Assembly (NCBI RefSeq): GCF_000003815.2
Contig: NC_049985.1
Location: 7,006,066-7,070,065 of the forward strand
DNA from: Branchiostoma floridae
Lineage: Eukaryota > Chordata > Leptocardii > Amphioxiformes > Branchiostomatidae
Length of the DNA stretch: 64,000 bases
Reading direction: 5' to 3'
A program made the translations under genes and the position numbers. Shown here in pieces: positions 1 to 64,000 of this stretch; the stretch's first letter is position 1, and each line of letters opens with the position of its first letter. The notes beneath the pieces are model-generated. The model ran no database searches. It was given only the letters and a program-made list of their open reading frames with translations, and was not told where the DNA came from.

Positions 1-2987
1 AGCAGCTTGACAAAGGTTACAGGGAAAACATTCTGCATTTTTACCAAATGTTGTTTTATCAGCGCTGAGGCCACTGGGCCAGACAGTGATACAACGTGAG
101 TTCACAAGTGTCAAAAACCATCTGTAGAGGAATGACAGGAGTAGCAGGCACACATGCTCTGGAGCGCGGCCAACTCCAACCTGGCACAGAGAGCTGCCTC
201 TCCCTGGGAGTCGCCTTGGACTTGGAAATTCAAAACAGGTCCTACAGTCCATCAAAAACACTGTGCAGGCAAATCCAAGGGAAAGGTCGATCTTTATAGC
301 ATTCTACGATAGAGTGGGGACAACATTGTTCAGGACTGACTATTGATTTGGCTGTGTCTAAGTTTTTAATCTGTTTTTACGCCAATATTGTTGCTTGATG
401 ATTTGGACAGTGATGTACGTAAATGGGCTAGGAGGACTAACATTTGGCTGGAGTCCCTCCATTTTATCTGGTTGCCAGCCAGACTTCAAAGCCTATCATT
501 GATCCCTTCTCCAATAAGTAGTGCAGTGACCTACAGAAAACACTGCATACTGCAGCAGGAGAGGATTTGGAAGGAAAAGTTCAATATTGTATAGCTCTTG
601 GGGAAAGTTGGGACTTTGGACTTTGCATTACTCTATAGCCAGCTGAACAGATGGTAGCTTATCTCCAAGCAGACGTTTGGGGTTGGAACTTGGAGAGCAT
701 AACGTTTTCTACAACTGCCTGGCTTCTTTAACAGTTGGGGAGATATGGCTATTCCAAGAGAAACATGCCTGTTAGAAAACATTCTGATCTTTCACCCCAA
801 CATCTGCTGGAGATTAGGTGGAAGGCTGTGGCATGCTTTGTAAATCATGGATGTGAACTTGACTCTGCGTGTTGGCAGAAACAGAGATTGTCCTTGAGCC
901 CAGGATGTAGAACTGATGTTATTATAACTTTTAATGCAGGTTTAATCCGTAGCTTTGCCTCAAGCATACAAGCAGATATACACGTAACGTCTGATGACAG
1001 TGTACTGTAAACATATGAACATTCACTAACCTGGGTGCATCAAGCTTCTACTAGTAGCAGCCCTTCTACTGACCAGGCCACAAGGAGGAGGAGCCCAATC
1101 AGCCTCTTACACTAAAGTTACAGATAATATTTATTACTAGCTAGGATGTTTTCCAGCTTTTCACAATTATGAACCAATGAGATAAACCTAAACACTACAA
1201 CATTGTAACGACCAGCTAGAGGACAAGTGAATGACTTCCTTCAACTGTTGGTGCCAAAACAAAGCTATCTTCGGATTGGTATAGTATGATCTTCATGTCT
1301 ACCTTGTCCCCTCAACGACCTGGAGGTCAAGGGACTAGGTAGGTAGGCAGATAAATATTTTTTTTGTTTAATTAGAAAAACATTGAGACTTACAAATCTG
1401 AGAAACAAGGAATAATCTAAGCATAGCCTTATCAGCAGATTCCTTTACTTGTCTCCCCACCACCTTGACACAGGGCATCTTCAGTCAGATCTTTTCCAAA
1501 CAACTTGTACTTGAGTCCAAGACTCCAACCATGAAGGAACGATTACTGAACACCCGACAGTTTTGTCCTTGGCCAGTTCAAAGGGCGGAAGCTACCTGGC
1601 AGAGTAAAACCACTCCAGGCAGCTGCTGGGTAACCTTGAAGTGGAGACAGTATAAACAGTTGGACTGGAAGGATCAAGTCCATGTTTTCACATCATAACG
1701 TAGTCTCTTTGTTCTGATTGTTCACTGGGCCCTCCAGGAAGGATCAGCATCAAGTGTATTGTTTACTGTGTTGTCATCCAAGCTGTCCGTGAATGGCTTT
1801 GCTACTAATACAATAACAGTCTCTTACAGAGGTATTCTTATGAATGCTTCCTCCAGTTGTTTTCATTCCAGCCATACGCTTGGATTAAACAAAGAATGAA
1901 ATACCCTCAGACACAGATCATCGGATGTCTGCAGATTTGTTTGGGTTGCCCTGAAAATTTCCTTAGCCTGGATTCCATCCTGGTTAGGCTAACGTCTACT
2001 AAAGTAGACAACTGTTGGAATAGACCTTAACCTAAATAGGCTGGTATCCAGGTTAACATTTCCAAGGAGTTAGAAGTCAAATTCCTCAATGCATCTATGC
2101 AGGGTTGCATACTGTAGATGGTTGGGGCGGCATAATATTGTGGTACAGGGTAAAAGTAGCTGCACGCAGTGTTCACATAGGGCCCACATAGTACATTACT
2201 GACAGAAAATCTGTACGGTGTGACAGTTTTGTGGCAAAGAGGCCACTCCAAAACCGCAAATACCACAACAGATGTATTTCAAGACCGAGAGTACTCCAAA
2301 GACAGGACCACAGTTTTCTTCTTGGCAGCTCCATTTTACCACAATGTTTACTACTAGCCTTGCACCTCCCATCAAACTGTTCAGCAGAAGCACACGCTTT
2401 TGGCTGCCCTGACTGTAAACTTGTTTTTCTCATGGGTGTGGATAGATATATCCTTGCCAGGGCAGAGCTGTCACAGGAGTGTCTCCAGCTTGAGATCTTT
2501 TTTCCATGATCCTGCTAATTGTTTAAGGATATCATGCTATTAATTTCTGTAATTGAATCTGTCACATTAATCATATGAAAAACGTTTTCATCAATTTCAT
2601 GTAATGACCTTCAAAATTTCATTGATTTCATGTTATGAAAATTTGTTGGACAAGTGTACTTTTTTTCCATCCCAACAAGCAAAACCCCTGAACAATATTT
2701 AAAGCCAATAACAGTACTCTGCAAAAGAGCAAACCACCATGCCACAGTATTATCTACAAGCACACAGGTGGTCTACCAAATCTACACACTACCACCACCA
2801 GTAGTACAAAACAATTTACTCTCTCCAAATCAGGTCAGTGAATAAATACCACTTACATAAATCAGCTCCCTATTGAGTGAAGTGCCAATTCTAATTGGCA
2901 CCTGCAACTATCACCAAGGCCATAATTGCATGTATGCAACTGTACAGCCAGGCTAGGCCACCATACTATTTTCCAACGCTACATAGG

Positions 2988-3281
2988 CAGGGCTCGAAAT
3001 ACTTTTTTTCTGCATACCTGCACTGGTGCAGGTAACATTGAAAATTACCTGCACCAGATAAATTTTACCTGCACCACTTTAAATTTAGTGAGTATGGATC
3101 ATAATAAAATTATACTTTATACTAAATTATAGGTGGTAACAGTCAATGCGGCTAATAACAATCCATATACACCTACATTATAGGACATTTTATGTATAAT
3201 AGACCAGTGCTGGTTAGGTGCAAGTAGACACCAGAAAAACCTGCACAGCTCCAATTTTACCTGCACTAATCTCGAGTCCTG
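2988..3281. mobile_element. Small inverted-repeat element with 5-bp target duplication
   Basis: The left end reads CAGGGCTCGAAATAC and the right end, on the opposite strand, CAGGACTCGAGATTA, imperfect terminal inverted repeats of about 15 bp. The element is flanked by a direct repeat ATAGG (2,983-2,987 and 3,282-3,286). The interior repeats the motif ACCTGCAC several times in both orientations. The CAG start and 5-bp duplication would suit a hAT-type MITE, but no transposase is present and the superfamily is a guess. Confidence 0.55.
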
Positions 3282-5234
3282 ATAGGAAAATGTTTTGGGG
3301 ATTGGGGAATATGGCAGAAGTATTCCAAAGCACGTCTGCTAATCTGTATTTATTGTGATGCTGGCAAAGTAGATTAAATTTACATTTGGTATGCAAATAC
3401 TGCACTGGTAAATGGATTTACAGAACGAAACTGACTCTGACTGAGCAAATGAATGGTGTAGAAATGATGTAGGCCAAATTATGCCACAGTACATCTACAT
3501 ACATATTCAAATTTTGTGTGTGCACTCTAGTGTCATACTGGAACAGTGAGTAAGTGAGTATGGCTTCAAAAACATGTACACACATGACTATGATATGTTT
3601 CAACAAACATATTTAAAAAATCACATATTTTCATGGCAAATAAACCAAATGAGCCTCAAATCTTGCACCCATATATCGTCCTTTCTTTGCCCTAATAGCT
3701 TTTGACATTTGTACGTTCGCTGACATACATAAAAATATTTTGCTCGGAGGCAAAATACCTGGATGCATTCTTCAAATCCATTGTCTGTCATGAGACATTG
3801 TGGATCTGATATTTCTGATCCATGGAGGCTCCAGACACTATTGTCTGAATGCAGTGTGTTGAAGGACGTCTCATCAGAGATCTACTGGAATAAGTGGTGT
3901 CAGACTCTAGGTTGACCTCTAGCCCAGTTGGAGACAAAAATATTATCTAGTAGTAATACCAACTAGATCTAGCACATTTGTAAGTATCTCACATCAGCAC
4001 AGAAAAGACAACATTAGCCATTCCTTTAAATACCAGAGATATCAACACAGAATTGAGGTGTTCAAAAATTTCATCTTCCCTAGAACAATTGTGAGCAGAG
4101 CTTGTTGCCACCAAGTTCAGTAGGGGCATCCTCACCAGATAGCTTTTAACAATGCTTCAAAATTCCTATCAGATGTGCAAAGTTAGGCAGATTGTTCAGC
4201 GTAACATAGTATGTGGCTGCCATCAGGCTAGGTATTTCGAGCCTTCAATTAAGTAATAGATGTCTAATATGGCATTCTTGATGTAAACCAAGCACACTTC
4301 TAACATTAGCCATGCTTCTAGACATAATTACATGTACATGTATAGACTAATAATGACTGCACATCACAATCAATGAAGGACAACACTGCAATATGCAGTT
4401 AGACTAATATGAGAGTGGCTGCATGTTCATCAAATATTTGGGTTTTCAATTTTTTTAAATTGCATTCCAATATTTTGACAGAGTTGGGCAGGGCTGTAGG
4501 ATCTACTCTGTCTGACCCCCTTGCACTAGCCATAGTCAGTAGCCTGAGGCAGACCACACCACACCCTGGTGTCAATAACACGCCTGATTACCCCCCACAT
4601 CAGGACCTAACACCTTTAATCAGGTGAGACATCTCTCAGGTATGCGTACACTACCACCTGTTCCATCTTCCCTCTTCATTCCACGAAGACATTTCTTTCT
4701 CCATGCTAAAAGAGTTCGAATTTGATCTCGGTTGGCCAGAATCACACCTCAGAGATGAGAACATTTCCTGTGGTATCTTTGAATCTGTCAGCATTTATCT
4801 CTTGCGCTAACAGAATGGATGATAAGTAGTTCAACTCAGGGTCTGAAGCAATTAAGTTGTCTGGGAAATTACGTCAGTGTCTCTGACTCGGTTGACTTCG
4901 CATGTTGGACAACAACAAAAAACATTATCCCAATCTTGTCCGATTACTTGCTGGTGTGTGCGTCACATGTAGTTGCGTGCAAGCAGTGTATCCTACATGG
5001 CCAATAATCCCCCCCTTCATTCCTATAATCCTAATACCTTTTGGAAATGACAATATTCTTTAGTTCTTCCCAGGAAACCAGGCATTTCACATGGCTATAC
5101 TCACTCAAGCAATAAAAACACAACCAAAGGTAGGACAGGTAAAGATAGTCCCACAGCTTTTGGAGGCCGTAAGGGTAGTGAGTAGTTAATCTACTGTGTC
5201 TAGGGCATGGTATTGGAAGACGGAGCCCATCCTT

Positions 5235-5303
5235 CTCCTTCCACCACCTTTTACCTCACCAGCCAAAATCGGGTACCCATTTTTACACCTGGATGGAGTG
5301 AGG
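5235..5303 (+). repeat. Dispersed repeat, copy 1 (second copy at 50,997-51,072)
   Basis: A block built around GGTACCCATTTTTACACCTG, preceded by CTCCTTCCACC and followed by a TGGAGTGAGG-like tail, recurs in the same orientation at 50,997-51,072 in ETFDH intron 8. The length and the conserved core look SINE-derived; I see no polymerase III A/B box to prove it. Confidence 0.5.
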
Positions 5304-6910
5304 AAAGTTGTGTAGAGAAGCAAAAATCGCTTTCAGACAGTGCAATGTAACATACACATTTGTCATATATCTTATTCAATATGACACATTAATTGATCGG
5401 AATAAGCAGACATTTACTGCATTCATGTGAGACAATGAGAGTGAAATTACACTAACTCAAACTACGAATTCTGCTCCAACGCAATCACTGAGTCCATCCA
5501 TAGTTATTACTACACCCCCGCCTTTCTGCTAAAGACACCCACCTCCAAGCAACTCCTGCATTAGTAAGTTAGGCCTAGGAAAGTAAATATTCTGTTTCTG
5601 GTTACAACATATACCTCACCAACCCTTAGAAAAACCTGCCGACCTGAGCCTTTTTTGGGGTCTACCGCTGGTTAGAACAAAAAATTCTTGATCTGACACC
5701 TAAGTAATAAAAATATTACAGACATCTGTTTCCAACATGATCTACTCATTTCTATTGCAAAAGAAGGAGTGATATGAACAGTCCTATTTAATCTGGGTTC
5801 CCTTTATGATTACACCATGTTATTTTGACAGCCAAAATCTAACGAAATATATAGGAGATACCGAACAAATTGAGTCTATTATTTCAGGACTGATATCTGA
5901 AAGAGTGAATCACAAGACGAATTTTCCTTGGCCTCAATATGGAATAACTGTGGAGTGCCATGAATACCTCATCCCTGTAACAACCCCATAAGCATGCCAA
6001 GTTGCTAGTTAGTCGGGCAATTCTCAATAATGGATGACTGTTTCCCAGCATGTGAAATCCCCTTTTGGGAATCAGCAAGACTATTGGGAGAGCGCTATTC
6101 AGCTCAGGTGATATACAACCCAGATTTCTTTTACAGCACTGTGCTGCACAAGGAGAAAACTTATCTGTTATAAAAGTGATAAAAAGACATTCGGTACAGA
6201 AGAAATATAATTCATAATTCATGGATAGGTCTTGGGAAGATGAAGGTCAAGGTTGATCATGAACTTCCTGGTACGTTTCTTTGGTACTGCAGCAGAACTT
6301 TTGATTTTTCTTTTTTGGGGCCCTCAAGAAGCTGGCTAGTGGCTACAGTACTGCAGTGGCATTTTTGTTGAAAAAGTTGTTTGTGCTTTTCTTCATAATA
6401 CTTGGCAAGCCTGCAGTTTCACACCCCACAGTGGGATTCTCAAACGACATCAATTAACTACAGACAGGTCCTATCCACTCCTACAGTATTTCCTTGGAGA
6501 CCCTGTCAAGAAATCAATCCTTTCCACAGCTAAGGAATCATACAGATAAGCAAGGATGTCTCAAGGTAGGGACTCCCACTATCCACCAGCATATGCATGT
6601 GCAACATGGTCATTAATCATACCTTAGCAATATGAAGAAATAATAAACTCTGCTGGAAAGCAATTCTACCAGGGCACATCCCCTGTGTACCACACTGTCA
6701 CCTTGCTTTAAAATCATCCGCCCCAGGCTGAGGAGACTGCAAAGGTCTTCATCTATGGTCTGTGCAGGAATACATCTCCTAGAGGATATTTGACATCCGG
6801 GCCATATCAATTCCTTTTGGCCCTCTAGGACTTAATCATCCCTTGGTACATTGGTTTGCTATTTCTAGCCTAATGAAGTGATCTGTCTCAGTAAAAAATG
6901 ATTGACTGGC

Positions 6911-6960
6911 TGATTGATTGATTGATTAATTGATTGATTGATTGACAGGTTGGTTGGTTG
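6911..6960. repeat. (ATTG)n microsatellite
   Basis: A run of TGAT/TGATTGATTG units with one interruption, ending in GGTTGGTTGG. Simple sequence inside the putative SH3RF intron. Confidence 0.85.
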
Positions 6961-9900
6961 AGTCAAAATGGTTAATATACCTGCCTGGTATCTGTTGATG
7001 TGAAATGTGATCAAAATACAGAATTTCCACTCAGCATTCATGCAGATACATCAACCTCAAATATTCTAAACTTACCTTCCAAAACTTCAAGAATCCATTT
7101 ACGCAGTTTCCACTTCTATAATCCCCTACGATATTGCATTTTGTTTCACGCGAGGTGTCAACCACCTAAATGCAACACTGTCATTCTTACAATTTTTGCA
7201 ATCTTTTTATGTTCATGGTGACCTCTTCAATGAAAACCTAAAACCACTGCAAAAATGCTTGTTGTTGTGTTTTCTGCCTACCTCCCCCTTCTTATAACCA
7301 CAAACTTAAAACCATCGCGAACATTGAATTTTCTCCTTGCTGCAAAATTAGTTCTCCACAAACTAAAAGGACTTTACGGTAATATGCAGCATTTCTAGCT
7401 CATAACTGAAAGCCGCAACCAGCCTAGATTACATGGAGTCACTCCGATGTTCACCGCTCATCTGGTAAGCCTGGCTGACAATGAAAATCCATTATGTACC
7501 ATGCAGGTGTGGGGCTGAGATAAGCAGGAGGCTAGTGCTTTTACTGCCCCACGGGTATTAACATCCCAGTCAGGGGAACCGACTAGCAAAGAAATCAGAA
7601 GACAGAATCTTAGCAACACGAACTCCGTGTCAAATTAACAACATCTTTCAAGGAAGGACTGGCTGAATTCCTGGAAACTTTTCTATTTCCCCCATATTCA
7701 AACTCATCAAAACTTGACATAAAAGAAAACTTGATCAAAGCTGTTGTTGAGGAAAATGTCATATTCCCCTATAATAGATTCCTGTAAGTGTAACTCATCA
7801 CCAATCTGTTAGTCATCTTTATACAAAAATTGTACTGATTGTAGAAATTGTTACTGGCAATAAATTGTCACAACAGCATAGTACCTTACTGTGCATAATA
7901 AAGCAAAGTATAGAAATGAGTAAATGCCCTACACAATTTACCCAAACAAATTTTTGTACCAATGAATATCTTATCTTTAATGTAATATAGCCAAAGGAAA
8001 TTAGTCTGAATACTATATTCATTGAACTGGAGTCAAAGCAACAGTGACGTACAAAAAGTGCCGGAGGTTTGACAACTATGGAACAAATATACATCCCATG
8101 AATTCATAGTATTCATTTGAGATCAATAATAAATATTCAATACAATTCATACTACACAAATATTTCTTTTTCTAAATGAAGAAATGATGCTTCTTTCACA
8201 ACTTTCCAGGACTGAATATAAAATCTTAGTTGTATCCAAGCAAGCTTTACTCTAGTCAACACAGCAAAATGTAGGAAAAAAACCCCTCTAAATCACATTA
8301 TTTCATTACTGTCCATCAACCAGCCATACTTCCATGACCTTTCACAACCTCTGATGAAATCAGCCATCTCCAAGGTCTGGATAATTTGAGGCCATTTTCA
8401 TATTTTCCATTTGGCCATACTGATTTGATTATATGGATGACATCCCAAAACTGAAGCTCTCCTGTGGAAAAAAATGGGCAAAAAAAGTCGCCTTCATTTT
8501 GAAATATAACTGGTCAGGTAGGTTAAACAAATGACTGAAATTTTCTCAGCACAAATTTCTCCCGCAAACAAAACCCCAACCCCACAGAAAATGGTATACC
8601 AAACAACAAATTCTTTATAGTTGTCTTTGATCTGACTTGGGCATTCTACGACAATGGTATCCTTTTTCTCTGCAATCTGTGGCATACATTTGCAGCTTTT
8701 TTGTACGATTATTAGTATGATCTTTTTTTCTTAAATTGATGCATACGGATGTCATCATATAGTAAAATGGTGGTCAGTGTGGCTAAAGCATAGAAAATTT
8801 GTACATTTTTTCACCCTCCTATCAAGATTATAGTCCATCCCCACAATGGTTTCCCAAACACCCCCTAAACGTTCCTGGTCTTTCCCTAATGGTCTAAAAA
8901 GGCCAAACCTTGGGGTCAGCGGGGATTATGGGCTGATTTGGCCCATTATGTACATGGCAAATACCACATACAGCCGGATACATGGTTTATACATTACAGA
9001 CCTTCCAAAGCCTTTCAAGTAATATGTCTGTCCCGATACCTCCGCAGAAACACTAGTAGTCCTGGATGAGAGATACATCACATGTTGTACATCTGGCTAA
9101 ATTTTTCATCATATCTTTATTTGATAAATGGTGCCATGTCCCTAGGGGCGATAACTAATAAGTCTGATATATAATGCCATGATGTAGACCTGTAATATAT
9201 GACTCTATTATGAGAGCAAACAAAAACCAGCATGTCCAGGACAGAAGATACTGATCCATGAAACTGGAAGTTCTGCTGCAGCACCAAGGAAAACCACCAG
9301 GGAGCCCCAAAATGACCTTGACCTCTATCTTCTCAAAACCTACCCACATACAATATATCATCACAATCTATACTGTAAATTCATAAATAGATAGATGCCT
9401 TATATTGCAAAAGACAGATACTAATGTATATGTAGTGCACTGACTCTTTTCCTATCATAGAAGTATTTCATCATTGTCTTCAGTCATCTGTTCAACCTTC
9501 ATAACTATTTTTCGCTTTTTCTTATTGCACACTCCCATCAGTTTGGGGGTGCCCAGAGGACGTCATCCATACAGTCTAGCCAGTATGGCCTAATCGTATG
9601 ATAAAGAACACAGTGCCCTGTTAATGGTCTCGGTGAGATGGCCTACCTCGTTGATGTGTGCTGATGGTTTGCATGCATTTGGGATGAGGACAGATTTACC
9701 GAGCAGAGAATGACTATCCATTGTCTCCCGGCCCTTTCAGACTGTAAGCAGCTTACCTGGCAAATTGGACCGCCAGTTTGGTTTGTACACAGACTTAGTT
9801 TTAGATGTCTCCTTGGCAATCAGCTCTGCTGTGAGTTATCAAATATATATAGTTACAGGTTGCAAATCAAATTCTGTTTTGTTTTTCCTCTGTATCCAAA

Positions 9901-11671
9901 CCTATAGCTGCCGAGTCTCTTTGACATTTGAGTCAAAAGAGTGGAAGTCAGACAAGAAGCATGATACACTCAATATGTGTTAACAAAGAAGGAGAAATGT
10001 TCACTGTGGCTTTATGTTCGTACTTTCTGCATCGACACCAGTACTCGGTTCTCATACGACAAAGGAGGTTTAAACATTGTTGATGCTACAAACATGCTTA
10101 TATTATGTAAAGTTTTATCCAGGTATACTTGATTTTACTAGAGCTAACCTTTGACCTAACACTTACTATCTTAGTCAGACTGAGAGAGACCACTTGTTTT
10201 GTCAAAGTCTTTAACACTCAGGTAAACTTGCATATGCAAATGTGAAGCCAGACAAGGTGCATGCATTTCTGTTAGCTGATAACAAATGCATTACTGTAAA
10301 GAGGGGAAATGTTCACAGTGGTTTTATGTTCCTAGGGTTTGCAGCAACCTCCTCACAACAAAGTTTTAAAAAAAAAAATTAAAAATTGTTCCGTCTTTTG
10401 CTTGCCTGCCAACTTGTATCAACTGCAAGCTGAAAACCATCTTAAACACTTCATTTTCTCCCTACTGCCAAATTAAATACCTGCAAACATTTTCCTTTTA
10501 CAATGTACAATACCAAAGAGCACAACCAGTATATACCATTGGCCAATGTCTCATTCGCTAAGGCTTTCTTATCAATACAATGTATCCATTCCATACAAAA
10601 CTCATTCATCGTTACAAAAGCAAACACAGTTGAAGCCAAAAATTTGAACTGACTTGACTGAATTGTAAGTCAGCCAAAAATATACTGCCTGCTATTGCTA
10701 TTCTCTCCTGTAGTACGAGCTAACAGTATACCTGTGTAGCTCAACAATGAAGGCATGCCAAGGATTCTAGCCAACCAAAATATCTTCTTAAAAACATTAC
10801 GCCGGCAGGAGGAAGGATCCGTACTGGACAGAATGCAGGACAGACAATTAACACCATTAATAAATGGATTTCTATCTGTGGTAACCACATGACAAATAAC
10901 CCCGCAACAGAAATGGCAGCAGAAATTCACCCTGGATATGAGAGAATGTAGGCACTTAATCATAATGACAAAAGCCTAAAGCAAGCATGCAAATGAACAG
11001 CATCAAACCAAAGGACAGATCAGCTCCTGAAACACAGTTTGATGGATGATAATTACTATGGTTTTTATCTAAAGAAGACCAGGGCATAACACACCTGTAT
11101 ATGATGGATTTAACTAAAATATACTTTGCAAATCAGCACATATAATCAATATAATCATCACTTTCAAAACAGAAACTGAGGATTACAATATAGAGTTCTT
11201 GTGAATTTTCCCTGACAGAAATCTGTTTATATAAAATTCACCACTTCTGTCCAAAAAGTTGATTATCATGGTGTGATAATTTTGCAATCTTATAAAATGA
11301 GAATTAACAATAAAAATCAAGATCATGGGCTCAAAAACAATGAGTCTGACTAAAAAAACTTGAGGCAGCCCTGGATCATTCCCTGCCTGCAGCTCACTTC
11401 ATTTCTCTCCTCTAACCGATTAGTTTCACAACTCTCTGAACTACAGGCGACCAATTCGAAACCCTCAATGTTATTTTCCCCTTACTGGCACTGAAGGCCA
11501 TCTACCCACCCTTGTAATCAGATAGGGAGGATTGCGGTCACCACAAGGGCTCAGACTGCACCGTATCTCTCGCAATACCTCTCTGTAAAAAAGGGTGGAC
11601 ATATTGTATGGCCAAATCCATGCTCAAGAGTCAAGGCCGTTCCTGGTGTAATAAGGCACAGTTTCTGATTT

Positions 11672-11890
11672 TACTGTAAATGCATTAAAGTTTGCAGGGA
11701 TTTACTTTTGCTGTAGCGGGGAAAAATAAAGTGTTCGCGGTGGTTTTAGTTTCGCGGTAGCCCCACTGGCTGCAGTCTCTCTCTCATACTAAATGGAAAA
11801 ATGTTCGCGGTGGTTTTAAGTTCCTGGTGAAGTGGTCACAGGGAAAACCACAAGCATAAAACCACCATGAACATTTCTGCATTTACAGTA
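11672..11890. mobile_element. TA-flanked foldback MITE
   Basis: Both ends carry TACTGTAAATGCA as inverted repeats, so the element is a CTGTAAATGCA-ended MITE on a TA target site. Inside, the phrase GTTCGCGGTGGTTTTA occurs twice and its reverse-complement relative once near the right end. Partial relatives occur at 7,200-7,390, 9,950-10,070, 10,280-10,500, 12,120-12,220 and 14,608-14,640, so this family is frequent in the left third of the window. No coding capacity. Confidence 0.7.
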
Positions 11891-14800
11891 TAAAAACAAT
11901 TCTGAGATACAAACTGTGGAGAAAAGACCATGATATTACAGATTAGCAGCATCCCCTGGCTATCAGCAGGTTGCTAACCACTGCAAACAGGAACATACCA
12001 AAGCCTCAGGACCCAGACCACAGGGGTCTCTGTAGTACCAGCACAAATAGATGTCTTTTGTTCTACCTATTTACTGGTGATCTCCAAGAGATGGAAGAGG
12101 GACAAGTCATGCTGAGGCTGTTACTGCAAATGCATTTACTTCTGAAGTGCTTTTATTTCTCTGTAGACAATGGTAGGACTAGGAGGGAAAATGAGGTGTT
12201 TGCAGTATTTTAAAATTGTGGTTGAAACAATTCCGTGTTAATTTCAGTCATTAAAAAAATAATCAATGTTTTGAAAATGTTCTTGTGACCATTTTAAATC
12301 TGAACATACATCAAGCTACATCTTTGAGACAGAGAGTTCATAATTTAGAAATATGCATACAATTACAATCTACTACAATCGACAAAAGGAGACATAACTG
12401 TTGAACCTTTGCTGCCTCACCAAGTTTAATCTACAGCGAGCTAAACTTTGATCCATAGTCAAGTGATTTCTGTAGACTTACACATACAGGTGAACGATCC
12501 CTGGCATGAAAGTCACCTTGACCATGACTTCGTCAAGGGCAGCTTGTGAATCTTTAAGTTCAACAGATCACCACAGAATGGCATCGTTCCCCTATCTTAT
12601 GACCAAGGTATCACTCTATACAGCAGATGTTTACCTCTGATAGAGCGGTATAGCTAATATAAGTGGCACCGTGGCCGACCCCATGTTTATATACTTTTCT
12701 GCCTTTCAGCTGAAGGCAGTGATAAAAAAAGGCAGACTTATTTCCAACAAGTTTTTCATGTACATGAGCACTACAGGCAGGGCACTTAGGAAGCCGACTT
12801 TGGGGTACTTGAATTAAGGTAGCAAATCTACTTCTGAAAGCGGACAACTGAGACTCACAGCTCTGATGCAAAAAGGACCAAAACAGTTCAGGCCAGCAAA
12901 GTATGTTTTGGAAAATGTAGTACATTTGTAGTACTAGAGTAGAGATTTATTTACATATAGATACTGAGAAGTGGGAACTGTGACAAATTTTGAAACTCAC
13001 TGGAAAAACTTAAGCACCATTTCTGCACCTATTTCTACATATCAAGAGTTGAGAAGGAACCTGGTTACTTGAATTTGAAGACTACCAATAAAATTGTCAA
13101 GCCTTTGAGAAGTACCAAACCGAACTTCAAACAGTATCAAGTTACGAAAGGTGATGGGCGAAGTTTATGATATACTCTTGGTGCAGTCCAGAACCTAATT
13201 TCGTATTCTAGCTGCTGGCTGCACTTGGGAAGGGCCAGACTCTACACTCACCTATGCACCACTCTGCTAACACCTTCATCCATAATATATGAATGACTTT
13301 CTATTGGATCTTTCCCTGGTTGGAAGCCTGGACAATGGAGGTATACGGATTACTCTGCCAACTCTGTGATGGCTGGAGGAATATCAATGAAAGGGTAGAA
13401 GAAACTTAGACCCTTAGAAACTTAAACTACGACTACCAAAAGGGTTTCTGGAAGGCTCTGGTTTTAGGAGGAATTGTCCAGAGTCAAATCTGTATGTGTT
13501 GATTTCTTTTCTACTTCTGGAAAATAGCCAGAAACCCTTCCCAAGTTGGGGTCTGGAAAGTTTTTTCTGCAGGAACAAGGACAAGAATCAAGTGTAGAAA
13601 CATCAAACCAAATGCACATAACTGTTGTTAGTGTTAAGGTTTGACTTTGTTATTATAACCTAGACAAGTTTTCAGTGCACATGTAAGAAATTGTAGTAAA
13701 ACCTCCTTGGTAATATGTAACCTAGTTTTTACCCATGAACTTAATGATCCAAACAACAGCTTTGACCTAGGCTGAAATAATTAATCTCTGTTCCCAGCAA
13801 CATATGACATGTACCACAAATGTTTTTTGTATGCTTATTCAAAATAAAAGTCATAATCTGTGACAATTTAGCATGCATAAGATGTATGCCAATTGCCATG
13901 TACTTGAATGATTGTTTATCATTTTTCCCCTGCCCCTCCCCACTTCATCTATATCTTTTTGTATCTGACAGGTCCTCCACCCCCCTCCCACCCCTCTTAG
14001 TCTAACCAATTTGTCATGAGAAAGTCACAGATAAATATATACATGGAGCAATCATATGACATCATCCGCTATCGACCCAGTTCCGTGCCCTTAGCAGCTA
14101 ACCTTTGAACAATGTGGTGGAATTAATTCTCTCCCCGTTTAGAGAAGTGTCCAATCCAGGCCCCTATCTGGCTTGTTATCGCATGCTACAGACCTTGCTA
14201 GCAGATGAGGCTGTGTATTGTGTCTAATGCCTGCCTGAGGCAAGGTGAGATAGGTTCAGGTGTACAGGGTGAGAGTGTGTGGCACCCATAGACCACACAT
14301 GGTCCTGGTGCTTACACTTAAGTTACAGATGTGTCTCCCTCTCATGTTGGTCCTGTCTGACAGGATGTCTACTGCACAGCAAGGCTTCCAAATGTGTGTC
14401 TGTCCCACAGATGAGACCCAGTCAAACTGTAAATTCTTTTATTTTTGCCCCAGTTCGTGGTGGCCTTGTTTCGTGGTGGAGTGGGTGGGGAGTCATTGTT
14501 TACATGGTGTTATGAATTCCAGTCTGAAACAATTCTGTTGTACAGTAGTCATACATTGGAGGAATATTAGCAATGTTATGGAAAGGTCACTGAAAAACAG
14601 TGTAAATAAGAGACTGTAAATGTTTCAACATTTACAGTAACTCTCCTGAGGGGTTATCCATCACATGGTGTCCCATGGGTTGCCATGGTGATGACTTGGG
14701 AGGCTGCTCAGTTCAAAGCCACTCTATTCAGGGGGCAAAATACCCACTGCATATTACATAGCCTAACAAATTGACCACAATGACGCTGGTGTGTTCTAAT

Positions 14801-14997
14801 TTCAGTTAACTAATAGATTAACATCTAAAAAATAAATAAACATCATGATAACAACAAAGGAGTTCTATTCATCTATCTTTTATATACGTCACCAACAATA
14901 TCATATGTAGTAAATGCAATACTTATTATATTTTGGATAGTAGTTAGTTTGTGCACTGTTTTTAGTGTTTTATCATGGTCCTTTCAGACGGGGATGT

Positions 14998-15295
14998 NNN
15001 NNNNNNNNNNNNNNNNNNNNNNNNNNNNNNNNNNNNNNNNNNNNNNNNNNNNNNNNNNNNNNNNNNNNNNNNNNNNNNNNNNNNNNNNNNNNNNNNNNNN
15101 NNNNNNNNNNNNNNNNNNNNNNNNNNNNNNNNNNNNNNNNNNNNNNNNNNNNNNNNNNNNNNNNNNNNNNNNNNNNNNNNNNNNNNNNNNNNNNNNNNNN
15201 NNNNNNNNNNNNNNNNNNNNNNNNNNNNNNNNNNNNNNNNNNNNNNNNNNNNNNNNNNNNNNNNNNNNNNNNNNNNNNNNNNNNNNNNNNNNNNN
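14998..15295. other. Assembly gap (298 N)
   Basis: All bases are N. Any open frame spanning this interval is an artefact. The gap abuts a long foldback element at 15,336-15,554, a plausible cause of the assembly break. Confidence 1.
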
Positions 15296-15335
15296 GATAT
15301 GACAGATGTGTGCTTGCAGAATACACCAGGGCTGT

Positions 15336-15554
15336 CTCTAGCCTGCATAGCAGCCTCTTTGGGGCCTTTTTTAGGCTTATAGTATTAATATAATTTTGCT
15401 GGGCATTTCTTTTTGTACTGGGTCGCTGATTACTGACTAGTAAAGAGTAATAGCTGGCAATCAGCGACCCAGTACAAAAAGAAATGGCCAGCAAAAGTGT
15501 ATTATAATAAAAAAAGCCCCAGCTAGGCCAGAGAGCCTGCTATGGAGGCTAGGC
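15336..15554. mobile_element. Large foldback (palindromic) element
   Basis: A near-complete palindrome of about 215 bp. The outer arms carry CTAGCCT.CATAGCAG and its complement; the inner arms at 15,404-15,431 and 15,459-15,486 are a perfect 28-bp inverted repeat around GTACTGGGTCGCTGATT. The loop is about 27 bp. A one-arm relative occurs at 20,890-20,980. This looks like a foldback MITE; no target duplication was identified with confidence. Confidence 0.7.
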
Positions 15555-17048
15555 TGTCGACAGGTCCTATCCCTCCAGCTATCCAGGACTTGCTTGTTAG
15601 GATGGGAAGAAAATTTACCCTGTCTGTCCAAAAAACTTGAAATGAAAAATATTATGTGTTTTTGTACCTGTATCTGTGTAGCTGGTATAAGCACGTTTCG
15701 GAGTAATACGCCAGCTACAAAACCACAACAAAAGTTCCAAGATTCACAGTATTTCCTTGGATGACTCAAAGTTTTTATGTCTGGTCAAGTGTCTCTCATG
15801 GGACGTTATCAAAATCTTCAAGGGCAGTGAGAGGAAATGAAAACTTTCAGGGTGGCATCTGGGCCTGGTGTCAATGACCAGTCAAAACATCCTCCCTCCC
15901 TCCCACAGTATTGACCATGGATGACATCAGAAGAGGAGTTGGGCTCTCATTTCCCAGGCAGTGGTTTGTGGCCACTGGTTCTGAACCCATGTGGAAAGAA
16001 GCAGCAGTATTGCGGCTCTAAGTTTCATGCTCCGCTTTCACGGGTGCTAAATTTAGAGCCATGCGTGAGCATGGAGGGTACTTGGTTTGGTCCCCAGGTC
16101 TTAGGTAGACAAAAAGGAATGCACAAGTCATGTGGAACCCATTGTTGCCTAGGTAGGAGCAGCATTTGTGTTGGGAGAAGGCTTGACCCCCCTGTGGGAG
16201 TAGTTGGTGATTTCTACAGTGGGCGGAGATACCCCTATAACATTTCACTGACACCACTAGTACAAAATGTACATCAACCTCAAGCACACATATTCACACA
16301 TATTCGCATTTCCGTAACTTGTCGTCTTAACAACGATGGAAGACCAAAGATTTCACAGATCGTGCGGCAAATTTCATAGATAAAGAACAAAATTAGTATT
16401 GTGTGTGTTAGAGCTACTGTCTTTAACTGTAGTATTTAACTTAGTTTAAGATCATACTAACATTAATATCATCATACTTTATATATAATATAATATCATG
16501 GGGTACACAAATCCAAGTTTGGTCGCAGTTCAGTCATTCAGCAGCTAGTTGAAATGGGGCCGCCTGGTACCACTTGCTTCTTGGAAGTTGAGGTTTAGCA
16601 CAGGAAATAGCATTGACCTACTTGTAGCTCAATGCCAAGATCACACACCCCAAATGAAAGGTGGGAGTTCTGGCTGCTTTATGTCAAGGCACACACACAC
16701 AGGAATGAGTCAGCAGGAGCCTCTGACTTCCATAAAGTCATCTCACTTTCAAGCCTGGACAGTCCCATCTGGAAATCAGTCAGAGCCCATTCATTTATCC
16801 CCACACATATTCATAAATCTTGATCATGGGGGGCGCACCAACAAAAGGGCCTGGTACACAGCTCTATCGTACTGATGAACTGGGCTATGGGACAAATGAA
16901 TGGATCCCCTGTGGTAGCCCTTTCTTTGAGTATTTATTCACATGTATAAGGCATGGGAAAGTGGAGAGGCATTCAAAGGTGGCTGCAGTTTCACTACACA
17001 CACAAAGTTGTGACACATATAAAGTTGGAGGTTCTCCTAGCGACCTAC
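15555..17048. other. Gene-free stretch beside SH3RF exon 1
   Basis: Probably the 5' part of SH3RF intron 1. A 152-residue open frame at 15,921-16,379 on the plus strand has no recognisable motif and no splice context, and I do not call it. A short (CA)n run lies near 16,690. Confidence 0.45.
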
Positions 17049-17429
17049 CTTGACGGGGGAACTGCGACTTGCTGCCGGGGTCTTCTGTGCTTGGGACGCC
17101 GCCCCGGCATCGCCCGAAGCCCCCTTCCCTCCCTGTCCACTGTGAGAACTCTTCGGCGAGCCTCCTTGCGAAGCTGTCGCAGTTCTTCTTCTCTCCTTGA
17201 TCCCATCGAGAAGTCTGACCAGTAGTATGTTTGACGGCAACTCGTCAACACTACAAGTTACTAGGATGCGACACTCCGGGCACCTCAGCTCGTTCTTGGA
17301 CCGGACTATCTGTTCTAGACATCGTCTACAGAACGTGTGCTGGCACGGGAGCACTTTACTGTTGGTGGTGAGCCTCCCCAGACATACAGAGCACTCCAAG
17401 AGGTCCTCTAAAACTTTCTCGTCCATCAT
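17049..17429 (-). CDS. SH3RF: SH3RF (POSH) E3 ubiquitin ligase, RING-finger first coding exon (partial gene)
   Basis: This exon encodes an N-terminal C3HC4 RING finger: CSVC, then CQHTFCRRC, then CPEC. The segment [19 protein letters not shown] after the RING is characteristic of SH3RF1/2/3 (POSH), scaffold E3 ligases that use the RING for ubiquitin transfer and four SH3 domains to assemble Rac-JNK signalling modules. I prefer the methionine pair at 17,429/17,426, because [12 protein letters not shown] aligns with the family's start; an in-frame upstream Met at 17,471 would add 14 residues. The exon ends after a Ser/Gly/Ala-rich linker in a donor (CAAG|GTAGGT) at 17,048. No SH3 exons are visible to the left, so the gene continues outside the window. 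Which vertebrate paralogue it equals cannot be told from one exon. Confidence 0.9.
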
Positions 17430-17720
17430 TCCGACCCTTGGAGGCACGGAATCATCCCATTTTTTACCCAAACCGTGCGGGCTTACCTCTCCCGATTACT
17501 ACAAACGAACGTAGCCTGGTCTCGCACTCGCCCCGTCCTAGAGCCAGTGATCAGCCAAGATCACGGCCGAGCTTGCGGTGACTCTTCCTCCTGATGCAGA
17601 AGTAACTTCCGTGAACAACAATACAATTAATAAGGCGCCTGAAGTCGTAAAAACGGTGCAAAGTTCAGGAGAAGGTAGTAAATACGCCTCTACGTCCCAC
17701 ACATTGCCGCCATCTTTACT
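17430..17720 (-). promoter_or_regulatory. SH3RF 5' region with YY1-like motif and upstream ORF
   Basis: Reading leftwards, 17,717-17,706 is AAAGATGGCGGC, a good match to the YY1 initiator-type motif often found at transcription starts. Its ATG opens an eight-codon upstream frame (seven residues and a stop) at 17,713-17,690. The start of the RING exon lies about 280 bases further on. The region is richer in CpG than its surroundings. That the transcription start lies near 17,720 is inference. Confidence 0.4.
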
Positions 17721-20700
17721 CAATTATTTCGGGCAGGGGAAGGCCCCGAACCCTCCCGTCTGTTAGTGGATGACATCATTGTCCAAACTCGTTGGATGAA
17801 AACAAACAGAACGGAAACTGGAAAGCACGAAAAATACGAGACACCGTGTTTTTACACTCGTGGTTATATTCTGGCTCTCTAATATTACTTATACTGGTCA
17901 TTGCAGGAAGAAGTTATTCAAATAAATACAGAATAGTACTAACCATGTGTATATCTGTCGCTAGAGGGCCTTGGAAAGTAGGAAATGGACAATGTATTTG
18001 TGAAATCTACAACCTTTTGGAGAACTGACCTTTATAGATTCGTGGAAAACAATTTCTAAAAGCTCATGACATTTAAATTAAGAAGTTCATAATCATTTAT
18101 TTGAGTTCTGATTAAAAGAAACTTTAATATGAAGCAGCTTTTAATCACTGATGCGGATGAGCACACAACATTATTGAGTGATTCGGTCGTAGATGGATGA
18201 TCCAAAAGTTGTCATTCTTCGTACTTTTCATCATGTTTACAAATTGCGATTAGAGAGTTATTTCGGTTAGCCTTATGGTACAATCTTCATCGCGCAAAAT
18301 TATGAAACATATAAGGTTTTTGATCGTCCTTTAAACCATCATTGTCCATGCTGGTTGAAGAAGGTGCAAATTGTTTGAAGTGAAAACTACAGTTTTCATA
18401 AAAGTGTAGTGCGCGTAGTCTAGCATAGCTTTGGCTTCTTCTCGCTACTCGGTAAAAAAGTAAAAATGTAGGTTTGTATAAGTTTAACTATAATCAGTTT
18501 ATCAAAACGCATGAGGAATATATTTTCTAAGTGCTACCAATATGTCTAAAGTCAGAGATCTGCTGGTATCAACAACTAATGATATCGATAAGAAATATCT
18601 TCTTCAGCAATTGATTAAACCGTACACTCTACGATGAAGTGCCAACTTCACAAAACCGTCATTTTTTTTTGGCTCCAAAGAAACTACGAGAATTTCCATG
18701 CATCTACTTGCTGGTGCCTTATGCATATTATGATTGATGAGCCCAAGGTAATTTTTCCAACTTTTCCAACAAATTCTTCCAACTCAGTGCTAACGTGACC
18801 CCGTATGTCCGAGAGAAGAGCGCATTAAAGTCCCCTACAAATATAGCTCGATATCTGCAAAACGTGTACGCGAAAAACATATAAAGATACTAAATCAAGC
18901 CTTCTGCCATTCAATGTAAATATACCCACGTGTTAGGTGCAGTCGAACGACTTAAGTCTGGACAACATATGCGCGACTGTTCTTTCTGCGCTGCAGTTTG
19001 TAACATTAGTATCTTTCACTGGTGGTGTCGGATGCAGAACGGCAAACCGCTCCCTTATACGAGGCTGTACCACAGCGAAAACCGATCCTGTGGTTGTTTG
19101 TCTTCGCAGGAAGGGTCTGTAAAAGGACCAGCCTCAAAGGATCATGTGGTGTAGAAGCAAAACCAAGGGTGGTAGAGTTCAAGGTTTTTGCCATCCAATG
19201 AAATCAGTCGTCGGTGGCGATAAATTTTCTTTTTTATAAGTGTGGGGATTGACCCGGCGGTCAACCTTCATATCATACTAGTAATGCGTCTTTTTCCTCT
19301 GGCTGTTGTGGCTACTGCGGCCGCTAGAGGACGCTTATACACCGTTACCGCAAAAATATTTCGCCCGTTGCTAGTTTCATTCTTGTGTAATCTTGCTGAA
19401 CTTTGATACAGATATATGTTCACATGTTACCGTTATAAAGTAAATGTTAAGACCCACGTATTAGATCTCAACCAACGTTGCAGTGGGGACCTCTAGCAGT
19501 TAAAGTAATCAAGACAGGTCTACAGCGCGTGCTGTCATCATCGGTCTAAGTTGGTAACAGTTATATGCGCCTGGTCGTCGGGCGGGATATATGATGACTT
19601 CATAGACCGATCTGTGAGAATCATTTAATGACATTCCCTGTTGCATCCCTCAAGATGAAAACTGAGACCTGCTGGACTTTTTGCTACAGTACTGACAATG
19701 ATTGATAAAGGCCGCTTTTGAATACTGTACATGCAACAGAAGCTGGCTAACTATCAAACGATTTCTCGATGCTCCTTCGTCACAAAGTTAGCATTTTGAC
19801 ATAACGAGGTCAATCATTTTATGATAAGCTTTTTTTATCAAACTGGAATGGCAAAGTAGAAACTTAAAATGGATTTATCATAGTAAAGGAGGTTTCTGTG
19901 TCTAATTCTTTGAATAATAGAAGCAAATACATGTATATCGATACCGATATCAAAGATTGCGCATTCGCCACAGGACTACGTGTAAACGCAACCTACCTTA
20001 GTAGCAATAACGATCGTACAGCCATCTACCAGAGCAAAGCTACAAATCGTCAAATAATCAAATGTTACACAAAAAAACTTTGGTTGGAGGTTGCGCCCTC
20101 AGACTAAGAAATGTGTCCCATTGCATTGGTTGTTTTATCGTGTCGGCGCCTTGACCCGTCGACACAACGTGCACTTGAAGATTATGTCATTTCCTTATAA
20201 GTTTACTGCAAATTCTTGCTCGGACAAATGATTGATAGATTAAAAGAAAAGAAAAGAATGATATAACATACGACTTTTTTGTTAACTTAAAATCTTGATT
20301 TTCTTATGTCTTTAAACAGATATCTATGGGAAATAGACAAATGAATGCAACTTCGTTACAAGTCACATTTTTGGCCAAGCTCACCGGGGTCACCCATACT
20401 TTTATACGATATGTGTGTAAGGCTCTTCGTACAAGCTAACGACTAGGCTCCCTCATACATGGACCTCCGGCTTTACCTTTCCCTCAGAAAGGACAATCAT
20501 TATTCCAGTCGTGCCCAAACTCGGGCCGCTGGCTCCACGGAATATGAAATGAAGTTTGAAACCTGACGTTTCATAAGAGAAGTCAATGTGTTACCGTGAC
20601 AGAAGAATCTTAGATCATCTTATAAGTATGCGTCGGTTTTTCCACACTTTCCTCAATTTTACGGCACCATTTTTTCTGAAAATTCTTACCCAATAATAAT

Positions 20701-20889
20701 CCAGAGAAAAATGTGTTTTATAACTTTTTAAACAGATACTGTATTCAGTGTCCTTGGGTCTTGCGTTAAGTTCATTGAATAGTATTCCATTGTATCTGTG
20801 GAGCGTGTGAAAAACTAGGCTGCAAACACCGACACAAACAGACGAACCTACAAGTGTTTCAGTGGAAATAAGAAATTACGAATCTCATA
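17721..20889. other. Intergenic, no gene recognised
   Basis: No open frame here shows conserved character. The 74-residue frame at 18,930-19,154 and 69-residue frame at 19,898-20,107 have no recognisable motif. The stretch may hold distal SH3RF regulation. A fragment near 20,440-20,480 (CTCCCTCATACA followed by a CGGCTTTACC-like segment) recurs near 54,810-54,840 and is a dispersed repeat. Confidence 0.4.
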
Positions 20890-20980
20890 CCTCCATAGCA
20901 GGCTCACTGGGGCCTTTTTTCCGCTCATAATACACCTTTGCTGGTTATTTCTTTTTCTACTGGGTCGCTGATTGCCGGCC
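20890..20980 (+). repeat. One-arm copy of the 15.4-kb foldback element
   Basis: CCATAGCAGGCTC, then GGGGCCTTTTTT, then CTACTGGGTCGCTGATT occur in the same order as in one arm of the palindrome at 15,336-15,554. Only one arm is present, so the copy is truncated or solo. Confidence 0.6.
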
Positions 20981-21544
20981 GTCGCTGTTTCAGGGGCCAA
21001 AGAATCTGCTACGGAGGTTAATACCTCCCCGTGTTTTAGTGAATTTCTTAATGCCAGATCTGAGATGTTAGAGATACTCCCCTCCCCTATCTCTCTCCCA
21101 TACGGGGTTAGGATGTCGGTTGACCAGTTGTTCATTACCTATATGCGACACTATTTGGTGTGGGGCCTGTAATGCTGCTGTGCCTGAAAATGTTCCTACC
21201 ATTTTTTCTGCACTTAGGCCACGCCAATTTTATTTGTCGTTTCTGGGATTTCTGGACCCTATTTTTTCCGATATGAAAAAAAAAACTTTTCAAATTCTTG
21301 GCCACAACTGTTGAAAAAACTTCAGTGCCTCCCCTTTCTCAAATTAACTATGGGCCTCAAATTCCAGTAGCTGTACGTGCCTATTTTGGTCGGAACATTC
21401 AGAATTTTTCTTCAAACTTTGAACTTTGCTACCAGGGGTACAGGCGCAAACACACAAACACAAAATCTGTACTCTCATCAGAGGTGAACTTTCTTTCCAG
21501 AGGTAACTAAAATAAAAACAGCTCATTCTTTAAATCAACAATAA

Positions 21545-23828
21545 GGAGCCATCAAGACATTTATTTATTAACGCTTTTCTCATTTCTAACACTACATATA
21601 ATAATAACACTTTAATAATCACATAAAAAGTGCCTTAACCTAAAACAATGATGACAGAATGACCAGGGCATTTCAATGCTGTGAGGTGCAGTTCTTTTCT
21701 AGTGAACAGTGAAAGTGCCGGTGCTTAAGGTATCATACAAAGCAGAAGGAAATATTGGCTATTTACAAAATTTAAAATAATCCATGATGTACATAATACA
21801 GTTCACAGTAAAAACAAACTATCGCCGGACCCAATAAGACCTACCTACAAGTCAGAGATTCCTGCTCAAAATGTTACAGTTGATATAAATGTTCTATGTT
21901 TTTAAATATCCAGCTTTTCCTTTGTTTTTTTTTGGCAACACCTTGGTGGCGAGCCTAATAGTATACTATCATATTCTATTTCTTTTACATGTATAACATA
22001 ATTGGATAACAAAGCAGTACAAATAGAATCTGTCAAGGAAGCAGACTGATAGCACATGTATGATGCCAACACAAAAGATATGGGAAAAACTTTGGGTGTG
22101 TTTTCGCGTAACAAATCAATCAGCGTTTCAAACATAATGGTTAACAATGTCAAAAATGATGAACACTACTGAAGCCTAATTTCATGACTTCTACCATGTT
22201 GAAGTATGTTCCAATTTGGCTATTTTCCGATCCTTTTACCCAAGATGACCCAATAGATTTCCTACTTCTTATGTTTTTTTATGCTGCTGAAAATCAACCA
22301 ACTGACTGGGACTATTTCATATACTTTGGCAACAAAAATTCATAGTTTTACCCACATCTACAGTGTACAAATATGTTTGTTGTTGTCAAAAACCCATTTT
22401 CCTTCTTCGACAAGCTAGATGGAATTTTGTTTGCTGACTTGATCTGCACCACTCTAACCATATTTCATCGATTTTTCTTAAAACTGGTATTTATGACCTT
22501 TACTAACTTCTTAGCTGCCATCAATGATCTTCAGTTGTAAGACCATGGCTTCTTTTAGTACGAGTATGAGATGATAATATATGTGTGTATACGTCAAACA
22601 TCATATCACTTACACCTGTTAGACGCCCTGGAAAGTTACCTATTACTCTGCTGCAACGTTGGCACACTTTTCCACTGACTTTGTGCCTCTTTTTACTCGG
22701 AAGTGTGACAGCATTCTGCACAGAATTTGGTATGGGATACGTTCATCAGGGCAATGATTACTGAAGTACTGCTTCTCACTACAAGGTGGCAGTGAAAACT
22801 GAGTCACCACATTCTTCTTACTTATTGCCACTTTCTAGCTTCACAGTCATCATTGTCATCATTGCGATGATGAAGAAAGCAGACTACGAAAATACTAGTG
22901 GGTTGTTTACTTTTTTGTGTTAAAGAACTCTAATATCTATGAAGAAATATTTTGGTTTCAAAGGCAAAGGTGCCAAAATGAAGCCGAAATTCTGCGCAGA
23001 AGAAAACTTGGTCAAAGTGCCACACATTCCGAGTACGAAGCATTACAGTCCATCCAACAGTGTGTCCGACTCACAGCAGAGCGGTATTGTACACCCGCTG
23101 TTGCCTGATTAAATCCATATTACATGAGTACTTCTGACTGTACATAGGTGGTCCCCTAGGGAGGCAGTCAAGGCTGGGCACTATACAGCTTGTCTTGGGG
23201 CCGCAACACAATAAACAAGCTGTCAGGATAGTGCTAACGCCATAAAAATGCTTCATTGTTGTAGGAAATTGCACAGAAAGTGGACAGTAATATGCAAAAT
23301 ATTTTTTTACTCCTCTCCTAATGTACTTTTAGATTGTCTACCTGTTGATGTTTAATCCAGTATATCTCCTACCATCCCATGCATACTTTTTGGATTATAC
23401 TTATAGCTGCCACCTACTAAGGTACAATGTAACCAACACAAAAAGGTGGTTACATATACTCTTAGTAGGGTCCTTGGTAAGATTTGTTACTTTTCTTATG
23501 TTTTAGAACCAGTTTAAAAATATTTTAGAAGTTAGAGGTGTGTTTGTTGGATGAACAAAAAATGTATAAACTTTTGACAACTTGCGATGAAGCGTACATA
23601 TAAAATCAACATATTCATAGCACCAATGGCTGTGAGATGACTTTTAGGTCAACTGCACCTTTTGTGCTTGAGGGTCACTAAGCTTGTTAAAACACCTTTT
23701 CAATATAATACTGCTAATTTGGGGGAGGGGGGATAAAACAAGCTGTATTTTGCCCAGCCTCAAGAACTACATAGTAGTACTTTTGGTAGAAAAGAGAGAC
23801 TAAGAGAATAAGAAAGACAGACTAAGTG
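21545..23828 (-). other. Candidate CNOT7/8 3' UTR
   Basis: No coding exon is visible downstream of the CNOT7/8 stop. On the minus strand overlapping AATAAA signals occur at about 21,555-21,565, near the limit of a plausible 2.2-kb 3' UTR. A repeat copy (AGGTGAACTT-type family) lies at 21,400-21,510 just beyond. The extent is inferred from the signal only; nearer poly(A) sites are possible. Confidence 0.35.
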
Positions 23829-26800
23829 CTACGACTGCTGGGGAGTGTGTGAGATCGTGTCCTCGCTGTTGTTGTTGTAGTTCCCGTTCTGGACGTAGGA
23901 GTTGCCCAGGCCGTACAGGTGGCCGCAGTACTTGGCGTCGTCTATGCTGTCTTCAAAGAACATCTGCAGATGTGATAAATTCGGGTCAGTAAGAAACTTA
24001 CTGTTGAGAGCAAACAGTTACACAGCTTGTATAGGTAATACTACTATCAACATTATCCAAGGTATCCTTTAGGGCACAGCCATGTACATCATCATACAAT
24101 AACATTGTAGGATTTTCAATCAGGCTTTTGAAAATATAGCTGAATTCAATGAAACACTCCATTGTTAGAACAAGGACATTGTGCTGAAGCATACCTCTTT
24201 CATTTTGAAGAAGGCCAGCCCCGTCAGTAAACTGTCACTGCCTGCCTGGTGCTGTGGCCCAATTCTCTCAAGCTGTAAACACAAATAAACTATTTAGAAT
24301 CAATTTCACTCACTTCTATGAAAAATCCACTAGAGGTTGCGACCCACAAATTTTATAGAAAAGGAACATTTTTTGTTTCATTTGTGTGTTTTGTTCAACC
24401 ATACTTCTAAATCTTGGACCATATTCTCATTATGATATCAAGGGTAACAAACATCCAATATTAGTCCCTTTACTGGCTTTAGGCTTGCTCAATGATCGCC
24501 TTCTAGTGGAAAGGGGCTCTTAGACTGTGAAATTGCTGTTCTCAGCTTTGATTGACAACCTAAGCTATAATTGATTGCCAGCTGTACCTCCAGCTGATCA
24601 GCCACCTCCTGCAGCCCACCCTTCAGGTTCTTACAGCTCTTCATCAGGTACTTGACATCGTAGATGGCGGGGAAGTATAGTCTTAACAGCTCGAAGAACT
24701 CCAGCTCCTCCGCGGGAAGGTTAGAGGACGTCAGCACCTTCAGCAGGTACCCAAAGTCATAGCCGCTAGAAAGGAAAGTAAAGAGATGGTTTGCACCCAT
24801 TTGATGGTACCAATTAATTAGCTTGTGTTGTTCTCTTTTGAATGTTTTCAATTTTCCAGCTTGTATCTTCCCAAAAGCATGGGAGGGATCTCTATATGAC
24901 ATTAAGTTATCTGAACTCTAAATAAATATCCTATCAATGGTTTACTCACGTTTCTGTTATCATTGAACACCACAGGTTATTTTTCCAAGTAGTATAGGAA
25001 CAGGTACAGGTCCAGCTCTGTACCGTAACCTCTGTACCCTAACTTCTCAGATGTTACAATATATGTTATATGTTACGATACATATCCATACAATATACAC
25101 ATCCTGTCTCACCTGTGAAAGCACAGCCATTTGACGTTGTCACACAGAACCACGCCCGACGTCATCAGCAGTTCTGCGAAGTACGTGACGTCGATGCCTT
25201 CCTCCTCGTGCTTCTTAAACTGGATACCGGAGTTCTGCAGAAGGTCTATGGAATCCTGCGCGTACATGTCTTCCCTGTGAAGCAATTGTACACAAAACAT
25301 GAAATCGAAGATCAATGTGACATACAATGTACCGGTGGCAAAACTGGATCTGGATCTGATCCTCTGGACCTGAACCTTATCTATACCTGAAATTCTTTAC
25401 TGTTACCCACCCCTAATTTGAATCTTTGTTGTGTGAATTTCTTAATCATGTGATAGCCCTAGCCCTAGCCTAACACATTCTATGTGCTACAACAGTTGTT
25501 GCTTATCTCCTCCTAAGCCAACTAGGTGTTCCAAATTGAGGTCATTGACCTTGTTGGGTGTCCAAATTGAGGTCGTTGACCTTGTTGGGCTGACCAGCTG
25601 TCCATGGACTATACAATACTACTTTCAGGAAGGGGGTGTCAGCCTGCAATTGTGCAGTACCTGACAAAGAAGCTAGGTTTTTGAGACATCAATAAGTCCC
25701 GACGTATCAATATTCATCAGATACATCCAAAGGACCTTGACTTACAGGTGCAAACACACAAACACAACCATAAACAGTACTTCCATCTGAGGTGAACTTA
25801 CCTCTTAAAGGACTAACATAACAAAATGGGTACCTACGTGAGGTTGAACTTGAAGTTGAACTGGTAAGTGAAGATGTTGGGCGCGTACTCTCCCTTCTCG
25901 TTCATGAAGGTCATGCCCAGCTGGATGATCTTCAGCAGGTCCACGTTACACCTCAACAGCTGGTACTGGTAGTCCGCCGTGCTGCGGAACTCGCCGATCG
26001 GCCGCGCCACCACCCCGGGAAACTCCGTATCCTGCATGAGGCCAAATGTCTTACGGTCAAGACGCAAGCTTATGGTGATCGACTGGGAACAACAAATGGG
26101 GAGTATCTAGCACTAAAACCACCAGGAGGAGGTCTGAGGATAGTTGACTACAAGACCAGGGCCATTGCTTGTAACCTCCAAGAAAGGAGGTTCACCTATG
26201 ATGTGGATACTGTTTTTGGCTGTGCACGTGTGTTTTGATGAATTTGTATGAGTTTGGTGTTATGGGCAGTTATGGGAGTAACAAAGAAAGATGATGATTC
26301 CCTAGCAATATTTCAAGGTACTGCAGCTTTAAGCTGACTGCAATGTAGTGAAAAAAAATAGCTTTTTTATGCCACAAGTTCATTTTTTTGTATAATCTTA
26401 TAAAAACTATGACATTGGAGCCACTGTCTTTTGTACTAGTTTTATGAAGGACTCAGTCAATTGTTCCCAAGATTGTTGAACATTGCTGAATCCTCAAAAG
26501 GAACAAAATTCAATATTTTTTTGGGGGGAGATGCCAAAATCAATGTGTACACAGATATCATCAATGAAATGAAATTTGTGTAGACTCACTACTAGACTGA
26601 TTTATTTGTATTTAACAGTTCATGGGCTGATTGAGGGCAGAAAAGGTCAGTATTGATCTGTACTGGTCTGATGGCTGACTGTAAGAAAAGTTTGAAGATC
26701 TCTTTCCTAAGTGAAATACTAAAGTGTTTCTTATATGTCTTGTTTATTTGCTGTTTATCAATTATGCTAATGCATATGGAAAATATATAACTGCCAAAAG

Positions 26801-27163
26801 ACCAACCAAAACACTACCTCTGCAGGTTGTAGCTTCCTGTCACTAAGTAACACTTCCACTGCACCCCATGACATGGCATGTTTGTCAGCAGTAGACATCT
26901 GACAAGTTTGATAAATTGACTAATTCCACCAACTCTGAACTTCCTTTTCTCTCATAAGATGTTTGCTCTCACTTTCTGTCACTCTGTGGTGGGATCAAAA
27001 GTATCAAAACTAGTGCATGTATCAGTAACAATAGTGACTTTACCATAGCTATGTATGGATACTTGTGCACGATCTGCCGTATCCTCTTGAAGGCGTCATC
27101 GATGTTGTGATTCCAGATCTCTAAGATTCCGTAATTAGTAGAAGATTGCGTTGAGGTCGGCAT
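23829..27163 (-). CDS. CNOT7: CCR4-NOT transcription complex subunit 7/8 (CAF1/POP2 deadenylase)
   Basis: Complete gene, six coding exons: 27,163-27,044; 26,031-25,838; 25,274-25,113; 24,765-24,588; 24,272-24,195; 23,963-23,829. All junctions are GT-AG and phases join, giving 288 aa (human CNOT7 has 285). The product is the DEDD-family 3'-5' exonuclease that shortens mRNA poly(A) tails within CCR4-NOT. The metal-binding acids are present: D41 and E43 (in [11 protein letters not shown], spanning the exon 1/2 junction), D162 (in SGYDFGYL) and D231 (in [11 protein letters not shown]), with H226 before the last; each is one position later than in human. The N-terminal MPTSTQ.. and the Asn/Ser-rich tail after YVQNG diverge. 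It is probably the single pre-duplication counterpart of vertebrate CNOT7 and CNOT8. A leader intron is likely: acceptor just upstream of the ATG near 27,173 and a donor (CTCTCG|GTACGT) at 28,080. Confidence 0.96.
25617..25810 (-). repeat. Dispersed about 190-bp repeat, CNOT7/8 intron 2
   Basis: Read on the minus strand this runs from AGGTAAGTTCACCTC to TCAGGTACTGCACAATTGCA and GGCTGACACCC, colinear with 57,376-57,560 on the plus strand. Partial members occur at 21,400-21,510, 26,170-26,345, 29,990-30,150 and 55,320-55,410, in both orientations. A short, internally uniform, intron-dwelling family of about six members; class unknown. Confidence 0.55.
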
Positions 27164-27586
27164 GGTGTCCCACTATCAAGACAGGGTCATGTCATGCCAA
27201 TGGCAAAGTCAGTGTCGCAAAGTGCAGAGAAATTCTGTAACAAGAAAATAGATGGATGTGATCGTACCTCTAGACCAAGAAGTCACTAGGCTTGACCCTC
27301 ACCCGACATGCACGCTACTGGAAAGGGTTACAGTCCTAAGGACGGGACATTGAGCTGTGGTCCACTGTCCATGGTACGAATATCCCCAGTTCAATAAGTA
27401 CTGTACATAGTCTGTCTTCTCTGTCTTGACCAGAGGGAGATTAGCTCATTGTTCCTTTTTAGCTAAATTGATTATGAATGAAGGGATTCTGATCATTCAG
27501 GTAATCAGTTAAGATCACATTCACATTTTAAAATCTCTTTTGTATTTTGCTCTGGCCATAGATCATGCATTATCTATCAGACAATA

Positions 27587-27665
27587 TTCAGTTCATTGGA
27601 TTATTGAATTAATTGAATTGAGTATATAAAATAATTCAATTAATTCAATAATCCATTGAACTGAA
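27587..27665. repeat. 79-bp AT-rich hairpin in CNOT7/8 leader intron
   Basis: Arms 27,587-27,619 and 27,632-27,665 are near-perfect inverted repeats (TTCAGTTCATTGGATTATTG and its complement with one mismatch), separated by about 12 bp. The size fits a pre-miRNA-like hairpin or a tiny foldback MITE; nothing else distinguishes them here. Confidence 0.6.
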
Positions 27666-28080
27666 CATTGACATGATCATATACTACAACCCTTTCACAA
27701 AAATACAGCATTCATATAAAATATCAATATTTAGAAAACTAATAACCGAGCTGTCAGTTGGCAAAATAAAAACAGTTCAAGGCCACTTGGTATACTTTCA
27801 CTTAGTCCAATTAAAAATAGTAAGTCCAAATGCATTGCAGACCGCCATATAATCAAATTTATCTGAATCCTGTGACGGATAAAAGTGAAGCACCTGGAAA
27901 AGGTACAAATCGCAATTTTTTTCTTGACAAGGACAAGGTGTGACAAAGCCCGTAGACTCAGGTAGCCGCATGCGTTAGCATGGCTGCCACCACGTACACA
28001 CGCACACTTTCACGCCGTTTTCCTCCATCTAAAGCTGCCTAAACCAAAACATGACTGACAGAAGGGAAGCCTGAACGTAC

Positions 28081-28485
28081 CGAGAGCCTCAGAACACGCC
28101 GCCGCGAGCGAAATGTTAAAATAAAGTCTGATTCAGACCCAAATTTTGCAGGAATCCGCGCGAAAACGTCCAGGAAGTCCTCTTTTCAAGTTCTACTAAG
28201 TGCGCATGCGTAGCAGTAGAGCATGATGGGAGAGAAATTTTCCAAAATAAAATAAAATAAAATAAAAATTAAAAGAAAAATACAGATGACATTAAGATAC
28301 GGAACATACAAATAGATGTCTATCTACCTTAAAAGACAACATTTAAGAGTGACTTATATCAACAAATTGTACTTTTTGTCAATATGACCTTTGACCTACA
28401 TGTCTGACTCAGGCTCCTGTGAGATATCGCGGAAGTGAAAGACAGTCTTGACATTTCATCGGTTTTCTTCAAGTTTCTAGTCTCT
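28081..28485. promoter_or_regulatory. Bidirectional promoter CNOT7/8 - VPS37A
   Basis: The interval between the inferred CNOT7/8 leader exon donor (28,080) and the VPS37A start is about 400 bases. It contains TGCGCATGCG at 28,201-28,210, a perfect NRF1-type palindrome, and CGGAAGTGA at 28,430-28,438, a consensus ETS site pointing to VPS37A. An (AAAAT)n microsatellite lies at 28,244-28,270. No TATA box is evident, as expected for divergent housekeeping promoters. Motif matches are seen; activity is inferred. Confidence 0.6.
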
Positions 28486-31400
28486 ATGACGAGTATGTTT
28501 AACTTATTTGGACGCTCGAAACCGCAGAGCAACCTTCCGGCCCCAACAGCGCTACAGCAACAACGTCACAAGCAGATAGAAACTCTGAAAACCTTCAACC
28601 AGAAGTGAGTGAGCAAAAATTTTGGCTACTCTTGCATCATAGATGTACATGATGTACAGTGTATTTTCTACTCTGCCGATCAATTCAAAACTACATCTAC
28701 GTGTCATCTAGAAGAGATAGGGGTTCTCAATGAAACTGTAATTCCTAATTAAGAGAATTTTGTAATTATTTGCATGCAAAATATTACCTCGATCGGACTT
28801 TTTGATTTGGGTATTTTCATTTTGACATGTCAATTAAATTGAATTATCATGATATCAACATGATATGTTAAAAGGCAAACAAGACCAGTATTTCAAATAC
28901 TGGTCGTGTTTGCCTTTTAACATATAATATTGATATCATGGAAGAATATATTATAATAATATATTCTTCCATTCGGACACCATAAAATTTATAACGTTAA
29001 AGATACAATGTTAATTTGGTTATCACGAAGACTTCAATCAGGTGGAGTCCCAGACTCTGTCTCCCACCCATTGTTTGGAGCTGTTGTTGTCATTTCCATC
29101 CTGGGATGAAGGGGCAGGTCCTGGAGACAGCCCTGTGTCATCATCACTACAGAAACATTTATAAAGATGATCATGATGAAATGGGCGCAAGCATGCCAGT
29201 TTCCATGCAACTGAAGCAATAGTTTCACCAAAAACTTAGAAACTTGTCGTTTCAAGACTTACATGAAAGTAAGTTAGTTAACACTGGGCAACTCTAAGCA
29301 TAACTGAATGTGTGTTTATTTTATGACAGCAGTAGACTGAGTAGTTAATAGGTGATTGTTGAAGCATTAAGATGTTGGTCCAGTGTATGACAGTTTATGT
29401 AGAGAAATGTGTCTGTTGTTCCAGTGTGTGTGAGCTGAGGAGAGATGTGGAGTACCGGGTCACCTGCTCCATCAACAACGTCACCATTTCTCTCAACATG
29501 TAAGTTACACTTTAAGACATAGTGACATATGGAAGATTCAGTCTAAAGCGCTAAAGGAACTGATAGGGTACTCTCTTTAGCAGAGATTGTTGTTACCTTC
29601 TTATCATATATCCAAGTATTGACTTATCCTGCCAGTTGATTTTACTATTTTTAGTGACGCTGAAGATGAGTGATATATGTCACTTGAAATGTCCGAAAGT
29701 AATCTCTATCCAGTTGTAGAGATAATTTACTGTCTTTTCGTATTGCATACTGTATAGGATGTGTAAGTATTAATCTCTCCCCTAACAGTCAGCTGCCTCC
29801 TGAGTTCCCCAAGGACCGTCCCATCGTGGTAGTCAGTCCGCCACTGCGCCATCCGTGGGTGAACGAGCAGATGGTAGTCACCGGCTGTCCTGGCATCAAC
29901 AGTGTAAGTCAGCCTTAAAGTCTGGATTTTTAGACTGCAAAAAATCTATTTCGTAAATGTACCTTTTCAATTTTTACCACCTCCAATGTAGGGTACCGTA
30001 CTGTTTTTGGTTCAGTTGTGTATGTGTGTTCACTCCTATAACACCCTTTGATTTAGTTTGTATAAATTTTGATAGGTTGGTACCTATTGAGGTCCAAAGG
30101 GTACATGGAGATTTGGGGTTCCCGAGTAGCTTGATCAGGTACTGCAGCATTGCAAGTAGATGCACCTATTCATATGTAGTGTTGTGATGAGATGGGACGG
30201 GGTCACTGATAAAGATTTAGTTTGGCCCGCTAGTGACCTAGAAAAACTGGAGATAGAGACCAGAGCCTCACTCGAGGGTTGTGAGAGCCAGGAGAAAGTC
30301 TAGCCCTGAGTCACTAGTACTGGATTTAGTAGGATTTCATGGATTAAAGAAGTTCAAGAGTACACTTCAGTCTCGCGCCTCCTGACACGTGGTGTCAGAA
30401 GTGGGATCATCGCTGACGGCAAAATGTAGGCGAGGACTCACTCAAGAAGAGAGAGAGAAGGAGAGGGAAGCAGAAGAGAGAGAGAACAGAGAGAGAAGGA
30501 GAGGAACTGTGAGTAATTGTGATCAGGATTGAGCTGTCAGGATCAAGTGCAAGTGCAGAGGTTTGCATAACAGTCAGACAAGAGAAGGGATTCCGAAGAA
30601 CAGTTGGACTCTTCTAGCTTGGCATTTGTTTATCTGGGCTGTGCATGCTTAGAGAAGAACACATCTGGATTGAGTTTTCTGTGGAGCCAAGGAACATTCC
30701 AGAGTGCCGGCGGTCAGACGGGCGGTTCCAAGTCAATAAACTGTGGCAAGGCTGACTCAGGAAGAGTAGAAACTGAGGAAGTCCAGGGATAAAATGGATC
30801 AGCTCATGGAGGCTGGGGAGAAGTTGGGGCTCTCAGGGAGTGAGCTCCGACAGTTTGTGCAAGAGCAACAAGCATTGGAGAGGCAGAGCAGAGAGTGAAG
30901 GAGAGGGAGGCAGAAGAGAGAGAGAAGGAGAGAGAGGCAGAGCAGAGAGAGAAGGAGAGAGAGGCAGAGCAGAGAGAGAAGGACAGAGAAGCTGAGCAGA
31001 GAGAGAAGGAGAGAGAGGACAGAGGGGCAGAGCAGAGAGAGAAGGACAGAGAGGACAGAGAGGCAGAGCAGAGAGAGAAAAGGAGAGAGTAGCTGAGCAC
31101 TTCTCCAAAGAGGGGATCATTTGTAGTGTGTATTTAGCTGATAACTTCAGAATTCCAGAGTTAGGGTTGTTTCAAGAGAAACTGTTTTACCAGTGTAGGA
31201 TAGTACATTGTATGGTTGCCATGGTAACTGTGAAGGTTGCTCAGTTGTGCAAGTAGGTCTTGCTGTGTGGTGTAGTGTCTGTGAGTCTCTAGTTGAAAGC
31301 AAGCACATCATTCGGACGCCTTGGTTCTTGTTGGCGAGTCAGGCTTCGCGTAGAGCTTGGACAATGGAAATGGGAGGAAAGTGTGTTCTGGGTGGCCATG

Positions 31401-34400
31401 CCTGCCTGGGTCAGGGCGTGAGGTACGTGCCTGATGCCGGTGTAGGGGCACCGACACCGAGGTCTGTCCCAAGATTGTGCCAAGTCACGGGAGTTGATGA
31501 CGGACAGTTCAAGGGTTTGGTGGTTGTGTTGTGGCGAACAGTACTAGAGATGCAGCGTGCACACCAGGAGAAAATTGCCAAGCTGTGCCAACATTTCACA
31601 AGTCTGATGATGAAGAATCTAGAGAGCCTTTGAGTGACATGTATCTTAACTTCCGTGTTTATACGTAGCAGGTCAGTAGTAGAAGTTGTGTTGTGGAACC
31701 AGTTAAGGACTGACACGTATGGACAATAGAATAGAGATGCATAGTCTAACTTGTGTGCTCACTTGTGTTTCCGAGTTATTAATCTGAGATTGTCTTGAAC
31801 GTCACTGAACGGACACTTGGACTCTACATTTGGACTCTGCATGTACTTAGATAACAGTATTAACATTAGTTACGGATAGTAGTCTCCTTACTCCCATGTA
31901 CGATATATCAGAACTGTTCAGTAGTCACAGAGTTTATGTTCAAGTTCAACTTGTTACGGTTAACGTCGTAAAGTACTAGTGATGTAATCTAGCGAGGTTT
32001 TAGGCACACGTTGTGAAGTTATTAGCAAACGTTGTGATAGAAATAAGGATTTCTATCAAGGGAAAAAGGGGGATGTGTGATGAGATGGGACGGGGTCACT
32101 GATAAAGATTTAGTTTGGCCCGCTAGTGACCTAGAAAAACTGGAGATAGAGACCAGAGCTTCACTCGAGGGTTGTGAGAGCCAGGAGTAAGTCTAGCCCT
32201 GAGTCACTAGTACTGGATTTAGTAGGATTTCATGGATTAAAGAAGTTCAAGAGTACACTTCAGTCTCGCGCCTCCTGACAAGTGTGGTATAATAGACAAA
32301 AAGCTGATCAGTTGTCCCTGACGAATTCCCCCTTTTGGGAGGGAGATATCTTGGATTGATTGTAAGAAGAACTGGAGGGCCAGGGGAGGATCACTAACAT
32401 CAGTGATAGCTAAGGCTATGGTATTAAGTAATCAAAAATATATATATATATATTTCGCAGAGGTATGTGATCTTGAGTTTCTTGTTACTTCAGTTTTCAG
32501 TGCATACAGACCTAGGACGGGTTATTAGAACTATCATTGATGAGTTCAAGAACAACCCACCACAGGTCTTACCTCCGTACGTATGCCAACTTTTTTCTGT
32601 CTTTATCATTGAACCATTTTGTTCATATCTTAAGAATTTCTTGTTTGGACATCATTTAGATATTACATACATTATCATTTTGTAATGTATGTTTTCTTAT
32701 TTTGCAGTGTTTCATCAGGTGGCCAGCTACCTTACCCTTCACATCCTCCTCAATATATGGGAACTAACAGCCCATACCCTAGTACTTCCTACCCCTCCTC
32801 CACCAGTAGCTACATGCCTCAGGTTCCCATGCCGACGCTGCCATCTACATCCACTACTACCACTCCTACAGCCAGGCCGGAGGTCCGTGTGCAAGGCAAC
32901 TTCTCTCCTGTACAAGTAAGTTCTGTAGCCACTTAAGTAAATGCGAAGTTTATTTATACCATTGTCAAGATTTTATATGCCATTTCCGTGCAAGTAAAGT
33001 TTCAAGCCTCTTGATAAGGCCTAATTTAGGCCTGAATTATTGGTGTCTCATGCATACATGTATTTTCTCTCTTTCCAGTTTAAGTATAAGATGCCGGATA
33101 TTCCTGAGTCTTTTGAAGAAGTCAACTCACTCAGGTACAACAAGTCCTTTTTGTAGAAAAGTTATGTGCTGCAGAGTGGCAGCCTGGCAGAATGTAAGGC
33201 AGAAGTAGTGTAATAGGATACATGTACTTGGAGAATTGGAAGTCAGTAGTTTGGCTTTGGTCCAATGTTATAATGTTACAGGGGCAGGATGTCTCAAAGC
33301 TACAAGCATACTCATTTAGAGCTTGTTTCATACAGTGTTATATAGTCAAGTCAAGGACGTTACATGTAACGTCCTTGGTCAAGTGTAAGCTTTTTCTCAA
33401 AAGATCGCATCAATAGATTGCACCTGTATTACAAACATAAACATGAATGTTGCTGTTTTCCAGAGATGATGGAATGATGATGATAACTTAATATATTTAT
33501 GATTTCTCCAGTGTTGCTGAGCTGAAGGAGCTCCATGACAACGAGACCAAGGTCGTTGACCTCTTCAGCAGCCTGCCCCAGTGTCAGCAGCTTTACCAGG
33601 ACAGAGACAAGCTCAATGATGCCACAGAACAGCTAGCAAGTATGGAAACATTTGTCTCCTTTACATGTGGTGGGATGTCATCATATGGAAGCACTCTAAT
33701 CCTGTGTTACACAATCTCTCTTTGCCAGGGGCTAAGAGGAGCTCAGGGTTCTATGTTACAATAGAAACCAGTCATCACTGATCCAACACCATGCTAACAG
33801 ACAGTTCTCAGACTGGCAATAATAGGTTGATGTCAGCACATATTGCATAAATCAAAAGGATTAAGATCATCTTGACTTGTATAGAGGTGTTGGCTATCAA
33901 ATTTCTAAGGGTCTGACAAGGAAACAAGCCACTAGAACAGGTTTGATTTAGTCAGGCTACCACCAGGACAATTGATTAACTCTGTGTTGTATCTATTTTG
34001 ACTCCACCAGGACAGAACCTGGATAAACAGCCGATGCTGGAGCTGAAGAAGAAGGAGTTGATAGAGAAGGTGGATGAACAGAACGAGCTGAGGAGAGCGT
34101 TCGACAAGAGTTCACAGAGACAGAATGACCTGATGGATGTAAGCCATTGTGTCCTTGTTTTAACTATATGTGTGTCACACTGCAGGGAAATCAATTGGCT
34201 GACTAAATGACATTTTTGGCAGTAGCATACCTGATGTTCTCTCAAATTCATTGCACAATATAGAGATCAGCCAATGTTCACAGGACCCCAAGCCCTATCC
34301 AATGTAAAAATCATGCAGATGCAGATGTTATGGTTTATGTATTGTACATGTATTATTATACCTGTATTTTGTATTGAACATGCATTGTGTATTAAATATG

Positions 34401-35398
34401 CATTGTGTATTGAACAGATATTGTGTATTAAACATGCGTTGTGTATTGAACAGGTATTGTTTATCAAACATCTAGTGTGTACTGAACAAGTATTGTGTAT
34501 TGTATATGTATTGTGTATTGTACATGTCTTGTGTATTTGAATTTCAAATACAGTGTTGGCCAACCAAATCTTTCAGTCAGCTCTGATCATGAAACACTTT
34601 ATCGGAATATTTTTACTGGACAAAAAAAAAATCCTGTACAATGCATTCATGATAATCTTGGAGCAGACAATTTTACTGAATCTTTGATGAATTTGAAATT
34701 TTTTTGCAGCAATTTAAGCCCGCCATGATCCAAGCTAACCTGAAGGTGGCAGCCCAGCAGGCAGAGGAGGAGTCTGATGTCATCGCAGAGGACTTCCTGG
34801 AGGGCAGGATGGAAATGGATGAATTTCTACAGAAATTCATGGAAAAAAGAGTGGTAGGTTGCTGATTGCATAATTCTCACCCAGATATGGTGCAGAGTGC
34901 TATTCCTTTTTTTTCATGCTGAATAAATAAGTTGCTACTTTCCATATTAATCATTATTAATCATTTGCAGACATCATAGTCTGATGCATTATGAAGCAAA
35001 ATGTGCTTGATTGTATTCCTTTTTTCATGCTAAATACATTATCATGGTTGATGTCTAGTACAGTAACTGTCACTGAGAGTAATTATAGCAAATACAGTAC
35101 AGTCTAACCTATACTGGATACTGGTGCCCACTTCTCAAAAAGGGCCACCAGGCCATTAATACTGTCAGTTGCCTTTTTGGTGGTCCTTTTCCAATGTCCC
35201 AAGTGCTAAAAAGCCTGTATGTAGTGGCCCGTTTGCTCTGACCATTTTTTGAGTCCCATGAATGGTCCTTAATGTTTAACTGGACGTGCTAAAATGTAAT
35301 CCACTCTGTTCCAGCTGTGCCATACCCGCCATGCAAAAGAAGAGAAGTACCAGCAACTAATGGCCAACAGACCACTTAGATCTACAATGACAATGTAG
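28486..35398 (+). CDS. VPS37A: Vacuolar protein sorting-associated protein 37A (ESCRT-I subunit)
   Basis: Complete gene, ten exons: 28,486-28,604; 29,425-29,499; 29,789-29,903; 32,494-32,576; 32,708-32,915; 33,079-33,134; 33,512-33,639; 34,011-34,138; 34,710-34,853; 35,315-35,398. Phases join throughout. Two in-frame ATGs, 28,486 and 28,495, give 379 or 376 aa; the second (MFNLFGRSK) resembles the family's start. Residues ~15-125 form the UEV-like domain (VEYRVTCSINNVTI, LPPEFP, HTDLGRVI..EFKNNPP); exon 5 is a Pro/Ser/Thr linker; FKYKMPDIPESF opens the Mod(r) domain, which ends in the diagnostic AEEESDVIAEDFLEGRMEMD and FMEKR. VPS37A joins TSG101, VPS28 and MVB12/UBAP1 in ESCRT-I, which sorts ubiquitinated cargo into multivesicular bodies. 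Intron 3 was enlarged by an LTR retrotransposon. Confidence 0.96.
28848..28940. repeat. 93-bp near-perfect hairpin in VPS37A intron 1
   Basis: Left arm from CATGATATCA through GTTAAAAGGCAAACAAGACC, apex CAGTATTTCAAATACTG, right arm the complement with about four mismatches. Virtually no loop. It is followed directly by a second 29-bp palindrome, GAAGAATATATTAT..ATTCTTC, at 28,941-28,969. It could be a tiny foldback MITE or a small-RNA hairpin. Confidence 0.65.
30183..30387 (+). repeat. 5' LTR
   Basis: 205 bp, TG...CA termini, 203 of 205 positions identical to the 3' LTR by eye. The differences are a C/T at GAGC(C/T)TCAC and an A/T at AGGAG(A/T)AAG. Confidence 0.93.
30390..30407 (+). promoter_or_regulatory. 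Primer binding site, tRNA-Leu type
   Basis: TGGTGTCAGAAGTGGGAT lies two bases inside the 5' LTR and is complementary to the 3' end, with CCA, of animal tRNA-Leu ending ATCCCACTTCTGACACCA. The tRNA end is from memory, not from a search. Confidence 0.8.
30440..31092 (+). repeat. GA-rich tract inside the LTR element
   Basis: Two clusters, 30,440-30,510 and 30,890-31,092, of GAGAGAGAAGGAGAGA-type units. In the second cluster the units run to about 24 bp, in phase with codons, and encode repeats of EREAEQREK type, a charged coiled-coil-like stretch. It follows the aborted gag-like frame in another register and probably derives from the gag coiled coil expanded by slippage. Confidence 0.75.
32076..32280 (+). 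repeat. 3' LTR
   Basis: 205 bp, preceded by the purine run AAGGGAAAAAGGGGGA at 32,058-32,073 and followed by the AGTGT target duplication. Confidence 0.93.
33352..33377. repeat. Perfect 26-bp palindrome, CAAGGACGTTA family
   Basis: CAAGGACGTTACA followed directly by its exact complement, in VPS37A intron 6. The same half-site recurs as palindromes at 45,151, 45,239, 47,517 and 56,258. Confidence 0.8.
34331..34535 (+). repeat. 18-bp minisatellite in VPS37A intron 8
   Basis: About eleven degenerate units of the form TATTGTGTATTGAACATG. Because 18 is a multiple of three, both strands stay open and give repetitive pseudo-proteins of about 90 residues, which are not genes. Confidence 0.85.
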
Positions 35399-37457
35399 TG
35401 TAAAGACATTAGTATGGGCTCAGGCTAACAACAACATTCCTAATTGTTTTTGAAGGCATTATAGAGAAAGGTTGGATCTGCAAAGGTGAGGTTCAACAGA
35501 GAAATAAACTTTTGAACAAGTGTCAGCTTTGATATTCTGTAAAGTTTTAACACTGAATATAGATGTATTATAGTGATAGATAGCTATTGATTACAGGTAG
35601 AAAAATCAGCCATTTCTGTTATGATGCAAATCCTCCTCAAAATCAGCACTGTGCCATAACTTTTGGCACAGTCACAATCGAGGTCTCTGTACAACTTTGA
35701 TATGATCATAGATTTTTCAAGCAGGGTCTGACAGAACCAGCTGCTGACATTAGGATCAAAGAGCCTTTGCAGTAACACAACAGATAGAGCCTTTGCAGTA
35801 ACACAACAGATGAATTTTGCAGGATATACATTTTGTATCATATTGCAATCATATGATTGGAATAAAAATGTGAGGGGGCCTTCAGTTGTAAGATACCCGA
35901 GTAATGCTTTGAAATGCCATACTAACACCACCAAAAAAAAGTTATTAACTGCACAGTTTCAGGTTTGGTACTTTAGGACCACCTATAACATCACAGACCA
36001 TTTGCTTTTATGTAAATTTTGACTACATTTGTATGCAACAGTTTTCCTCCATTTCAGTACTGTATATATTGCTTTGAAATGTATTAAGTGCAATATGATG
36101 AAGTGAGCTAAATTGAAATGGGCACCTTCATGAATGTATACAATAACAACTGTCTCCAAGTTCTGTATCCTAATTCTGTGTTCAGAGTAGAAGTAGAAGT
36201 GTATACACAGGATCTATAGTAGAAAACAAACTGAGGTTCATGTATTCTTGTTTCTTTTACAATATCACAACATATTTTTTTTAGAAACATTTCACGTTGT
36301 TTAATTTTCCTTTAATGCTCCTCATGGTGTTAGATTTATGTACATGTATAATAACTAATTTTAAAAAGGATTGTGATAGTATGGAAAGTAATCTATGCCA
36401 TAGAACATAGTATTTTATTTGGGAAAAACAATATGTACATAGAACATACTGTACTTCTAAAGGTGGCAATGAACAAAATAAACTTGTACAGAGGTGTAGG
36501 TCTTCTTTTTTGTCTCTATTATTATTATTGGATCGTTATTTGGCAACATTGTATCCAATAGTGGAATTGGTAGAGCATACAACAATGTTAATGACATTTT
36601 TCTTCACACTGATCTGATAGTGTAGTAATGTCAGGTTTGAACATTCAAACACACACACCATGTAAAACCCTGAGTTAAATGAAGACATGCTAGCCTATTT
36701 AGGGGCACGCAAGCTTAAGCAAGCTTAACTCTGTAGGCTGCTTTATCTTGCATCTAATGTTGAAATGGCTAAATGGATGCATTTTGATAAGAAATCAATG
36801 GTCAATGAGGCAACTTTGCTATCTACAAAAGCTAAGTACAGTGTTACATGAAGCTGGTTTGTTACAAGAAGCTGTTGTGTTACACCAAAGGGCAGTTATG
36901 CCAGCTACATGTTTAAGAAACAGATACAACATTTTAAGATTTGACAGTTAAATATATAAGCAGCAGTGACTTGGTTAGACATAAAAGCAGCAATGACTTT
37001 GGTGACAAGGAAAAAGGAATCATGAATAAGCAAGCTTTCAGTTTAGCATTGTAAGGTAACTAATGTACTTTTTCCCACAGAAGAAGGACACTTTTGTTTT
37101 ACCCAAAATTCTTTGGCATGGAACCACATACAACCACTACACTGTAATCTTCAAATCAACAGGATATGTTATAATAACTACATACATGTACACCCTGACA
37201 GATACAAAATAACCTCGCCACCTTTTGGACTATCTTGGTCTTGTGAGGAAAGCAAAAACGTCAATCTCAACAATGTTAAGTTATTTTTACAACAGTCACC
37301 TTAAAGAGAAGAACATTTTTCTTACACATTATCGGATAAAACAAAATCTAGAGATGTCACAAAATTACCATCTACCGGTATGTACTTGCTCATCAACGGT
37401 GTATTTTCCATACGACTTACTCTACTCTATTGCTAGTGTCTAAGGCTGTTGATGTGA
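35399..37457. other. Convergent 3' UTRs of VPS37A (+) and ETFDH (-)
   Basis: No coding exon. On the plus strand AATAAA occurs at 35,503-35,508, about 105 bases after the VPS37A stop, and again at 36,477-36,482. On the minus strand an AATAAA (complement TTTATT) lies near 36,415, about 1 kb beyond the ETFDH stop, so the two 3' UTRs may overlap. UTR ends are inferred from signals only. Confidence 0.45.
35760..35811 (+). repeat. Perfect 26-bp tandem duplication
   Basis: Two identical 26-bp units containing GAGCCTTTGCAGTAACACAA lie head to tail. The perfect identity indicates a recent local duplication in 3' flanking sequence. Confidence 0.9.
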
Positions 37458-40400
37458 CTACATCCCGTTGTACGCTGGACCTCCCCCTGCCTCGGGGGTG
37501 ACCCAGTTGATGTTCTGACTGGGGTCCTTGATGTCGCATGTCTTGCAGTGCACGCAGTTCTGAGCGTTGATCTGTAGTCTCATCGCCTCGCCGTCCTCCG
37601 TGGGAACATATTCATATACACCTGGGGGAGTAGCAAAGCCAGTTAGTTCTTGTTCTTGTTATGGTACTGGGCAACACCCCTAGTTTGTTGGGGCAAACCA
37701 CCCAGGGCGTAGTGCTGTTGTTTTATTGGCTGCTCCTCAGATGTTGTAATACCTCTTCCTTAAACTTAACGGGGTTACCTTGAAGGGTGGTAGAGTATGG
37801 TAAAGTATTCCAATCGATAGTAGTTCTTGGGAAAAATGAATATTTGGGGCAGTCTTTATTAGTCTTAATGGGTTTGTATGAATTTGGATGATTATGACGA
37901 GATTGCCTAGGGTTCAGCTGCAAGTAATGATCGAATGTTCACTGTGTACATTCATGGTCTGTATATCTAAGGTCGAAGACCTGCCATGAGGTGTATATTG
38001 TGTGCAATAACTACTGATTAATGAAATCACAGTGAGCCAAGTAAACAAGGTGATTTTATGAAGTCCTTATAGAAAATGACAAGGTCTTAGGTCAGCATAT
38101 ACACAGAGGAAGAGGCAGAGGTTCAACCTTCCTGTCCACTTTGATTTCATAATGAAGGCAATTTTTTTTTTCTCCATACGCATCAATTTGGGTTGCCTAG
38201 AGGATGTCATCTGTATAATCAAATCAGTATGGCTTAACAATGATCACCTGGACAAAAATTGAGAGGCAAGCAGAAGAATAACCAGTAACACTTACCAGCA
38301 GGACAGAACCTCTGCTCAGGCCCGTCGTATACGCCCAGGTTCTGATTGACAGGAACTGTGTCGTCCATGAGGGTCAAGTGCGCTGGTTGGTCACCCTCGT
38401 GGTTGGTGCCGCTCAGGGCTACCGATGACAGCAGGTCGAAACTGATCTTATTGTCGGGTTTGGGGTACTCGATGGGCGTGCACTCTGACGCAGGCTTTAA
38501 CCTTTTGTAGTCTGCACCTGTAGGATTCAGTAGTGTAGGGCTTAGTACACAACAGGTTATGTTTATGACAATTAGACATCCATGAAAACAATACAGCTTA
38601 AAAGGAAACAATTCAATCTCTACAACAGGATCAAATTTAGAGATTCCCTTTCGGAGATTCACTTTCCAGTTGTAGAAATTGAATCTTAGAAAAACAGGCA
38701 GTTTGACCTGAAATCATGGTCAAAACTGCCAAAGAAACCACTCAGAAGAGAAGACAAAATCTGGTCTATGTGGACAGTTGGTCACTATAGACAAGATGCT
38801 TAATACTTGTGTCAATGGGGAAATTATCATTAGCCAGGTGGCCCTTATGTAGAGGTGGTCACGTGTACAGGATTCACCAAACAACAGTTGTATGACAAAC
38901 TAGAAAGGCCGACATTTGCTTAAGAGCAAATACAGCATATTTCAGCCATACCCCTTCCCACACAACATTGGACTGTTCCAAATCACCCCTGCGCAAAAAT
39001 GGAACATCCTCTTAACAGTACATTATCCCCCAAAGTGGACTGGTATTGTGAATAGATTCCAGGTAAAAACAGAGCTTGCTTCTATTTTTCAGAAAATGAG
39101 AATAATCACAGCTTCCATTCAGAAAATTTTCATCATGACTGAAAATTGTTGAATGACTTCATGTAATGTCATTAACAATTTTCAGTACGATAACAAGGTG
39201 TAAGTTTTAAAAAGTATAAGCTCCTTGTGATGTGGGTACATTTATTATTGCAGTGAACTTTTTTTATTCAAGTAGGGCATACGATTTAATAATTATCAAG
39301 CAGGTGCAGGTACTGTAGGAGCGTTTGTTTTCTTCAAGCTGTAAAACTGTTAAACTGTTTTACTTTGTATGCAATCAGCCATCGAGCCTATTCTTATTTT
39401 AGTTTAACAACTTCCTGCCAGACCCGGAAGATACGATTGAACCTTGTTCGAGAATTTACTTTCGTCTGTCTGGTCAGTCTGTTCATACCCTGGCGCTGAG
39501 AGTGTTTTATTGGGCTGAAACTCTGGCAGTTTAAAGTTACTTACAATTTAAATGTTCAAAGTTTATGTCAAACAACAACAGCACTAGGAAATGTGGCCAC
39601 TATAGACAGGTGGTCACTATAGAGAAAATGCTGATCTATTGGCTAGGAGCCATACGTTACACATGATTTCAGTACACTGATCATTAATCATATAAACATT
39701 GCACAGGTAAGCCAATTGTTTAGATGTACAATTAAGTTCAAATAATTCTGAAGAGAAATATTGATGAGAAAATAATCATTCTCGCCACTGTCTAACTTAT
39801 AATTACGTATCAAAACTAAACGCAGATTTTCTAACTAACGCACCTTTCGCTGACTTCATCAAAGGACCGCCGGCTATCAATCAAACACGGCTGTTGATTA
39901 GACTTAGAGTTTCAAACAGTCATGTGCTGTGTGCCAGTTGACAGCGAACTTCATGCTACGTGATGTTTTACATTGCTTGGACCTTCTTTCCTACAGCGGT
40001 GCTTCTACAAAATATTTAGACTGTAACACTGAGTCCCACATGTTTTATAGAATAGAATTTGACGCAGAACAGCGTTTTTTGCTGGGTATTTTTCTTGAAA
40101 CATGTCCGTGGGAATATCAGCTAGGCGGCGACGTAGGGATATCAGATCGTCAACAAAAGTCGCACGGCGGCTAACGGTGCAGCGAAGATACTAGCGCTAT
40201 AAATAAGCGCTTCAACTAAGGATGGCAACCCGTACAATATTTTTGTATACTGTTGAGCTAAGTAAAGTTTGTTGTTTATGAGGTTTTAGTTGTCTTTGAA
40301 GCTTTGACCCGAAATATTTTAAAGTCAAACTGCTGAAGAGAAGTAAGTGACTGCTACGATTATCGTAGATATGGCCCTAAAAAACTGATAAAAGAAGCCT

Positions 40401-43400
40401 TCTCAATAGTCTAAAATGCAAGAGCTTCCGGGGGGCTTCGCCCACCTGGGTCCCCCCCACAGTGGCCCTACCCCTGGACCCCGCCAGGGACATTCGGCGG
40501 CCCACGGACCACTGTCCGACGCTTTGAAAAAATCCTGGAGAGAAGTCTGTACGGCCTGAGTCTTCAAGTTAACGTATTGTGTGGTCCCGCTTATGAATAT
40601 TAATTAGCCTTCGCTTTCCTCTTCGCTGATTGGCTGAACCATTAATTGAATTAACTCTTCCTGTCGGCTAGACGCAGGTGCAGATGTCGGCTCTGTGGGG
40701 TGAACGTCCGAAAGGTCATGGCATGGAGAACGAAAGAAAACCAATTTCCCCTAAAAAAGTGCTGTAATTAAGCCTTTTACAGTACTTTATGCCAAAAATT
40801 TTACTTGGATCATTTTACCAACTATCTTATGCCTATCTATACCAAATGTTACTCATACCAGGGTACAGGGGTGCAAAATATACCGTTATAAGACCGTCAA
40901 CAACAGTCGCACGGAGCTAACAGCGCAGCGAAAATACCATCGCTAGCGTTTCAACTTCGGATAACAAGTTATAAGTACTGTTGAACTCAGTAACGTTAAA
41001 GTTTGTGTTTAGTTGCCTTTGACGGTTTGACCTGAAATAGTGTTACGCTAAACTCCTGAAGAGAAGTTAAGTGACTGCTGCGATTATCATAGATATGCCC
41101 CTAAGAACTGATACAATATAAAGCCTTCTGAATAGTCTAAAATGCGAGAGCCTTAGGCGGGCTTCGCTCCCCCTGGCGGGAACACTGCTATATACGGGAT
41201 CATGAGGCCCCGCTTATGAATATTAATTAGCCTTTGGCCTCCTCTTCGCTGATTGGCTAGGTCTTTGATTCAATTAACTCTCCGGCTGACGCGCACAGGT
41301 GTGGCTCTGTGCGGGGTCACGGAAGGTCACGTCAGGAGGCCAAAAGAAAACAAATTTCCCCTCAGAAAAGTGCCAAAATTAATCATTTTAAAGTTATGTC
41401 AAAAATTTTACTTGAATCTTGTTACCAAGTATCTAATGCCTATCTATACCAAATTTCAGGTCATTTAATTGTAATACCAGGGTACAGGAGCCAAAAGTGT
41501 CCTTTTTTGGTCAAAAATTGGCCAAAAATCGCAAAAATAAGCATTTTGTTGCACTGTACACCAAAAGTGTTACTGAATTTATATGAAGGGATTATCAAGG
41601 CACATCTGTCTTAAATTTCAGCTCATTCGGTTGCAATACCAAGGTACAGGAGCCAAAAGTGTCCTTTTTTGGTCAAAAATTGGTAAAAAAATCGCAAAAA
41701 TAAGCATTTTGTTGTACTGTACACCAAAAGTGTTATTGAATCTATATGGGGGCATTATCAAGGCACATCTCTGTCAAATTTCAGCTCATTTGGTTGTAAT
41801 ACCAGGGTACAGGGGCCAAAAGTGTCCTTTTTTGGTCAAAAATTGGTTAAAAAAATCGCAAAAATAAGCATTTTGTTGTACTGTACACCAAAAGTCTTAT
41901 CAAATTTATATGGGGGCACATCTCTGTCAAATTTCAGCTCATTTGGTTGTAATACCAGGGTACAGGGGCCAAAATATACAGTTTTGGTCTACAATTGACC
42001 AAAAAATCTCAATAAAATCATTTTAGAGGCAGATATGAAAAAGCTGAGAAAAAAGCATCAAGGTATTGGCCCATTCTACCCCTGTGCCAAATTTCAGGTC
42101 ATTCGGTCCAGGAACGGCGGAGATGAATCACTTTGAAGATTTGACAGGAGAAAGAAAGAAGAAACATTACGAATACAATATATTTCACCATACTATGTAT
42201 GGCTGAAATATAATAAAAATCACAAAGAAAATTTATGTCCTTACCTCCGTGGGAGAATGTCCATGGTTCCTTCCCCCTGAGCAGGTAGTAGAAGACTCCA
42301 GTGTAGAGGAGCGTACCATATAGTCCCAGGGGGGAGTGGAATGATGGTCTGACATTTCGAACACTTTTGATTTCCTTCCACACCCAGCTGTCCTTCATTC
42401 TCTGCTCATAGTCATCCACAAACACTCCTACAGCAGAATATATCTTTTAGTTTACTGACTTGGATCTGACATAAAACCAGAGGGCTAGTGTTTGTGGAGG
42501 GCCACACTTTGAGAATGTTTAATTGCAAGGGCTTAACCTGGTGTGCATAGATCAAACCTTACAGTCTGGTCTTATAGCTGTGCCTACTGTGTAAAAAGTT
42601 ATGCCTTGAACCAAAGATAGCTATGATCACCAGTGTGCATCGACTATTTAAAACACAATATTCAATTCATACTTAAAGATAGATAAATTGTATATTACCC
42701 TTCCATTTTCTGTACATAAGTCATTAATTTCAGAATACTGATCATAAAATAAGGTTTTGTAAACAATGCCACACTCACCCTGAGTTTCTGACTGAAGATT
42801 CTCATCTGTAAGTTTATCAAAGATAGCCTCGGCACAGATCATGCCTGACTTCATGGCGTTGTGCGTTCCTTTGATTTTAGGCACGTTCATGAACCCTGGG
42901 CTGCAGCCAATCAGACAGCCCCCTGGGAAAGCCAACTGGGGAATGGACTACGGAATAGAAAATACAACCAACAATAAATTGGTATTCTAAGAAACACACA
43001 GTAGTCATCTGCTTCAAACAAATTGATTCAGCTACTTTCAAGTAATGGTACTTAGTAGCTAAATGATGTAAGAAAAGGTCATGTTACAACAGTAATATGC
43101 TAGATCAATAAAGTCTTCACTTGTTGTAAGTCACCGTTTCAACCAAAGAAACAAGAAATGACAAAATATGCCGCCATTGGCATGAAAATCCAACATACCA
43201 TACGATTCTTTTTGTCTACATAAAGCATATTCATTTCTGAGGAACAGACAACACACTGGTGGGGCCTATAATGTCGAAAAAATGTCTATCGGACAGAAGA
43301 CCCTCCAAAGACATTCCAAAACGGGAGAACCCGAAGGAGACATTTTAAAAACTCAACTACATATTTTTAACCCGTGAAAGACATTTTGTTTACATCCTCT

Positions 43401-46400
43401 CTCAACACGTAAGGAAGGGACTCCCCTCGGAGACCATCCATTATTTAGAACAATAAGTACTCATTAAGTCGTTAGCGTCTTCCTGATAATTAATTGCTCC
43501 CCGCCCTCTGTGAAAGACAAGTACTTTTTGCTTTGTGCCTGCCCCCATGTAACGTCCTTGCTGCCCCAAGCGCCCAGTGATGCCGTAATGCCGCGGCCCG
43601 CCGGACTGCCCGTCTCCGAACTGCCACGGCTAGAGATCGCGTAACCAATGCTAAATGCCGCGGTAAAACCCTTACCTGACAGTGTCCAGTAACTTATGGT
43701 AAAAAAATCCTCGGTCAACTTTGATCGTCGTTGGGACAAGGTGAAGACTTACTTTGTCACTTGGTCAGGCATAAACATCGGATACCGTGACGTTAACAGT
43801 GAAAGTGACTTAACGTTACGTTTGATAGCTGTGAACTGTAAATTTCGTTATGAAAATATGAGTAGATTTTTGTTGATGTTACGTTACATTTTATTGTTCA
43901 CCAGGCTAACGAAACATTAATATTACGCCTGCCTGTCGACGTAAACAAATAAAAATCAACCGAAAACGCGGCAGATAAAACAGGGAAGTCCCGCTTGGAC
44001 CACGCACGCAGCGCTGCGATTCATCATTTGTTTACCCTTCAGGACGGCTTGCTATGCAAATGACTTAGGCATGACGTCACCGCTCCGATTTTCCCCGACC
44101 CAATTGTCGGCAGTCCGAGGAAGAACCGATCTGCCTCAGATTTCCGACAATTCCCATATTTGGAAGTTGGAACACTCGGGAGGATTGTGCAGACGTCATC
44201 TTCTCCTGCAGGACCGTGGGAAGCGGCAAGATCAACCGAACATGCCCCGCCTCCCTGTCAAAATTGATTTATGGGCCCGCGAAAGGCCGGTCTGCGATCA
44301 AAAACCGGCGGGAAAACAGAGTGTGGTGAGGTTGAAAAAGGACCCGGGGCCTCCTTGAATGAACGTTGTTGGTCTGATAAAAGCTCCTTGGTTAGAAATA
44401 CCGTTTTAGCGACAAAGTGCCACACGAAATTACCCTTACAACATACTTAGATTTCAGCTCTTCTTTTGCTCTCGGTTTTAGCTGTACATGTGGAAAAAGA
44501 TTTGGGCACAAGACGAACGATTTGCTATCTTTTCTACGTCCTCCTTTCTTATTAATCTGCGTGTTTCAACTCAGAAATGCTCCAGATAGGTTGAAACCAT
44601 GCAGATGAAGTACTAGAATTAATGAGGTTATATGTTTATGTACTGTTTTATGTGTTAAAGTTGGAGACGCTAACAGCGCGCGCTGAGGAAAACAAAGGCC
44701 GTTTGAAAGCAAAGTGTAGCGAGTTTATTGTGCATCACGTTTTCTTTTGTTATCGATAGCACTCATTGAATAACATATTTGAAAATACTACATGTACTAT
44801 GTTTTTGTATAACATCGTAATATACATTTGTGACGGAGTATTAACAGCTTTTATTAACGCTTTTATACATACAGGTGCGTAGAATAGAAGTGCACAAGGA
44901 AGAATGCTGCAAGCCGACTTGTGTCTAGCCTCCGCCAGGCCCTTCCGACGTGGGTACGGGGATCGAGAAAAAAATCGGAAAGTTGGTCAGGGGAGTCAGT
45001 CCCCGCTAAGGATAATGGATTCCCCTCTGGAGCTGCGCGGCCGACCAACTCCTCTCGTAGCAAAACTCCCGGCCTGGCAAATTATTCTCCATGTAACAGC
45101 CAGCAGAGTTCTACCGAAGTTCTGCCGAAGTGTTTACGTCATTGAATTCTACCAAGGACGTGATATAACGTCCTTGGTTCTACAAGTACTTTGATGGTCG
45201 GGGTAGTCCTAACACTACATTATGACCTTCTTGTTTTTACTAAGGACGTTATAATAACGTCATTGTTTTTACTAACACTGTTCTCCCTGTTCATCGAATT
45301 GTTCCGTTCAATTGATATAATGAATGAATGTACAGGATGTTTGTTTTACCCTTTAGCAATAGCCAAATTAAATGCAAATCAGGGTGAAGTTTGTTCCCAT
45401 TTGCGGCATGGCATTTACAAATATCTTGCTTTCCACTTGGAGGTATTCAGTCCAAAAACATTATGCCGAATTGCATTTCAAGAACACGTGGTGTTTGTAA
45501 TATATTTGTCAGTCGACTTCGCACTCTATATTACTTTTGAACCAATTTTTAATGCCATAGAAAATATCAAAGTTTCCGACTTTTTACTGGGGCCACTGTC
45601 AATAGAGGGCCGGTGCACGCAGCTGGACTGGTACCCTCACGTCGTCAACGTAAACACCGTGATGATTGGCGTGGAACTGTGAACTGGATCATTTGTTTGG
45701 TTCTTCATGCTTATGCCTTGTACGTTTTGTTCATAACATTATGCACATATGGATTAGTTTTAAATTCCGTTTATTCCAATTCGAGATTGCAACATATTCC
45801 CAAGGAGCTTTTATCAGGCCTTGATATTCCTAATTCGGCTATTGTGGACTGTGAAAAGTAGTCGACGACTGGAGGCTGACGGCTGGGTGTACCAACTACT
45901 TTGAAATAATCACATAAATTCTGATGATTCAGAAAGTTTCCTATGTCAAGCCATACCCCAAAATCCGCAGTTTCCTTTTTCTGTTTTATCACAAACCTAC
46001 CGTAGACCTGTAGTAGAATCGTTGTCCGATGCAGCTCAATCCAGTAGGTGACTTACCTTAGTTCTTATAGATGTGTGTTGAAGAGTATCAAAATCATCGT
46101 TCGTGATGGAAATTTTGTTGTGTTTTGTAAATATTTTCCAGATTTATCGATATGATATATGTTAGAGGTTAGTGTGTGTGTATATTAGATATGTATTGTT
46201 ATTCAAACATCAAAACGCGTTCCCAAGTACACATTGGGCTTGTAGTACGTACGTACGAACGTAACATGTGTTAGTAAGTTGTTAGCAAAAGGCAAGTCAA
46301 ACAACCTCCCTGGTCGAATGGATTTACAAAAAAAAACAAAAACAGAACAAACACTAACAAACAGAACTTGACCAAAACAAAATGACAATCCTAAGGATAA

Positions 46401-49400
46401 CACCCAACGGTATGAATAGCTTTTCTCCAAACGTCGTACCTGAAAAACAAAATGAAACATACGAGTTACCAGATGCAACTAATGCTATTTATCAATCTGG
46501 GGCCCTTTGCTAAAATATGGACTAAAATAATCAACTTGTGATACTGTAAAGATGTGTCTGTTCCAGGCGTTTTTGTAGACATGTTGTCTTATTCAATCTC
46601 GGAGGGTGTGAAACAATGGATCTGGATTTGGCGTTTGTTCCACACTTGAAACATTTCTAGACGCAAATCTAGAGGCAGACAGAGGTGTGTATTGTACTTG
46701 TAATCTTGGCCTTGTTTAATTAGATATTTGAGAATGAAAATAAGCACGCGATTTTTTCGACGTTTGGTTTTAAAATGTCGATATGATATCTAAATCTTCG
46801 TATTAACTGCAAGGTCATGTATAAACTGTCAAAAGTCTGTGAAATTGTCTTGTTGTGACATCCATTTTGGTTATTGTCATGCATAGTCACAACCGCGGGC
46901 CCCATTGTCTACAAGATGGAAATACGACGATGGTTGACTTTCCTCTTCTTCGGATCCCAAGCCAAAACAAGAAATCCGGTCAGACCAAAGGTCACTTTGA
47001 CTTGAATTCGTAAATCATGGAGCGAATATACAAATTTTTGTTCGATCGTAATTCGCATTAAGAGATATTTAAAAAAAAATAACACTTTTTCTTGGTTTCT
47101 GAACAGGTTTCGGACAAATCTACGAATTGTTTTCTTAGTTTTCAAACAGTTTTCTTACAAATTTACGATAGCGAATACGAGTAGTTCGTGCATCATTTAG
47201 AAGACAAATGACAATTCAGGCCTCTTTTCAACTTTCTTGCTACCACGGCGTACAGTGAAGAAAACTCGAAGGGTACCGGGAAAAAAAATCTCTGTTTTAG
47301 ACGTACATCGTATATGGAAATGTTGCCCACCGATTGAAGTTCGTATTGAACAAAATACTAGTATTTTTTAAATGATCTGAATGAAGAGGCTGTTACATGT
47401 ACCAAGTCCTTGCATGTACATAGATACTTCAGTCACTGAGCCAGGCACGGGAGACAATGATGAATGTCGAAAAGTATTTGCACAACAAAGAAGGTCAAAG
47501 CAGTCCTTGGTCTTATCAAGGAGGTTATATTCAATGAATATAACCTCCTTGGTCTTATCAAAACAAGTTGCTTTGTTTTTGTCTTCCTATGCATGACACT
47601 GGTTAGAACATGTTTGCGAATTAGCGCTAGAAGACCCTAGAAGAAGGTCGTGAAGATTGCATGCCCCACGACTCTGACCGTTGGAAATGGTTCTAACATA
47701 CCGGCAACGGGAATTGTCTAGCCCCCACCAAGCCTTCATATGGGGGTACCGGGATTGTAGAATTTGGCAAAAAACAACAACGGGAAACTGGCCTGGGGCC
47801 TGAGTCAGTCCACGCAAATGTTAATGATATGTTTCCCCTCTACACGGCCGGCCACTCCTCTGATAACAACTCTCATAGAAACGCTAAAAAAAAAACTTAG
47901 CACGGACGCCACTAGAACGTGAGATGGGTGATATTAGCCCTTGAAATATTTTTTTTAAATCCTATAAATTGCCAATCAAACATAAGACGTTTATATTTTT
48001 CAGAAACGTGAAATTAATACGTTGATAATAATTACGTGGAGAATTTTTAAACAGATACACAATGTTTTTCTTTATCGCATTACTCAATTAACTGATATTT
48101 CTGGCGCTAGCGCACGTGAGGTAGACTCAAGCCCGCTGCCAATCACGTCCTAGGAACCGCCGGTCCTATAGCAACCATCTCCGCTTTTCCCGCCTTTGTG
48201 TCGATCGGCGTGTCTGATGTTGTTTCAGAAGTGACGGCGAAAAGGTCCTCAGCAAGAATATTAACCTGATTTTATTTTCAACGGTGATATCATGCGTGAG
48301 AACTTGAATATGAGTAACTTAGTCTTCGATTTGATTTGATAAAAAGCAATGTTTTTTTTTGCCTGAATGTACGTAACACTTGTTGTCCACGCCTGAGAGC
48401 AGCGCGGCTTTGTCCACGCCGTATGAGTGCCGTGCGGCGCTGGACTGACGAGGAAAAGTAGTTTGTCAACTTGACTGTTGAATGTCATATATTGTACCAA
48501 AATAAAGAGAAGAGACAAGATATTTGAAAGACATTCTTGTAACATTCAAAATACATTCAAAGGACTGTCACATTGTCATGCCGTGGGACGGTGTCAAACA
48601 GCCTGACGACATAACGCCCGGGTGAGTGGGACGCAGATAATGAGCTTTATTTCCAACGGCAAATACGGACAATATATTTCGGGAACACGGTAGATTTAAT
48701 AGTTACTTGTACAGATATTTTACGGAAATGCAAAAAAAAGGACAGCCGCTCGGAGTATCACTCAACTTCGACGCCTAGGCAAGGCATGGCATGGCATGCA
48801 GGAAACGATCACCTGCGGATATTTTTGCATGACAACTCAGCAATCAGCGCTGCTCCCACAAAGGATATTGGAAAGACATTCTTGTAACATTCAAAATGAA
48901 ACTGAAAAGGACAGTCACATTGTCGCATGTGGCATCAAAGGGCGAACATGGCATAACGTCTGGAGAGTGGGATTTTACCAAATACTTTGTAAGTCCAGTT
49001 TATAGTTTGGAAGTTTGTGTAACGCTCCGTTGCCTGCCGTGGCGGTCATTTTACACGGCCTAGTGGCTTCAGATCACGCACATGTTTAATAGGAAGGTGA
49101 AATGAGGACAGATCGCTCGGTGCCGTGTAGGGACACCGATCGCAAAGGAACGTCTCTCGCGGTGCGCGGTCACCAGCTAATAAATTGCCGCCCCTCCATT
49201 TTGACTGGGCCAGTCAGTCAGGCGGGCCGCTCGAAGCGTATTCAGGCTACTAACGGGGGCGTGATTTTCGTTAACATGCGAGTTTTCACAGTTTTTCTCC
49301 AGACATTTGGAAGACATTTTTCTGAACAATGGAAAAAACAACACACACGCCCTCCCAAAAAGACCCTGTAAAGACATTCTCGAACCCCAGAAAATACATT

Positions 49401-52400
49401 CTTGGAAAATGTCTCGAAAATATCCGGAAAAATCAGAATGTCTTTGGAGGGTTTTCTGTCCGATTGACATTATTTCGACATTATCGGGCCCACCAGTGAC
49501 AGAACTTATATGTCCAAGACCTATTAGTATATATGTATATACAAAGCAGTAGAATCTGAAGTTACCTGGTACCCTCCCTCGTTGAGGGCCCTGGCCCCAT
49601 ATGCTATCCTCTTGCCCCCCTCAAAAGTAGGCTTGATTGCAGGGTGGTGCTTCCATCTCTGGAACTCTTTAAATGGACTGATGTAAGGGTTGGTGTAGTC
49701 CAGACCAAGCTAGGGAAATAGGAAAATAAACAAATTGTATAACTAAGTACAAAACCAACACTTGGCATAACTGGGAATTTTTCAGCTCATACGAACAGAC
49801 CTGTCTATTGCAGACTTGTCTACTGCTATTTCCGCTATGTGACATTAGGGACACATGACTGCAGCAAAAGGTTGTAAGTGCCAGATAACCTGTGTTGAAC
49901 AGAGATGGGGGTCGACATAGGTTACCTGGCATTAATGGCCTGTTGCTACAGTCATGTGTCTCTGACGTCATCTCCCACAAGCAGCAGGAAGTGAAGTTCA
50001 GAGTTGCCAGCATTAGAAATTCATTAACCTTGTTTTGTAGGCATAGCTTCTCTAAATAATTACTAAGTAACAAAACTTTGCATTGCTAGAATGTTACAGT
50101 GTAATACTAACCACATATCCAACAGAGACCAGAGGTTCTCCCTCTCCAAGATGGTATATGAAAGATCCACCGTATGTCATTCTGTCCTGTAGAGAGATAG
50201 AAATACAGAACAACATGTAAGCTTGAGCTAGGTCATGTACATAGCTTTGTTCAAATAAATAACCAGCATCCATTCAAAATATCATTTATCAAACTTAATA
50301 CTTTGGATCATTAATGTGAGTCCCATTTAACTATTACTATCAATAAAATAGCTGACTGCAATTAGACAGAACAATGAAATACTCTAGATCTTAAAAATTT
50401 GTGCTGGGTTAATCTTAGCCTGTTACCTCTTTACCACAGATTCATGACACCATGAACCTGTGTTTCCAACATTCTACTAACTGTACTACAGAATTGTTTT
50501 AAATGTGAACACAACCTTCTACCACAAACCTAAGCTCCAGCAAAAAATAACGAATTCACAGAAAATGGTCAACATACCAGCGGCCACCCCACAGTGTGCT
50601 CCACTCTTCCTGGCTTGTGCTGAGCTGGGTCAATCTCCCATAACTGTGAACAGTACATAACAATGTTAACTTACAACACACTGAAAACTGTGCTGCTAAA
50701 AGCCACAATGTCTCAACACAACCTTACATGTGGGTTGTACCTTTACCTAAGTCTTAGGAAAGTGAGTCAATAAATGAGTACCGGATTGCTAGCTGTGTGA
50801 GCACTGCCATCTTTGATACCTATAAGTACTGCAATACACAATTTTCATGCCGACTATAATATATGCAGTACAGGCGAACCTTCACCATTTTGGGTGTCGC
50901 AACACCATATGTAGTCTAAACGAAAATCAGATCTGAAGCAGAACACCAGCACTCTGGTAGAAGATACTCTTGGTTTGTTATCCACTATCCACTCTTTCTC
51001 CTTCCACCTACATGTAATACCTCGTCCCCAACCAATGTAAGGTACCCATTTTTACACCTGGGTGGAATGAGGTCACATTGTCTACCCATGACCTCTAAGT
51101 CTTGTGACCACTAAACTTGCCATTCCACACAACATGCATTGCTCAGTGGAGGGACTATGATGCTGCTGATTGTTTCCTAACATTACTGTAATTATTATTG
51201 ACCCATTGCCTTACCTCCTTCAGCCCAATGGCATATGTCTGAGGTTCACAGTTCTTCCTCAGGTCCATCTTCTTGTAGAGTTGTTTGGCGAGGTGTCCAT
51301 GGCAACCCTCGGCAAAGATCACCACCTTGGAGTGGAACTCCATACCACGTTCAAATGAATCCTGGTCGGGAAACAGAAAAAAGTCAAACCAGTCAAGCTT
51401 ACTGCAGAGCTACTCTTCCTTGCAAAATCATAACACCATCAAATGTACTACATAACTACTTAACTACAAATTGTTTCAACTTCAACTTCAAAATACAGTG
51501 AAAACTTTTTTTCCTACCCTGAAAATAAATGATAAAAACACCCAGAAATTACATAAATTTTCAGTACCTTGGGTGCACCATCCTTTCCAATGCCCACATC
51601 GCTTGTTGCCACACCCTTCACACTGCCATCTTCATGGTATAATACCTGGAGTAGGAGTTAACAGTTTGTATTATAATACCTTCCCAACTACATTGCATAT
51701 AGAACTTTGATCCCTTGTTTAAATTACAAAGCAATACCATTTATGTGTCTACTAATGAATCCAGAGTCCCAGGCAAATAGATTTCTCTTGAAACTTATTC
51801 AGAAAGAGCAACAGAGATATCTATTTCAGGATGAAAGTATGGGAGGAAAGACTGGAACAAACTACATGCATCATATTCTGATGGGAAATCTCCCAGTTCA
51901 GTTCTTTTATCATCAGAATATGCTGCATCTCTGAAGATAGAAGCCTTCTACATTCCCAAACCTTCAATACTGATGAAAATTCGAGCCATGACTCCCCAGT
52001 TCTATGTAATGGTATGGTCCTATGGCATCATCCCTACCTCTGTAACAGGGCATCCTGGGTAGATTTCCACCTCCAGCTCCTCTGCCTGTTCACCCATCCA
52101 CCGTACAAAGTTCCCCAGCCGCACCACATAGTTCCCAGTGTTGTGCATCGGAAGCCCTGGAAGATTGAAATATTGTCTTAAAACTTTTGACAACCTTACT
52201 CTACCACAAACTTAAGTCATATGAATCATGCTGAAATGCTAGTGCATGACTACTGTACTACAGAATTGTTTTATCCCCCAAATCTAAAACACCACAAAAA
52301 CTCCTAGTCCCTCCTACCATCAAATGATACCATCACTAACGTTAACAAATTTACAGTACATGGAGTCATCTATCTATTCATTAATCTTGTATGGTCGTCC

Positions 52401-55400
52401 CTTCAGTTTTCGAGAAACTGATTTACTAAGAATTACTATGTAAAGTATTCTCTGCAACTAACCAGAGATAAAACTTTAATACAAATTGCAACTGGTTATC
52501 ACAAACAAAATTGCTTTTCTGGCAAATTGCACTTGACGACTAGCTTCCTTTTCTGACATAACAATGACTGCAACTATTACCTTAATTCTAGGTTCATCAT
52601 ATTAATGCATCAAAGCTTTGTGGTTCAACAATACTATCTTAACTTGATTTGCCAAATATTTACAGCAGATGCAATCTTGTACATTACAGCTGAAAGCTTG
52701 GCAGGGCAGGGCAGGATGTCACATACACATACACACCTGGTAAGATGGGAACAGGAATGCTACGCTTCTCAGTCAGAAACAAGAACTTGTCCTCTGTGAC
52801 GGGCGTATGTAGGGGTGCCTGCAGCAAAGTTGGGGAGAAGCAAAACAGGCAAGCGCTATCAAAATCACATGCTGCAACAACTCTTTTCTACTTACCTTTG
52901 ATGATGAATGCTGAGCTGAAATCCTAACATGTTAAAGAGTTACTAAAGCCCAAGGGGGGCCCAGGAGATGCCGTTTTTCTTAAGAACAAATATTTCTTAA
53001 GTAGGCTTCTAAGTTTTCTCAAAAGATAAGAGAGTCGAAATCTGGAGATTTTGATACTTTGAGACTGTACTGTAGTGTACATAGTATCAGCCTTCAGTAT
53101 TGTTTATATATAGGACCACTGGACCAGTGATCAGTGAAGTATATCAAAGCTAGAACAGGATGGATACCAGGCTAAAAAGTCAGTCCTGGACCAATCCCTT
53201 AGCCCCCTTAGGCTTTCTTGGGAAAGGAATGAAAGCAGCAGTGTCAATGACATAGCAGTGCGGATGCGGGTATGGAAGCAAGCTCGCTTTCTAGCCAAGG
53301 CCTTCCATACCTACCTGGAAGAATAGGGATGGGAATCTTGTACTTTTCAGTGAGTAGATTGAATCGGTCTTCTGTCACAGGGGTATGCATTGGTGCCTGT
53401 TATGTTGAAAGAATTTGCAGAATGTGGATGAAGGTTAGACATCCAGGTAAAAAGATACGCAAGTGAATAGTTACTCAAGCAACTGATAGATTTTGAAAAA
53501 AGTCAGATCAATGTTTCAGGTATCATCTACTACCTCTTGTGACTGACTGAACAAGAGCTGTTGTCCAGTGGATATTTTCAGAAATGGTTTTCAAATCTTT
53601 TATTTTCTGTCAGAATTTTTGCACAAGATAGAAGCCCTTAGATCATCATATGCTGTAAAGTACTATGTAAATTTGTGCAAATGATTACAGTAGGTGAAGA
53701 GTGCATAAGCGACAATGAATGCAGATGACATACAGAGATAAAACCAATCTTCCGAGCTACAGACTAAAATACAAAACAAAATCAATGTCAAACAATTGTT
53801 AAAGAATATGCTACCATAGGCAATCACAAGCTATCAGAAAATGCTTGAAAGAATTCTTACTGAAAGAAACAAGACTTTGAAAACATTTACATTTGTATCA
53901 TGTGCTTTACACAGAGGAGATGAGGTAGCACATACAGCGTGCTGAAATGATTTCATTTCATGAAGTCCATCACAAACAAGAAACAATTATTATCTTTTTT
54001 GATTGATCAATCCATAAATCTATTGAATTTTTTTTACTTCTGACAGCAGTCTATTTAGTGTTACCATTAATAAAATACACATTAATAATGGACATACAGT
54101 CAAATCTGTCCAAGAAGATCACTCAGCGGAAGGGTGGTCGCTATAAGCAGGTTTTTTATGCTTGTGTCAAGGGGAAAATTATCTAAGGGACCATCGAAAG
54201 GTAATCATATTGGCCTGGTTGTCTTTGTATATGTAGAGGAGGTGGTCACTTGTAAAGGTTTGACTGTAATCAGTGATAGACCAACCCATCACCCCATCCA
54301 CCATGGTCAAAACGAGAAAAAAAAATAAGAGACTGTTTGACAGACATTCAACCACTCTCCTATCTATTGGCCAAACTGTTGATCGTCATGGTATCATTGG
54401 TTGAATGGTAATGGACAGCCAGGATTGGTCCATTGTTTAATAAGAATAGGAGGTTTAAATGTCTTACTCCTCTGTCCTTCCAGTCTGGTATGAGCTCATC
54501 TAGCGCATGTGGTTCCAGACAGGCTCCTGATAATGTGTGCAGACCTGGGATGGAAGAAAGGAGACTCAATGTAGTCTGCTCTGTAGTTTGCAACATTATA
54601 TTAGCAACAGTATTGCATGTTACACAATTTTCTTTCAACAAACAGCTAAGTCATGATCTCTGTAGTAGCTTTTCAAAGTAGCTAGTGGTAATGCAATGCA
54701 TGTTTTCAGTCAAGCACATTGGGTCACTCCTACTCTTCTCAAAAAGTGTGCTGTTTTTTTATATATGCAAAGGTCTGAAGTTCTGAACCTTGAGGCTGAC
54801 CCCTGAAGCTCCCTCATACACGGGGCCATCGGCTTTACTTCACCATCCAAAATGATGAATGCAATCCTTTATAACTTGTTTGAGCTGGGGCTGATCCTGG
54901 GATCCAATCCCAACCAGTGAATCCATAGAATTGGATCATTATGGCCAAACACCAGATTTGCAAGAGATACTGCTTTTAACAAAGGGACTGCAAGAACAGT
55001 GAGTCATAACCTTACATCTGCTTGGAGATGCTACTTACCCACTTCCACAGCCTTCTCCAGTACCAACACCCTCAGTTCCTTCTCCTGTTGCTGGGCCAAC
55101 TGCTTCAGTCTGATGGCGGCTGACAGTCCGGCTGGCCCTGCCCCAACAATACACACATCCACCTCATCTGATACTCTCTCCATATCAACATCTACAAACA
55201 AAAAACAAAAACATCTTAAGGTTAGGGTCAGCCTGTATACCTGCAGTAATTGAAAATATTGCTAGGGGTCTCAAATCACCATGTTTCACATACCAAAATT
55301 CCTACAAATCCATTAAAAGGATCTCCAGTTATGGGACAGCTGTGAACACACAAATATAACTAAAATATAGCTTCATTGGAGGTGATCCTCCCTCTCAGAG

Positions 55401-56834
55401 GTAATACATGAAGAAATACATGACAAACAGTAAGTACAAACTGACCCGTCCATCTGGTGTCCTTGTCTCTCGGCATGACTGACCAATGTGTGGTGATCTT
55501 GGGAGTGGCAGCATTGTTGGTGCAGAACAGACGCACCCCCGCTCTGGCAAACCGGCCAGCTGGAAAGGAGACAGAAAACATTTCAAAACTAGAAATGAGC
55601 TATTCAAAGGAGTGAACATTTTATGTTGTAATACAATGTAACCTCTAGTAACCTTTGGGACTTGTTGTGCTGTCACGTTACCTCAAGTGACCTTATTCAT
55701 ATCTATGGGTAGATAGACTTTGACATGGTTACATTTGTACATCTTAAACTTGCTGTATTTTCTGGGAAAATTTGTGGAAGTTCAACATCCAAAAAAATTC
55801 AACATATGTTGATGACTCAATGCCACACCTCTGACACACCCATCAAATGGACCAATCACGAATTGGGTTCAAAGTCTATACCAAATAAACCAAAGACCAG
55901 GTACAAGCCAGAAAGGATACTATGGGGTTATGTCAATATTGAATGTTAATGTCACCATCAAATGTAACTTGAAAGCACTGGATTTGTGATTGAGTTTATA
56001 TAATTGTAATGTACCTCAGGTATGTGTGTGTGAAAGGTGATCCAATCTATTAGTTATAATATAAATATACTTGAGGTCAACTACTTCTGAGTGTTCAGAT
56101 TCTTCAGAACAAGACACCTTTCTGAAACGGTGAAAGTACTGGTCTAACTTGCTGATCGGTTTTTCCTCAGATAATGTCCTTGGTTTTTCCCTGTCACGTT
56201 TTGTAACGTCATAGGAGTCATGTGGGTTGGTTGCACATAAATCGTTATACAGTATCTGATCAAGGGCGTATATAACGTCCTTGATCTGAAATCTGATCAT
56301 ATGTTATGTACGCACGCGTAAAATGCATCCACTACAAAAAGATTAAAATTCATTTTCCAGACCTATAATTATTGACGATGCGTTGATTTTTTTCTCGAAG
56401 TGATCGGAGTTGATTTTATAATCAAATCGTCAGGGGCCAATCGTCAGTATGGTTGAGGGATATCATATAATTTTTAGTACCCATTGGCGAATGAAAAATC
56501 ATACGTAGATTGGAACTGTCATTTGGACATGATATTACATAGTTGCTAGTTGCTATCGCTGATTCAAATCTTCGAACGAGAGCTTTGACACGTAGCTTAG
56601 CAGACGAAATTTCTGACTTAGTAAGTTTGTTACACAAAGTTATCGGCAGGTGCTCAAGTTTTAGCGCATTTTCTGTCGTAAAATTACAGCGAATTTACTT
56701 GAATTTTTCGCCAGACGTTCTTGATATCCTTACTGTTCACATGGTATTATCTTTGTGGACTGAAATTACAGCTTTTCGCAGTAGAGGACAGAAAAATACT
56801 CACCTTTCAGTGCATTACCGAGTAACGCCGCCAT
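37458..56834 (-). CDS. ETFDH: Electron transfer flavoprotein-ubiquinone oxidoreductase (ETF-QO)
   Basis: Complete gene, 15 constitutive exon positions: 56,834-56,804; 55,559-55,446; 55,191-55,039; 54,544-54,468; 53,396-53,315 (5a) or 52,818-52,737 (5b); 52,156-52,038; 51,645-51,568; 51,361-51,215; 50,643-50,578; 50,186-50,112; 49,709-49,566; 42,947-42,779; 42,427-42,245; 38,517-38,296; 37,621-37,458. Phases join to 607 aa (human 617). A basic, acid-free N-terminus ([20 protein letters not shown]) fits mitochondrial import. VGAGPAG at ~64-70 is the FAD Rossmann motif; [17 protein letters not shown] and [20 protein letters not shown] are family hallmarks. The 4Fe-4S ligands C551, C576, C579 and C582 each lie ten before the human cysteines. 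The inner-membrane enzyme passes electrons from ETF to ubiquinone during fatty-acid and amino-acid oxidation. A 6.2-kb transposon fills most of intron 11. Confidence 0.97.
37640..37940 (-). mobile_element. 5'-truncated CR1-like LINE tail in ETFDH intron 14
   Basis: A minus-strand open frame (37,923-37,723) reads [20 protein letters not shown], then [14 protein letters not shown], a pattern typical of the C-terminus of CR1/Jockey-type reverse transcriptase ORF2. It ends in a stop and a short 3' tail containing AATAAAACAACAGC and finishing in AACAAGAACAAGAAC, a microsatellite-like LINE 3' end. Everything 5' of the last ~65 codons is missing, the usual result of incomplete target-primed reverse transcription. 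Confidence 0.7.
40140..42110 (+). repeat. Nested tandem repeats in ETFDH intron 13
   Basis: Two levels. First, a unit of about 600-745 bp is present twice (40,140-40,885 and 40,886-41,490): shared landmarks include GTCAACAA.AGTCGCACGG, AATAGTCTAAAATGC, CTTATGAATATTAATTAGCC and ATGCCTATCTATACCAAAT. Second, its end is amplified as a satellite-like array of 150-163-bp units starting at 41,475, 41,637, 41,800 and 41,953 (TACCAGGGTACAGG.GCCAAA), with a fifth related start near 40,857. The array ends in CCAAATTTCAGGTCATTCGG near 42,100. Open frames through the array are repeat translation and not genes. Confidence 0.8.
45151..45177. repeat. 27-bp palindrome, CAAGGACGTTA family
   Basis: ACCAAGGACGT and its exact complement flank a 5-bp spacer. 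Inside the 6.2-kb transposon. A second, slightly degenerate member (ACTAAGGACGTTA..TAACGTCATTG) lies at 45,239-45,266. Confidence 0.75.
47517..47550. repeat. Perfect 34-bp palindrome
   Basis: CAAGGAGGTTATATTCA followed directly by its exact complement, inside the 6.2-kb transposon; a variant of the family with GAGG for GACG. GGTCTTATCAA occurs on both sides. Confidence 0.8.
50997..51072 (+). repeat. Dispersed repeat, copy 2 (first copy at 5,235-5,303)
   Basis: Shares CTCCTTCCACC and GGTACCCATTTTTACACCTG with the copy at 5,235-5,303, followed by GGTGGAATGAGG. It lies in ETFDH intron 8. Confidence 0.5.
52737..52818 (-). CDS. ETFDH: ETFDH alternative exon 5b
   Basis: 82 nt with acceptor TTTGCTGCAG and donor CCAG|GTGTGT, entering in phase 0 and leaving in phase 1 exactly like exon 5a. 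It encodes [12 protein letters not shown], then [15 protein letters not shown]. Twenty of 27 residues match exon 5a; the differences cluster at LF (NL in 5a) and RS (YK in 5a). About eleven of the 20 shared residues use a different codon, so the copy is old and has kept its protein sequence. Its own pyrimidine-rich upstream tract supports a working acceptor. It is the distal copy, nearest to exon 6. Confidence 0.85.
53315..53396 (-). CDS. ETFDH: ETFDH alternative exon 5a
   Basis: 82 nt, acceptor CAACATAACAG, donor CCAG|GTAGGT, phase 0 to phase 1. It encodes [12 protein letters not shown], then [15 protein letters not shown], closer to the vertebrate sequence (TEDRF..LTEKYRIPVPILP) than 5b, so it is presumably the ancestral form. 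496 bases separate it from 5b. Since 82 is not a multiple of three, an mRNA carrying both or neither would be frameshifted. Confidence 0.9.
54095..54268. mobile_element. 174-bp TA-flanked MITE (CAGTCAAACCTGT family)
   Basis: Starts TACAGTCAAATCTGT and ends AAAGGTTTGACTGTA, so CAGTCAAA..TTTGACTG inverted repeats lie on a TA duplication, as in Tc1/mariner-type MITEs. The interior shows the family phrases GGTGGTC..CTATA and GTAGAGGAGGTGGTCACT. Relatives: 60,286-60,540, 63,421-63,576, 38,745-38,880 and a fragment near 39,590-39,630. Confidence 0.75.
56258..56286. repeat. 29-bp palindrome, CAAGGACGTTA family
   Basis: GATCAAGGGCGTA..TAACGTCCTTGATC, near-perfect, in ETFDH intron 1. A lone relative, AATGTCCTTGG, lies about 90 bases to the left. 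Confidence 0.7.
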
Positions 56835-57095
56835 TTTCGATTTTGTAAGGGGATACCGTAAATTGTGTCTTACGCAAGGTCATAGCATTTTACGACAACA
56901 GTTGTGTAAGATTCTAATGATACGCTAGCGCGCTCGGGGATGTCAACAGAACACAATCATCCTGTCAACAGAAGGAAAATTTTTACTGTTGGCAGGAAAA
57001 GCATGTTAATTTCTCCTCACTTTTGGTAGAACACATCACCAAGTTGCATAGTATAATTTTACGACAAGTAACGTAAGTCAGGCTGGTCCACGAGC
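56835..57095. promoter_or_regulatory. Bidirectional promoter ETFDH - MRPL44
   Basis: 261 bases separate the two start codons. A YY1-type motif, GAAAATGGCGGC read leftwards (56,838-56,827), overlaps the ETFDH ATG, and GCATGGCGGGG (57,094-57,104) overlaps the MRPL44 ATG. No TATA box is evident. Both products are mitochondrial, so shared control would make sense. Motifs are seen; function is inferred. Confidence 0.6.
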
Positions 57096-60000
57096 ATGGC
57101 GGGGCTTGGCAGAAATTGCATACTTTGTGCCAGAAAATCACTTTTATTTCATCGTTCTGTGGTCAGCTTGACCAGGCTGCAGATACCACCAGCTACAGAG
57201 GTAGTGGTAACACAAGTTAGAGGTACAAAACGATGGGTACGCCCGTATCTACAAACTCTAGTGAACCGAATCAACCGGGAGAATGAGTTGCTTGGCCCCC
57301 TCCCTCCCCAACCAAGGTAGGTCATCAATAGTTTAATATAGAAAAAAGAACAACAACATGTACAGTATTGTTACATGTACCTCGGGAAGGAGGTTCACCA
57401 ACAAGCGTATTGTTTATGGTTATGTACTTGTAACTCAATATCCTTTTGATAGATTTGGGTAGCTTATATTAGCTTGAGATCCCCTGCGTGGAAACATTTC
57501 GGCCCCAAGCAGTATTTTCAGGTACTGCAGCATTGCAGGCTGACACCCTCTTCCTGTAACTTAGTGTAAGACTCCCATCCAAGAACTGTCTGGACCATCG
57601 CGTTGCTTAACTTCCAAGATCGAGGGATCTAGTGTATCCAATGCGCCACACATTAACCCTTAGAGGACGGGGTAAAATTTTCGGCGCATACAGGAATCGT
57701 TGCTAAAATTGTCGGTCCTCAGCGCGCCAACCTACGAACTGTTTGTGGCATGTTAAGATACTTATATTAATGCTAGGTAGGTAAAACTATACATTTTTGA
57801 AAAGCTAAGAACCTGTAGAATATGAATATATCAAGATAAAGACTGTATCTAGTTTGTAAGGAATAATACTGCAAAAAGGGCAGAAAAAATTCTTGTTGAA
57901 GTCTCGAAAAATATTTGAAATGTATATAACATCACCCACAAAGTCTCATAATATTTCAACAAGTCACTGAAAACTATCCTAGACTGCCTTGTTATTATTC
58001 CTGAATCAATAAAAACATCAAACAATGTATGTAAGTTACTGTAACTGTTTTATTCTTGCTAGCAAAGATAGTACCGAAAGCCTTGACCAGTTGTAAAAAG
58101 ATGGACCTTATCAGTGTTCCCCTAATATTTGACCAGGAAAATTTCACCAAAATTATGAGTTGGAGGAAAACCAAAACAGACATTGCTATCTCAAAGTGTA
58201 AATACATGTCTGAACATGCTGCCCTCCCCCATAAGTGAATAAAAACAAATACAAAGCAGAAATTTGGCTGGATCAATAATTTGAAAACAATTTCAGAAAC
58301 TCATGGCCCTCACTCCTTTATAATAAACACCAAAAACACCCACCTACTCCTTTTTCACGGCAAAGAAACCAAACAAAGGCTTGTAAATACTACCACATGG
58401 TACAGGACCGGCAAATGACCGTCAAAATGCCGAAGTTTTTATCAACTTCCAGTGCTAGAAACATCGTCAATCTCTTCCTCAGTGGTGCCACAGCCCCTTC
58501 TACGTTCTTCAGCATAATTGGCAATCAATAAATTGTGATTTTGAGCAAAAAAAACAAGGCAAAAACTCCGAAACTACAGCTTCAACCCTCCCCCATCAAA
58601 GGGGAATCCCCTGCACATGAAAACGAGGCTGTTTCCCGATTCCACCCGGGGAATACCGAGGAATGCCGATAGCCTTGCAAATGAGTTAGTGGGGGAGTCA
58701 GTAGGGGTGGCTGATCGGGCTCAACACAGGAAGTCACCAGGGGTGGCTGATCGGGCTCGAAGGGTTAATGGCATTAACTGATTAAGAAACTCCCTAAGGC
58801 CACAGCAAGTAAATTTTATGGATGACATCCGCGCGCTCATTCATTTTTGCCTGATTTCAGAAAAAAAAACAAGATTTTTTTCTTCTTCAGGGAAGGCTGG
58901 ATAGACGAAAATGGGTAAAGGTTGTGATGTAACCTAATCATTGAATGTAGAATTGACACTAGAGACTCTGTAGCATTGACTGTAGTTGCAGAAGTGAAAC
59001 TTGATAGGTAGTTGTAAGAGTGGCACAACTATGGAAGCTATGAGTGTAGTTGCCAACATGGTTAATGATACCAGTCTACCACACTAGTGTTACTTTAACT
59101 ACACTGGTGCACTTCTTAAATACAGGAATGAATGCCTTGTTGGCTGTGATGCCATATTTTGTCCCTTCAAGTCTTGTTACAACGTATATTTTGAAAATTT
59201 GCCATCTTGTTTTTTTTACCCATCTTGTTTTTTTTTGCCCTATCTCATTATTTTTGCAGTCTGCAGAGGATGTCATCCATAAAATTTACTTGCTGTGGCC
59301 TAAGGCCTAAACCTTTATTTTGCAGACATTTGAAGTCTTTGATTCCTCTACTCTTTAATATTGTTTCTTTCTAGATCATCAAAGATCAACTGGAACTATG
59401 AGAGCGAACTGCATGCCTTTGGGCCTCGCCTGGGAGAGAAGCTGAACCTGAGCACACTTAGGGCTGCTTTTACGGACAGATCATATGTAGAAGAGGTGAG
59501 ATATACTCATGCTGTTACTAGTAGCCTTTTGTTCTCCCTGAACTTGTGGGCTTGCTGGGCCTTCTTTTACTACAGTAAAAATGCATAGAAATATGTCATT
59601 CATGTTTTGGGCCACTAAAAAGTTGTTTTGGACCAGTACTGTAGATTTTTATGTACACTCACTCAGATGCCCTATAGGGCAAGAAATTCTGTTTGAAACT
59701 TGACCAACCTTGTTGCCTGTGAGACCAAGAGGTTACAAATAGAGCAGGGAGAATTTCACAGATAGCATTACAATGAAACTGTAAATACTATATACTAGTA
59801 AATAGCATCTGTCATCTCTTTTAAAGCGGTGGGAAATTGGCTCATCTGTTCTTGTTAGGAAAACTGGTCCAAAGTCGCTTTAACCTGTCATAGTACTGTA
59901 TGAGACTAACATTTTGTTGGTCACCTCAGGAAGAAGAGCGGAGACGAGAGCTGGATCTGCCCCTGGAGGATGTGAAGCTGGACATGCAGGACAACTCCCA

Positions 60001-61113
60001 GCTGGCAGAGCAGGGCTGGCAGGTCACAACCAACTACGTCCACAGCTTCCTTAGGGCAGAGTTTCCTCTTCTGCCTGACGAAGGAATACAGTAAGTAGGA
60101 ACAATTCTTGCAATTGTTGCCTGAAATCTACTAGAAACAGGAGTTATACTATAGACACATATGCTCCACATACTAGCACAGCTTGTGACACTGTGATTGG
60201 AATATTTGTAGTCATCAATGAAATGGTCTGAAATGCAAACATATTGACCACATTATGTATCTGCTTGCAAATGTTACCTTTCTAGTACAGTCAAACCTGT
60301 CTATAGCGGCCACTCAAGGGACCGGACAAATTTGGCCACTATAGACAGGTGGCCTCTGTATAGAGGTGGTAACTTGTAGATAAAATACCCAAGGGACCGA
60401 CAAAAAGTGGCCACTATGGACAGGTGGCCCCTCTGTAGAGGTGGCCCCTAATACAGGTTTGACTGTAGATAAAATACCCAAGGGACCGACAAAAAGTGGC
60501 CACTATGGACAGGTGGCCCCTAATACAGGTTTGACTGTACAATCTTTTCTTTGATTTCAGAGCCATCCACGACTATGTAACCCAGGAGGACATGTTGGTG
60601 TGGATAGCCAATCACCTGGGAGTGAAAGACCTCATCCGCTGTTCCACTTTTCCAATTCCCCCTCCCGTTACCAAACAAGTCTTCCTGGGCGTCATCGGCG
60701 CCGTGAACCACGACCAGGGCTTGCAGCGGGCAGAGACGTTCGTCCACGACTTTGTGGTGGCACAGCTGGTTGGAAAGGACGTGAACGCCATGTGGGACAT
60801 ACCAAATCCCATGGGGATGTTGGCAGAGATGCTACAGAAGGCAGGAAAGGGGGAACCGGAGCCTCGGGTGATCAACCAATCAGGGACTAACACGGTTACA
60901 CCAGTGTACTTTGTAGGAGTGTACAGCGACAAGGAACTGTTAGGAGAGGCGTCCGGAGACACCATGCCACTGGCTGTAGAGGAGGCGGCACGGGTAGCTC
61001 TAGCGAACATGTTTAAGACACACGAAGGCAGGAAGCCATTGGCACTGGACACAAGACTCAAAACTACGGCAAAACTTGCAGACAAGACCAACTATCTTGA
61101 AAACCAGTCATAA
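57096..61113 (+). CDS. MRPL44: Mitochondrial large ribosomal subunit protein mL44
   Basis: Complete gene, four exons: 57,096-57,316; 59,375-59,495; 59,930-60,090; 60,561-61,113. Phases join to 351 aa (human 332). The first exon encodes a basic, hydroxylated leader suited to mitochondrial import, then RWVRPYLQTLVNRINRENELLGP. KINWNYESELHAFGPRLGEK and LSTLRAAFTDRSYVEEEE begin the RNase III-like domain, followed by the dsRNA-binding fold (VTPVYFVGVYSDKELLGEAS..EEAARVALANMF). mL44 is a structural component of the mitoribosome; its RNase III fold is generally regarded as inactive, and the usual ERLEFLGD signature is not visible here. Head to head with ETFDH. An ATTAAA signal at 61,294-61,299 is a likely poly(A) signal. 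Confidence 0.95.
57376..57560 (+). repeat. Dispersed about 190-bp repeat, MRPL44 intron 1
   Basis: Runs from GGGAAGGAGGTTCACC to CAGGTACTGCAGCATTGCAG and GGCTGACACCC; the reverse-oriented partner is at 25,617-25,810 in CNOT7/8 intron 2. The rest of the 2-kb MRPL44 intron 1 shows no other recognisable feature, except a duplicated GGGGTGGCTGATCGGGCTC near 58,700 and 58,740. Confidence 0.55.
60286..60540. mobile_element. TA-flanked MITE with internal duplication, MRPL44 intron 3
   Basis: Ends are TACAGTCAAACCTGT and ACAGGTTTGACTGTA, perfect inverted repeats. The right half is duplicated: GATAAAATACCCAAGGGACC and GGCCACTATGGACAGGTGGC each occur twice, about 90 bases apart, with a first TTTGACTGTA end at about 60,467. 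The acceptor of exon 4 is only 20 bases beyond its right end, so it supplies sequence close to a splice site. Confidence 0.8.
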
Positions 61114-63108
61114 GAAAAATTGAGATTGTCAAAGTGCCTCCACCTTTCTTGATTAATCATATATTACCTGGTATAGTTATATTCTTGCATAGATGTTGTG
61201 CTCTTGCAGTCTTTTGTAAAATTCTGTTACACAGCATAAGTCTGACAGTTATAAGAGATGACAAACACAACATGTTGAAAGCACAAAATGTGTATTAAAC
61301 GATTTCTCAAACCCACAGGTTAGTGCTGTCTTATCTATAGTATTAAACTAGCACATGCCAGCAAAAAAACAAAACTTCACCCATAATTACAAGGTCCTTA
61401 CCTACTTTATCAGCACTGTTTACATTAAAAATTTAAAGTACCTATACCAGAAAGGTACTTGTGTATACGTAGAAAAGCTTGAACTGTGGTAAAAGCATTA
61501 CATCTAGATTTGCAGCAACTTCAATGCATTTTGACATACAGTACATGTATTTGTAATCCTCAATAAAGGTATTGCCCCATATTCATGTAAATGATGTACA
61601 TCTATAAATACTACAAATAGATTTAGATTGTGCACAGAACCCTCAACTAGCTTGGTTGTTTTTGTCTTACCGGTAACTAAGGCCACAAAGTAAAATCTTA
61701 CAGATGATTTCAATCACTTGTGTGCAGTACATCGCTGCAGTACTTGGAGCAAAATGGCCAACATAATAAAGCAGTTCTTTAACGAACTGCTAGGGGCCAC
61801 TGCTATTGATCCATATATCACCTTGTGTATACCTATTTATTTTCAATAGCCTGATTTGATCAGGCAACCATGTAACACTACATCTAAAAAATCTTTGCAC
61901 AGAAATGTAGCTCTTTGACATACAAGGACAAGTTTTTTCTTTAAGTAGGCTAGTACCATATCTATATTGTCGTATATACACATGCCCACTGCGTCAAAAA
62001 GATACTAGTACATGGTACAACGGTATCATTTACAGAGGCACAGTTGACTACGATGCAGAGTTTTTGTGATTATTCCTGATTATCAACAACAAATATATAC
62101 AGCATAGTGGTACGCCCTTAGAATACCACAGAAAGGTACAAGGAATTATTTTACAACTTTGGAGCAAATATTCCTATTTTTCTGCAATAAACTATAGCAC
62201 AAAATAAAAGGTTTCAGGGGAAAAGTGTAACCTGTTAAAATGCATCTACATCTAACTTTTTGTATAAAATTTTTCTCTCTTTGATTGTACTTGTTTAAAG
62301 GCAAGTATAGTGCAGCAATCTAAGATAATTTTTTCCCTGAAGTTGGTGAAGTAGGTGAAAAAGAAAGCTTTCACACAGGGCTCAAAAGTTTTCTTAAATT
62401 GCTGTTTGTATTTTGTGCATTTTTACTCAATATTTACAGAATCTAAATGGAGACTACATGACAACCGATAATATGTACAAAAAGTTGTTTTTCTAATCAG
62501 TGATTATGAATTTGGATGTGTACAAAAAGTTTGGTCCTCAATACACAAGTATCATAGTATTGCATCTTGGATGATAGTGTCTAAAATGTTTTTCCTGAAT
62601 ATGTTGGGTATTTGAAATACTTGTATTATCAACCCTTTTCTTCTGCTATTTTGTGATCAAAACAATCTTATGTTATTTTCTTAGTCAACCAAATATTAAA
62701 ATGCATCTCCATGTATAACTATTTTGAGAAACAGAGAGGATAGCATGTAACTGTTTCTTATAAACACTTCCTACTTCATTATACCTTTCAAAACATTCCT
62801 GCTCAAGTACATGTATCAAAATGGTTTTATTGAAAATTCTCTAATGATCAGGGTCATCGCAAGGGAACTATAAGTAAAAGGAAGGATATTTTCAAAACAA
62901 CAAATACATTTCAAAAACAGTATCTTTGAAAAAGACACCAGCATAATAAATGCATTTTCAGTGATCCACTGGTACAAAATGGTTAACTCCCTTTGACTGA
63001 ACTTTTGAATAATTCTGCATTGTTGTTCCCCAAAGAAACGACTGCATAAAGCACAGGTTGAAGGTTCTTGGTAGGCTGTTCCAAGAGCTGGACTTCCCCC
63101 ATCCTCCG
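61114..63108. other. Convergent 3' ends: MRPL44 (+) and an unknown gene (-)
   Basis: No coding exon visible. MRPL44 poly(A) is probably just past 61,300. Most of the remainder is AT-rich and is presumably the 3' UTR of the minus-strand gene that stops at 63,109; its poly(A) site was not resolved. Confidence 0.4.
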
Positions 63109-63735
63109 CTATGTCTCTGCCTCTACGTGCATTCTGCTACGACCAGGCGGTTGTACTGTGGTTAGGGCTGAGGATAGAAAAAAGTCTTTAACCATAGAAA
63201 AAAATCATAAATAACACACACCACCAAAAACTATACCAGTTGTACTAGTTTAAGTTCTCCTCCACACCACACATTATGGCTTTATGGCAGCACCCATTTG
63301 CAATTTGAAGCCGTTAGTGGAAATCACTACTGTAACAGCAGAGAGCTAACCCACTGGTAGTGGTCTGTGTATTCAACATTTACAATTGTACATAGTGAAA
63401 ACTGACCAAGACAACATGGGACAGTTAAAATCTGGCTTATGCACACAGGTGTTCACTACAGACAGGATTCTTAATGCTCAATAGAAAAAAAAAACAATGG
63501 ACCACAAAAAAAAATGGTCCACTGGCCACAGGTGGTCTATATGCAGATGCAGTCACTTGCACAGGTTTGACTGTTAAGTATGACACACATTCAGATACAG
63601 GTAAAGAGTTGTTCACCTGTTTCCCTGTCACTAACGTCTCCCTCTCCCTCCTCTGCCCAGCGCTGTCTGTCGTTCAACAGTTGGTGGGAGTCCTCCGAGG
63701 TTCTCCGGGTAGGGAAGCTCATGCCATCACCAAAA
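63109..63735 (-). CDS. Unrecognised protein, last two coding exons (partial)
   Basis: Two exons join in frame: 63,735-63,617 (acceptor TGTCCTGTAG, donor ACAG|GTGAAC) and 63,167-63,109 (acceptor TATCCTCAG, TAG stop). They encode a polar C-terminus: FGDGMSFPTRRTSEDSHQLL, then NDRQRWAEEGEGDVSDRET, then ALTTVQPPGRSRMHVEAET and stop. RRTS resembles a basophilic-kinase site, and the stretch is acidic and probably disordered. I do not recognise the family; the gene continues beyond the right edge. The call rests on matching splice phases and codon-like composition only. Confidence 0.5.
63421..63576. mobile_element. Degenerate MITE, CAGTCAAACCTGT family, inside the last intron of the unknown gene
   Basis: The right end CACAGGTTTGACTGTTAA and left GGACAGTTAAAATCTGG match the family ends imperfectly. 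GGTGTTCACTACAGACAGGA and GGCCACAGGTGGTCTATATG match the interior of the copies at 54,095 and 60,286. Confidence 0.6.
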
Positions 63736-64000
63736 CTACAGGACAAGGGTGAGGGGGGGCAAGTTATCACACACACTAATACTTGTAGATCGATGTGGAT
63801 GTTGGTTAGAGGTTAGAGGGTCATTGAGAACATTTTACAATTCCAACTTTCATACTGGTGCTATTACTAAGCAAGCTTGCCAATTGAGTGTTTTTTTGTT
63901 CAAAGTTACAAAATCGTGAAATTCTGTGGTGAACTTTGAAGGCAAAGATGTTCAAAATGAAAGTAATAAATATTGTGAAGATATCAAACTCAGTTCTGTA

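Follow-up and report, generated by a model that had tools for sequence, protein, structure and literature searches.

An old tandem duplication of exon 5 in the lancelet ETFDH gene: a probable pair of alternative exons giving two ETF-QO isoforms

The window, the whole stretch of 64,000 nucleotides from Branchiostoma floridae that was analysed, carries on its minus strand a complete ETFDH gene, whose exon positions run from 56834 to 37458 and join in frame. The preliminary description had named the product as ETF-ubiquinone oxidoreductase (ETF-QO), and this identity was confirmed by comparison with pig ETF-QO (2gmh): the protein of 607 residues aligned over residues 27-607 with 1073.3 bits when it contained exon 5a and with 1065.1 bits when it contained exon 5b. 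The Pfam families PF21162 and PF05187 scored above the cut-off in both isoforms, together with FAD-binding families. The FAD-binding families lie near the N-terminus, the Pfam ubiquinone-binding domain at residues 261-356 and the 4Fe-4S domain at the C-terminus (residues 502-605); all three are present in a single chain, as expected of ETF-QO. The N-terminus itself is presumably a transit peptide. A search of the genome (513431437 bases in 431 contigs) revealed one ETFDH gene. Head to head with it lies a short open reading frame (57096-57317, plus strand) with an N-terminus of mitochondrial appearance, by impression; its only match was to NfeD, below the cut-off (E 0.067). Elsewhere in the window, positions 14998-15295 are 298 N in a row, an assembly gap or a masked stretch. 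The features around the fifth exon position are:

37458..56834, minus strand: ETFDH coding span, 15 exon positions, 607 amino acids with either 5a or 5b
54468..54544, minus strand: ETFDH exon 4, the upstream partner, ending in phase 0
53315..53396, minus strand: ETFDH exon 5a, 82 nt, 27 residues plus one base of the following codon
52819..53314, minus strand: intron between 5a and 5b, 496 nt, GT-AG
52737..52818, minus strand: ETFDH exon 5b, 82 nt, 27 residues plus one base of the following codon
52038..52156, minus strand: ETFDH exon 6, the downstream partner, beginning in phase 1

Both copies of exon 5 enter in phase 0 and leave in phase 1, and each is bordered by AG at its acceptor and GT at its donor. 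The two 82-nt exons at a distance of 496 nt were found in the places and sizes described earlier. The description had also ascribed GT-AG sites and pyrimidine tracts to both copies. The splice dinucleotides stood, the tract of 5a turned out to be modest, with 10 pyrimidines in 18 positions in a gene whose 15 acceptors range from 9 to 17. In leave-one-out matrix scoring the donors reached 10.12 (5a) and 8.19 (5b), the gene's other donors 0.73 to 11.05; the acceptors reached 6.95 (5a) and 6.30 (5b), the other acceptors 0.45 to 12.82. All four sites thus fall within what the other exons of the gene show. The coding sequence was built in four versions, with 5a only, 5b only, both or neither. Each single exon gave an open frame of 607 residues, the joint inclusion led to a stop at codon 168 and the omission of both to a stop at codon 173, in agreement with the earlier frame arithmetic that had forbidden joint use as well as joint skipping. 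Adjacent position, homology, equal length and phase and intact splice sites place the two exons among tandem-duplicated pairs.

Exon 5 is the only ETFDH exon with a second copy; for the other exons none was found in the search, the next-best second matches having E values of about 0.1 or more. With 5b as query, the genome search recovered 5a at E 7.6e-7 and no third copy, with 2 places at E<=10 among the best candidates scored. The 731-bp region with both copies occurs once in the assembly. A haplotype mis-join or another assembly artefact was rejected, since the copies share only 53 of 82 nucleotides (65%), their flanks are unlike and the region is single.

At the peptide level the copies matched each other in the window with a tblastn E value of 1.4e-11, and this match, like that in the whole genome, greatly exceeds chance. 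The preliminary counts were reproduced: 20 of 27 residues are identical, and 11 of these 20 are encoded by differing codons, that is over half. Third codon positions hold 18 of the 29 nucleotide differences, and 7 of 11 shared four-fold degenerate codons differ. The NG86 estimate of dS was beyond its range, the synonymous sites being saturated, at a dN of 0.25. The flanks, 150 nt on each side, had no similarity above that of shuffled sequences (score 20 upstream against a 95th percentile of 21, 14 downstream against 20). In 20000 neutral simulations, with all 29 differences placed at random on 5a, none of the products had at most seven amino-acid changes and no stop, and 44% had gained a stop codon. 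The test loses force if 5b took only a small share of the 29 changes: 6% of the simulated exons passed the same limits with 15 random hits and 59% with 10. A match to the pig enzyme at 21 or more residues was still present in only 0.005% (15 changes) and 0.2% (10 changes) of the simulated 5b exons, in simulations that begin from 5a, itself a 21-residue match to pig. Saturated synonymous divergence, simulations and unlike flanks together indicate an old duplication, with two copies that look constrained; along with the codon differences they support the earlier statement that selection has long maintained both.

A constraint on the amino acids bears on one alternative function of the pair. The mRNA 4-5a-5b-6 might be a poison product, decayed to lower the level of ETFDH, with the second copy kept mainly for that purpose. 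The stop at codon 168 upon joint inclusion lies far upstream of the last junction and would suit such a role. However, a poison exon needs no conservation of an in-frame protein, and the amino acids of 5b are constrained, so we regard this explanation as very improbable.

The counterpart of the exon 5 segment in the pig ETF-QO chain is residues 103-129, with 21 of 27 identities for 5a and likewise 21 of 27 for 5b. Of the seven sites that distinguish the copies, two (113, 121) have the 5a residue in pig, two (105, 125) the 5b residue and three the residue of neither copy. Over the full length, the 5a isoform is 8 bits better than the 5b isoform. For a bacterial outgroup, 117 relatives were found, of which 80 ETF-QO loci were retained. 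The set had been fetched with a 5a-form query and word patterns, none of the words being inside exon 5; therefore it cannot favour 5b, and a bias, if any, would be towards 5a. From the 80 loci came 68 different peptides for exon 5; a small number of them contain a gap or an X. Their mean identity was 12.8 of 27 residues to 5b and 11.2 of 27 to 5a. Scored on the seven differing sites, 56 of the 68 peptides were closer to 5b, 6 to 5a, and 6 were ties. With one peptide per cluster (n=41), 31 were nearer to 5b, 5 nearer to 5a and 5 tied, for which the sign test gave 1.3e-5, a probability that is approximate because the bacterial sequences share ancestry.

The residues of 5b in this segment are F-L-F-L followed by K-R-S, those of 5a F-N-L-L and K-Y-K. 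Met105 and Asn115 of 5a occurred in none of the 68 bacterial peptides (0/68 each), and the residues of 5b were frequent among them: Leu105 in 54, Leu115 in 22, Phe116 in 29 and Ser122 in 23 of 68. At site 121, the Arg of 5b was present in 7/68 and the Tyr of 5a in 4/68. In BLOSUM scores over the bacterial set, position 125 goes against 5b and position 113 is about even. The simplest reading of these comparisons is that 5b kept the old segment of the family and 5a moved away from it. Against 5b as the old form it can be held that bacteria are remote and that 5b could have converged on the bacterial pattern. Exon 5a and pig have in common Tyr121 and, at 122, a basic residue, so the duplication may predate the split between lancelets and vertebrates, which would then have lost the b copy, as far as 27 residues and one vertebrate allow a judgement.

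The same comparison bears on the question of whether one copy is a relic, duplicated, now unused and open by chance. Silent duplicated exons exist. In both copies, however, splice sites, phase and open frame have been kept despite the saturated synonymous divergence, and each matches pig at 21 residues. The suspect copy would be 5b, the one with the more typical ETF-QO residues, and it does not have the look of a decaying copy. A relic is, on this evidence, improbable.

Exon 5 encodes residues 126-152 of the lancelet protein and is thus outside the Pfam ubiquinone-binding domain (261-356). In the structure it extends from the end of helix alpha-2 towards alpha-3. Helix alpha-2 is reported to pack against the FAD-binding motif, and the disease variants p.Pro137Ser and p.Leu138Arg of human ETFDH are listed in the alpha-2 region (PMC3209457). 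With the numbering offset of 33 given for ETF-QO (PMC10896730), exon 5 covers human codons 136-162 and extends one base into codon 163; by this offset both variants fall in the exon 5 segment, and human Leu138 is the site at which the two copies have Met or Leu. The quinone-ring contacts Tyr271 and Gly273 (PDB numbers), as reported in PMC10896730, are elsewhere in the chain. In the open-access literature on the membrane face of ETF-QO, nothing was found on the exon 5 segment.

Two elements close to the duplicated exons were considered as possible regulators of the choice:

53269..53311, minus strand: hairpin in the intron that follows exon 5a, with a perfect 10-bp stem from position +4 on, a weak candidate
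52720..52736, minus strand: UG-rich tract GTGTGTATGTGTATGTG in the region of the 5b 5' splice site, a candidate regulator site

An intron of 496 nt is too long for steric exclusion. With this distance between the copies and GT-AG borders throughout, neither a steric block nor a U2/U12 mismatch applies; at the ETFDH sites no U12-like donor was seen by eye, judged by the consensus. The preliminary description had proposed a search for complementary intron elements between the copies, and none rose above shuffled sequences. For three intron pairs, duplex energy and longest exact match were not beyond 60 shuffles, in a crude test, made on whole introns of one species, for docking and selector sequences of the Dscam type of competing RNA pairing. 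An intron match of 19 nt with 84% identity, tried as a complementary element, was likewise not beyond shuffles and was rejected. The score of the UG tract GTGTGTATGTGTATGTG was reached by 3 of 127966 overlapping 17-mers on both strands of the window and at none of the gene's other 14 donors, for a tract that was noticed after looking. UG-binding splicing regulators exist, so the tract may be such a site. The hairpin after 5a had a z of -2.15 with chosen ends (6 of 200 shuffles) and of -0.76 in a fixed window. Inverted repeats of its kind, with 10 bp, formed 18 clusters in the window by our own count, the hairpin included and the N run excluded. It was rejected as a regulatory element, being insignificant in the fixed window and of a common type. 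Exclusivity would most likely rest on regulated site choice together with a decay of the frame-broken products.

Taken together, exon 5 is an old tandem duplicate whose copies with good probability serve as alternative exons, 5a and 5b, and give two full-length mitochondrial ETF-QO isoforms; judged from the genome sequence, the existence of two enzyme forms in the lancelet is very probable. In the pre-mRNA, one of the two copies, 5a or 5b, would be spliced between exons 4 and 6, and the preliminary description had proposed that tissue, stage or oxygen might govern the choice. The two resulting mitochondrial enzymes would differ at seven residues within a segment of 27, the 5b isoform with the segment usual in the family, the 5a isoform with Tyr and a basic residue as in pig. 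Messengers with both exons or with none would be lost by nonsense-mediated decay, as is generally known for such products, and decay together with a choice of splice sites by trans-acting factors would make the use exclusive in effect. The isoforms may differ modestly in membrane or quinone contact, in stability or in the binding of partners. It speaks against this reading that no known exclusivity device was found at 5a and 5b.

A special case of the two-isoform reading, and compatible with it, is a quinone or oxygen switch in the manner of the a and e forms of nematode COQ-2: one isoform would serve ubiquinone in air, the other rhodoquinone (RQ) or a reversed electron flow in low oxygen. In nematodes, annelids and molluscs, the coq-2 exons 6a and 6e are reported to select the synthesis of ubiquinone or RQ (PMC7434440). 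In an oyster, a novel form of exon 10 of the alternative oxidase, CvAOXB, dominates under air exposure according to PMC5589949. Quinone enzymes switched by duplicated exons are thus precedented. Moreover, ETFDH is reported to be required for the RQ-dependent survival of C. elegans, with a contribution of the pocket residue Phe437, a Cys in mammals (PMC8659336). Exon 13 of the lancelet gene (window 42245-42427) encodes Phe in the column of pig Cys425, which by its numbering appears to be equivalent to C. elegans Phe437. Yet of 30 bacterial relatives picked among the 80 loci, 26 had Phe in this column; since Phe is usual there, the pig Cys looks derived and Phe is an old state, no mark of RQ. 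The position of exon 5 outside the ubiquinone-binding domain also argues against the switch. So does the lancelet COQ2, named by a UbiA match and by eye. At the homologous place it carries just one exon, an a-type one, with Ala where the e-type has Ser and with Ile where the a and e forms have Phe or Leu, an assignment inferred from the 39-residue spacing. A second copy of this exon was not found in the 4991 bp around (next tblastn match at E 0.40) or genome-wide (next E 3.85), hence a-type and e-type exons, the signature of the COQ-2 type, were not found together in this genome. According to PMC7434440, the animal groups with described RQ were limited to nematodes, platyhelminths, molluscs and annelids. 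The COQ2 test is not final, given that a 2026 preprint reports the occurrence of RQ in mammals (PMC13174367). A link of the ETFDH pair to RQ is a weak possibility, and the switch between air and low oxygen has a low probability. Also unlikely is a lancelet ETF-QO switched by exon choice, in which 5b with its hydrophobic FLFL patch is the old segment and 5a the chordate-type segment with a polar gap; membrane or quinone engagement would be altered, perhaps with reversed flow or less radical leakage in a buried, oxygen-poor life.

The pair would represent a new case of tandem-duplicated alternative exons, a known type of system. Pyruvate kinase M, with its mutually exclusive exons, is like ETFDH a metabolic enzyme retuned by a swap of one duplicated exon; it differs as a glycolytic enzyme of the cytosol with known splicing repressors, none being identified for ETFDH. 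Mammalian ETFDH, represented by pig 2gmh, is the same enzyme over residues 27-607, but a duplicate of its exon 5 was not found described in the open-access literature. The coq-2 exons 6a/6e resemble the lancelet pair as internal exons of a mitochondrial quinone-pathway enzyme in which few residue changes retune a conserved core and one copy resembles the widespread form (PMC7434440). In contrast, they belong to another gene and another step, the lancelet COQ2 lacks such a pair, and RNA use and function were shown for coq-2, whereas the ETFDH pair is known from its sequence. Exon 10 of the oyster alternative oxidase is also tandem-duplicated, in an inner-membrane ubiquinol enzyme with two isoforms of the same size, and goes back to an old duplication in one lineage with a conserved and a novel copy (PMC5589949). 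Unlike the internal exon 5 of ETFDH, it is a terminal exon chosen at the 3' end, with a measured stress response.

No report of a mutually exclusive exon pair in ETFDH was found in the open-access papers searched; a gene annotation may already contain the pair without comment. One study treats Etfdh as a hub gene and does not name it among the splicing events in its text, its list of spliced genes being part of a figure (PMC8872128). Exon 2 of human ETFDH is reported to be skippable through a disease variant (PMC4932749), and the legend of a preprint lists an ETFDH cassette exon whose coordinates span 45 nt (PMC12637576). Both are taken to be not equivalent to exon 5. For Branchiostoma ETFDH, the literature search yielded a sponge genome paper with a single mention of ETFDH, in its treatment of synteny, and no such pair.

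ETF-QO connects the oxidation of fat and amino acids to ubiquinone, and mutations in humans cause MADD. Two reported human variants (PMC3209457) fall in the swapped segment, and a natural pair of isoforms with seven residue differences would, if true, be a ready-made experiment on the role of this segment. Together with COQ-2 and the oyster oxidase, the pair would point to duplicated exons as a means by which animals have repeatedly adjusted the quinone pool. If the switch by exon choice holds, ETFDH would be the third quinone-pool enzyme with a duplicated-exon switch after COQ2 and the alternative oxidase, in a deuterostome.

Other quinone-pool enzymes were located in the same genome. An alternative oxidase (PF01786) was detected at G000:C16:14211991-14216223 in four exon matches, two of which overlap by 14 profile positions. 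COQ2 lies on the same contig as ETFDH and within about 0.1 Mb of it (G000:C7:6947874-6949864), about 56-58 kb to the left of the window start. An assembly of ETFDH, COQ2 and complex III has been reported in muscle (PMC10896730).
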